Source: a virus
Strand: one strand, 5' to 3'
DNA length: 40,030 bases
IMG/VR virus record: IMGVR_UViG_3300030331_001607
Location: 1-40,030 of that record
Shown: one piece after another, positions 1 to 40,030 of the stretch
Layout of the letters: each line of letters opens with the position of its first letter
Numbering within the stretch: position 1 is the stretch's first letter
The notes under the pieces: generated by a model
Databases searched by the model: none
What the model saw: only the letters and a program-made list of their open reading frames with translations
Told to the model about the DNA's origin: nothing
Made by a program: the position numbers and the translations under genes

Positions 1-89
1 GTTGTTATTGCCCATCTATCAGTTCCATCTGTTCTAAATCTTATACCAGCATTACCATTTTGAGTAGTAGTTTCAGTTATAATACCACC
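1..89. repeat. 89-bp exact direct repeat, copy 1
   Basis: Bases 1-89 match 35337-35425 exactly and diverge right after (CTGAACC here, ACTACC there). The window starts exactly where the repeat starts, which is how an assembly breaks at a shared sequence. Joining the two copies gives a circle of about 35.3 kb with one continuous leftward late operon. Confidence 0.9.
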
Positions 90-2468
90 TGAACCATGTC
101 CAGTTCCACTTTCTTGTACATGAAGTTTTGCTGCACCTGAACGAGTACCAATTCCTACATAATTCGATGGCATTAGATTAATATCATAACCACCAAAACT
201 TATTAATTCAAAATCTCCACTATTTCTATACATAATAGCATTACCATCAGATATTTCAAGACTTGTTGCTCTAATTCTACCATTAACATCTAATTTCTGT
301 GCAGGTGATGAAGTTCCTATACCGACAGAACCTGATGAGTTTATTCTCATTCTTTCAGTACCTGAAGTTGCAAATCTTGTTGCAGTTGCTTCATAGTTCC
401 AAATAGCTACTGATTCATCACTATCTAATCCAAGTAAAAATCCGTCTGTAAATTGTCCATCTCCAGTAGTGCTATTAACAAACTTCATATATGCTTGATT
501 AGAATCAGTTGCTTTTAATTGTTGCATTACTCCACCAGCTTGTTCTAAATGAAGCTTGTATGCAGGTGATGTAGTTCCTATACCGACTCGTGATGAAGCA
601 GCATTTAAAGTTAATATGTTAGATGTGCTACCACCATCATTAACACTAAATCTTATATCTTGGTCTTGTGCAGTATTTCTAATAGTGAACATACCAGTAG
701 CATTTGATGCATAAGTTGCATCTGAAGTATGATAGATTTGTAAATCTTTATCTGTTCCAACAGTCAATCTTGTATTATCAAAAACTTGCACATAATCTGT
801 TCCACTTTCTTCAATTCGTAACATATTAGTTCCACCAGCATAAATGTCTAATAAATCATTAGCACTTTCTGTTATATAAGTTCCACTACCACCATCAAAA
901 TAAAGTTTGTCTGTAGCTGCTAAAGCAACATCTGTAAAGAAACTTGCAAAATCATTTATTTCGTTAAGTCTGAACATTTCTGCTCCACCAACAAAGAATC
1001 TTAATCTATCATCAATATCTTCTGAAATATAAGTATGACTACCACCATCAAAGAAAAGTTTCTTGGTAGCTTGCATTTTAACATCTTGTCTTGGTACTAA
1101 TATTTGTGAACTTGTAATTTCTAATGCTTGTGTATTATTAGTTTGCAAAGACATAGAAGCATTTGCTACTTGATTTATGAAAAATACTCCTGTTTGATTT
1201 TGAAGCGAAGAATTACTGCCATCGTGATATATTAATAAATCCTCACTTGCACCAAGTCTTAATTGTTTACTATCACTTGGTATTCTTAAATGTTGTGATA
1301 CATCTACTCTTGTAGCACTACCATCTAATGTTAAGTAAGGTGTATTTCCACCACTACCATCGTCAGCCCTAAAAATTATGTCTTTAGCATCTGCTTGGTT
1401 TTGTATGTAAAAATCTCCAGTTTGATTGCTGAAAAAACTATCTGTTCCACTATGTTCTAAATGTAAATCATCATGTAAACCAAGCACTAATCTTTGCCCA
1501 TCATTTGGTAGTTTTACTCTACCTACTTCACTTGCATCAATTTGTATAGCATTTAATGTTGAACCACCATCGTTTACAACAAAGAATAAATCTGCATCTT
1601 GTTTTACTGTGTTGATAACATTGTTATTACCATCGTGATAGAATTGTAAATCTCTACTCGCTCCAATAGCTAATTTTTGATTATCGTTTGGTAATACAAC
1701 TTCCCCCACTTCACTTGCATCTATAAGAATTGCATTTTTAGTAGCACCACCATCACTAACTTTAATTTCTATATCTCCATCAGAAGTTGTATTCTGAATA
1801 ATTATTCTTCCACCACTAGTATCATTATAAATGTAAGAATCAGAGCCATCGTGATATAAATTAAAATCATTAGAAGTTCCTAATCTGATTTTTTTATTAT
1901 CTCCCATACGAATATTATTATTCGGAAGTAATGTTCCAGCATCACTTGCATCTATTCTCAATGCAGTAATAATACTACCATCATCACTTACTCTAAAATA
2001 CATATCGCTATCTGAAACATTATTTTCTATAAATAAAGCTCCACCATAGTTTGATATAAATGAATTTGTCCCATTGTGGAATAATTGTAAATCACCAGAA
2101 TTTCCAAGCTTCATTACACCACTATCTATAAGCTCTAAATGATTTCCATCTATAGTAACATTTGTTGATGCAGACATAGTGTCTTCTCCAGTAGCTCTTA
2201 AAACTCTACCACTTGCTCCATTAGACATAAAGTCAGATACATCTACAGATAGAGTGACATCTCCAGATGAGCCACCCCCATCTAAACCAGTACCAGCAGT
2301 TACTGCAGTTATATCTCCAGTAGCTCCGCTACCAGTTAAATCAACTATAGTACCGCTGTCATTAATGTATAATTTGTTTGCACTTCTATCAAATGCAAGT
2401 TCTCTATCAACGATATTACTGGTAGTAGGTGTACCACTACCAGCTTTTATCTTAATAGTATTAGCCAT
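1..2468 (-). CDS. Tail fibre protein A, 3' end cut by window edge
   Basis: The reading frame opens at an ATG at 2468 and stays open to base 1, so at least 822 residues are present and the C-terminus is missing. The N-terminus (MANTIKIKAGSGTPTTSNIV) is short and polar, as in phage fibre attachment domains. The body is a string of repeats of the type 'DLQLFHNGTNSFIS...DDGSGG', interleaved with 'KKLFFDGGSHTYIS' and 'VGIGTSSPAQKL' modules, typical of beta-rich trimeric fibres. The last 89 bases before the edge are identical to 35337-35425 inside fibre B, just before that protein's S74 chaperone domain, so fibre A very probably ends in the same domain. It is the last visible gene of the leftward capsid operon. 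Its role in host recognition is inferred. Confidence 0.85.
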   Translation of the reverse strand, partial: MANTIKIKAGSGTPTTSNIVDRELAFDRSANKLYINDSGTIVDLTGSGATGDITAVTAGTGLDGGGSSGDVTLSVDVSDFMSNGASGRVLRATGEDTMSASTNVTIDGNHLELIDSGVMKLGNSGDLQLFHNGTNSFISNYGGALFIENNVSDSDMYFRVSDDGSIITALRIDASDAGTLLPNNNIRMGDNKKIRLGTSNDFNLYHDGSDSYIYNDTSGGRIIIQNTTSDGDIEIKVSDGGATKNAILIDASEVGEVVLPNDNQKLAIGASRDLQFYHDGNNNVINTVKQDADLFFVVNDGGSTLNAIQIDASEVGRVKLPNDGQRLVLGLHDDLHLEHSGTDSFFSNQTGDFYIQNQADAKDIIFRADDGSGGNTPYLTLDGSATRVDVSQHLRIPSDSKQLRLGASEDLLIYHDGSNSSLQNQTGVFFINQVANASMSLQTNNTQALEITSSQILVPRQDVKMQATKKLFFDGGSHTYISEDIDDRLRFFVGGAEMFRLNEINDFASFFTDVALAATDKLYFDGGSGTYITESANDLLDIYAGGTNMLRIEESGTDYVQVFDNTRLTVGTDKDLQIYHTSDATYASNATGMFTIRNTAQDQDIRFSVNDGGSTSNILTLNAASSRVGIGTTSPAYKLHLEQAGGVMQQLKATDSNQAYMKFVNSTTGDGQFTDGFLLGLDSDESVAIWNYEATATRFATSGTERMRINSSGSVGIGTSSPAQKLDVNGRIRATSLEISDGNAIMYRNSGDFELISFGGYDINLMPSNYVGIGTRSGAAKLHVQESGTGHGSGGIITETTTQNGNAGIRFRTDGTDRWAIT

Positions 2469-2484
2469 AGTGTTCTCCTATCTA

Positions 2485-3396
2485 TTAATATGTTCCACCG
2501 TCAAATGTAGTATTTGCAAATCCTTGCTGTGCTTCAATAGGTTTGTTGAACTCCCATTGCGTTCCAGTGTGGTCATAAAGAATAGAAGCGTCTGCTCCAG
2601 CTACTTTAATTCCAGCTCCGTCTGCATCAGATGATGAAGCAGCTCCACTTGCAATAATAACTTCTTTATCTTCTACTGTTAATGTAGCAGTGTTCAAAGT
2701 AGTAGTATCTCCTTGTACTACTAAATTACCACCTACGGTAAAGTTACCAGTTGTGCTACAATTACCAGCTAAAGCAATGTTATCTACAATTTTAGCAGCA
2801 GTAATTTGGTCATCTGCAATGTGTGCAGTATCAATAGAGCCATCAGTATAATGCTCACTATTAATAGCATCATCTGCTATTTGTCCTCCAGTAACAGCAT
2901 CTAACGCTAATTTTGCTGTTGTTACTTGATTGTCTGCAATGTGTTCTGTATCAATACTACCAGCAGCAAAGTGTTCACTATCAACTGCATCATCTGCAAT
3001 CTTAGCTCCAGTAATAGCGTCTGCCGCTATTTCTGCAGTTACAACACCACCAGTTTTTATAGTTACTACTCCACTACTTACTGCAAAGTTATCGCTTGAA
3101 AAAGAAGCAAGTCCTTTTGCACTTGTTGAAGCAAAAACATTAGAGTCGGTTACATCTAAAGCAAGTGTAACAGAATTATCGTCTGTTCCAGAAGCTATAG
3201 TACCACTAACACCATTACCATAAGTTATATCTTGCAGTGTAGGTAAGTGAAATACCTCAACGCTACTATTGTTGTGTCTACCAACATATAATTTTTTTCC
3301 TGCCTGGTTTAATGCTAACTCTCCACTTGCTAAACTTCCTGGAGCAGATGTATTAGTATTACTACTATGTCTTTTAATTTGGACAGTATTTGCCAT
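2485..3396 (-). CDS. Repeat-containing fibre or tail appendage protein
   Basis: This 303-residue protein has an N-terminus (MANTVQIKRHSSNTNTSAPG, then GELALNQAGKKLYVG) related to the start of the neighbouring fibre, which suggests a shared attachment domain. Residues about 115-205 hold repeated 'ADDAINSEHY' and 'GSIDTAHIADDQ' units, a motif common in trimeric phage fibres. A small beta domain follows, ending in FDGGTY. It sits 16 bases upstream of fibre A in the same leftward operon, with an AGGAG-type site before its ATG. No counterpart is seen in the B series between fibre and capsid. It is probably a second fibre or a fibre connector. Confidence 0.7.
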   Translation of the reverse strand: MANTVQIKRHSSNTNTSAPGSLASGELALNQAGKKLYVGRHNNSSVEVFHLPTLQDITYGNGVSGTIASGTDDNSVTLALDVTDSNVFASTSAKGLASFSSDNFAVSSGVVTIKTGGVVTAEIAADAITGAKIADDAVDSEHFAAGSIDTEHIADNQVTTAKLALDAVTGGQIADDAINSEHYTDGSIDTAHIADDQITAAKIVDNIALAGNCSTTGNFTVGGNLVVQGDTTTLNTATLTVEDKEVIIASGAASSSDADGAGIKVAGADASILYDHTGTQWEFNKPIEAQQGFANTTFDGGTY

Positions 3397-3409
3397 TTTT
3401 TTCTCCTAA

Positions 3410-3688
3410 TTAAGTATAAGTTCCACCTTCAAGTGTCTTATTATTTAAAGTTTGACTTGATGCGACATCTACAATGTCGTCACTATTCGTTCCACCTACT
3501 TCTTTATCATCTAATTGATTTAGCTCTGATGTAGTAGCAGTTAAGCCATCTGTTATATTTAATTCAGATGCACTCGCAGTAACACCATTTAACTTTGTTA
3601 AGTCAGATTGTGATACTCCACTACTATCTACTTTTGTTACTGCAGAATCAATCGTTCCACCATTATGTGATGATATATAATTAGCCAT
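3410..3688 (-). CDS. Small fibre-like structural protein
   Basis: This 92-residue protein contains the tandem 'KLNGVTASASELNITDG' and 'TTSELNQLDD' motif, a short coiled repeat known from many phage fibres and tail collars. It ends in LEGGTYT, like the FDGGTY end of the next protein, so the two may share a folding unit. It lies directly downstream of the capsid gene, beyond a hairpin, and 13 bases upstream of the 303-residue fibre protein. It could be a short head or tail appendage. Its function is not otherwise recognisable. Confidence 0.6.
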   Translation of the reverse strand: MANYISSHNGGTIDSAVTKVDSSGVSQSDLTKLNGVTASASELNITDGLTATTSELNQLDDKEVGGTNSDDIVDVASSQTLNNKTLEGGTYT

Positions 3689-3707
3689 AGTTTCTCCTTA
3701 TAGTTAT

Positions 3708-3726
3708 GGGGAGCATAAAGCTCCCC
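3708..3726 (-). terminator. Hairpin just after capsid gene A
   Basis: GGGGAGC and GCTCCCC form a perfect 7-bp stem around a 5-base loop, 11 bases past the stop of capsid gene A on the leftward transcript. There is no long U tract. A partial terminator or a 3' stabiliser that sets capsid mRNA above the fibre genes is more likely than a full stop. Capsid gene B has an unrelated hairpin at the same place. Confidence 0.6.
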
Positions 3727-3736
3727 AAATTAACTA

Positions 3737-4609
3737 TTATGATGGGTTGTTAAAATTAACAATACCTAATGAAGTATCATTAGCTGATTTAGCTAATGTT
3801 CCACCAAACAGAGTATCTGTAACGACTGAAGTCGCGAGATAATCAATATCGTACTCGGACTGCACACGAGGTGAAATCTGTTGAGCATAATAAATTGAGT
3901 CTCTGTTGAAGATTGAAGCTGTTTCATCTCCAGTATCTCCATCATCATCCCAGTCTGAACTTGAAAGTAAGTTTAGACCATAAGCTCTCATAATCATACC
4001 ATCAGCTAATGGATTTTCTCCGTCTCCTCTTTTATTAGCCTCTGTAAAATCGCCTAAAGAAAGAATTGACATATAAGCTGCTGGGGAAGCATATAAATAA
4101 TGCTCTCCATCTGCATAATCATGATTTGCGTCAAGAAGTTTTTGTAAACCACTTCTAATTAAAGCAGTTGTGAAGGTGTTATCTGCTCCTAAAGTAACAT
4201 CATTACCAGTAGCTGATTGAATTAAACCAGCTAAGAATGATTCTACTTTTTTAGCTAAAGAATAACCCATACTTCTTGTGTACTGATTGAAGAGGTCTGC
4301 TGACTCTTGTACTCTTACAATGTCATCTACTCTTTTAGCATTATACCAGTGTTGGTCTACTGTTAATTGAGTCTCTACATCAGTGTTGTTTGTATAAGTA
4401 ACTGCACTACCAGCAGATTTTTGAGCTGCTGACTCTTCAGTTACACGAGGGATATGTAAAATATCTCCACCTTGAGACAACATGTCTGAAAAATCAGTAA
4501 CTTGATTTCTCAATCTAAATTGTCTTTCGGCATAGTTAAGGATAGCGTCTCTCCACATTTCTGGGATAAACACTGCCGCTGTTGTTGGGGTAACATTTCC
4601 GTTTGCCAT
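3737..4609 (-). CDS. Major capsid protein A
   Basis: A 290-residue protein starting MANGNVTPTTAAVFIPEMWR. It lies directly downstream of a scaffold-like gene in the head region, the standard position and size for an HK97-fold coat protein. A paralogue at 38865-39722 aligns over its whole length: both have the LRNQVTDFS, SMGYSLAK, GDFTE..KRGD, YDIDYLATSVV/YDIDHLATSVV and IVNFNNPS/IVNFKNAS landmarks in the same order, at roughly half identity by eye. There is a clear AGGAG site before the ATG. The coat role is inferred from context, length and the paired paralogue, not from a catalytic motif. Confidence 0.85.
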   Translation of the reverse strand: MANGNVTPTTAAVFIPEMWRDAILNYAERQFRLRNQVTDFSDMLSQGGDILHIPRVTEESAAQKSAGSAVTYTNNTDVETQLTVDQHWYNAKRVDDIVRVQESADLFNQYTRSMGYSLAKKVESFLAGLIQSATGNDVTLGADNTFTTALIRSGLQKLLDANHDYADGEHYLYASPAAYMSILSLGDFTEANKRGDGENPLADGMIMRAYGLNLLSSSDWDDDGDTGDETASIFNRDSIYYAQQISPRVQSEYDIDYLATSVVTDTLFGGTLAKSANDTSLGIVNFNNPS

Positions 4610-4635
4610 GTTAAAATTCTCCTAAAAATTAAATA

Positions 4636-5172
4636 TTATTTTTTATAAGAGTTTAAAACACTTGACCAGTCTTTTTTTCTTTCTTCATTGCTTAACTCCT
4701 TAAAAGGATTTTCAGATAAAGTTTTTCTTTGTAGCCCTGCCTCTGCTTGTTTCACATTCGGTTTGGGTTGTTCTCCAAAATCCTCTATCATATTTCTCAA
4801 TGTTGAAATATCGACTGATTCGTATTTTTCTCTTCTATCTTCTGGCAACTTACTTAACAAACGATTTCTCTCGTCTGTTTCATAGCGGGTTAAGGTTTCA
4901 TTAGTAGAATTATATTTTTCTTCTAAATCTTTTGCCTTTTGTCGTTCCTCCGCAAGTAGAGTTTGATATTCTCCATCTTTTTCAAGTTTCTCTGCTCTTG
5001 CCAGTTCTTTCTCTTTATTTAATGATTCCATATCTTCACGAAGTTTATTTCGTTCTGCTATGACTTCATTAAAGCGAGAAAATGGTACGCTTTTATCTTT
5101 TTCTACGACTTTAGTGTCTTGAGGCTCTTTTACGCCCTCCTCTTGGGCTTCTATTTTTATATTTTCTTCCAT
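4636..5172 (-). CDS. Capsid scaffolding protein A
   Basis: This 178-residue protein is rich in E, K and R. Residues about 25-95 form a long charged helix (FSRFNEVIAERNKLREDMES onward) predicted to be a coiled coil, and the C-terminus is short and basic (WSSVLNSYKK). This layout, immediately upstream of the capsid gene, is that of internal scaffolding proteins that guide procapsid assembly. Its last 85 or so residues align with the partial protein at 39748-40030. An AAAGGAG site precedes the ATG. It is the first gene of the leftward late operon, divergent from TerL. Confidence 0.8.
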   Translation of the reverse strand: MEENIKIEAQEEGVKEPQDTKVVEKDKSVPFSRFNEVIAERNKLREDMESLNKEKELARAEKLEKDGEYQTLLAEERQKAKDLEEKYNSTNETLTRYETDERNRLLSKLPEDRREKYESVDISTLRNMIEDFGEQPKPNVKQAEAGLQRKTLSENPFKELSNEERKKDWSSVLNSYKK

Positions 5173-5240
5173 TTTTACTCCTTTTGTGGATATATTATTT
5201 ATATAAAATGTAAATTTTATATGCTAATTTTACAACTTAT
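5173..5240. promoter_or_regulatory. Divergent promoter region, scaffold and TerL
   Basis: A very AT-rich 68-base gap separates two divergent operons. It contains TATATAAA-type boxes readable on both strands. It is the only place from which the leftward head, tail and lysis operon of genome A can start. No exact -35/-10 pair can be assigned with confidence. Confidence 0.4.
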
Positions 5241-6560
5241 ATGAATAAAGTTCCAAAAGAATATCAATTCAAGAAGAAATGGTTTGAATATATGGGTTAC
5301 GAGCCTCATCCAGGACAAGAGAAAATGCACTATCCAGAGAATCCAAACGCTTCCTTCTTTGTAAACATCTGCGGTAGAAGATATGGAAAGACTACTGCAG
5401 CGTATCGTGAAGCAGAATTTTACGCAGCACAACCTAACAAAAAGATATGGCTTGTTGGACTTTCTTATAAAAAATCAAGACTTATGTTTCGTGAAGTATT
5501 TAAAAACATGGTTAAGGGAAACAAGAAAGATATTGTTGCTGCATCTGAAAAAGAACAGTATATAAGATTTGCTTGGGGAAGTACAGTAGAAGGAATGTCT
5601 GCAGACAATCCATCTTCTTTGCTTGGGGAGGGATTAGACTTGGTTATTATTGACGAAGCTGCAAGAATGCCTAGAAAGATTTGGGATATGTATTTATCTC
5701 CTACTTTATCTGACAAAAAAGGTAAAGCTATTTTTATTACAACTCCAAATGGATATAACTGGATTTATGATTTATATCTATTAGGTAAACAAGACCCTAA
5801 ATGGTATTCAACATCTTCTCCAAGTTGGGATAATTATCATGCATTCCCAGATGGTTATAATGATGAGTTCCTACAAGAAAGAAAAAGAAATTTATCAAAA
5901 GAAATATTTGACCAAGAGTATGGAGCAAAGTTTGCATCCTTTCAAGGTAAGGTATATCCATTTGATAGAGACATAGATGTAAAGAAAGTTAAGTATCAAT
6001 CACACTTACCAACCTATTGTACGATTGACTTTGGTTATAGAATGCCAGCGGTTTTATTTATGCAAACATATAGAAATAATGGTGTTTGGTATATAAACAT
6101 AATTGACGAAATTATACATAAAAAAAATGTTGCTACAGAAACACTAGCACAAATGATTTTAGATAAGAATTATCCAGTTCTGCATTACTATGGAGACCCA
6201 GCTGGATATAATGTACAAGGACAAACTGGAATGGGAGATATAGAAATCTTTAAAAAGTCCGGTATTAATGTTAGATTTAGGACTGATAAAGCAAGTAGAA
6301 ACATTGCATCCTCTGTAAGTTATGTCAGAGGATTCTTTGAATCTGCTTCTGGAGAAAGAAAAATATCAGTGTCAGATAAGTGTACTGGTATTATAGAAGA
6401 TTTTGAAAATTATAGGTATCCAGAAGAAGTAGAAGGTAAGACTTTATCTAACGACCCAATTAAAGATGGGTTTTATGAACATGGTTGTGATGCGTTTAGA
6501 TATTTTATAACTAATCGCTTCCCAATGACTAATAACGAATTAATAAGGATTGCAAGATGA
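5241..6560 (+). CDS. terL: Terminase large subunit (TerL)
   Basis: A 439-residue packaging motor: an N-terminal ATPase that pumps DNA into the procapsid and a C-terminal RNase-H-fold nuclease that cuts it. Visible motifs are Walker A GRRYGKTT (45-52), Walker B LVIIDEA (134-140, with D138 and E139), coupling motif ITTPN (166-170), and nuclease acidic residues D263 (TIDFGY), D319 (YGDPAG) and D417 (GCDAFRYF). Length is normal for the family. The ribosome site is weak. Its stop overlaps the portal start as ATGA, so the two are translationally coupled. Unusually, it is transcribed away from the capsid genes, and the small subunit lies about 2.2 kb downstream on the opposite strand. Confidence 0.95.
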   Translation: MNKVPKEYQFKKKWFEYMGYEPHPGQEKMHYPENPNASFFVNICGRRYGKTTAAYREAEFYAAQPNKKIWLVGLSYKKSRLMFREVFKNMVKGNKKDIVAASEKEQYIRFAWGSTVEGMSADNPSSLLGEGLDLVIIDEAARMPRKIWDMYLSPTLSDKKGKAIFITTPNGYNWIYDLYLLGKQDPKWYSTSSPSWDNYHAFPDGYNDEFLQERKRNLSKEIFDQEYGAKFASFQGKVYPFDRDIDVKKVKYQSHLPTYCTIDFGYRMPAVLFMQTYRNNGVWYINIIDEIIHKKNVATETLAQMILDKNYPVLHYYGDPAGYNVQGQTGMGDIEIFKKSGINVRFRTDKASRNIASSVSYVRGFFESASGERKISVSDKCTGIIEDFENYRYPEEVEGKTLSNDPIKDGFYEHGCDAFRYFITNRFPMTNNELIRIAR

Positions 6561-7921
6561 TATTAACACCTCAAGAGATTATTAAAAAATCTTTAAAAGA
6601 ATTTAAACTACAATCAGTTTCTAATAAAAGAGAGGAAGTAATTAAGTATTTAGATTATTATACTGGAACAGAAACTAATAAGTATATTAAAAATTATTTC
6701 GATACAGATGCGTTTAGAGAAATACCACAATACTCTGCAAATATTACAAAAAAGTTTATTAATAAAATGTCAAGGCTATATACTGTTGGTGCTAAAAGAA
6801 GTCCTAAAGGTGTCTATGAAGATATGACAATGAAAAAAAATGTCAGAATGAAACATATTGAAAAAATGACTAAGCTATTAGGAACAGTGGCTGTAGGTAT
6901 ATTTTATAAAGAAGAAAAAGACAAAAAACATTTTGACTATGTTCCAGTTTATTATTTCATGCCTTTTTTTGATGAAGATGTATTTAATCCTTATGCAATA
7001 ACCTATCCAAATTTTATGCCAGTAGATGACGCCTATAACACACAAAAGATGACTTATTCATACTACGATAGCGAAAGATATATAAAATATGACCAAGATG
7101 GTAAAATTTTAGAAGAAGTAGCTAATGAAAGTGGAGTTTTCCCATTTGTTTTCTTTCATAGAGAGGACCAAATAGATTCTTTCTTTGTTGAGGGTGCAAA
7201 TGATGTAATATCTGCTAATGAACATATAAATATTACTATGACTGAAATGCAATTAGGTCTAAGGTATCAAATGTTCGGACAACCAGTTGCTTCTGGTATT
7301 GTTGCAGACCAAAACATAGCAAGAGCAGGTAGTAATGAGATTTTAATGCTTGGAGAAAATGGAAATTTTGACATTGTTAGTCCAAAAGGCAACATTGAGT
7401 CTGTAATTGAGAATATAAAGCTACAATTAGAGCTTGTAGCCCTTAATAACCACCTTTATATCACATTTTCTGATACTGGAGGCGAAGTTCCTTCTGGTAT
7501 TGCCTTAAAAATTAAGGATGTTGAAAGAATGGAGGACTATCAAGACGATAAAGAAATGTTCCGCATTTTTGAACACAAAATGTACAAAGTAGAAGAGGCT
7601 ATTGCTTCTTATAACAGCATAAAACTACCAAAAGTAGACGATTTTATGATAGATTTCTATGATATTGAGTATCCTATGACTACTCAAGACACTATTTTGC
7701 AAAACAACTTCGATTTACAGAACAATTTGACTACACAAGCACATATTTTAATGAAAAATAATAAAGATTTAGATTTAGAAGCCGCAGTAGAGCAAATTGC
7801 ACAAAATAAAGAGATAAATGAGTTGTTAGCAGGTAATTTTGACCAAGAAGAAGAAGCCAAAGTCGAAAATGTAGAAGAAAATCAACAAGAAGAAGAAAAT
7901 GAAGATATTTCTAACGATTGA
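6557..7921 (+). CDS. Portal protein
   Basis: This 454-residue protein directly follows TerL with an ATGA overlap. The position, the size and a typical middle section (EGANDVISANEHINITMTEM, then QPVASGI) match the dodecameric portal through which DNA enters and leaves the head. Residues about 20-80 have the 'YLDYYTGT' and 'NITKKFINKMSRLY' helices seen in phage portals. The C-terminus is a long acidic, glutamate-rich tail (EENQQEEENEDISND). The next gene begins inside this tail, overlapping by 23 bases. Confidence 0.85.
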   Translation: MILTPQEIIKKSLKEFKLQSVSNKREEVIKYLDYYTGTETNKYIKNYFDTDAFREIPQYSANITKKFINKMSRLYTVGAKRSPKGVYEDMTMKKNVRMKHIEKMTKLLGTVAVGIFYKEEKDKKHFDYVPVYYFMPFFDEDVFNPYAITYPNFMPVDDAYNTQKMTYSYYDSERYIKYDQDGKILEEVANESGVFPFVFFHREDQIDSFFVEGANDVISANEHINITMTEMQLGLRYQMFGQPVASGIVADQNIARAGSNEILMLGENGNFDIVSPKGNIESVIENIKLQLELVALNNHLYITFSDTGGEVPSGIALKIKDVERMEDYQDDKEMFRIFEHKMYKVEEAIASYNSIKLPKVDDFMIDFYDIEYPMTTQDTILQNNFDLQNNLTTQAHILMKNNKDLDLEAAVEQIAQNKEINELLAGNFDQEEEAKVENVEENQQEEENEDISND

Positions 7922-8516
7922 CCACGATTTTAGCAATCTTTCAAAGGAATTACCAAAACTTATTGTTAAAAGAATCAATGATGACATAGATATAGTCAAA
8001 AAACAGATAGATAAGGGTATAAAGCAATCAAAAAGTCCAGTAACTGGTAAAAAATTCGCTCCAATTAGCAAAGTGACTGAAAAAGTAAGAAAAATTAGAC
8101 GACAAACAAGAAAATCTAAAGATAAACCATTATTAGCAACTGGTAAAATGAGCAAATTAAAGATTAAAAAGTCTACTAAACAGGGTAAAAATAAATTTAA
8201 AGGATTTATTGAAATGGGAAGAGAATATGGACAGTATCACTTAGAGCCACAAACAATTAAAACTAATTTTAGTGCAGTAGGAAGAGCAAGAAGCAAAACA
8301 GAAATGATAAGAGGTGGGCAAAGAAAAACTATGAATAGAAAACATACTTTCTTTAATGTAAAAGGGAAGAAAGTGCCAGCAAGAATTTGGTTTGGAATAC
8401 CAAAAGATTATACTGGTAAGAAAAGTTTTCGTAGTTTTATGGCTTCAATGAAGCGTAAATTAAAAGAAGGCGATATTATAATCAAAAAACCTATAGGAAG
8501 AATCAATCTTGGATAA
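7899..8516 (+). CDS. Phage virion morphogenesis / tail completion protein
   Basis: A strongly basic protein of 205 residues. The stretch SPVTGKKFAPISKVTEK, then KDKPLLATGKMSKLK, then a late VPARIWFGIPKD is the signature order of the phage virion morphogenesis family (Mu gpG-like, PF05069), which completes the head-tail joint. The start is placed at the ATG inside the portal's acidic tail, preceded by a GAAGAAGAA-type purine stretch, giving a 23-base overlap. Position after the portal fits a connector role. The family call is from recognised motifs. The exact step in assembly is inferred. Confidence 0.7.
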   Translation: MKIFLTIDHDFSNLSKELPKLIVKRINDDIDIVKKQIDKGIKQSKSPVTGKKFAPISKVTEKVRKIRRQTRKSKDKPLLATGKMSKLKIKKSTKQGKNKFKGFIEMGREYGQYHLEPQTIKTNFSAVGRARSKTEMIRGGQRKTMNRKHTFFNVKGKKVPARIWFGIPKDYTGKKSFRSFMASMKRKLKEGDIIIKKPIGRINLG

Positions 8517-8736
8517 AGTAAAAGAAATATTGTTAAAGTTGTTAGAAAAAATACAAGATGTTGAAGAAATAGCATCTCACAACAACAATTTATTAGGATT
8601 TATGTTATCTCAAAAGCAATCAAGTGCAAAATTTAATCCAGGCACAAAAAAATTAATGTCAATATACTTAGATTCAGAGATGTTAGCATATTTAGAAGAA
8701 AATAATATATCTTTGGATTCTTTTGGAGATGCTTAA
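8509..8736 (+). CDS. Small protein of unknown function after the portal block
   Basis: 75 residues, starting at a TTG that overlaps the previous gene by 8 bases. The first 25 residues form an amphipathic helix (MDKVKEILLKLLEKIQDVEE). The rest is mixed and ends in an acidic stretch. It is the last gene of the plus-strand TerL block and its stop overlaps the convergent TerS stop by 4 bases. No family is recognised. Confidence 0.55.
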   Translation: MDKVKEILLKLLEKIQDVEEIASHNNNLLGFMLSQKQSSAKFNPGTKKLMSIYLDSEMLAYLEENNISLDSFGDA

Positions 8737-9287
8737 AAGTTTTTTTCTTCGAGTTTCTCAAGCTTTTGTAGCCATTCTTTTCTTTTTGTTTTCGTGTGTC
8801 TACCAGGTCCTAAAGGTTTTAATCCAACCTTCTTCGCACGACTTAGTAATTTTTTGGAGTCTAATTTCTGTTTATTCAATTTCTCTGTTGGCGATTGTTT
8901 ATTATTTTCTAAAAGCTCTGGTACTTCTTCTTCTACCTCAATAGTATTTTCAATTTTCCTACCACCCTCCAAAAATCTTTCAAAAGGACTTTCCACTTTA
9001 ACTTCTACATTTTTAATAAGCTTACCAGAGTGTTCTAATATTAATCTACCTGCTTGAACATTGCCATTAATGGCTTCTTTGTACATAGATTGTAATACAG
9101 AAGGTAGTTTTGCTCCAAATGATTGCATATAAGTTTGATACAAAGACTCAACGAACTCTTTATCACTTAACCAATTAGTTATAGTGTTCCTATGTACTCC
9201 AATCTCTTTAGAAATATCAACAAGAGTCATTTCTGGATTATTTACATAGATAGTAGCAAACTCTGCTTGTTTTTTATTTAGATTCAA
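8733..9287 (-). CDS. Terminase small subunit-like HTH protein
   Basis: A 184-residue protein with an N-terminal helix-turn-helix (QAEFATIYVNNPEMTLVDIS, then IGVHRNTITNWLSD), a central helical part (VLQSMYKEAINGNVQAGRLI) and a charged lysine-rich C-terminus. This is the layout of phBC6A51-type small terminase subunits, which bind the packaging site and load TerL. The start is a TTG sharing TTGA with the stop of the preceding 45-residue gene. It is encoded convergently to TerL rather than just upstream of it, which is unusual. A plain HTH regulator is the alternative. Confidence 0.7.
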   Translation of the reverse strand: MNLNKKQAEFATIYVNNPEMTLVDISKEIGVHRNTITNWLSDKEFVESLYQTYMQSFGAKLPSVLQSMYKEAINGNVQAGRLILEHSGKLIKNVEVKVESPFERFLEGGRKIENTIEVEEEVPELLENNKQSPTEKLNKQKLDSKKLLSRAKKVGLKPLGPGRHTKTKRKEWLQKLEKLEEKNF

Positions 9288-9421
9288 CCTTGACCTCTAT
9301 ATCTTTTTTTATAATGTTTTTTAGAAAGCTTATTTCCAAATTTTGTATTATGACTTCTGCCCTGTCTTGTTTTTTTCTTTCCATTTGTATGCCTTTTGAC
9401 TTGTGGTCTTAATCCTCTCAA
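9284..9421 (-). CDS. Tiny basic protein (45 residues)
   Basis: A short frame from a TTG at 9421 to TGA at 9284. The product is extremely basic (RGLRPQVKRHTNGKKKTRQG, then FGNKLSKKHYKKRYRGQG). Both ends are coupled by TTGA stop-start overlaps, to the zinc-ribbon gene upstream and TerS downstream, which is good evidence that it is translated. It probably binds nucleic acid or is a minor virion component. No family is recognised. Confidence 0.6.
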   Translation of the reverse strand: MRGLRPQVKRHTNGKKKTRQGRSHNTKFGNKLSKKHYKKRYRGQG

Positions 9422-9633
9422 ATTTCAGTCTCCCCTAAAACATCACTGTCTTTAAAATCAGAAAAATGCCCATTATAAACTTTAATCAATGGTTTACTAA
9501 AAACTCTCTTTGCTTTTACTTTGCCACATTCTTCGCAAGGATGTGTTATATCTTTGCTTCTATTTTCAACACTCATAATTGAACTGACAATCTTTTTGCA
9601 CTTACATCTGGTTATATATTCATAGATGGGCAT
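9418..9633 (-). CDS. FmdB-type zinc ribbon protein
   Basis: A 71-residue protein that opens MPIYEY, the hallmark of FmdB-family regulators, with CxC near residues 10-12 and CEEC near 33-36 to bind zinc. After the ribbon it has 'FSKPLIKVYNGHFSDFKDSD'. A second, diverged copy lies at 38566-38781 in the B series, next to capsid B. Phages often carry one such protein near head genes. Its function is not known, and both regulator and head-associated roles are possible. Clear AGGAG site. Confidence 0.75.
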   Translation of the reverse strand: MPIYEYITRCKCKKIVSSIMSVENRSKDITHPCEECGKVKAKRVFSKPLIKVYNGHFSDFKDSDVLGETEI

Positions 9634-9643
9634 TTATCTCTCC

Positions 9644-9799
9644 TTATTTTTTTAATGCTTTACGAACTTCTGCCCAAACTTCATCATCAAGTTTGTTAGA
9701 AGATTTAGCTACAAGGAAGTCTCCAACTTTTAGTAATACAGCGATTAAAACTTTTTCGCTTAATACACCAGTAAGCATTTTGCTAATAATAATGTTCAT
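9644..9799 (-). CDS. Small protein with amphipathic N-terminus (51 residues)
   Basis: The frame runs from an ATG at 9799, with an AGGAG site 5 bases upstream, to TAA at 9644. The product starts MNIIISKMLTGVLSEKVLIA and ends WAEVRKALKK, with one largely hydrophobic helix at residues 8-31. Similar short proteins occur in phage genomes near holin or head genes, but no function can be assigned here. Confidence 0.6.
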   Translation of the reverse strand: MNIIISKMLTGVLSEKVLIAVLLKVGDFLVAKSSNKLDDEVWAEVRKALKK

Positions 9800-9800
9800 A

Positions 9801-9962
9801 TTATCTCCTGCGTTTTTTCTTAATATCGTCTTTAGGACATTTGAGCATGTTTATGACCTTTGTTTGTTCAAAGCTACCAGTCTGCAATCCACAATGTAAT
9901 ATCTTGTTTTGTAAAGCTGCGTAGCTACATTTTTGTTTAATCATAGGACAAAACTCAAACAT
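9801..9962 (-). CDS. Small cysteine-containing protein (53 residues)
   Basis: The start is placed at the ATG at 9962, which shares TAATG with the upstream stop and has an AAAGGAG site. A longer frame to 10022 lacks a site. The product has four cysteines (FEFCPM, KCSYAA, HCGLQT, LKCPKDD) and a basic C-terminus KKKRRR, so a small zinc- or nucleic-acid-binding fold is possible. The 'CPM...GSFEQTKVINM.KCPKDD' pattern looks conserved in marine phages from memory. Function unknown. Confidence 0.55.
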   Translation of the reverse strand: MFEFCPMIKQKCSYAALQNKILHCGLQTGSFEQTKVINMLKCPKDDIKKKRRR

Positions 9963-10285
9963 TACCCTTTTCTCCTTTGACCTTTGCTTGGTTGTCGCTT
10001 CCTTCCACTTGGACCACTCCATAAGAATTTATCTGCCCAATATGCTGCCGACATTCTGCCTTTTTTTATATTAGCTGCATGTCTTGCTTTGAAGCTTTTA
10101 CGAGCTTCTGGACTATAGTTATGTCCATAGCCTTTAGCTCCAAATCTTATAAGCTTTAACTTATGTCCGCTTGATGCCAAAACAACTGCCTTTTTCTTTG
10201 GATGAGAAGGTGTCATTTTGGGCTTATTTACGCTTTTTAAGCCATAACGCTTGAGCATTGATTTTCTTTTGTCTGAATGTGCCAT
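9962..10285 (-). CDS. Conserved basic phage protein (107 residues)
   Basis: A lysine/arginine-rich protein with the core 'GAKGYGHNYSPEARKSFKAR', then HAANIKKGRMSAAYWADKFLW. The 'RFG...RKSFRARH......K..A.YW......W' pattern recurs in a small phage family of unknown function seen in many marine phages. No Shine-Dalgarno sequence is apparent before its ATG. It is the first gene of the leftward small-protein/TerS operon, and transcription must start in the non-coding region upstream. A nucleic-acid-binding or virion role is inferred from charge only. Confidence 0.65.
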   Translation of the reverse strand: MAHSDKRKSMLKRYGLKSVNKPKMTPSHPKKKAVVLASSGHKLKLIRFGAKGYGHNYSPEARKSFKARHAANIKKGRMSAAYWADKFLWSGPSGRKRQPSKGQRRKG

Positions 10286-10436
10286 ATAGCTTGAATTTAG
10301 GTAGGCGAATTGTTTTGTGCAACCTTGCGAATTTTATTTTGCCTTTTTTGTGGAGTGCGATATGTCTCCGAATCTGCTGCACTTATACGCCTCCAGGTGT
10401 CTCGATCAGGAGGATTTTAGGGCATATTTAAAAATC

Positions 10437-10453
10437 TTGCACATGTCAAAATG
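10437..10453 (+). repeat. 17-bp repeat TTGCACATGTCAAAATG, copy 1
   Basis: The identical 17-mer occurs in the same orientation at 14048-14064. The two copies lie in the two non-coding regions that bracket the amidoligase cassette, 3.6 kb apart. They could be binding sites for one regulator or replication protein, or scars of cassette insertion. Confidence 0.7.
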
Positions 10454-10709
10454 GCTTGAACTTTGTAGAGCGTTTTAAATCAGGAATGGAATTGTAAAAA
10501 ATGGAAGAGAGGGTTGAGCAAGTGAAAAAAAGCACAAAAAAGCACAAAAAAAATCAACAAAGTGCATACTGTTTTAACATTGTCTTAGTATAGGTAATTA
10601 AGAAGGAACTCTAAAGAGTTCAATGATAGCAATTACTCCTGGAAATTAGTTAAAATTGCTCCTCCTGGAGAACATAAAATAAACCTTCAAATATGTAGTA
10701 ATTCCAATA

Positions 10710-10725
10710 GAATATATATATATTC
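10710..10725. promoter_or_regulatory. Perfect AT palindrome upstream of cassette
   Basis: GAATATATATATATTC is a 16-base perfect palindrome about 40 bases before the first cassette start codon. It could be an operator or part of an AT-rich promoter. In AT-rich DNA a chance palindrome is possible. Confidence 0.3.
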
Positions 10726-10763
10726 TCTATATGATTAATGATAACAAAAAAAGAGGTTTAAAA

Positions 10764-11009
10764 ATGAAATTAATAAATATAATTCCAAGTGCTATTGCCT
10801 ATGGTTTTATGCTTTGTGCATTCATAGGCTTACTAGTTGGTTTTGCTTTTTTTCTTTTAGCAATATCCAAAAATGATTTTGCACTTTACATAATGGATAA
10901 TCCAATAAGTGTTCAATACTTTTTAGACTCATTAATTTTAATTGGGTCTTCAAGTTGGATGCTAATTATTGGATTATGGATTGAACTTAAAATAATTGGA
11001 AGAGGTTAA
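10764..11009 (+). CDS. Small two-helix membrane protein, first cassette gene
   Basis: 81 residues with two strongly hydrophobic segments: about 8-35 (AYGFMLCAFIGLLVGFAFFL) and about 55-75 (LDSLILIGSSSWMLIIGLWI). The start is placed at the ATG at 10764, eight bases after AAGAGG. An ATG 33 bases earlier has no ribosome site. It is 2 bases from the amidoligase start, so it belongs to the same transcript. This suggests that the cassette acts at, or is anchored to, the membrane. No family is recognised. Confidence 0.65.
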   Translation: MKLINIIPSAIAYGFMLCAFIGLLVGFAFFLLAISKNDFALYIMDNPISVQYFLDSLILIGSSSWMLIIGLWIELKIIGRG

Positions 11010-11011
11010 AA

Positions 11012-12658
11012 ATGATTAAGGAATATAAAAATAACTCAAATGAATATGATGCATTGACTATGTCTAGGCTATGTAAACAAAACCACCAAAGCAATAATGG
11101 TGTATCGATAATTCTTTATGGAAACTATTACTTTAATGAAGATTCACATGTTGGAGAATATAAAAAATTCTTCATTCATAAAGGTTCATTAAAGAGTAGT
11201 GAAAATAGTGTATTTAAATATATTGGAGATACAATTACCACTAATGAATGGTTATGTCAAGAATATGATAAAGAAAATAGAACTTTTAAATTTAATGGAA
11301 TGGAGTCTAATTATCCAAAGCATCTAGAATACTTTAAAAATGAAACTATACATTATTGGGTATTGACTAAAGAAGTTTTAAATGTAGTTGATTTTCGATA
11401 TGATGATGATGAACCCTATGCAAAAGCTTTGCCATTACAATTTAAAAAGTTAAGAAGCATACATTTTTGTAAATCTTGTGAAAGTCATTTTAAGACTACT
11501 TGTCAATGTTTAAAAAAATCTAATTCAAGAGGTAATTATTCATATAACAATATTGTCTTTTGTGATGTGCAAGATAAGTTAGATATTACAAGTGTTAATC
11601 AATCTATTAATGAAACCTTAATGAACAACAAAACCTTCTTGGGTTTTGAATGGGAGCTAGGTTTTACAAAAAGTAGATATTCGACCAATGATATTAGTTT
11701 AGCATTTTATAGACATGTTAAAAATAAAGATATAAATCTTTTTAATATGTTTGGCGATAATATGGAAGATAGCACAATAAGCGACCACTATAGTAAAGGT
11801 AGTGAAATTGGGTCAAATGTTTTCTCCTTTGACTTCTACAATAAATATCAAACTCAAATTGAAGAGGTTTCTGAATTTGCAAACCAATCAGAAATATTTG
11901 GAGATAAGTTAGGATTTCACATTAACATAAGTAGAGATAGTTTTGATGGTGCTAATCACATTCAAAGATTTTTAACTTTGGCCTATTCAAGTGTAGAGGT
12001 CTTAGTTAAGTTGAGTGGTAGAAGAGATGGAGGTCGAAATATGCAAAATTATGCACAAGTTCAAGTTCCTTATGGATATGGCTCAATGAAATTTGGGCAA
12101 ATCAATAGAGGTTTGACAAGTCAAAGAAAGATAAAAAAGTTGGCTATGGATGTTTTTCAAGGTAATTCAATAGGCGATAAATATTGTTGGTTTGCTTTTC
12201 ACAAATCCAATGTGATTGAATATAGATTACCATCATCCTCCACTGATAGTGTTGGAGATATTTTCTCAAAAACTTGTAGGCATCTAGAGTTGGTTTTTGG
12301 ATTAGTTGAATATTCCAGGCACTACAATTTAAGAAATATGCGTTTTGATAAGTTCTTAGAATATCTTTCAAGAAATGAAGTCTATACAAATATTTACAAT
12401 GCCATTGTAAGTAATGAAAGTGTAATGGATTTAATTGAGAAGTCTACTCAATTTGCAAAACAAATAAATCTTCAAAAACCAGATTTAGAAGTTGAAGATG
12501 TTAATTTAGATGATAAGCATTTAGAAAAAATGGAAGATGATTTTAAGAAATTTTTGAAGGATGCAAAATCAATCCATGAAGTTGATGATGAAACTAAAGT
12601 CATTAAAGAACAACATAATAAGAAAATAAAACCAAGAAAAAAAAGAGGAGATAAATAA
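11012..12658 (+). CDS. Predicted amidoligase (GCS-like COOH-NH2 ligase)
   Basis: A 548-residue protein. The catalytic part shows the ordered motifs of the phage amidoligase family (PF12224-like, glutamine-synthetase/GCS fold): GFEWELGF (211-218, metal-binding E213 and E215), KGSEIGSNVFSF (about 262-273, E265), GFHINISRDSF (301-311, H303) and NVIEYRLP (400-407, E403 and R405). Enzymes of this fold use ATP to join a carboxylate to an amine. An N-terminal ~200-residue region is unassigned and contains a cysteine cluster (CKSCESHFKTTCQC, 153-166) that may bind zinc. The C-terminus is a charged coil ending in KKIKPRKKRGDK. Two bases after its stop starts a class-II glutamine amidotransferase, a logical ammonia donor. 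The substrate is unknown. Confidence 0.75.
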   Translation: MIKEYKNNSNEYDALTMSRLCKQNHQSNNGVSIILYGNYYFNEDSHVGEYKKFFIHKGSLKSSENSVFKYIGDTITTNEWLCQEYDKENRTFKFNGMESNYPKHLEYFKNETIHYWVLTKEVLNVVDFRYDDDEPYAKALPLQFKKLRSIHFCKSCESHFKTTCQCLKKSNSRGNYSYNNIVFCDVQDKLDITSVNQSINETLMNNKTFLGFEWELGFTKSRYSTNDISLAFYRHVKNKDINLFNMFGDNMEDSTISDHYSKGSEIGSNVFSFDFYNKYQTQIEEVSEFANQSEIFGDKLGFHINISRDSFDGANHIQRFLTLAYSSVEVLVKLSGRRDGGRNMQNYAQVQVPYGYGSMKFGQINRGLTSQRKIKKLAMDVFQGNSIGDKYCWFAFHKSNVIEYRLPSSSTDSVGDIFSKTCRHLELVFGLVEYSRHYNLRNMRFDKFLEYLSRNEVYTNIYNAIVSNESVMDLIEKSTQFAKQINLQKPDLEVEDVNLDDKHLEKMEDDFKKFLKDAKSIHEVDDETKVIKEQHNKKIKPRKKRGDK

Positions 12659-12659
12659 T

Positions 12660-13304
12660 ATGTGTGTAGCGATATTAAAAACCAAAGGAAGTAAAATAAC
12701 AAAAGATGAATTATCACAATGTTGGGAGACCAATGATGATGGTGGTGGCTATGCTTTTGCTAAAGATGGCAAACTTTTTGTTAAAAGAAGTCTGGATAAA
12801 GATGAATTTATTTCATCTTTACTAAAGTCAATAAAGACTTTTGATGCAAACTATTTAATACACTTTAGAATTGCTACAAGTGGAACTATAGATATGCTAT
12901 CAAATTGCCATCCATTCGCCATTGATAAAAACAATGTCTTTTGTCATAATGGAGTAATGGACAATGTTCAATCAAATAATAAAATATCTGATACAAGATT
13001 CTTCAATAAAGATATTTTACAACAAATGAATTTTGATTTTAAAAATCATTCACATTTAAAATTAATTGAAGAGTTTATTGGAATTGGCAATAAGTTAATC
13101 TTCTTAAATAAAAGTGGTCATTACAAGATTGCAAATGAAGCTATTGGAACTTGGCAAAATGGTGTTTGGTTTTCAAACCTCAATCATTCTTGTAATTACA
13201 AAAGATACAAAATTAAAACCTATGAAGATTGGTATGAAGATAGCACAATTAATCAATTTCAATTAAGACCAATGAAAACAAAAACAAAAAAGAAGGAGGT
13301 GTAG
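12660..13304 (+). CDS. Class-II glutamine amidotransferase (Ntn hydrolase)
   Basis: A 214-residue protein starting MCVAI, so removal of Met exposes the N-terminal nucleophile Cys2. It carries the family's other landmarks in order: HFRIATSGTID (68-78) with NCHPF (82-86), the CHNGVMDN loop (95-102), SDTRFF (110-115), NKLIFLN (144-150) and VWFSNLN (169-175). Such domains hydrolyse glutamine and pass ammonia to a partner. Here the partner is very likely the amidoligase 2 bases upstream. It is a free-standing single domain, not fused to a synthetase as in GlmS or PurF. AGAGGAG site at the end of the upstream gene. Confidence 0.85.
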   Translation: MCVAILKTKGSKITKDELSQCWETNDDGGGYAFAKDGKLFVKRSLDKDEFISSLLKSIKTFDANYLIHFRIATSGTIDMLSNCHPFAIDKNNVFCHNGVMDNVQSNNKISDTRFFNKDILQQMNFDFKNHSHLKLIEEFIGIGNKLIFLNKSGHYKIANEAIGTWQNGVWFSNLNHSCNYKRYKIKTYEDWYEDSTINQFQLRPMKTKTKKKEV

Positions 13305-13305
13305 A

Positions 13306-13521
13306 ATGTCTATTGATAGGGAGCAATTAAACCATCCAAGAGACCATCGAAATGCCTTTAGGCACACTTCATCAAGTTTAGAAGATTGTTTAACAATCAT
13401 TTCTGAGACTGGTGGAGTTGATGAAGCAAAAGACTATTTGGATGAAGACCAAGCGAGACACATTGATAAAGTTCTAGAATTATCAAAACATCTAAATTGG
13501 TATAATCAATTTGAAGAGTAG
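13306..13521 (+). CDS. Small protein closing the amidoligase cassette
   Basis: A 71-residue acidic protein (VDEAKDYLDEDQARHIDKVL region) predicted to be helical. It starts 2 bases after the amidotransferase stop with an AAGGAGG site in the previous gene, and is followed directly by a strong terminator, so it is the last gene of the unit. No family is recognised. It could be a small carrier or substrate peptide for the ligase, but nothing in the sequence proves it. Confidence 0.6.
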   Translation: MSIDREQLNHPRDHRNAFRHTSSSLEDCLTIISETGGVDEAKDYLDEDQARHIDKVLELSKHLNWYNQFEE

Positions 13522-13549
13522 TTATCATTAATCAAACTCTTCTAAAAAG

Positions 13550-13576
13550 ATGCCCTCTTTTGAGGGCATTTTTTTT
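13550..13576 (+). terminator. Rho-independent terminator of the cassette
   Basis: ATGCCCTC and GAGGGCAT pair perfectly (8 bp) around TTTT and are followed by a run of T. It is placed 28 bases after the last cassette stop codon. This is the clearest intrinsic terminator in the window. Confidence 0.9.
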
Positions 13577-13580
13577 ACAT

Positions 13581-13628
13581 AAAATCCATCAAAAACACTA
13601 AAAAACCTTAATACCAAAGTTCACTTAA
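13581..13628 (+). repeat. 48-bp direct repeat, copy 1
   Basis: It begins AAAATCCATCAAAA and ends CAAAGTTCACTTAA, and matches 13677-13724 at 44 of 48 positions. The two copies start 96 bases apart. A related CATTTTAAAGG word recurs between and after them. Confidence 0.85.
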
Positions 13629-13676
13629 AGTCATTTTAAAGCTTTTTAAGGGCATTTTAGAAGGTCAATTTTTAGT

Positions 13677-13724
13677 AAAATCCATCAAAATTAGTAAAAA
13701 ACCTTAATATCAAAGTTCACTTAA
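13677..13724 (+). repeat. 48-bp direct repeat, copy 2
   Basis: Second copy of the repeat at 13581-13628, with four substitutions and no gap. Spacing and lack of coding potential suggest protein-binding iterons. Confidence 0.85.
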
Positions 13725-13860
13725 TCAAAAGAAAATGGATTTTAAAGGCATTTTAAAGGCTTGTTTTTTCACATTTTTGATAAAAAAATAGCATTCCTGG
13801 AGTTCTTAGGAGCAAAAAATAAGAATGAAAATCTAAAAAAATGCACTACGGTCGCTTCAA

Positions 13861-13965
13861 AAAATGTGCAAAAATCAAATTGCTGCAAGATTTAAAATCA
13901 AATTTTCTGGATCCGGAGTGGCGTTCCTGATCCGGAGACCTGAAAAAATTTGATTTGCACATTTT
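13861..13965. repeat. Inverted repeat enclosing a paired GATC motif
   Basis: AAAATGTGCAAAAATCAAATT (13861-13881) is the inverse, with a two-base bulge, of AATTTGATTTGCACATTTT (13947-13965). Between the arms lie CTGGATCCGGAG (13907-13918) and CTGATCCGGAG (13927-13937), near-copies 19 bases apart. Their GATC sites are two of the three in genome A. The element could form a cruciform or bind a dimeric protein. Confidence 0.75.
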
Positions 13966-14003
13966 CAAAAATTTCAAAATTTCAAAAATTCAAAAATTTA
14001 AAA

Positions 14004-14033
14004 TTCCTGGAAGTTCCTGGAAGTTCCTGGAAG
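14004..14033 (+). repeat. Three tandem TTCCTGGAAG iterons
   Basis: Three exact 10-bp units in a row, each nearly palindromic around its centre, then a degenerate TTCTAAG. A 10-bp period puts each unit on the same face of the helix. Single CTCCTGGA or TTCCTGGA words also occur in region 1 and near 13795. Confidence 0.85.
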
Positions 14034-14047
14034 TTCTAAGATTTTTA

Positions 14048-14064
14048 TTGCACATGTCAAAATG
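14048..14064 (+). repeat. 17-bp repeat TTGCACATGTCAAAATG, copy 2
   Basis: Exact copy of 10437-10453, in the same orientation, on the far side of the amidoligase cassette. Confidence 0.7.
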
Positions 14065-14201
14065 TCCAAAAAAACCGTATTTTTTTTACAAAAAATTAGA
14101 AACGCTGCTCCTTATCCCAGTTTGTAGTAATTTTTTTACTGTTATTTCATTGGAGAAATATGGCGAGATGTGATGTTTTTTATACTTTGCTGCAAATTTA
14201 A

Positions 14202-14230
14202 TTGACTTTATACCCCCCCTATATCTAAAT
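14202..14230 (+). promoter_or_regulatory. Possible early promoter
   Basis: TTGACT lies 17 bases before CTAAAT, about 35 bases ahead of the first early gene. The spacing and the -35 word fit a sigma-70-like promoter, but the -10 is poor. Another AT box, TGTATATATT, lies just after. Confidence 0.3.
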
Positions 14231-14265
14231 TGTATATATTATGAATAACAATAGAGGAGAGAGTG

Positions 14266-14478
14266 ATGAAATTTATAATTACATTTGAAGATAAAATAAA
14301 AGCAATCATAAAACAAACTAAAGAAGAGTTGGAAAAAGATTTTGGACAATCTTATGATGATATGCATGATTGTTATCTTAAAAATAGTTATGAAACTCCA
14401 ATGGACTATCATAGTGGAGTTGGCTATGTTGAAGGAATGGAACGAGTGTTAAGAGTAAAAAAGAAAGGGTGGGCGTAA
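14266..14478 (+). CDS. Early small protein of unknown function
   Basis: 70 residues, starting MKFIITFEDKIKAIIKQTKE, helical and charged with a DMHDCY centre and a basic end (RVKKKGWA). ATG at 14266 is chosen because AGAGGAG lies 7 bases upstream. A GTG just before it is possible. It is the first gene of the rightward early operon, right after the putative origin. No family is recognised. Confidence 0.6.
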   Translation: MKFIITFEDKIKAIIKQTKEELEKDFGQSYDDMHDCYLKNSYETPMDYHSGVGYVEGMERVLRVKKKGWA

Positions 14479-14479
14479 A

Positions 14480-14767
14480 ATGCAAGTGAGTTTAGAAAAA
14501 TTACAAGACATTGTTATAAATTCAAATGGCAAATTGTTTAGTGCAAGTTTTATAAAGAAGGATGGTAGCACAAGAGACATTTTGTGTCGTTTAGGTGTTA
14601 AGTCTTATATTAAGGGAACTGGAAAGCCCTCTTATGCACTAAAAAAAGATAATCCCTACCAGTTAGTCTTTGATTTTAACAAAAAAGGTTATCGTGTTAT
14701 AAATATGGAAACTTTGTTTAAAATTAAATTTCAACAAATTACTTATATATTGGAGGATGTAAAATGA
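14480..14767 (+). CDS. SH3 beta-barrel-like small phage protein
   Basis: A 95-residue protein. Its core (FSASFIKKDGSTRDILCRLG, then YQLVFDFNKKGYRVINMETL) matches a small family common in phage early regions, annotated as an SH3 beta-barrel fold: a 'F.V.F.KKDGS.R....RLGV' strand pair, then 'L..V.D..K.GYR.I....'. Its role is unknown; a nucleic-acid-binding or regulatory role is plausible. It starts 1 base after the previous stop and overlaps the next gene by 4 bases. Confidence 0.65.
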   Translation: MQVSLEKLQDIVINSNGKLFSASFIKKDGSTRDILCRLGVKSYIKGTGKPSYALKKDNPYQLVFDFNKKGYRVINMETLFKIKFQQITYILEDVK

Positions 14768-14979
14768 AAGTAGGAAACTTAAGCCAAGAAGAAACTAATC
14801 AATTACATAATTTATTGGACAAAGCATGTATTCTTTGGCAATACTATGAAAAAGAACATGTTGATTCAGATATGTCAAATAAAGAATGGGAGCAATTTGT
14901 TAGTATAAATAAAGAAGTTTTTTCTGATGGGTGTATGTCAGTGTTAATGAACGATTTAGATTATGAGGAGATAAAATAA
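14764..14979 (+). CDS. Early small acidic protein
   Basis: 71 residues, acidic and helical (NLSQEETNQLHNLLDKACIL onward), ending DLDYEEIK. ATG overlaps the previous stop (ATGA), and its TAA is shared with the next ATG (TAATG), so it is tightly coupled in the operon. No family is recognised. Confidence 0.6.
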   Translation: MKVGNLSQEETNQLHNLLDKACILWQYYEKEHVDSDMSNKEWEQFVSINKEVFSDGCMSVLMNDLDYEEIK

Positions 14980-15113
14980 TGCAACACTATTGGTATGATG
15001 CAGATGCAGACATTAGATACATAGCATGTTTGCAAACAGATGAATTTATTTTATTAATTATATTACCAATCTTATGTTGGGAGGTATGCAAATGGTTTTG
15101 GAGGTTAAAATGA
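14979..15113 (+). CDS. Tiny membrane-type protein (44 residues)
   Basis: A frame from ATG 14979, sharing TAATG with the previous gene, to TGA 15113. A polar start (MQHYWYDADADIRYIA) is followed by a hydrophobic helix (FILLIILPILCW) and a short basic tail. A single-pass membrane peptide is likely. Stop-start overlaps at both ends support translation. Confidence 0.5.
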   Translation: MQHYWYDADADIRYIACLQTDEFILLIILPILCWEVCKWFWRLK

Positions 15114-15346
15114 GTAAAGAATATTCAGACAGACAAATCAATTCAATGATTACTTTTTTAAGAGTAAATAAAATTGCAGAAGTTCAATACATTGATAGAC
15201 AATTTGTAGACTCTGATGTGAAAAGAGGTGTTGATAGTGGAGACTTTACTTTTTATGATTACATAAGTAATTCACATCTTACAATTCAACAAGTCATTAG
15301 CAGTGCTATTGATTCTGGGTGGAAAGAGGATTGGGTGGTATCATGA
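15110..15346 (+). CDS. Early small protein of unknown function
   Basis: 78 residues. The start is taken as ATG 15110, which overlaps the previous stop (ATGA) and follows TTGGAGG at good spacing. An earlier in-frame start at 15074 would overlap the 44-residue gene. The product (MSKEYSDRQINSMITFLRVN...) is a mixed helix/strand protein ending GWKEDWVVS. Function unknown. Confidence 0.6.
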   Translation: MSKEYSDRQINSMITFLRVNKIAEVQYIDRQFVDSDVKRGVDSGDFTFYDYISNSHLTIQQVISSAIDSGWKEDWVVS

Positions 15347-15555
15347 AACTTTTGACACATATTTGGGATTATATCACGAGCCTTTGGACAGTAAAACCAG
15401 ATTGCTGCGAAGATGCTGCTTTGGTTAGCACTTGTTGTTGTTCAATGCCTTATGGTAATGTGCATGAATTTGATGGAGAGCATTTTGGAAATTGTGGTAG
15501 ATGTAAAGAACACACAGATTTTGAAAAGGAGGTTTGTTGTGGTAAACAGTATTAA
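15343..15555 (+). CDS. Cysteine-rich small protein, likely zinc-binding
   Basis: 70 residues, starting at ATG 15343 in an ATGA overlap. An upstream in-frame start is rejected because it lies inside the previous gene. It has ten cysteines: CC near 19-20, CCCS near 31, NCGRCKEH near 50 and VCCGK near 64. The 'GNCGRCKEHTDFE' knuckle recalls short zinc-ribbon proteins frequent in phage early operons. Function unknown. Confidence 0.6.
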   Translation: MKLLTHIWDYITSLWTVKPDCCEDAALVSTCCCSMPYGNVHEFDGEHFGNCGRCKEHTDFEKEVCCGKQY

Positions 15556-15751
15556 AAAGTTTGCAAACAAGTTGAAAAAAATGACAACAAAGCATTGCAA
15601 CGAAATAAATGAAATTAGAGTTGAAATAATGATTGAAAAAATGTGCATGACAAAATTTGATAATTATAATCAAAAACAAAACGAAGCTATTATAAAACAA
15701 ATTTTTTTAGAAAGTAAACTTAGTTGGAGGAAAAAAGATGGATTGGTTTGA
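15539..15751 (+). CDS. Early basic helical protein, GTG start
   Basis: 70 residues from GTG 15539, six bases after AAGGAGG. The product (MVNSIKKFANKLKKMTTKHC, then VEIMIEKMCMTKFDNY) is helical and basic. The frame stays open upstream inside the cysteine-rich gene, but no other start has a ribosome site. Function unknown. Confidence 0.5.
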   Translation: MVNSIKKFANKLKKMTTKHCNEINEIRVEIMIEKMCMTKFDNYNQKQNEAIIKQIFLESKLSWRKKDGLV

Positions 15752-15809
15752 TTTATTTGCAATAATAATAATAGGAATTATATATTTAATAATAGAAGGA
15801 GGAATGTAA
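15738..15809 (+). CDS. Tiny membrane peptide (23 residues)
   Basis: MDWFDLFAIIIIGIIYLIIE followed by GGM and a stop. ATG follows TTGGAGG at a normal spacing, and its end carries the AGGAGG used by the next gene. Its single hydrophobic helix would span a membrane. It is short enough to be accidental, but the ribosome site argues for translation. Confidence 0.4.
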   Translation: MDWFDLFAIIIIGIIYLIIEGGM

Positions 15810-15810
15810 A

Positions 15811-16074
15811 ATGTGGTTTGATAAAAAAAGAAAAACTAAAACTATTAAACAAGGCAGAAAAAGAAAGCACTATGGTAAAACTGCTGTGGTTTTAAAACAT
15901 CTTGAATGTCATGGCAGCATTACATCAATGGAGGCATTCCAGGAGTATAATGCGACAAGGTTAAGTGGTATTATTTATACATTGCGTAAACAAGGTTATA
16001 ATATAACTACTAAAGAAACCTATTTTAGTAATCAAAGTGGATATACTTATGCTACTTATTTCTTGGAGCAATAG
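15811..16074 (+). CDS. Helix-turn-helix early regulator
   Basis: An 87-residue protein. A basic N-terminus (WFDKKRKTKTIKQGRKRKHY) is followed by a winged HTH: LKHLECHGSITSMEAFQEYN, then ATRLSGIIYTLRKQGYNI. The 'HGSIT..EA...Y...RL...I..LR..GY.I' pattern is the small phage HTH family (HTH_39-like). It likely binds DNA as an early regulator. Strong GGAGG site before its ATG. Confidence 0.75.
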   Translation: MWFDKKRKTKTIKQGRKRKHYGKTAVVLKHLECHGSITSMEAFQEYNATRLSGIIYTLRKQGYNITTKETYFSNQSGYTYATYFLEQ

Positions 16075-16124
16075 TAAAAAGTGTTTGTATTAATTGAAAA
16101 TGTATTTATATTGTTTAAAAAACT

Positions 16125-16298
16125 ATGAAAAAAAATACAAATGGTGTTTTAGTTTTAAGGTTAGATGATAGGGAAGAGTGCAATATACTTTTACATTCTT
16201 TAAAAAACTTGCCAGACAATATTGGCAATGTAAATGAATTGAAGTTGCAAAAGTTAATTGGAACTATACAAGTAATTAGAGAAAGTCTATCAAAATAA
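16125..16298 (+). CDS. Small early protein (57 residues)
   Basis: A frame from ATG 16125 to TAA 16298. The product starts MKKNTNGVLVLRLDDREECN and continues as a helical stretch with LPDNIGNVNELKLQKLIGTI. No good Shine-Dalgarno is visible, and it follows a 50-base AT-rich gap that may carry a promoter. It may be a small regulator. No family is recognised. Confidence 0.45.
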   Translation: MKKNTNGVLVLRLDDREECNILLHSLKNLPDNIGNVNELKLQKLIGTIQVIRESLSK

Positions 16299-16303
16299 AA
16301 AAT

Positions 16304-16363
16304 TGCCCAAAGGTGTTTTTCTCACTACACACTTGTTATCATAATACCTCTTCCCTTTGGGCA
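16304..16363 (+). ncRNA. Long-loop inverted repeat, possible structured RNA
   Basis: TGCCCAAAGG (16304-16313) and CCTTTGGGCA (16354-16363) pair perfectly over 10 bp around a 40-base loop, with no U tract after the right arm. It lies between two early genes, 17 bases before the ribbon-helix-helix start, so it is more likely a leader structure or processing site than a terminator. Confidence 0.45.
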
Positions 16364-16380
16364 TATTAAAAGGAGAAGCA

Positions 16381-16518
16381 ATGGAAAAGAAAGTCGGAGT
16401 GCAAATAGATAAGTCGTTATATACAGATTTATCTCTTATTGCAAAAAAACAGTATCGTAGCACTGCTGCGTTAGTAAGAATGGTTTTAACTAAGTTTGTA
16501 GAGGAGGAAAAACAATGA
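16381..16518 (+). CDS. Ribbon-helix-helix DNA-binding protein (45 residues)
   Basis: A short frame from ATG 16381 (AAGGAGAAG site) to TGA 16518. The product, MEKKVGVQIDKSLYTDLSLI then AKKQYRSTAALVRMVLTKFV, has the Arc/MetJ pattern: a beta strand with alternating residues (VGVQID), then two helices. It probably represses an early or its own promoter. The long hairpin directly upstream may be part of that control. Its stop overlaps the ERF start. Confidence 0.7.
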   Translation: MEKKVGVQIDKSLYTDLSLIAKKQYRSTAALVRMVLTKFVEEEKQ

Positions 16519-16961
16519 TGTGGACTAATTATGAAAGTGAAGAAAAAACAAACATAATCAAAGCACTTGTAAAGGTGCAGTCAGATTTAGAGAACTTAAC
16601 AAAGGATACACAAGCATTTAAGTATAAGTATGTTAAGTTGGATAAGTTGGTTGATGCAGTAAAAGAGCCATTAAATAAAAATGGTATATTTTTTAGTCAA
16701 ATGCCCTTAGGCGATAATAATCAAATTGGTGTTAGAACAGTATTTTATCACACAAGCGGAGAATGGATTGCTACGCAATTATTATCTCCTATTGCAGAGT
16801 TGCAAGGGCAAAACATGTATCAATCACAAGGAAGTGCTATCACTTATTTTAGGAGATATTCTCTTGCTGCTATGTTAGGTTTATGTGATGTTGATGATAC
16901 AGACGCACAAGGTAAGGTTGAAAAATCTTATAAAGTAAAATCAGACGATTTAGATTTTTAG
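16515..16961 (+). CDS. erf: ERF-family single-strand annealing recombinase
   Basis: A 148-residue protein. The core (FKYKYVKLDKLVDAVKEPL, then GVRTVFYHTSGEWI, then QGSAITYFRRYSLAAMLGLC and DVDDTDAQGK) is the ERF superfamily signature. These proteins anneal complementary single strands in phage recombination and genome circularisation. It is shorter than P22 Erf but normal for the minimal form. The C-terminus ends acidic (KSDDLDF), as in proteins that contact SSB-like partners. ATG overlaps the previous stop as ATGATG, with a GAGGAGG site. Confidence 0.85.
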   Translation: MMWTNYESEEKTNIIKALVKVQSDLENLTKDTQAFKYKYVKLDKLVDAVKEPLNKNGIFFSQMPLGDNNQIGVRTVFYHTSGEWIATQLLSPIAELQGQNMYQSQGSAITYFRRYSLAAMLGLCDVDDTDAQGKVEKSYKVKSDDLDF

Positions 16962-17006
16962 ATATAGCATTCCCAAGAGAGAATGCTACAAAGAAAGGAG
17001 CGAACA

Positions 17007-17279
17007 ATGAAGTTCAAGGTAATAGAATCTAATGATTATAGTTATGATGCAAAAGACAAAAATGTTTTTACTGCGACTAAACTATATGATATTATGATGA
17101 GTGTTAAGAAAAATCCAAAACGATTAACTTTTAATCCAGTAGAAATATACCACCAACAGCTATATGAGGTTTGGAATTTTGACAAAAATCAAAAAGTATA
17201 TTTTGCTATTATAATCACAATGTTATTGACAAGTATACTTTGGTTAGTTGCAATATTAATAGAGTATGGAGGTATTTAA
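17007..17279 (+). CDS. Small membrane protein
   Basis: 90 residues. ATG 17007 follows AAAGGAG. An in-frame start 24 bases earlier has no site. A soluble N-terminal part (KVIESNDYSYDAKDKNVFTA onward) is followed by one strong C-terminal membrane helix (FAIIITMLLTSILWLVAILI). The next gene starts on the following base. Function unknown. Confidence 0.6.
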   Translation: MKFKVIESNDYSYDAKDKNVFTATKLYDIMMSVKKNPKRLTFNPVEIYHQQLYEVWNFDKNQKVYFAIIITMLLTSILWLVAILIEYGGI

Positions 17280-17579
17280 ATGTTTAAACCATTAGAAGTT
17301 GATTTTTATAAGAGTAAAGATTTTTGGGATAAACCACAAGAGGAAAGATATAAATATTTTAAGATGTTTAATTTGGCATTTATAGGTATGATTGATTTTC
17401 CAGAAGATAAAGAGGTTGCCATCAAATATAATGATATTTTAACGCAGCTTGCAATTTTTGTAATATTTTTATGCACTACAGACGAAGAAAGGGAAAATGA
17501 TATAGAGCTAGACTGGTTGGATAGATTCCAAAAAGAAGCAAAAGCATCTCCATTCGCTGATAAACCTGGAGAAGCATAG
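17280..17579 (+). CDS. Early protein of unknown function
   Basis: A 99-residue, mostly helical acidic protein (FKPLEVDFYKSKDFWDKPQE at the start) with a hydrophobic helix near 53-66 (ILTQLAIFVIFLCT), then DEERENDIELDWLDRFQKEA. TATGGAGG precedes the ATG. Its stop overlaps the GTG start of the replication initiator, so a role linked to replication is possible but not shown. Confidence 0.55.
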   Translation: MFKPLEVDFYKSKDFWDKPQEERYKYFKMFNLAFIGMIDFPEDKEVAIKYNDILTQLAIFVIFLCTTDEERENDIELDWLDRFQKEAKASPFADKPGEA

Positions 17580-18340
17580 TGAGTTATCCAAATGACTATG
17601 GTTGGATTAAGCTGCACAGAGACATAAGGTATCATTGGATATTTCAAAGAGAGGATTATCTCAAAGCTTGGTTATTCCTTATATTGAGAGCCAACCATAA
17701 GGACAATAAAACCTTATATTCAGATATTTTACCAGAGATAGTTGAAATTAAAAGAGGCGATATTGTTAGTAGTTTACAAAAGTTAGGTTATGAATTAAAG
17801 TGGACACCATCTAAGGTTAGAAGGTTTTTACATAAACTTGAAAAAGATAACATGATTACGATTCATGATGAAAAAAGATGGACACACCTAACTATTAATA
17901 ACTACGACACTTACCAAGATGTGCGACACACCAATGAAACACCTACGAAACAGAGGCGAAACATTGGCGAAAACAATATAAGAATGAATAAGAATGAAAA
18001 GAATGTAAAGAAGTCTTTATCACAAAAAGAGCAATTAAATCTTATATTTAATAACTTAGGGGATTTGCAAAATGAATTTCCTAAGGTTAAGGTAGGATTG
18101 GAGTTTCAAAAAATGAGAGATTGGTTAGCTGCTAATGGAAAAAGGTATAAGAACTATAATGCTTTTTTTAGGAATTGGTTGCGTAATGCAAATGAAAAAT
18201 TATTAGATTCTGATGAAGAGACAATTTCTTACACTTATAAGTGCATCAAGTGTGGGAAAGAAAGAAAAAATCAACAGTATAAAGATTTATTTGTTGAATG
18301 TTGTAATATACAAATGGTTGCACACTCGGAGGTTAAATGA
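17579..18340 (+). CDS. Replication initiator / replisome organiser
   Basis: A 253-residue protein with a GTG start inside the previous stop. The N-terminal ~110 residues (GWIKLHRDIRYHWIFQREDY, then IKRGDIVSSLQKLGYELKWT, then KVRRFLHKLEKDNMITIHDE) match the winged-helix phage replisome organiser / DnaD-like family, ending in the conserved NNYDTYQ. A linker precedes a helical module (FPKVKVGLEFQKMRDWLAAN), then NYNAFFRNWLRNA, often found in helicase-loader proteins, and a C-terminal zinc ribbon (CIKCGKE...CC). It probably melts the origin and recruits host helicase. No helicase gene is seen. Confidence 0.75.
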   Translation: MSYPNDYGWIKLHRDIRYHWIFQREDYLKAWLFLILRANHKDNKTLYSDILPEIVEIKRGDIVSSLQKLGYELKWTPSKVRRFLHKLEKDNMITIHDEKRWTHLTINNYDTYQDVRHTNETPTKQRRNIGENNIRMNKNEKNVKKSLSQKEQLNLIFNNLGDLQNEFPKVKVGLEFQKMRDWLAANGKRYKNYNAFFRNWLRNANEKLLDSDEETISYTYKCIKCGKERKNQQYKDLFVECCNIQMVAHSEVK

Positions 18341-18807
18341 GCTACGATTCACATGGACAGTATGAAAAAGATTGGAAACCAAAATATAAAACAAGATGGG
18401 TTTATGAAATTATGCAAAGAAGAGGTGGAGTTAGAAAGTTTTATTTTAACACTACAAAACAATTAAACAATTTTAGAAACCTCACAAGAGAACATTCTTC
18501 TGAACACATAATGCCAGCAAGTAGTTATTTATTTGGCATAAGGGAGGAGTGTTATAGTCAAAGAGTAGATTTAAATGACCCTTATACTATGCCTTCCACT
18601 ACTTTAAAATATTATGGTTGTGAAGATGATTATGCGTTTCAAAGAAATCAAAAATATTGGAAAGAGGCTAAAGAAAATGTAGAGCAAAAAAGGCTTGATG
18701 GTGTTATACCGCCAGATTATGTAAATATGACTGATTGGGTTAAAATGTCTAAAAAGGAAAGAAAGGAGATAACTGATGCCTATAAACTCAAGAGACAAGG
18801 GAAATAG
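18337..18807 (+). CDS. Unknown early protein next to the nuclease
   Basis: A 156-residue basic protein (RWVYEIMQRRGGVRKFYFNT near the start, KMSKKERKEITDAYKLKRQG at the end). ATGA overlap with the replication initiator. The last 32 bases overlap the nuclease gene and carry its ribosome site. The aromatic and basic content suggests nucleic-acid binding. No family is recognised. Confidence 0.55.
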   Translation: MSYDSHGQYEKDWKPKYKTRWVYEIMQRRGGVRKFYFNTTKQLNNFRNLTREHSSEHIMPASSYLFGIREECYSQRVDLNDPYTMPSTTLKYYGCEDDYAFQRNQKYWKEAKENVEQKRLDGVIPPDYVNMTDWVKMSKKERKEITDAYKLKRQGK

Positions 18808-19195
18808 AGCAGAAAGAGAAGTTGCTAAAACTATTAATAGATATTTAGGAACTAATTGTAGGCGGACACCTTTGTCGGGAGGACTTTCTATCAAGGGAGA
18901 CATCATAGATATTGACCCAGATTCAGTTGCAGCACAATATCATTTTGAGATAAAAAATACCAAAAAACTATCTTTACCAATGTGGTGGAAACAAATAAAC
19001 AACGACAACACATCAAAAATTCCAGTGAATATATTTAAAATGAATGGTAAGTTCTATTCAACACTAGAATTAAACGATTGGTTAAGCGACTTGGCAGAAG
19101 TTAAAGAACTTAAAGAAGAAATAGATAGCTTAAAAACTTCAAACAAGTCTTTAAATGATAGAATATCGGAATTGGAGAAAGAGTTGTATGGATGA
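18776..19195 (+). CDS. Holliday-junction-resolvase-like PDDEXK nuclease
   Basis: A 139-residue protein. Residues 6-60 show the Hjc-like core: RDKGNRAEREVAKTI with acidic E13/E15, RRTPLSGG, KGDI (D42) and FEIK (E58, K60), then LPMWWKQ. This metal-dependent fold cuts branched DNA. The C-terminal ~40 residues are a predicted coiled coil (VKELKEEIDSLKTSNKSLND), probably for dimerisation. It resolves recombination or replication intermediates before packaging. It starts inside the previous gene with AAAGGAG upstream and ends inside the next. Confidence 0.8.
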   Translation: MPINSRDKGNRAEREVAKTINRYLGTNCRRTPLSGGLSIKGDIIDIDPDSVAAQYHFEIKNTKKLSLPMWWKQINNDNTSKIPVNIFKMNGKFYSTLELNDWLSDLAEVKELKEEIDSLKTSNKSLNDRISELEKELYG

Positions 19196-20420
19196 TAACC
19201 AAGTTATTTGTTGTCCAAGATGTAATAGTAGTAGGGTAAAGAAAAAAGGTTTTAGACATAATCGTGGTAATAAAATACAAAGATGGATATGTAATGACTG
19301 CGACTATAGTTCTTCTGACCCTTTATTTCTTGATAAAGATGTTATTATAGAAAATGTAAAATTAGCTAAACAAAAACAAGCTGCACAAGATAGAAATAGA
19401 ATATCAAATAAATCTTTTAGAGAACATGCAAGGCTTGATAATGCCTTATGTGAATATAACAAACAATTAATCAAAGTTCTTGAAAAGCATACAATACCTA
19501 AATTAGCACATGTCAAAACTAAAAGTAGCAAGGCGGTCGGTGTAATACAAATATCTGACACACATTTCAACGAAGAGGTAAATCTTCCTAACAATAAATA
19601 TAATTTTGAAATAGCATCAAAAAGATTAAGAACTTATATCAGAAAGGCGAAGGTTTACTTAAAGGCAATAGGTGTAAAAGAAGTTTTAATTGCTATGACT
19701 GGCGATTTAATGAACTCTGATAGAAGATTAGATGAAATGTTTTCACAATCTACTAATCGTTCTAATGCAACATTTATATCAGTGCAGCTATTAAAGCAAG
19801 TAGTTGAAGATGTAAGAAAAGACTTTAAGGTTTCACTTGCTTGTATTACTGGTAATGAAAGCAGAGTGAAGGATGAAATAGGTTGGGATGATTACATTGC
19901 AAGTGATAACTACGACTTCACTATTTACAATATATTAAGATTTTTATATCGTGATACAGATGTAGATTTTATTTTATCCAAAGACGCAACAGAGGTTGTG
20001 GTTAATTTGGCAGGTATGAATTTACTTATGATACATGGACATGGAAGTATAAAAGCAAAACATGAAACATCTATTACGCAAATTAAGGGAAGATATGCAA
20101 GCGGCAGAGATGTGAAGATTGACTTTGTTATATCTGGACATATACATTCTGCAAGAGTTGGAGATACCTATGGAAGAAGCTCATCTCTTGTAGGAGCAAA
20201 TGCTTATTCAGAAAAAAACTTAAACTTAGAAGGTAGAGCAAGTCAAAACATTTATGTTTTTTATAAAAACAAAACCATTGATGGTATAAAAATTGACTTA
20301 CAAGAATATGATGATAAAGGCTATGATATATCTAAAGAATTAGAAGAATATGCTTATAACTCAAAATCAGATGCTAAGTTAAGGCAAGGTAAAACAATAT
20401 TAAAAATTATAACAGTATGA
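19188..20420 (+). CDS. Metallophosphoesterase with N-terminal zinc ribbon
   Basis: A 410-residue protein from ATG 19188, chosen for its GGAGAAAG site. An in-frame start 33 bases upstream is less likely. The N-terminus is a zinc ribbon (CCPRC at 8-12, CNDC at 35-38) resembling InsA-type DNA-binding ribbons. Calcineurin-like motifs follow: SDTH (123-126), TGDLMNSD (171-178), GNES (222-225), HGHG (283-286) and SGHIHSAR (316-323). The third motif is GNES rather than the usual GNH. It is likely a phage nuclease or phosphatase in recombination or end processing. It shares ATGA with the methyltransferase. Confidence 0.75.
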   Translation: MDDNQVICCPRCNSSRVKKKGFRHNRGNKIQRWICNDCDYSSSDPLFLDKDVIIENVKLAKQKQAAQDRNRISNKSFREHARLDNALCEYNKQLIKVLEKHTIPKLAHVKTKSSKAVGVIQISDTHFNEEVNLPNNKYNFEIASKRLRTYIRKAKVYLKAIGVKEVLIAMTGDLMNSDRRLDEMFSQSTNRSNATFISVQLLKQVVEDVRKDFKVSLACITGNESRVKDEIGWDDYIASDNYDFTIYNILRFLYRDTDVDFILSKDATEVVVNLAGMNLLMIHGHGSIKAKHETSITQIKGRYASGRDVKIDFVISGHIHSARVGDTYGRSSSLVGANAYSEKNLNLEGRASQNIYVFYKNKTIDGIKIDLQEYDDKGYDISKELEEYAYNSKSDAKLRQGKTILKIITV

Positions 20421-21427
20421 CACATGGCAGTTTATTTAGTGGTATAGGTGGAATAGACTTAGGCTTTGAGATGGCAGGTATTAAAACATCTTGGACTTGT
20501 GAAATAGATGATTGGTGTCATACTTTACTTAAAGAGAGGTTTCCAGATGCAAAACATTATAGGGATATTATGGAGATTAATAAAAAATCTTTGCAAAGAG
20601 TTGATATTATTAGTGGAGGTTTTCCTTGTCAAGATATATCTACAGCAGGGAAAGGAGCAGGATTAGATGGAAAGAGGAGTGGTCTTTGGTTTGAAATGTA
20701 TAGAATTATTAGGGAATTACGACCAAAATGGATTCTTATTGAAAATGTTGCAAACCTCACTAATAAAGGAGGAGTTAGAGTATTGCAAGACCTTGCCGAA
20801 GCAGGGTATGATGCAGAATGGCAAGTTATATCAGCAAGAGATGTTGGAGCAAGACACCTGCGAAAAAGACTTTGGATTATTGGATATAGACAAGATGTAC
20901 AACACACCCTTAAGCAGAGATTGGAGAGACAATTACACATCTGTGAGTTCCCGGTTGAAAGCGAAGAAAAATCAAAAGCTGTACAAGAATGGACTTCCAA
21001 ACGAACTATACATAGAGGAGATACTAACATATCCAACTCCAGTAGCGACAAACATACAAAGCCCAGCTCCAAATCAAGTAGAGCAGACAAAGAACGGAAG
21101 TTTTATAATAAGGAGAAAAGGAAAGCCACACATGACCTATGGAGCGAGACTGCAGGATGTGATAATGTATCTTCACAAACAACTGCCAAAGGAAGAGCAG
21201 ATGAAGATAGTGAAAGACAAGATAGAATATATGGAAAATTTAGACTCAAAGCCTTTAAAAGGCTTAAAAATGAATCCAGATTGGATAGAGTGGCTTATGG
21301 GATTTCCCAAAAAGTGGACAGATATTACGACAGAGTTAAAGGACTTGGAAATGGAGTCGTACCACAAATCCCATTTTTAATAGGACAAAGAATTAAATAC
21401 TTAAATAATATATTGGAGGAAAAATGA
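20417..21427 (+). CDS. C5-cytosine DNA methyltransferase (Dcm type)
   Basis: The 336-residue frame has all N-terminal Dcm motifs: FSGIGGIDLGFEMAG (7-21, SAM), GGFPCQDIS (67-75, catalytic C71), ENV (109-111) and QVISARDVGARHLRKRLWII (136-155). The end, VKGLGNGVVPQIPFLIGQRI (307-326), is motif X. Between about 160 and 300, the target-recognition region, the sequence is very hydrophilic and poor in hydrophobic residues, while another plus frame over the same bases reads like a genuine methyltransferase TRD (separate entry). Either the gene has two compensating frameshifts or two frames are used. Likely role: protection from host restriction or self-marking, with the Dam-type enzyme downstream. 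Confidence 0.8.
   Translation: MTHGSLFSGIGGIDLGFEMAGIKTSWTCEIDDWCHTLLKERFPDAKHYRDIMEINKKSLQRVDIISGGFPCQDISTAGKGAGLDGKRSGLWFEMYRIIRELRPKWILIENVANLTNKGGVRVLQDLAEAGYDAEWQVISARDVGARHLRKRLWIIGYRQDVQHTLKQRLERQLHICEFPVESEEKSKAVQEWTSKRTIHRGDTNISNSSSDKHTKPSSKSSRADKERKFYNKEKRKATHDLWSETAGCDNVSSQTTAKGRADEDSERQDRIYGKFRLKAFKRLKNESRLDRVAYGISQKVDRYYDRVKGLGNGVVPQIPFLIGQRIKYLNNILEEK
20895..21329 (+). other. Alternative +1 frame with methyltransferase-like TRD
   Basis: In the frame one base ahead of the methyltransferase, an open stretch reads MYNTPLSRDWRDNYTSVSSR, later LTYPTPVATNIQSPAPN, MTYGARLQDVIMYL and MNPDWIEWLMGFPKKWTDI. The 'NTP.SRDW', 'YPTP.A' and 'NP.WIEWLMGFP..WTD' motifs occur in this order in the recognition region of many phage Dcm enzymes. 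The frame is open for 238 codons (20667-21380). This suggests that the ancestral protein switched frame here, or that both frames are used. Confidence 0.5.
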
Positions 21428-21684
21428 GTGAAAAGAAAAAGTTTGACTTAAAAAACAATGTAGGTTATTTGTTTAAAAACAAATATAAAAACTACGACAA
21501 CCCAGAAGATAAAAGTCCAGATTATAAAGGAGACTTTAATGTAGATGGTAAAGTGCATAGAATATCTTTGTGGAAAAACAAAACCAAAAAAGGCGATATT
21601 ATGCTAAAATTAGCAGTTTATGAGCCACAAGGTGGAGCAAAACCTACTAACGAAGCATTATCTGATAATGACTTACCATTTTAA
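21424..21684 (+). CDS. Small protein with SSB-like acidic LPF tail
   Basis: An 86-residue protein with ATGA overlap and an ATTGGAGG site. The core (YKGDFNVDGKVHRISLWKNK, then GDIMLKLAVYEP) looks like a small beta barrel, similar in style to DUF736-type proteins. The C-terminus, NDLPF, resembles the acidic tip by which SSB recruits replication proteins. An SSB-like or SSB-mimic role is inferred. Its stop abuts the Dam-type gene. Confidence 0.5.
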   Translation: MSEKKKFDLKNNVGYLFKNKYKNYDNPEDKSPDYKGDFNVDGKVHRISLWKNKTKKGDIMLKLAVYEPQGGAKPTNEALSDNDLPF

Positions 21685-22220
21685 TGACAAAAAAAATAGA
21701 TGACATATCAAAAAGAGCAAAGGGAAGTTTTTTCCAGGATGTTGCACAAAGGTCTGAAAAAGATAATTGGCAAACTCCCTTATGGCTATTTCAAGGTTTA
21801 GATAGTTATTTTGACTTTGATGTTGATGTATGTGCAGATGAAAACAATGCTTTGTGTCAAAAATACTTTACAAAAGAAGATAATTGTTTAAACAAAGAGT
21901 GGGGTAATGTTAATTTTTTAAATCCACCTTACGATAGAGAAATGTATGTATTTATGGAAAAAGCAAAAAAAGAATGGAAAAAAGGTAAAACAATAGTAGC
22001 ACTTGTACCATCAAGAACAGATACAAGATGGTTTCATCATCATGTTTATAATAAAGCAGATATATTTTTTGTTAAAGGTAGATTAAATTTTGAACTACCA
22101 GATAAAGAGGCATTAAATGCTCCATTTCCGAGTATGATAGCAGTATGGCATCATGCAGTTTTAGATAGAAAAAGAATTTTTGAGATTATAAATGACAAAA
22201 GCCAAATGTCAATATTTTAA
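21684..22220 (+). CDS. Phage N6-adenine DNA methyltransferase (Dam type)
   Basis: A 178-residue protein of the phage Dam family (PF05869-like). Visible are DNWQTPLWLFQGL (27-39), the SAM-site region FDVDVCADENNALC, the catalytic NPPY in NVNFLNPPYDREM, VALVPSRTDTRWFH and a late AVWHH. Known members, such as the T1 enzyme, methylate adenine in GATC. Genome A almost lacks GATC except in its two non-coding regions, which makes those sites natural targets if specificity is the same. ATG overlaps the previous stop by one base. There is no strong ribosome site, so translation is probably coupled. Confidence 0.85.
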   Translation: MTKKIDDISKRAKGSFFQDVAQRSEKDNWQTPLWLFQGLDSYFDFDVDVCADENNALCQKYFTKEDNCLNKEWGNVNFLNPPYDREMYVFMEKAKKEWKKGKTIVALVPSRTDTRWFHHHVYNKADIFFVKGRLNFELPDKEALNAPFPSMIAVWHHAVLDRKRIFEIINDKSQMSIF

Positions 22221-22221
22221 T

Positions 22222-22307
22222 TAAGGAGACATATATTAACAATTAACAAGAAAGGAATCTTACCTTAAGTTGATTGCAAATACAAGGGTTGGCTACTCGT
22301 CTCCTTA
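22222..22307 (+). ncRNA. Long-loop inverted repeat 1 after Dam gene
   Basis: TAAGGAGAC (22222-22230) pairs perfectly with GTCTCCTTA (22299-22307) around a 68-base loop rich in short A/T and GG words. The left arm contains a Shine-Dalgarno-like AAGGAG that would be masked. No start codon follows it closely, so an RNA element rather than a gene is favoured. Confidence 0.45.
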
Positions 22308-22312
22308 TAAAT

Positions 22313-22379
22313 TAGGCAAGATGAAATTCACGATAAGCGAAAGCAAATATATGAAAAACCAGTATCACTCTCTTGCCTA
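22313..22379 (+). ncRNA. Long-loop inverted repeat 2 before small gene
   Basis: TAGGCAAGA (22313-22321) pairs with TCTTGCCTA (22371-22379) around a 49-base loop, 15 bases before the next gene's ATG. With the preceding hairpin it forms a two-stem leader. Its design (9-10 bp stem, 40-70 base loop) resembles the element at 16304-16363. Confidence 0.45.
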
Positions 22380-22392
22380 TAAGAAAGGATAA
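22321..22392 (+). CDS. Possible 23-residue leader peptide
   Basis: ATG 22321 to TAA 22392 encodes MKFTISESKYMKNQYHSLAY plus KKG. It overlaps the second hairpin and ends 2 bases before the next start, a position typical of a leader peptide. There is no strong ribosome site, so it may be accidental. Confidence 0.25.
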   Translation: MKFTISESKYMKNQYHSLAYKKG

Positions 22393-22394
22393 CA

Positions 22395-22622
22395 ATGAAC
22401 AACAACACAAGAATAATGATGTTATTACAAGATAAAATAAATCAAGGGCAAATAGATTATAAACAAGATGTTCCTATTGATGGTAGCAGAGACAATTTAA
22501 AAGAAGCGTTGGATGAAACATTAGACTTATGTGTTTACCTTGCTGCAACAGTATTAGAATTGCATGATAAATATAAGAAATTTGAGGCTATTGACAATCC
22601 AAAGGACAAATTACCCTTTTAG
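22395..22622 (+). CDS. Small helical protein, MazG-like motif
   Basis: A 75-residue protein. The helix LKEALDETLDLCVYLAATVL resembles the E..E..D...Y...A helix of small MazG/dUTPase-type all-alpha pyrophosphohydrolases, but only one such helix is seen and catalysis is not assured. It ends DKLPF, like the LPF tail of the 21424 gene. AAAGGAT site. It is the last rightward gene, followed within 41 bases by the convergent late operon. Confidence 0.5.
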   Translation: MNNNTRIMMLLQDKINQGQIDYKQDVPIDGSRDNLKEALDETLDLCVYLAATVLELHDKYKKFEAIDNPKDKLPF

Positions 22623-22662
22623 TAAAAGATAATTGATTTTAGGGCTATTCTCGTGCGTTCTA

Positions 22663-23055
22663 TTATATCTCTTGCCTTATATTAAAGCTAACAGAGTATA
22701 TAGAATACGCAGTTTGTGTAAATTTGAGGTCATTTGCAGTAAATCTTACATCAATATAACTACTCCCCCCATCTGCACTAAACTGAAATGCAAGTTTCCT
22801 ACCTTTAACTTGATTGACTAAAACTTCAAGTTTTGATTTATCTGCTTCTGACAAGTTGGTATATGACAATTCGTACTCTAATTGTTTGCCGTATCTTTCA
22901 TTAGTAAATATTTTACCTCCATAAGATTGAGATACTGTTATGCCATCATATTTTGTAGTCTCTGCAACATTCATATCTGGATTTCTGGATGGAGAAAAAT
23001 TTGCATGACTTGTGCTGCTATCTGGTCTAAATCTTACTTCTGTTATAACTGCCAT
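22663..23055 (-). CDS. Minor tail protein, end of late operon
   Basis: A 130-residue beta-rich protein (MAVITEVRFRPDSSTSHANF, then RYGKQLEYELSYTNLSEADK, ending YSIYSVSFNIRQEI). The two-part pattern, with a loading strand then 'L...L..LV..V.GR...F.F....', recalls distal-tail or tail-tip proteins of siphoviruses. It is the last gene of the leftward late operon, 8 bases after the 842-residue tail protein, and converges with the early operon. Exact role unknown. Confidence 0.5.
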   Translation of the reverse strand: MAVITEVRFRPDSSTSHANFSPSRNPDMNVAETTKYDGITVSQSYGGKIFTNERYGKQLEYELSYTNLSEADKSKLEVLVNQVKGRKLAFQFSADGGSSYIDVRFTANDLKFTQTAYSIYSVSFNIRQEI

Positions 23056-23063
23056 ATTTATCC

Positions 23064-25592
23064 TTAATAAATTTCAAAAGCACTAATGCTTAACTTTCCT
23101 AATGTTCTTGTTGTTTGAGTGACTATAAAATATAAATTTCTCCAGTTTTTTCCAAAAGGAGCTTTTTTATTTGTAAAAATTCTTATTATATCTCCAACCT
23201 CTATACCATAGAAACTTGGATTTACTAAATCCATTGCAACCTTGACTCTTGGCTCTCCAATTAAATGATTGTAATAATTAAAATAATTTGTTGTAAGAGT
23301 GCCTACTTTATCAAAATCATTTTTAATTTCTTTTACTTTTTCATCCTCAATGTTGTAATTAGTTCTGGTAGTTGTATTAGTAAACTCTGAAGTTTTTGCA
23401 TATTTAGAATTATCTTCCGGTTTTCTTAAATATTGTATTTTAAACTTTGTAACTAATTCATTAATTGGTGTGTGCATAATTTGCAAATTAGAAAAATCAT
23501 CTTCATCAATAACTGCGTGTGGAAATATAACTCTAAAAATTGTTGTACCTGCAGACTGACTACCCGCAGTTGCAGTAGTTATAGGAGCAATTCCTCTTTC
23601 TACTGTTAGGGTCTGAGTAGTGGCATTAGATGTCATTGGACCAGGAGTTGTAATTTTCATAAACTCAAAATCAGAACCATGAGATATTGCTAACAAATCT
23701 CCAGTAGTATAACCAGAGCCTTGTGTAGCAAGTGTTAATTTAAACTGATTATCAGTTGTGCTTGTAATTAAATTGCTTGAGTGTAAAGTTCCTGCAGATG
23801 CTAAGTACGGCAAAGTCGAAGATACTGTAGTGCTTGTAGTTAAATATTTAGGGCTAATGTAATGATAATTACCATCTGCTTTAATTCTACCTATAAAAAA
23901 TCCAAAATGTTGCAAATCCTCTAAAATATCTTCAAGCTTTTGTGTTTTATTTAACCAATAGTGCATATCCCCTTGAACATTTGCTATTTTAAAATTATTT
24001 AAAATGTTTGAGTAATTATTAGTTGTTCCTACGGAAGTTGGAAAAATGTTTGTATCTGCAAATTCTTCACATAAATATCTATGTGCTTCTAAAGGTTTTT
24101 TTATTATACTACCATCCAAACTTAAACCATCTTGTGATGAGTAAAGTTCCTTAATATTATCTTTTAATTCTGTATCTGTTTGAACAGAAGAGTTATCTCT
24201 CTCGAATTGAGTTGTTGTTGTTATAAAAGTGCTACCTATAGTGGAAGTGCCAGACAAACTATTAGATGCACCACTACCAACATCTCCAGGCTCTATTCCA
24301 TCATAATTTATCCTTAGTGTAAATTCAATTTTTTGTGGATAGTTTCCTGTAAATTCTGAATCAGAGGATGTATGTAAGTTAATTGTTCTTGCAGCACTGC
24401 TACTTGCAGTTAAAGAGTTATGGCTTGTATTGAAAACAACAATATTCTCATCATCCGTGTCATCATCATTGTGAAATATTTTTGCAGACAAAGTAACAGA
24501 GTTTATAACTCCACCAGAACTACCACCATTTCTTGATAATGTTAAATTATATGCAAAATTTATAGTAAAGACCATAGAAGATGGAGTGTGTTTTACGCTA
24601 CCTAAATTAATCATTTCAAATGTTTTATTTACATCAACCTCTAAAGAATTATTTGTCGAAGAGCTAATATTAATACTTGCACTTGGTGTATATTTGTTAG
24701 TGATAGTATAATCTGTGCTTTTTATCATCATTTCAGATTTAAAGATTCTTGATAAATCTACATCTGTTCCTACGGCAAACAAATTATCACTACCGCTTTG
24801 TTTTGTTATAATGGGACTTGCATCTGCAGATGAAGCTGCAGTTTCTACAGCACTACAAGCTGCCATGTTTTCTACTATTGTTCCACTACCCTCTGGGCTT
24901 AAACCAGATTCATGCACATGTAGCGTTTTATTGCTATTATTACCTGCACTTGCAGTTAAACAAAATACATTACCACTTTGTATTTTTTCTACTTGAACTG
25001 GATATGTTCTTGCTGTTGCTCCTAACAAAGATTGCAGGGGAAAACTTGTTCCTGCAGAAGCATAATCTCCAAACACAATAGGCTTATACAATCCACTTTC
25101 AGATATAGTTTGTGGTATCATTATATCTTGTAAAGGTCTATGTGCAGTAACTTGTAGTGTAATTTTGTTTTCTGAAAGTTGTACTGCTCTTAATCTACCT
25201 TTGAATAACAATAAAAGATTAGAAGCGTTTGAATCTCCTTCGAGTTGTGAATAAACTTCTACATCTCTATTTATATAAAAATTAGTGCCAAAAAAAAGCT
25301 CTTCTTCTATTGGTGTTGATGAGCCTAATGTTACTGTACCATTACTTGTAAATGAAAAGTTAGAAAAAGATATAGAAATATTAGATAAAGACGCAGTTCC
25401 TTTTACAAGGTCTATTCCTTCTCTAATGCTTGGAGCATTGGTTATTGCTCCTATATAAGTAACACCACCTACTGTTTGTTCAGATGTACCTACAGCAAGA
25501 TAGTTTCCATCTTCATTATAAATTCTAACAAGATAATCCTCTTGTATGTGTTGCCCTAAGTTTGAACTATATGTGTTTGGTAAACTTAACAT
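23064..25592 (-). CDS. Large tail tip protein
   Basis: 842 residues, immediately downstream of the tape measure, where siphoviruses encode distal-tail and baseplate proteins. The N-terminus (LGQHIQEDYLVRIYNEDGNY onward) and a region with YKPIVFGDYA look like a baseplate platform domain. The middle is a long serine/threonine-rich beta region. The C-terminus (EPRVKVAMDLVNPSFYGIEV, then GDIIRIF) resembles the hub domain that closes the tail tube. Its start shares the stop of the tape measure at 25592. It probably organises the tail tip and host contact. No enzymatic domain is recognised. Confidence 0.6.
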   Translation of the reverse strand: MLSLPNTYSSNLGQHIQEDYLVRIYNEDGNYLAVGTSEQTVGGVTYIGAITNAPSIREGIDLVKGTASLSNISISFSNFSFTSNGTVTLGSSTPIEEELFFGTNFYINRDVEVYSQLEGDSNASNLLLLFKGRLRAVQLSENKITLQVTAHRPLQDIMIPQTISESGLYKPIVFGDYASAGTSFPLQSLLGATARTYPVQVEKIQSGNVFCLTASAGNNSNKTLHVHESGLSPEGSGTIVENMAACSAVETAASSADASPIITKQSGSDNLFAVGTDVDLSRIFKSEMMIKSTDYTITNKYTPSASINISSSTNNSLEVDVNKTFEMINLGSVKHTPSSMVFTINFAYNLTLSRNGGSSGGVINSVTLSAKIFHNDDDTDDENIVVFNTSHNSLTASSSAARTINLHTSSDSEFTGNYPQKIEFTLRINYDGIEPGDVGSGASNSLSGTSTIGSTFITTTTQFERDNSSVQTDTELKDNIKELYSSQDGLSLDGSIIKKPLEAHRYLCEEFADTNIFPTSVGTTNNYSNILNNFKIANVQGDMHYWLNKTQKLEDILEDLQHFGFFIGRIKADGNYHYISPKYLTTSTTVSSTLPYLASAGTLHSSNLITSTTDNQFKLTLATQGSGYTTGDLLAISHGSDFEFMKITTPGPMTSNATTQTLTVERGIAPITTATAGSQSAGTTIFRVIFPHAVIDEDDFSNLQIMHTPINELVTKFKIQYLRKPEDNSKYAKTSEFTNTTTRTNYNIEDEKVKEIKNDFDKVGTLTTNYFNYYNHLIGEPRVKVAMDLVNPSFYGIEVGDIIRIFTNKKAPFGKNWRNLYFIVTQTTRTLGKLSISAFEIY

Positions 25593-28069
25593 TATGCAAG
25601 ATTTAACTCTGCTGCTTCTTTAATCTTTGGAATAATAACATCTAATATTGTTTCATCCACCAGAGGAGCAGATATGCTAATATTAACATTTTGTGTTCTT
25701 GTGCTACCATCTGGAGTTCCTCCACTTAATGGTTGAATAGTAACCTTCTCTGCTCCAGATTCTCCTACCATAATATTTCTTGGACCACTTGTAATAAAAC
25801 TACCACCAGTTGCAAATCTTGGAGCAGGAGTAGCTTGTATTACTGCTAATTGTGCTGCTCCTAATGCTGCAACAAAAGCTGCAAAAGCAGGACCTTTATC
25901 AAGAGCTTTAATATAAGCCGAAGCTATATCCATACCTGCTTGTGAAATTTTAGAAATTTTATCAATTTGGAATGCTCTTCTTCTTTGACTTTTAAATCTT
26001 TGCTCTATTCTATTTTCCATTATTTCTCTTTGCTCTTGAGTAGCTTCTTCAAACTCTCTTGTTGTTCTAAGAGCTTCCATTTCTCTATTCATTCTTTCAT
26101 CTATTAAATTTCCATAAGCAGAAGAAAAGTTGGTAAAAGCTTGGAGTGCTATATTTGCATTTTGAGCAAATTTTGTAAAAGGGTCTACATCTTCTTCTAT
26201 AAGAGCTTTTAATTTTTTCTTAAAAACCTCTAAAGATTCATTAAATTGTTCATTCGTAACTAAAGCTCCTCCAATGCTAACTATCATTTGACTATACAAA
26301 TCTTCCATACCATCATGTTTTTCAATTAAGTCTCTCATTGAAAGGTTTTCATCTTCTAATAATTTATCAAAATCTTGTACTCCTAAACCAACCCTTCCTA
26401 ATGTTTTGTCTAACTCAACAAGCATTTCAATTTCTTTTAATCTTTCTTCTGATACTTTACCTTGCACTGCTTCAGTTTTCGCTAAATTAATTAATTCCTG
26501 CTTTCTACTTTCTTGTATAATTTTATCAATCTTATCAAATATTTCAGTCTCTTCATTAATTTTTTTTTGAGTTTCTAAGTGTTGTCTAAGTCTATCTATG
26601 TAGTTTTCATAAGCTAAAACATTATCTACATAGCTTTCTGTTTCTTCCCTTATACCTTCTCTTTTGTCTTTATCAACTTTTAATAACTCTTTTTGAATTA
26701 ATAGAGTTCTTTTCTTTTCTTGAAAAGATTTAATCTCTGCTTCTGTTAAATTTAACAACGCGGCATTTTCTATATTAATGTTTGAAATAGATAATTCTTT
26801 AGCAATCTTAAGTTCTAATGTTTGTTTTTTTATTTTTTTAGTTGTTTCATTTACTTCTTGTCCAACAGATTGTTGTTGTCCTTTCATTTTATCAAGGACA
26901 TTATTTACATCTTCTCCATCTTCTATGTTATCTGTAATAGCATCATTTAGCTTGAAGAATGAAATAGCTAATGCTCCAGTAACTAATGCTTGTGCTGCAA
27001 ATTTAGGATTCATCATTGACATTAAAATAATATTTAGTTTGCTTTGTTTATTAGCTAAAGCAAGAGCAGTTCTATATATAGCAAAAGCTGCAGCTAAATC
27101 AATAGCAGTTTTTGTTAATACAACTATCTCTCTTCTATTAGCAGATAATGTTTTAAATAGTTCTGTCATATTATGAGCAAACTCTATTGCTTGTGGAGCT
27201 AATACTTCTCCAATATCTTCTGCAAGACTACCTGCCGCATTACCCATTTGTGCGAATGCTCCTTCTGCAGTATTAACCATAGCCTCATTCAATCCACCAA
27301 ACTGCGTATCTGCCGCATCAAGAATAATAGTTTGTGCTTCAAATAGTTTGTTTTGTGCTACAAGATTTTTAATCATTTCTTTTTGATTACCAGTAAAGGT
27401 AAATCCAGAACGACTCAATGCTCCTAATTGTCCTGCTGGGTCTTGCAATGCTTTACCTAATTGCAATGCAGTGCTTCGTAATTGTTCAAAGGTTGGAACT
27501 CCACCAGATATAGATATAGCCATATTATTAGCAGCTACCATAGTTCTTTCAAAAGCATCTCCTCGAATATTAGTAAAAGTAAGTAATAATGAAGCCATTT
27601 TGTTATTTAATTCATCTCCAATAACTCCAGTGTTTTCCAATTCTGCAGTCATTGCTCTGATTTGATTACCAGTTAATCCAGATATATTACCAGTAGATGC
27701 TAGTGCAGCATCAATTCTTTTTTCAGAAGATTCTTGTTCTGCGAAAGCAGCAACTAATCTTCCTACAGTATTTCCTAAAAGACCAACAGCAAAAGAAGCC
27801 AAAAGTAATTTAGAACGAAAGACAGAAAATGTCATATTACCTTCAGTAACTGCAGCATTCATATTTCTTTGATTTCTCATAGCGAGTTGTCCAGAAGCAA
27901 TTTGTTTCTGTTGAGCTGCAGTTGTTCCTTGTGTGGATTTTGCTAATTGTGCTTGTGCGTTCTTCAAACTACGAGTAGAGTTTGCAAGAGATATAATAGC
28001 ATTTTTTAACTCCTGCTCTCCCTCTGCACGAAAATGAATAGCTATGTTATTGTTTGGTTGCTTTGCCAT
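25592..28069 (-). CDS. Tail tape measure protein
   Basis: An 825-residue protein with the standard layout: an N-terminal helical coil (EQELKNAIISLANSTRSLKN), hydrophobic segments near 85-112 (KLLLASFAVGLLGNTVGRLV) and 330-375 (AAFAIYRTALALAN, ALVTGALAISFF), long charged coils in the middle, and the typical end PRFATGGSFITSGPRNIMVG then ESGAEKVTI. Length sets tail length; at about 0.15 nm per residue this predicts a tail near 120 nm. It follows the frameshifted chaperone, overlapping it by 23 bases, as in lambda-like tail modules. Confidence 0.9.
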   Translation of the reverse strand: MAKQPNNNIAIHFRAEGEQELKNAIISLANSTRSLKNAQAQLAKSTQGTTAAQQKQIASGQLAMRNQRNMNAAVTEGNMTFSVFRSKLLLASFAVGLLGNTVGRLVAAFAEQESSEKRIDAALASTGNISGLTGNQIRAMTAELENTGVIGDELNNKMASLLLTFTNIRGDAFERTMVAANNMAISISGGVPTFEQLRSTALQLGKALQDPAGQLGALSRSGFTFTGNQKEMIKNLVAQNKLFEAQTIILDAADTQFGGLNEAMVNTAEGAFAQMGNAAGSLAEDIGEVLAPQAIEFAHNMTELFKTLSANRREIVVLTKTAIDLAAAFAIYRTALALANKQSKLNIILMSMMNPKFAAQALVTGALAISFFKLNDAITDNIEDGEDVNNVLDKMKGQQQSVGQEVNETTKKIKKQTLELKIAKELSISNINIENAALLNLTEAEIKSFQEKKRTLLIQKELLKVDKDKREGIREETESYVDNVLAYENYIDRLRQHLETQKKINEETEIFDKIDKIIQESRKQELINLAKTEAVQGKVSEERLKEIEMLVELDKTLGRVGLGVQDFDKLLEDENLSMRDLIEKHDGMEDLYSQMIVSIGGALVTNEQFNESLEVFKKKLKALIEEDVDPFTKFAQNANIALQAFTNFSSAYGNLIDERMNREMEALRTTREFEEATQEQREIMENRIEQRFKSQRRRAFQIDKISKISQAGMDIASAYIKALDKGPAFAAFVAALGAAQLAVIQATPAPRFATGGSFITSGPRNIMVGESGAEKVTIQPLSGGTPDGSTRTQNVNISISAPLVDETILDVIIPKIKEAAELNLA

Positions 28070-28783
28070 GTTCTTTTTTCTGTTCTTTTTCTATTACATG
28101 TTTTATATAAAAACTTTTATCAATCCATTTTTTTGGATGTAAGCCATAATGTCCTTCATAAGCAGGTACATTAAAGGTACTGCAATATGAGTACCTATAA
28201 ATATCGTCTTGATATTCCTTTGAATATAAAAATCTTTTACAAGCAAAGAAAGAAAGTTGTCCAAATATACTTTCCCCTAATGAAAAATTTTTGCCATGTG
28301 TTTTATTAACTTGCTTGATGTCCTCTACTAATAAATCAATGTATTTCCATACATCCTCATCACAAGTAAAGGTTACTCTTGGATATTTTTTGCCACCTAT
28401 TATAAGTGGTATTTTGGCAGTATAGGGATATGATTCGTACTGGCATCCACAATTACCTATACACTCTGGACTCCTTAGTGACAAGAGTACATTGTACTCA
28501 AGTGTATAGGCATCTACTCCCCCAGTTCTTGATACTCTCTAATTTTTGTTGATAGTTCGTTTTTATCTGCTTCAGTCAAAGTTTTTATAAACTTATCATT
28601 TGCATTTTTAACACCTTTGCGAATCCAAGCAGTTCTTGCTTTTGCCATATTTTTAATAATTTGATTGCCTTCATTATCAAAAACTACTTGAGTTACATCA
28701 TTACAAAAATCAATATCATCTACTGACATCTCTAATAGAACTACATCTTTCCCACTGGAAAGTTTGAACTTTTTATCCGCCAT
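28047..28783 (-). CDS. Tail assembly chaperone GT fusion by -1 frameshift
   Basis: Shifting -1 at GGGGGAG (28517-28523), a few codons before the stop of the short chaperone, joins it to the next frame: after the slip it reads GVDAYTLEYNVLLSLRSPEC without a stop and ends at 28047, giving about 245 residues. The downstream frame alone would need a poor TTG start with no ribosome site. Its second half (FNVPAYEGHYGLHPKKWIDK) recalls the T domain of lambda GT. Position between tail tube and tape measure is exactly where such a fusion is expected. The cysteine-rich junction (CIGNCGC) is unusual. Confidence 0.7.
28514..28783 (-). CDS. Tail assembly chaperone G
   Basis: An 89-residue protein beginning MADKKFKLSSGKDVVLLEMS, with a helical C-terminus ending REYQELGE. 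It lies directly after the major tail protein and before the tape measure, the position of lambda G. Normal termination gives this short product. A -1 slip near its end gives the GT fusion. Together these coat the tape measure until the tube forms. AAAGGAG site before the ATG. Confidence 0.75.
   Translation of the reverse strand: MADKKFKLSSGKDVVLLEMSVDDIDFCNDVTQVVFDNEGNQIIKNMAKARTAWIRKGVKNANDKFIKTLTEADKNELSTKIREYQELGE
28517..28523 (-). promoter_or_regulatory. Slippery heptamer GGGGGAG for -1 frameshift
   Basis: In the zero frame the codons are CTG GGG GAG TAG. A glycine tRNA on GGG can re-pair one base back with another GGG, and the next codon becomes GGA. The stop directly after the site would add a pause. 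No strong downstream pseudoknot is obvious by eye. Confidence 0.6.
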
Positions 28784-28798
28784 TATTTACTCCTTTTA

Positions 28799-29845
28799 TT
28801 AAGCTGGTTTTCTAACCATAATTAAGTTGCCACTGCCACCATCAACCATCTTTAAAGTAGCATTAAGCTTAAGAAAATCTCCTTCATCATAAGCTACTTC
28901 TTCAATAATAACTTTAGGTATATTAATAGCAAAAGCACTTGCACTTGCAAATGTTGAATTGTTTGATAAGAACAATCCATTGGTTGAGGATACTGTTAAT
29001 ACTCTTGAGTCTGCAAAAAACTCATTAGTATTATCATCAAACTTAACTACACAATTAGCAGTAACATTTAAATTAGGTACTCCTCTTACATACTTTTCTG
29101 GATTACCATCAAAGGAAGAAGCGTCATTACCTAAAAATTGTACTGGGTTTTCAACATTAAGTGAAAATTGGTCTAAAATAACATCTTTATTATAAACCTT
29201 AACATCTTGTGTAAAGTCTCCCATATAAACAAAATTAGCAGAATAATCAGTTACACCAGTTGATAATTGTGCTACTGGAACAGCTGCTACTTGACATCTT
29301 GTTTGTCCAGTCATTTCAAAGTTAAATCTACCACCATTTTCTTGTGAGTTAGCAGATAAAACTAAACTTGTAATTACTACTCCTGGAATCTTATAGGTTG
29401 AGTTTACTGAGCTATGACCTTGTATTAATACTGCAATAGTATTTTGTCCACCACTTGATGTAGCTCCAAAATCAAAAGCAGAGTGTTCATATCCAGTTGC
29501 CAATGTAATAAAGTTTGCAGTTTCTCCACCACCAGTGCTTCCAGATATTTCTTTACCAAAAGCATTCTCAAGTAATATTGGAGCATTTTCTACTGTTAAA
29601 ACACCAGAAATACTTATTTCGTGTACAGCTCCAGGCTCATGTCTTAGTAAGTCTCCACTATTTACAACTCTACCAGTGCTGCCACTTCTTTGTTCCATAA
29701 CTCTTAAGTCGTTAAAAGTAGGCATACTAATTGATTCTACTTCAACTCCTTGAAAGCCAGATGTAGGAAATGTTCCTACTGTCGTTTCTTCTGCTATAAA
29801 AACACCAAATTCTTTTGGGTTAATAGCTGCATTATTAATAGCCAT
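28799..29845 (-). CDS. Major tail (tube) protein
   Basis: A 348-residue beta-rich protein (NPKEFGVFIAEETTVGTFPT, then VMEQRSGSTGRVVNSGDLLR, and EISISGVLTVENAPILLENA). The opening pattern of a fixed N-terminal strand, an 'ETTVGTFP' loop and the later 'MPTFNDLRVMEQRSG' is seen in siphovirus tail tube proteins. Its place, after tail terminator genes and before chaperone and tape measure, matches. The C-terminal part (IPKVIIEEVAYDEGDFLKLN) completes the tube domain. It should be among the most abundant virion proteins. Confidence 0.8.
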   Translation of the reverse strand: MAINNAAINPKEFGVFIAEETTVGTFPTSGFQGVEVESISMPTFNDLRVMEQRSGSTGRVVNSGDLLRHEPGAVHEISISGVLTVENAPILLENAFGKEISGSTGGGETANFITLATGYEHSAFDFGATSSGGQNTIAVLIQGHSSVNSTYKIPGVVITSLVLSANSQENGGRFNFEMTGQTRCQVAAVPVAQLSTGVTDYSANFVYMGDFTQDVKVYNKDVILDQFSLNVENPVQFLGNDASSFDGNPEKYVRGVPNLNVTANCVVKFDDNTNEFFADSRVLTVSSTNGLFLSNNSTFASASAFAINIPKVIIEEVAYDEGDFLKLNATLKMVDGGSGNLIMVRKPA

Positions 29846-29846
29846 C

Positions 29847-30029
29847 TTAATCTATCTCCTTTTTAACAACTTTTTTTGGTTTTTCTTCTACCATTTCTAC
29901 CTTTCCAATAAGGTTTCTTGGTAATCTATCGCAATCAAAAGGTTTTCCTTTTTGCATTGCATCCATAATTTTACTATCTACACCAGAAATTTCATCTGGC
30001 TTACAATCTTCTTTTAAAATATATTTCAT
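29847..30029 (-). CDS. Small tail-region protein (60 residues)
   Basis: Charged, ending in a lysine/glutamate tail (VEEKPKKVVKKEID). The FDCDRLPRNLIGKV segment is the only distinctive part. It is 1 base from the tail tube gene and has the same orientation. Position suggests a tail connector accessory. No family is recognised. Confidence 0.5.
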   Translation of the reverse strand: MKYILKEDCKPDEISGVDSKIMDAMQKGKPFDCDRLPRNLIGKVEMVEEKPKKVVKKEID

Positions 30030-30038
30030 AATTAGTCC

Positions 30039-30560
30039 TTAATTTAATACTAAAAATTTATCACTGCTACTTGTTAAAAAATTATCTTCATTACTTAACA
30101 AGAAGAATCCATAAGTATTGAAAACCAATGGTATTTTAACGCTATAATTTATTCTTGAAACACGCAAATTATCAACAAATACTTCTTCATCTTCCTTTAT
30201 ATCTGTTTCAATGCTTTCTATTCTGCCATCAAAATAAAGATTATTGTCATTTAGTTGATTTTCAAATAATACTTGCTCTAACCTATTTGTCATATCTGTT
30301 AGCTTTTTCTTAGCTTGTACATCATTTGACCTAATGTTTAAATATAGATTTATAGAAAAGTTGCATAGGTTTACAATGCTTTTTTCTTTACTATCGATGT
30401 TTGATATATTGTCTATAAATATTCTTATGTGAGAGTTTCTATTTTTTTTATATTCTTCTCCAATGTATATAGGCAAACTACCATCATACTCTATTCTAAG
30501 TATGGATTCAATCTTTGTTAAAAGATTTTCATATAAATAATTTGTTGGTGTTAATGGCAT
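30039..30560 (-). CDS. Tail terminator / completion-like protein 1
   Basis: A 173-residue protein (NYLYENLLTKIESILRIEYD at the N-terminus). An alternating helix/strand pattern with 'HIRIFIDN' and 'CNFSINLYLNI' strands resembles tail terminator folds, which cap the tail tube below the head. It lies just before the tail tube gene and after a similar 144-residue protein. Both have 'S..L......LNI/LKF', 'RLEQ/RIEQ' and 'SRINYSVKIPL/YNATFIISFSL' at matching positions, so they may be tandem paralogues. Confidence 0.5.
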   Translation of the reverse strand: MPLTPTNYLYENLLTKIESILRIEYDGSLPIYIGEEYKKNRNSHIRIFIDNISNIDSKEKSIVNLCNFSINLYLNIRSNDVQAKKKLTDMTNRLEQVLFENQLNDNNLYFDGRIESIETDIKEDEEVFVDNLRVSRINYSVKIPLVFNTYGFFLLSNEDNFLTSSSDKFLVLN

Positions 30561-30561
30561 A

Positions 30562-30996
30562 TTATCCTTTTAATAAACTAAAACTTATAATAAAAGTAGC
30601 ATTATATAAACCTGCTACATTTTCTTCTTCATCATCATAATCATTTAAAGAAATACTATCAATAGAAAAATCTAAAAAATTCATTATACCTTTTAATGAT
30701 AACAAAGATTGCTCTATTCTATGTATGTCGTAAAAAAAAGATTTATAACTTTCTTTTCCTATTCTTCCAAGTATAGAAGAAAACTTAAGTTGAATGGTAT
30801 AATTATTTAAAAATTTATCTTTATTAGATTCTTTAAGTATTTGATTTATAATACTTAATCTTAAATTTTTGTTTGATTTTTTTACAAAAGAATCAGAGAA
30901 AAAAACTTGTATGGTATTACCAAACTCACTTCTCATTGTTTCAACAATATTGTCAATAATATTATCAGAATAAATATTGTCGTGAGTTGTAGGCAT
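30562..30996 (-). CDS. Tail terminator / completion-like protein 2
   Basis: A 144-residue protein (NIIDNIVETMRSEFGNTIQV, ending AGLYNATFIISFSLLKG). It shows the same helix-strand order as the following gene, to which it is probably distantly related. Its TAA is 1 base from that gene's region and its ATG shares the stop of the connector gene. Such pairs in other phages are head-tail stopper plus tail terminator. Which is which cannot be told from the sequence. Confidence 0.5.
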   Translation of the reverse strand: MPTTHDNIYSDNIIDNIVETMRSEFGNTIQVFFSDSFVKKSNKNLRLSIINQILKESNKDKFLNNYTIQLKFSSILGRIGKESYKSFFYDIHRIEQSLLSLKGIMNFLDFSIDSISLNDYDDEEENVAGLYNATFIISFSLLKG

Positions 30997-31967
30997 TAGT
31001 TTTTAAAGAAGCTTTGTGTTCTTCTTTTTGTTGAATTTCTTGTAAGTTGTATAGTTCTTACAGATGCGTTATCTGTGTGTTCATATCTACCAGCTACTTC
31101 AACTTCCCATTCATCATTTTGTGTTGCAGTAGAACTATCTGTTGAACCAGAAAACCTTATTTGCAAACCTCCAGATAAATCTTGATAGTCTCCATTTACA
31201 ATCTTGTCAGTTATAACAGCTGTGTTTTTTAATCCATCTTGGTCTTTTACAAATACAGAATATTTAGCCGTGCCTATTGCTCCACCAGTTGTTATAATGA
31301 CTTTAATTTTATCAAAAGTTCCAGTGTAATCTCCTCTTGTGTCTATAATATTTAGTGAGCCACTAACAGATATTTTATTTATAACTCCTTGAGACATGTC
31401 TCCAGAAGTTTGGAATCCAAGTTTTACCCTACCCTCATTTAAATCAAGAATATTAGTTTCTGCTTCTTCAAGCAATGCCTCTGCAATATCGCTTTCTGGC
31501 TCGTAAGCTTTTATCATAAATGCAGCACAAAACAAAGCTACTGTTCTTTTTACAAAATAGTCATAAGTTCCATCTTCTAAAAGAAACATCTCTCTTGGTA
31601 ATGTGCTATCTACTTTAGAATTAAAATATTTGGTAGCATTAGAAATCATCCTTGATTTAAAAGTTGCATTATCTTCTCCTGCTTCCATCAAGATGTTTTG
31701 CGGATTTGTTGAGCTATTAAAATAATATACTACATCTATAGCAGCATCATAGTACCACTCCCCATTAGCATCTACTGCAGTTTTGCTTGTTTGGGCAGAG
31801 CCTAAATTTTCTCCATCCGCAAATAAAGCAGTGACCAAACCTGGATTCTCTGCTTTATATCTGCTACCAGAATCTACTTTCCATCCATATACAACATTCT
31901 TGGAGTCATATTCTCCTATGCTTGGATAAATGTCGTATAAATCTCTTTGTGTTATATAATCAGCCAT
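30996..31967 (-). CDS. Head-tail adaptor with C-terminal beta domain
   Basis: A 323-residue protein. The N-terminal half (MADYITQRDLYDIYPSIGEY, later KYFNSKVDSTLPREMF and FVKRTVALFCAAFMIKAYEP) is helical and typical of adaptor proteins that dock under the portal. Residues about 185-310 form a beta-rich domain (IDTRGDYTGTFDKIKVIITT, then DEWEVEVAGRYEHT) of Ig-like style, not part of a usual adaptor and possibly decorating the neck. It overlaps the endolysin stop by 8 bases and shares ATG with the next gene's upstream stop. Confidence 0.6.
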   Translation of the reverse strand: MADYITQRDLYDIYPSIGEYDSKNVVYGWKVDSGSRYKAENPGLVTALFADGENLGSAQTSKTAVDANGEWYYDAAIDVVYYFNSSTNPQNILMEAGEDNATFKSRMISNATKYFNSKVDSTLPREMFLLEDGTYDYFVKRTVALFCAAFMIKAYEPESDIAEALLEEAETNILDLNEGRVKLGFQTSGDMSQGVINKISVSGSLNIIDTRGDYTGTFDKIKVIITTGGAIGTAKYSVFVKDQDGLKNTAVITDKIVNGDYQDLSGGLQIRFSGSTDSSTATQNDEWEVEVAGRYEHTDNASVRTIQLTRNSTKRRTQSFFKN

Positions 31968-32448
31968 GTAATGTCTCTAATGTTCTTTTAAACCAACCAT
32001 AGTAGAATTTTTCTTGCTCTGGTTTTGCATCAAGTAATTTACAATAAAATTTTATTCTATATGCAGCAAATCTTTCTGCAGATAAGCCTTGTGCGTGTTT
32101 TATTGTATTTGGTCCAATCTTACCATCAACTTTAATTGGCATAACTATGCTATAGTTTATTGCTTGTTGTAATATTTTAACCGCTCTGCTTTGTCCAGTA
32201 TTGATTACACAATCAAAAAAAGGATACCTTAAAACATAGGGCAGCTTATTTACTTTTGCAGGTACATAATAATCATCATAATATATTTGAAAAGCATCTT
32301 CTAAAGATAAGGTGGGAATATTTAAATGTGGATACCATCTTTTTGATATACCATATTTAGTTTCCCCACCTAAATCTTCATGGTCATTATTATAGCCACC
32401 TTCATTATGTATGACTTTGTCTATAATTTTTTTTGTTTCTTTATCCAT
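31960..32448 (-). CDS. Endolysin, GH108-type glycoside hydrolase
   Basis: A 162-residue lysozyme-like protein. The catalytic motif EGGY (E16 in VIHNEGGYNNDHEDLGGET) followed by KYGISK is the GH108 signature. DCVINTG lies in the middle, and the C-terminal ~70 residues (IKVDGKIGPNTIKHA) form the paired peptidoglycan-binding domain. It cleaves the glycan strands to release virions. There is no signal peptide, so a holin or similar is needed. It shares TAATG with the preceding small gene. Confidence 0.9.
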   Translation of the reverse strand: MDKETKKIIDKVIHNEGGYNNDHEDLGGETKYGISKRWYPHLNIPTLSLEDAFQIYYDDYYVPAKVNKLPYVLRYPFFDCVINTGQSRAVKILQQAINYSIVMPIKVDGKIGPNTIKHAQGLSAERFAAYRIKFYCKLLDAKPEQEKFYYGWFKRTLETLHG

Positions 32449-32627
32449 TATTTACCAACTTTTCTCATAGCTATGTTATGTGCTTGAGTAAAAGTTTTAC
32501 CTGCTCTCATAGATGCAGCCATACTACGAAGATGTTTTTTTGTATGATGAACTTTATGCCTATTCATAGTTTTCTTTTGTCTTGGAGTTAAACCTACAAG
32601 GCTTACACCTTTTAAATTAGTAGCCAT
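32448..32627 (-). CDS. Conserved small phage protein (59 residues)
   Basis: The frame runs from ATG 32627 to TAA 32448. The product has LVGLTPRQKKTMNRHKVHHT then KHLRSMAASMRAGKTFTQAH and ends AMRKVGK. The 'LTPRQ......H..HHT.KH...M...M..G..F..AH..A...VGK' pattern is a small phage family of unknown function, often near head or lysis genes. TAATG overlaps at both ends support translation. Confidence 0.7.
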   Translation of the reverse strand: MATNLKGVSLVGLTPRQKKTMNRHKVHHTKKHLRSMAASMRAGKTFTQAHNIAMRKVGK

Positions 32628-32713
32628 TAGTATTTAATCCTTCTTTTCATGACTTTCTTTTTCTTTCTTTTCATAGGCTTCTTTTTTTTACCGTATCCGA
32701 TTCCTTTTGGCAT
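32627..32713 (-). CDS. Tiny lysine-rich protein (28 residues)
   Basis: The frame runs from ATG 32713 to TAA 32627. The product begins MPKGIGYGKKKKPMKRKKKK and ends VMKRRIKY. Similar MPKG.GYGKKK peptides occur in many marine phages. It is coupled by TAATG overlaps to both neighbours. It probably binds DNA or RNA or is packaged in the capsid. Confidence 0.6.
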   Translation of the reverse strand: MPKGIGYGKKKKPMKRKKKKVMKRRIKY

Positions 32714-32886
32714 TACTTTTCCTTTTTTGGTTTCTTACTAGATTCAAGTCCTCTAATAAATCCTTGTTGTTCTGCTATTGCTAACTTTAAATCAGCTTGT
32801 CTTGCTTGTGCATCAACAATAGCTTGATTTGTAGCATTATACTGCTCAACAAGTTTTTTAAGTTTATCTTGTGCTTCTTGTAACAT
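32713..32886 (-). CDS. Small coiled-coil protein (57 residues)
   Basis: The frame runs from ATG 32886 (AAGGAG site) to TAA 32713. The product, MLQEAQDKLKKLVEQYNATN then QAIVDAQARQADLKLAIAEQ, is one long helix ending in KKPKKEK. A short oligomerising coil is likely. Function unknown. It couples by TAATG to the lysine-rich gene. Confidence 0.6.
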   Translation of the reverse strand: MLQEAQDKLKKLVEQYNATNQAIVDAQARQADLKLAIAEQQGFIRGLESSKKPKKEK

Positions 32887-32907
32887 TGTTTCTCCTTTTC
32901 TTAGAAG

Positions 32908-33147
32908 TTAATAATATCTTCTCATTTTTTTAAGTGTTGATTTAGAATATTTTGCAGATTGCTTACCTCTTTTTGTTGCCTTTCTTTTTTTTCTTGTTTC
33001 GTAAGCATATTCTGAAGATGACATAGATTTAATTACCCTTGATGGCAAATATCTTTCTCCAGTTTTTTTTGAAGGTTTGCCAGACTTTGTTCTCCATTTT
33101 TGTTTTGTCCATCTTTTTAAACTTTTTTGAGATTTTTTTAATGCCAT
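32908..33147 (-). CDS. Highly basic small protein (79 residues)
   Basis: More than a third of residues are K or R (LKRWTKQKWRTKSGKPSKKT, later KRKATKRGKQSAKYSK, ending LKKMRRYY). 'WRTKSGKPS..TGERYLP' looks like a conserved core. It probably condenses DNA inside the head or binds RNA. It starts in the last base of the preceding gene's stop. Confidence 0.6.
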   Translation of the reverse strand: MALKKSQKSLKRWTKQKWRTKSGKPSKKTGERYLPSRVIKSMSSSEYAYETRKKRKATKRGKQSAKYSKSTLKKMRRYY

Positions 33148-33329
33148 TATCTATAACCTCCACCTTTTGCTTTATATTGTTTTGCTAACATTTGTGCTTT
33201 ACGAGCAGACCATTGTCCAGGTCTACCTCCTTTACTACTTGCTAATATTCTTTGAAACAATCTTTTACGCATTGTAGGCTTTGTATAATTACCAGCTTCA
33301 TTTACTTTAGATTTTCTTTTTTTTGGCAC
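33147..33329 (-). CDS. Small basic protein (60 residues)
   Basis: Basic throughout, with a core 'KPTMRKRLFQRILASSKGGR' then PGQWSARKAQMLAKQYKAKG. The 'K.TMRKRLF..I.A..KGG..GQWSARKAQMLA..YK..GGGY' pattern recurs in phages as a small conserved family of unknown function. Overlaps with both neighbours by one base indicate an operon. Confidence 0.65.
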   Translation of the reverse strand: MPKKRKSKVNEAGNYTKPTMRKRLFQRILASSKGGRPGQWSARKAQMLAKQYKAKGGGYR

Positions 33330-33712
33330 TATTTAATCTCCTTTTTAATTTTTTCAAAAACTTCTTTTTCATCAAAACGCATAGATATACCAGGCTCAAA
33401 CCTTATAACTTCTACGCCTTTCTTAAATATAATGATTGTTGGAACAACTTTCACTTTCCATTCTTTTTGAATTACTGCACCAATATTTTTATTAGATAAA
33501 TCTATCTCTGCAATGTAACAATCTTTTAGTTTTTCTATTGGCAATCTATTCTTAAAATTCCAAGAAGCATTTACTTGCACTACGGCACAATCCTCCATGC
33601 TCATTAATTGTATTTTTTGAAAATTGTCTAAATTAACTGATTGTGATTGCAATGGCGAAAGCCATAAAAACAAACCAACCAAATATAAGATACCATAATA
33701 GTAGTTCATCAT
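33329..33712 (-). CDS. Exported thioredoxin-fold protein lacking CxxC
   Basis: A 127-residue protein. Residues 1-24 (MMNYYYGILYLVGLFLWLSP) form a signal peptide or anchor. The rest follows the thioredoxin fold: VVQVNASWNFKNR (44-56) at the active-site position, AEIDLS, then VKVVPTIIIFKKG (87-99) with cis-proline P91, and EVIRFEPG. The usual WCxxC is replaced by WNFKN, so it cannot act as a normal disulphide oxidoreductase. C42 and C65 remain. It lies among lysis and small virion genes. A periplasmic or virion role is possible, but function is not known. Confidence 0.7.
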   Translation of the reverse strand: MMNYYYGILYLVGLFLWLSPLQSQSVNLDNFQKIQLMSMEDCAVVQVNASWNFKNRLPIEKLKDCYIAEIDLSNKNIGAVIQKEWKVKVVPTIIIFKKGVEVIRFEPGISMRFDEKEVFEKIKKEIK

Positions 33713-33718
33713 CTATCC

Positions 33719-34015
33719 TCATTTGTTGTTCATATCTATAAGTGTTTCAGTAATAGCTCTTGTATCTTCTTTTATATCATCTACTTTTTCTTCAAGCTTA
33801 TCTACTTTACCTTCTGTATTTAATATTGAATCACGAATCATTTGGTCTTTTAAGTCATATTCCATTCGTGATACTTCTGGCTCTGGTAATTCTTTAGCAA
33901 GTTCTATTTCTGCTTGTAAGGAATACCACATACCTATAATCATACCCACAGTAACTAGTATGCTTATACCCGTTTCTATAGATATTGTAAATTTGCTATC
34001 TTTACCAATTTCCAT
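33719..34015 (-). CDS. Membrane-anchored coiled coil, possible holin or spanin
   Basis: A 98-residue protein with one membrane helix near 11-31 (ISIETGISILVTVGMIIGMW) after a short N-terminus, then a long charged coil (DLKDQMIRDSILNTEGKVDK, then EEKVDDIKEDTRAI). The single helix and long exterior coil fit an i-spanin or a class-III-type holin, and the endolysin lies 1.3 kb downstream in the same operon. Neither role is proven. Function in lysis is inferred from context. Confidence 0.5.
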   Translation of the reverse strand: MEIGKDSKFTISIETGISILVTVGMIIGMWYSLQAEIELAKELPEPEVSRMEYDLKDQMIRDSILNTEGKVDKLEEKVDDIKEDTRAITETLIDMNNK

Positions 34016-34063
34016 TTTATTTCCCTTTTATTTTATTAATTAATCTAATTAAGTAAGCAATCA

Positions 34064-34681
34064 TTATGGTGCAAACCCACCACCTTGAAATGTTATACTA
34101 CCAGTTATTGCAGAGCTATCTACACCATTACTTCTTAATGTAAAACTAAATGCACCAGTACCGTCTTTATTAGAAGGTGTATGTTCCCAACCTGGTCTAA
34201 TCTTTAGTGTTCCAGAATTAAAACTTGATAGTGAATTTTGTAGTTGTACAATACTTGATGCTCCAGATGTTCCACTACTTGGTGTGCTACCGTCTGTAGT
34301 AAATTGAAACTTTAAATTACCAAAAGGTCCACCAGTTGTAGTAAAGTTTTCAACATCTACACCACCAGAACCTCCAGTTAAAACACAAGTAGCAAAACTA
34401 TTTGCCATATCAGTCGTTCCAGCTTCACCAGAACAATTTAGTCCAGTATTTCCACTAACACTCCAAGATGTAGTTACTAAATCGTGGTCATAGCTATAAA
34501 ACTCTGTCATAGCGTGAGGAGCGTTACCGTCTGGTCTATCACTACTTGCGTTTGCAGTATTGATAGTTGCAACAGTACCGTCAGATAAATCTTCTAACGA
34601 ACTATTTGCAGTAGTACCACTCCTACCAAATTCTCCATTAATATCACTAATGCTTATTTGTCCTGATGAAGTTAAAGTCAT
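34064..34681 (-). CDS. Virion structural protein, beta-rich
   Basis: A 205-residue protein. The N-terminus, MTLTSSGQISISDINGEFG, is a motif found at the start of many phage structural and tail-appendage proteins. A glycine/serine/threonine-rich beta body with 'EFYSYDHDLVTTSWSVSGNT' and 'FTTTGGPFGNLKFQFTTDGS' follows. Its ATG overlaps the stop of the 81-residue gene. It is likely a head or tail decoration. No enzymatic motif. Confidence 0.6.
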   Translation of the reverse strand: MTLTSSGQISISDINGEFGRSGTTANSSLEDLSDGTVATINTANASSDRPDGNAPHAMTEFYSYDHDLVTTSWSVSGNTGLNCSGEAGTTDMANSFATCVLTGGSGGVDVENFTTTGGPFGNLKFQFTTDGSTPSSGTSGASSIVQLQNSLSSFNSGTLKIRPGWEHTPSNKDGTGAFSFTLRSNGVDSSAITGSITFQGGGFAP

Positions 34682-34926
34682 TATGCGTCTTTAATTGCTT
34701 TTAAATCAACTAATTCAGCATCTACTTCTACTACTTGTGCTTCAAGACTTGCTTTTCTTTCTTCTGCTTGTGAAATTGCTTCATCTACTGATTTTACATC
34801 AACATAATCAACTACTTCTACATCTTTACCTGAAGCATCTTTCATTGTACGCATCATTTTGATTTCAACCATTTTGACTGAGCTTTCTGCTTGTTCTTGT
34901 GCTTTTTCTGCGATTACTTTAGCCAT
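34681..34926 (-). CDS. Small coiled-coil protein after the fibre
   Basis: 81 residues, with AKVIAEKAQEQAESSVKMVE at the start and a second helix SQAEERKASLEAQVVEVDAE. It lies directly downstream of the fibre gene's stop, 1 base apart, with an AGGAG site. A fibre assembly chaperone is a reasonable guess from position, but no family is recognised. Confidence 0.55.
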   Translation of the reverse strand: MAKVIAEKAQEQAESSVKMVEIKMMRTMKDASGKDVEVVDYVDVKSVDEAISQAEERKASLEAQVVEVDAELVDLKAIKDA

Positions 34927-34927
34927 T

Positions 34928-37900
34928 TTATTCTCCTAATTTATTTTTTAGTTTATCTATTTGTTTCTGTTGTTCTTGAACTGCTTTTATTAATACAGCA
35001 GTTAATTTTTCATAATCCATTGTTTTAATCTTATCATCAAACCATTCATTGTCTTTTACAATTTCAGGTATTACTTCTTCTACTTCTTGTGCAATAAATC
35101 CTATGTCTTTCCTATTATCTTTTTTCCAATCATATTGCTTTGGTTTTAGTTTCATAATAGTATCTAAACCATAATCAATATCTTTAACATTAGTTTTTAG
35201 TTTGCTATCAGATGGTGTAGAAGAAAATGCTACAACATCATTTGATACATGAAAAGCACCAGTAGAAGTTATATTAATTCTATCTGCACCTGCGTCTGAA
35301 TCTCTAATTCTTAATTTTTCTCCATTAGTTCCAATAGTTGTTATTGCCCATCTATCAGTTCCATCTGTTCTAAATCTTATACCAGCATTACCATTTTGAG
35401 TAGTAGTTTCAGTTATAATACCACCACTACCTGCTCCAGTTCCACTTTCTTGAACATGCAACAAAGCACCAGGCGATGAAGTTCCTATACCAAGACTATT
35501 ATTTATATGAATATTTCCATTTCGTAGAACTTCCATTCTTTGAGAGCCTTGTGTATAAAATTCGTGTCCACCACTTGAAGAATTTTGAGTTTTATATTTC
35601 ATTGAGCCATCAGAGCCATTGTAAAATTCTATTTCTGCAATTCTTGTTGTACCACCACTTGATAAATCAACACCAATTTTATCTCCTGCATTTCCAAATT
35701 GTAATCTATATGAACTTGGTGATGAAGTTCCTATTCCAATATTTCCTGATGAGTTGATATGAAACCTTGTAGCACTTGCAGTAGCATCAAATACACTCCA
35801 AGCATCTGTATTATTAATACCTACATTATATTGTCTTGCATCATTTAGGTATTGAACTTGTGCCATACCATCTGTTTTATCAGTTTCAATTTTTATATTT
35901 ACATTGTTAGAAGCATCTTTTACGTGTAGCTTTTCTCCAGGTGATGTAACTCCTATACCGACTCTATCATTACCACTATCTACAAACAACATATGAGTAT
36001 TATTGTTAGACTCTACTCTAAAATCAAAAGAAGCATATGAACCATCATTTACAATAACACCTGCACTATTATCTATTTTTAATTGTGGATTATTGTCAGT
36101 TCTAAATTCTATAACATTGTCAGATAGTTCATGAACATAAGTACCATTACCACCATCAAAGAAAAGTTTTTTGGTAGCAGGTAAAGCTGTAGATTGTAAT
36201 AAGTTAATAGAAGTAAACTGCCCATCACAAGTTATATAGTTAGTAGTTCCACCACTACCATCATCGCATTGTAATCTAATACCTGCATCATTAGCATTAT
36301 TTTTAATAATCAAATCACCAGTTTGATTTAACATTGTGCTATCTGTTCCATCGTGAAATATTTCAATATCATTACTTTCACCAATAGATAGTTTTTGATT
36401 ATCATTTGCTAATTTAACTCTTGCATTATCACTCGCATCTATTCTTAATGCAGTAATAATACTACCATCATCACTTACTCTAAAATACATATCGCTATCT
36501 GAAACATTATTTTCTATAAATAAAGCTCCACCGTAGTTTGATATAAATGAATTTGTTCCATTGTGAAATAATTGTAAATCATCTGCATTACCAAAAGCAA
36601 TTTTTTTGTTATCAACAACTCTTGCATCTTGATTGAAAGTAGTTTTAGTTATACTACCATCTAAGGTTATGTAAGCAGTTGTTCCACCACTACCATCATC
36701 TGATTTTAAAATTAAATCTTTATCATCATCTAAATTTGATATTGTTAAATTACCGTTGTTATTTAAAAGAAAAGAATTAGTGCCGTCGTGAACCATTTGT
36801 AAATCATTACTACTACCTGCTGATAATCTAACACTATCTGGCACTCTTACATAGTCAGTATCTCCCTCTACCATAATCAACATATTTTGATTACCAACTT
36901 TAAATAATAAATTGTCATCTGATTGTTCAGAAATATAAGTATGACTACCACCATCAAAGTAAAGTTTCTTGGTAGCTTTAATATCTACATCTCCAGCAGA
37001 TGAAATTCTTAATCTTTCGGTGCTTCCAGTTCTAAAAGATATAGAAGCTGAATCTTGTGCCAGAAGTGCTAAATCACCAGTACCTCTGTGCATAATTCTT
37101 GTTTCTGCATTAGCACCACCAAATCTTATAAACCTACCACCATAATCTGAATATGTAGTATCTCCAATTAAATCTACAAAAGATGTTACATCTTGTGTTG
37201 CACCTAAACCTATTTCAATTCTTCTATTAGCTGTTGTTGTTAAAAGATTTAATGCACCTCCATCAAAAGTAAGAGAAGATTCTACTGTTGCTTCATCTGA
37301 ATCTTTAAAAGTAAGAACACCATTGGCTGTTGATCCATCAAATGATATTCCTGAACTAAATCCTGTGCTATCAAATGCTGTAAGTCTTATTTCGTCTATT
37401 TGTTTTCTTTTAAGTGTTCCATTATCTAAAACTGCTAATTCATCAGTATCTCCAACAACTAAATCTGTCATATCAGTCAAATAACTTCCAAACTCAGTTG
37501 CATCTAAACTTATTGTTGCAGAATAATTACCACTTGTAGTATTGCTTTGTGATATATCCAAAGGATCGTTAGCAGTAATACTTACACCAGTCATATCTCC
37601 TGTGTTAGTTGTAAAACCAAAACTTTGTATTTTGTCTTGAATAGCAGCAGATGTCATAATTGAAGTGTCGTTATCAGCAAAAGATTCTGATGATGTTTGG
37701 AGTGCTGCATCATTAAAATTACTTACTGAAATAGTAGCTAATTGACCAATAGCACCTATTCCTAAAGCAGTTCTTGCTCCACTTGCACTTGTAGCACCAG
37801 TACCACCACTTGCTACTGGTATTGTGCCACCTGTGATTTCTTGTCCTGATATGCTTAAATAATTTGTATTTGCTAATGTTACGTTTGTTGAGTTGTCTGT

Positions 37901-38569
37901 TCCTGCTGCATCTACACCTAAGTTTGATCTTGCAGTTGAAGCACTTGCCAAATCTGATAAGTTAGATGCTTTTGCTAATTTTGTTGCAATATTAGTTGCT
38001 GTCGTTGTAGCAAAGTTAGGATCATCACCTAAAGCAGCTGCTAATTCATTTAAAGTATCTAATGTACCAGGTGCAGAATCTACAAGACTTGCTACTTCTG
38101 TGCCTATCTTATCATTAATTGCTGCAGAAGTCATTAAGGAAGTATCATTGTCTGCAAAGGATTCACTTGATGTTTGTATTGTTGAGATTGTAACACTATC
38201 AATAATTGGACTTGCTAAGGTTTTATTAGATAAAGTTTGAGTGCCTGTAATAGTTACTTCTCCACTTGCACTTAAATCAATATTGCCATTAGCATCATCA
38301 TAAGTTATTGAGATGTTGGTAAGTGAATTTCCAGTAGTAAACATAGCACCTACTGTATCTTGTACAAATTCTGTTAGAGTTTTACTTCCAATAAATAATT
38401 CAGTAGATATTTTTACTTTGTCAGATGCTATTTGCAAATCAGATGCAGTTCCATCTCCATCAAACAAAGTTCTTAATGTCCCATCTATACCACCAGTTTC
38501 TCCAGTATGTATTAATTGGACAAACCCCTGGTTTACAGGTGTGTTTCCTAAATTAGTATTACTACTCAT
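34928..38569 (-). CDS. Tail fibre B with S74 intramolecular chaperone
   Basis: A 1213-residue fibre. The N-terminal ~330 residues contain FIGSKTLTEFVQDTVG, 'ITGTQTLSNKTLASPIIDSV' and two 'SFADNDTS.MTSAAI' repeats. The middle carries many 'DLQ.FHDGTNS.L.N..G.L.I' and 'KKLYFDGGSHTYIS' modules. The last ~95 residues are a peptidase S74 chaperone (SDSKLKTNVKDIDYGLDTIM, then DIGFIAQEVEEVIPEI), which trimerises the fibre and cuts itself off before the 'SDSKLK' serine. The 3' part matches fibre A exactly at 35337-35425, and the 5' part has a different word usage, so the gene may be a recombinant or a chimeric join. Confidence 0.85.
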   Translation of the reverse strand: MSSNTNLGNTPVNQGFVQLIHTGETGGIDGTLRTLFDGDGTASDLQIASDKVKISTELFIGSKTLTEFVQDTVGAMFTTGNSLTNISITYDDANGNIDLSASGEVTITGTQTLSNKTLASPIIDSVTISTIQTSSESFADNDTSLMTSAAINDKIGTEVASLVDSAPGTLDTLNELAAALGDDPNFATTTATNIATKLAKASNLSDLASASTARSNLGVDAAGTDNSTNVTLANTNYLSISGQEITGGTIPVASGGTGATSASGARTALGIGAIGQLATISVSNFNDAALQTSSESFADNDTSIMTSAAIQDKIQSFGFTTNTGDMTGVSITANDPLDISQSNTTSGNYSATISLDATEFGSYLTDMTDLVVGDTDELAVLDNGTLKRKQIDEIRLTAFDSTGFSSGISFDGSTANGVLTFKDSDEATVESSLTFDGGALNLLTTTANRRIEIGLGATQDVTSFVDLIGDTTYSDYGGRFIRFGGANAETRIMHRGTGDLALLAQDSASISFRTGSTERLRISSAGDVDIKATKKLYFDGGSHTYISEQSDDNLLFKVGNQNMLIMVEGDTDYVRVPDSVRLSAGSSNDLQMVHDGTNSFLLNNNGNLTISNLDDDKDLILKSDDGSGGTTAYITLDGSITKTTFNQDARVVDNKKIAFGNADDLQLFHNGTNSFISNYGGALFIENNVSDSDMYFRVSDDGSIITALRIDASDNARVKLANDNQKLSIGESNDIEIFHDGTDSTMLNQTGDLIIKNNANDAGIRLQCDDGSGGTTNYITCDGQFTSINLLQSTALPATKKLFFDGGNGTYVHELSDNVIEFRTDNNPQLKIDNSAGVIVNDGSYASFDFRVESNNNTHMLFVDSGNDRVGIGVTSPGEKLHVKDASNNVNIKIETDKTDGMAQVQYLNDARQYNVGINNTDAWSVFDATASATRFHINSSGNIGIGTSSPSSYRLQFGNAGDKIGVDLSSGGTTRIAEIEFYNGSDGSMKYKTQNSSSGGHEFYTQGSQRMEVLRNGNIHINNSLGIGTSSPGALLHVQESGTGAGSGGIITETTTQNGNAGIRFRTDGTDRWAITTIGTNGEKLRIRDSDAGADRINITSTGAFHVSNDVVAFSSTPSDSKLKTNVKDIDYGLDTIMKLKPKQYDWKKDNRKDIGFIAQEVEEVIPEIVKDNEWFDDKIKTMDYEKLTAVLIKAVQEQQKQIDKLKNKLGE
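35337..35425. repeat. 89-bp exact direct repeat, copy 2
   Basis: Identical to bases 1-89. It encodes the end of the fibre body just ahead of the S74 domain, so it is the last part where fibres A and B can be compared. Confidence 0.9.
36435..36580. repeat. 146-bp fibre module shared with fibre A
   Basis: It matches 1948-2093 at 142 of 146 positions, far closer than the surrounding fibre sequence. It encodes the 'FHNGTNSFISNYGGALFIEN' module. Such patches point to recombination between fibre genes. Confidence 0.85.
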
Positions 38570-38781
38570 GAATCAATATTGTCCCCTAAATCTTCTCTTA
38601 ATTTTGCATCAGATAGATGTCCAAGTTTTAAAAGAGTAGGTTTACTAATTAATCTTGTAAGCTGACCATCTTCTTTACAATCATGTATTTCTTTATCACA
38701 TTTTTTAAGTTTTGGATCGTCAAAGCCTTGTAATATCTCAAATCTTTCCCCACAACTGCATTTATATTCGTATATTGGCAT
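38566..38781 (-). CDS. FmdB-type zinc ribbon protein, B copy
   Basis: 71 residues starting MPIYEYKCSCGERFEILQGF with two CxC-type knuckles and a later HDCK, so a full zinc site is likely. SKPTLLKLGHLSDAKLREDL aligns with SKPLIKVYNGHFSDFKDSD of the copy at 9418-9633. It lies between capsid B and fibre B and overlaps the fibre start by 4 bases. Position next to the capsid hints at a head-related job. Confidence 0.75.
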   Translation of the reverse strand: MPIYEYKCSCGERFEILQGFDDPKLKKCDKEIHDCKEDGQLTRLISKPTLLKLGHLSDAKLREDLGDNIDS

Positions 38782-38812
38782 CTATATTCCCTTCAAATTA
38801 CTTTTTAATGGT

Positions 38813-38844
38813 AATATAGGGGTAAAATAAATTACCCCCATATT
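38813..38844 (-). terminator. Hairpin just after capsid gene B
   Basis: AATATAGGGGTAA and TTACCCCCATATT pair with one mismatch around a 6-base loop, 20 bases past the capsid B stop, with no U tract. It has the same placement as the hairpin after capsid A but an unrelated sequence, which suggests a conserved mRNA-dosage device. Confidence 0.55.
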
Positions 38845-38864
38845 TAACTGATTTTCAATTATGC

Positions 38865-39722
38865 TTATGAAGCATTCTTGAAATTGACAATTCCACCTAA
38901 AGCATTTTCTTCAGGGTGTGATAGTGTTGCACCAAACAACATATCAACCACAACTGAAGTCGCTAAATGGTCAATGTCATAAGCACTTTGAGAACGAACC
39001 CCAAACTGCTCAGCATAGTAAACTGATTCTCTCTTGAACACAGAACCTGATATGTTAGTTCCACCTTCAGACCAGTCGGTTGAAGGATAAACTGGCATAC
39101 CATAGATTTCCATGACATTACCTGAAACGATAGGATTTACTGCATCTCCTCTCTTCTGACTCTCAGTAAAATCGCCTTGTCCCATTAAGCCCATATATGC
39201 TTTTGGATTAGCATAGAAGAAGGTATCTCCATCTGTGTAATCGTAGTTTTGATCTAATAGTAATTCAAGTCCACCTCTTAGTTCTGCTGGTAAGATGATG
39301 TCATCTGTTGCAAGAGTAACTAAGTTTTGTGTGTGTCCTTGGATTTTACCTGCTAAGTATGCTTCTACACCTTTAGCTAAAGAATAACCCATTGAACTTG
39401 CATAAACTTCAAATAAGGATTGATTTGATTGTACATTTGCAATGTCCTCAATTCTTTTAGCTTCGTAGATATGCTGGTCAAGAGGGATTGTTCTTGAAGT
39501 ATCTGTGTTAGCATCATAAGTAACAGCTGAGTCAGCTGACTTATCTCTTTTTGTATCTTCCTTGACTTGTGGAATATTGATTCTGTCTACACCAGTTGCA
39601 AGTGCAGAAAAGTCAGTTACCTGATTTCTTAATTGCATTCTTTTTTGTGCAAATTCTAAGACAGCATCAGACCACATTTCGCCAAGAAAAACATCAGTAG
39701 TTGTTTTTGTTACATTAGCCAT
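38865..39722 (-). CDS. Major capsid protein B
   Basis: A 285-residue paralogue of capsid A with the same landmarks in order (LRNQVTDFSAL, SMGYSLAKGVEAYLAG, GDFTESQKRGD, SVYYAEQFGVRSQSAYDIDH, IVNFKNAS). It differs at roughly half its positions, too many for strain variation within one phage population. It has its own scaffold upstream and its own zinc ribbon and fibre downstream. A phage with two complete capsid and scaffold pairs would be exceptional, so a join of two related genomes is the first explanation. Confidence 0.85.
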   Translation of the reverse strand: MANVTKTTTDVFLGEMWSDAVLEFAQKRMQLRNQVTDFSALATGVDRINIPQVKEDTKRDKSADSAVTYDANTDTSRTIPLDQHIYEAKRIEDIANVQSNQSLFEVYASSMGYSLAKGVEAYLAGKIQGHTQNLVTLATDDIILPAELRGGLELLLDQNYDYTDGDTFFYANPKAYMGLMGQGDFTESQKRGDAVNPIVSGNVMEIYGMPVYPSTDWSEGGTNISGSVFKRESVYYAEQFGVRSQSAYDIDHLATSVVVDMLFGATLSHPEENALGGIVNFKNAS

Positions 39723-39747
39723 GTTAAGCCCCTTTTATATATTTTAA

Positions 39748-40030
39748 TTAGTCTTTTTTATAGCCCTCTAATATCTGATTCCAAAGTTTAGGATCGCGTT
39801 TCATTTTCTTTCTATCTTCATCTGTGATGTCAGCAAACTTTGTATTAGTTGCAAACTTACCACTTGATGTAACTTCTTTGGCATCAGATACTTGCACTTT
39901 GTTTTTTCCCAATCTTTCAATGTGCTTTTCCAACTTAATTGTTGGCAGGTCTATATAGATTTCTTGATCTTCATCTGAAAGTTGGGACAGCAGATGTTCT
40001 CGTCTTTGTTTTTCTTGAATTTCAAACTGT
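39748..40030 (-). CDS. Capsid scaffolding protein B, 5' end cut
   Basis: The frame is open from the window edge to 39748, giving 93 residues of the C-terminal part. It reads EIQEKQRREHLLSQLSDEDQ, IDLPTIKLEKHIERLGKNKV and a short basic end ILEGYKKD. It aligns with the C-terminal 85 or so residues of scaffold A (TDERNRLLSKLPEDRREKYE... to SVLNSYKK). An internal TTG at 39933 could be mistaken for its start, but coding clearly continues upstream. It keeps the scaffold-then-capsid order. Confidence 0.75.
   Translation of the reverse strand, partial: QFEIQEKQRREHLLSQLSDEDQEIYIDLPTIKLEKHIERLGKNKVQVSDAKEVTSSGKFATNTKFADITDEDRKKMKRDPKLWNQILEGYKKD

Follow-up and report, generated by a model that had tools for sequence, protein, structure and literature searches.

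Predictions of phage amidoligases paired with class-II glutamine amidotransferases (GATases) reportedly date back to about 2009. A locus of this kind in a 40,030-base virus record (31.9 % G+C; the virus infects bacteria), the whole of which is hereafter called the window, raises two questions, i.e. which of its genes form a unit and what that unit would make. A preliminary description had read four adjoining genes as one cassette; our data suggest that only the two enzyme genes belong together.

Organization of the locus

The relevant features of the window are as follows.

10764..11009, + strand: small membrane protein of 81 aa with two hydrophobic segments, predicted from the ORF list and hydropathy
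11012..12658, + strand: predicted amidoligase of the glutamine synthetase/glutamate-cysteine ligase (GS/GCS) fold, Amidoligase_2-like, 548 aa, assigned from motifs, PF12224 matches of relatives and a structure model
12660..13304, + strand: predicted free-standing class-II GATase (Ntn fold), 214 aa, N-terminal Met-Cys, assigned from PF13230, a profile and a structure model
13306..13521, + strand: small acidic orphan protein of 71 aa, pI 4.9, charge -8, predicted from an ORF with a GGAGG site
13546..13575, + strand: predicted intrinsic terminator, stem 13550-13569 followed by a T tract, from fold energy
20417-21427, + strand: gene of the early region resembling those for cytosine-DNA methyltransferases (phrog_363, E=2.7e-74)

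The four tandem ORFs that had been placed at 10764-13521 are all present there, each preceded by a Shine-Dalgarno-like AGAGG/GGAGG sequence. For the first of them a longer frame from an ATG at 10731 exists, and the AGAGG-like ribosome site at around 10752 fits the start at 10764. The spacing of 2 bases described for all four holds for the first gap only, the other two being 1 nt each. The operon adjoins genes of opposite orientation and ends at the terminator, whose strength was confirmed by a fold energy of -19.7 kcal/mol vs -5.2 +/- 2.3 in shuffled sequences (z = -6.2). The best match to a riboswitch or other known RNA near the operon was csRNA (E=0.85, below gathering), the promoter scan gave no excess over shuffles and PADLOC returned no defence-system match.

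An AT-rich stretch 3' of the operon (13573-14260) contains direct and inverted repeats, i.e. a 56-nt direct-repeat pair at 13573 and 13669 and repeats of 10-nt period at 14001-14036, and may act as an origin or have a regulatory role. A similar AT-rich repeat stretch is found at approximately 6280-6930 of the related IMG/VR contig 3300030372_002798 (L010). At opposite ends of the window record, two genes resembling those for major capsid proteins (3737-4609 and 38865-39722, both on the - strand) share 51 % identity and both match phrog_267.

The amidoligase and the glutamine amidotransferase

On its own, the window amidoligase has no significant match in Pfam, PHROG or NCBIfam, and neither this protein nor that of L010 reaches the curated cut-off of PF12224 (Amidoligase_2), a family matched by 27 of 29 aligned viral homologues (best 1.2e-10). 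The window ligase is 52 % identical to the L010 ligase across the protein and matches that of L011 by BLASTP at 1e-12. Because L010, L011 and the PF12224-positive relatives connect stepwise, the window ligase is homologous to Amidoligase_2 despite lying under the cut-off.

The catalytic core spans approximately residues 205-480 of 548. G211/E213/E215, D253, G263/E265, G301/H303, R337 and E403/R405 are invariant in the 29 viral homologues, and the active-site motifs GxExE, GxH and ExR are all present in the window ligase and invariant in 29/29. The stretches from which an amidoligase had originally been predicted, i.e. GFEWELGF, GFHINISR and VIEYRL, thereby hold up, with G211-x-E213-x-E215, G301-x-H303 and E403-x-R405 invariant or nearly so. 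Metal and ATP are bound in glutamine synthetase by ExE and His residues, and the R-x-E-x-R-x-P segment of that enzyme presumably resembles V-I-E403-Y-R405-L-P of the window ligase.

The AlphaFold model of the ligase has a mean pLDDT of 57 and a pTM of 0.61, with residues 1-180 not modelled; only its core is well predicted, pLDDT reaching about 70-92 across most of residues 260-340 and 420-480. Searched against the PDB with Foldseek, it matched YbdK best (1r8g; E=5.7e-4, prob 1.00) and also a glutamine synthetase (8.8e-3), the two at prob 0.96-1.00, as well as the glutamate-cysteine ligase of plants; the best viral structure matches were phage amidoligases, with E values to 2e-12. Despite its moderate quality, the model thus points to a GS/GCS-type fold. 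A prediction devoid of a GS/GCS-type active site, which the preliminary description had named as an argument against its own assignment, was not obtained.

The GATase passes the PF13230 cut-off (25.6 bits vs 23, E=7e-6), and C2, H68, R70, T73, H84-P85-F86, H96-N97-G98 and D111 are invariant. The motifs MCVAI and CHNGVMDN, noticed earlier, were well chosen, as the N-terminal MC and HNG (96-98) do not vary among homologues. R70 and N97-G98 align with GlmS, while the GlmS equivalents of C2 and D111, which lie outside the alignment or in an unreliable part of it, are those that we assume from family knowledge. A complete glutamine site, i.e. a Cys exposed after Met removal, Arg, Asn-Gly and Asp, is accordingly predicted from the residues present. 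A profile built from eight phage GATase homologues matched the glutaminase domain of GlmS in the PDB (1xff) with E=1.7e-8 and EgtC with only 0.7, whereas the structure model (pLDDT 79.6) matched GlmS and EgtC about equally (prob 1.00). EgtC (TIGR03442) is also the best NCBIfam match, although its equivalog cut-off is clearly missed (21.8 bits vs 218.65), and the GlmS cut-off lies far above the score of the GATase. Since the catalytic set and the fold fit both GlmS and EgtC, neither distinguishes between glutaminase and gamma-glutamyl hydrolase.

Comparison of the window and L010 copies gave a dN of 0.45 and a dS of about 1.6 for the ligase and a dN of 0.32 and a dS of about 1.4 for the GATase, dS being near saturation in both; both genes are under purifying constraint.

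Conservation of the two-gene pair

For the survey, viral IMG/VR sequences were scanned with ligase patterns only, yielding 80 loci, in which the partner was then sought with a GATase profile. A GATase was present in 79 of them, lying at most 80 nt from the ligase ORF or overlapping it in 77 and 0.5-1.2 kb away in 2 more, while the one locus in which none was detected (L076) is on a contig that ends 36 nt past the ligase. In many loci the two frames overlap by 32 nt. As the ligases form 23 clusters at 70 % identity (annotated-phage loci included), the survey does not count one phage repeatedly, even though many of the loci are related to one another. Such adjacency far exceeds what chance would give, and the two genes, their frames often overlapping, are inherited as a unit. 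The pairing of a GS/GCS-type amidoligase with a class-II GATase is therefore upheld by motifs, fold and adjacency, and homologues that never occur side by side, the other outcome regarded beforehand as adverse, were not what the 77 adjacent or overlapping loci revealed. In 57 of the 80 loci (L010-L089), an ORF near the pair, recognised by eye, reads like a WhiB-type regulator, which suggests that many of these loci come from phages of actinobacteria.

IMG/VR gave no match when scanned with the ligase or the GATase as a single protein, so that the A1 profile was needed; the GATase alignment A2 was too diverse to serve for such a scan. Likewise, tblastn of the window ligase gave no match in isolated phages, whose relatives were obtained via the GATase and via L024. 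The pair was found in phages MEP401/402 (OM43), StenR_269 (Stenotrophomonas), ctgrD200 (uncultured host), Marvin (Mycobacterium) and vB_AciJM_313 (Acinetobacter). The ligase and the GATase of a Christensenellales locus (L005) are 1.1 kb apart; in a C. difficile phage (L093) the profile retrieved no GATase. In Bifidobacterium phages a GATase is present and no ligase was found by profile; an ORF beside the GATase of one of them, BA720P3, reads ligase-like (FGIEIES, GGHIHVAR, TIELRTF) and was left out of the counts. The genome-collection scan yielded one confirmed relative, a Rhodobacteraceae MAG contig of 3.3 kb carrying the pair. What is conserved across phages of Pseudomonadota and Actinomycetota is therefore the pair and not the larger cassette, and the cellular genomes searched almost entirely lack it.

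The flanking genes do not share this conservation, and the four-gene unit originally proposed reduces to the ligase and the GATase. No viral relative was found for the 81-aa membrane protein, and among the surveyed loci a membrane ORF just upstream of the pair was predicted only in the window and L010. The latter, of 104 aa, occupies the matching position; homology of the two proteins was considered on the basis of 29 % MAFFT identity and rejected, BLASTP giving no significant similarity. The 71-aa acidic protein has no family match and no viral relative was found for it; its gene is absent from L010, where a terminator-like hairpin directly follows the GATase. With the acidic gene missing there and the membrane gene lacking a homologous counterpart, a conserved four-gene cassette is rejected. 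Neither a role of the membrane protein in the system nor that of the acidic protein as a carrier finds support in conservation with the pair, and we propose that both are optional, lineage-specific neighbours of a two-gene core.

In most viral relatives, CxxC repeats of the Zn-ribbon or LIM type are found at the N-terminus of the ligase and the C-terminus of the GATase, and one LIM domain match (2.9e-5) was obtained. The window and L010 proteins keep a single knuckle in the ligase (C153-x2-C156-x7-C164-x-C166 in the window, where an invariant CxxC remnant is seen) and none in the GATase. Such repeats might join the two partners or serve in docking a substrate.

Possible function

We tentatively favour, at a probability of around 40 %, a phage-specific two-subunit enzyme that forms amides in a glutamine-dependent manner, with ammonia passing from glutamine to an ATP-activated carboxylate. 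The GATase would lose Met1 and hydrolyse glutamine at Cys2, the ammonia would be passed to the ligase, and the latter would use ATP to turn a carboxylate into an acyl phosphate, by the GS/GCS mechanism, before amidating it. Less firmly, the acceptor may be a carboxylate of peptide type in the host envelope, e.g. a peptidoglycan stem peptide or its precursor, and the resulting envelope change might disfavour competing phages or early lysis during infection. The motifs, the folds of both proteins, their pairing, the purifying constraint and the peptidoglycan modification predicted in print for the fuller cassettes argue for such an enzyme. Against ammonia transfer counts that EgtC, a gamma-glutamyl hydrolase, equals GlmS as a match of the GATase model. 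The best ligase match weakens it further, because YbdK, of the glutamate-cysteine ligase type, couples glutamate with an amine without using ammonia. As for the envelope, the hint given by the membrane protein is weak since that protein is not conserved with the pair, and, as both partners carry Zn-ribbon/LIM-like repeats in most relatives, a small cell-wall substrate is no obvious fit. In addition, the published cassettes have the GATase on the degradation side, and the overall confidence of the ligase model is low.

The latter grouping, made for GATase and gamma-glutamyl cyclotransferase (GGCT) by the PSA-HP1 authors, leads to the main rival, a gamma-glutamyl cycle, which we regard as possible though on balance doubtful. 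Here, the ligase would attach glutamate by its gamma-carboxylate, or ligate a substrate to a gamma-glutamyl carrier, and an EgtC/DUG3-like Ntn hydrolase would remove the gamma-glutamyl group, with no ammonia transferred. The EgtC fold and NCBIfam matches, the YbdK and glutamate-cysteine ligase folds at the top of the ligase list and the fuller cassette of StenR_269, which adds GGCT-like, GS-like and ATP-grasp genes, fit such a cycle; however, the GATase profile is much closer to GlmS than to EgtC, and GGCT does not recur as a neighbour of the minimal pair (clusters judged by eye). The Cys-rich repeats bear on another reading, in which the pair would modify, instead of the wall, a macromolecule within the cell (DNA, tRNA or a protein of host or virion) and the repeats would dock the substrate or join the enzymes. 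Their presence on both partners in most relatives, the LIM match and the CxxC remnant speak for it, but most repeats are lost in the window and L010 proteins and the scanned genes include no DNA-hypermodification genes, only the cytosine-methyltransferase-like one, so that we consider it unlikely.

Also unlikely, in our estimate, is an obligate phage-specific enzyme of two physically joined proteins that adds a glutamine-derived amide or a gamma-glutamyl group to a macromolecule with no such modification known, e.g. host protein, tRNA or phage components; in such an enzyme the partners would probably be joined via the Zn-ribbon/LIM-like repeats that both carry in most relatives. Finally, the annotation of the OM43 phage pair as auxiliary metabolic genes would suit a role in accessory nitrogen or amino-acid metabolism, in which ammonia or glutamate is freed or stored, or a small amide metabolite made, without any macromolecular target. 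Yet the genome-collection scan gave no bacterial pathway homologue, its one confirmed relative lying on a MAG contig of 3.3 kb, and the strict one-to-one pairing better fits a dedicated complex, making this role improbable.

Comparison with known systems

Among characterized proteins, the YbdK-type carboxylate-amine ligase (PDB 1r8g), the best PDB fold match, is only 11 % identical to the window ligase, which is approximately 190 residues longer (548 vs 352-358), mostly at the N-terminus. The class-II GATase fold and catalytic residues are common to the window GATase, the glutaminase domain of GlmS and EgtC; in GlmS, however, the glutaminase is fused to its own synthase, whereas the window GATase is free-standing, and EgtC removes a gamma-glutamyl group in ergothioneine synthesis.

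The preliminary description also referred to comparative work noting such phage pairings, and published predictions were indeed found. Amidoligase–GATase pairs have been described by comparison as a predicted peptidoglycan- or peptide-modification cassette in phiEco32, LUZ24, RIO-1/PSA-HP1, Marvin and MEP401/402, with the phiEco32, LUZ24/tf and RIO-1/PSA-HP1 cassette attributed to Iyer et al. 2009 and Hardies et al. 2013 (via PMC5498523 and PMC10580990). Neither an experimental product of the pair nor a test of peptidoglycan as the target of related cassettes was found in the open-access literature.

Like the window, the phiEco32/LUZ24/RIO-1-type cassette has an amidoligase and a class-II GATase in the early gene region, but it adds a GGCT, an ATP-grasp enzyme and a second amidoligase, while the window has the two core enzymes. 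None of these additional genes is found in the ORFs adjoining the pair, whose operon ends at the terminator; the rest of the record, which may be a fragment, was partly family-scanned. The Methylophilales phages MEP401 and MEP402 (Zobellviridae; PMC10580990) carry adjacent genes in the same order near replication genes, with a ligase of 546-548 aa that is only 17-22 % identical to the window ligase and a GATase that is 36-37 % identical and has an additional C-terminal extension, but their genomes show neither a membrane gene just upstream nor an acidic gene. In mycobacteriophage Marvin, with an Actinomycetota host, gp105 and gp106 are an adjacent amidoligase (profile E 1.1e-50), with an N-terminal Zn-ribbon-like motif, and GATase (4.8e-59; 30 % identity to that of the window). 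Marvin gp105 (L091 3420-4781) is labelled a glutamine amidotransferase domain protein and scores as an amidoligase, gp106 being the GATase; the ligase is likewise mislabelled in other Marvin-type mycobacteriophages.

The broad survey of the pairing, the useful addition made here, reduces the problem to two soluble proteins and points to a tractable host, M. smegmatis, whose Marvin-type phages have the pair. The kind is known, and the window is a diverged member of it, i.e. with the two core enzymes only, a ligase below Pfam detection and the Zn repeats lost.
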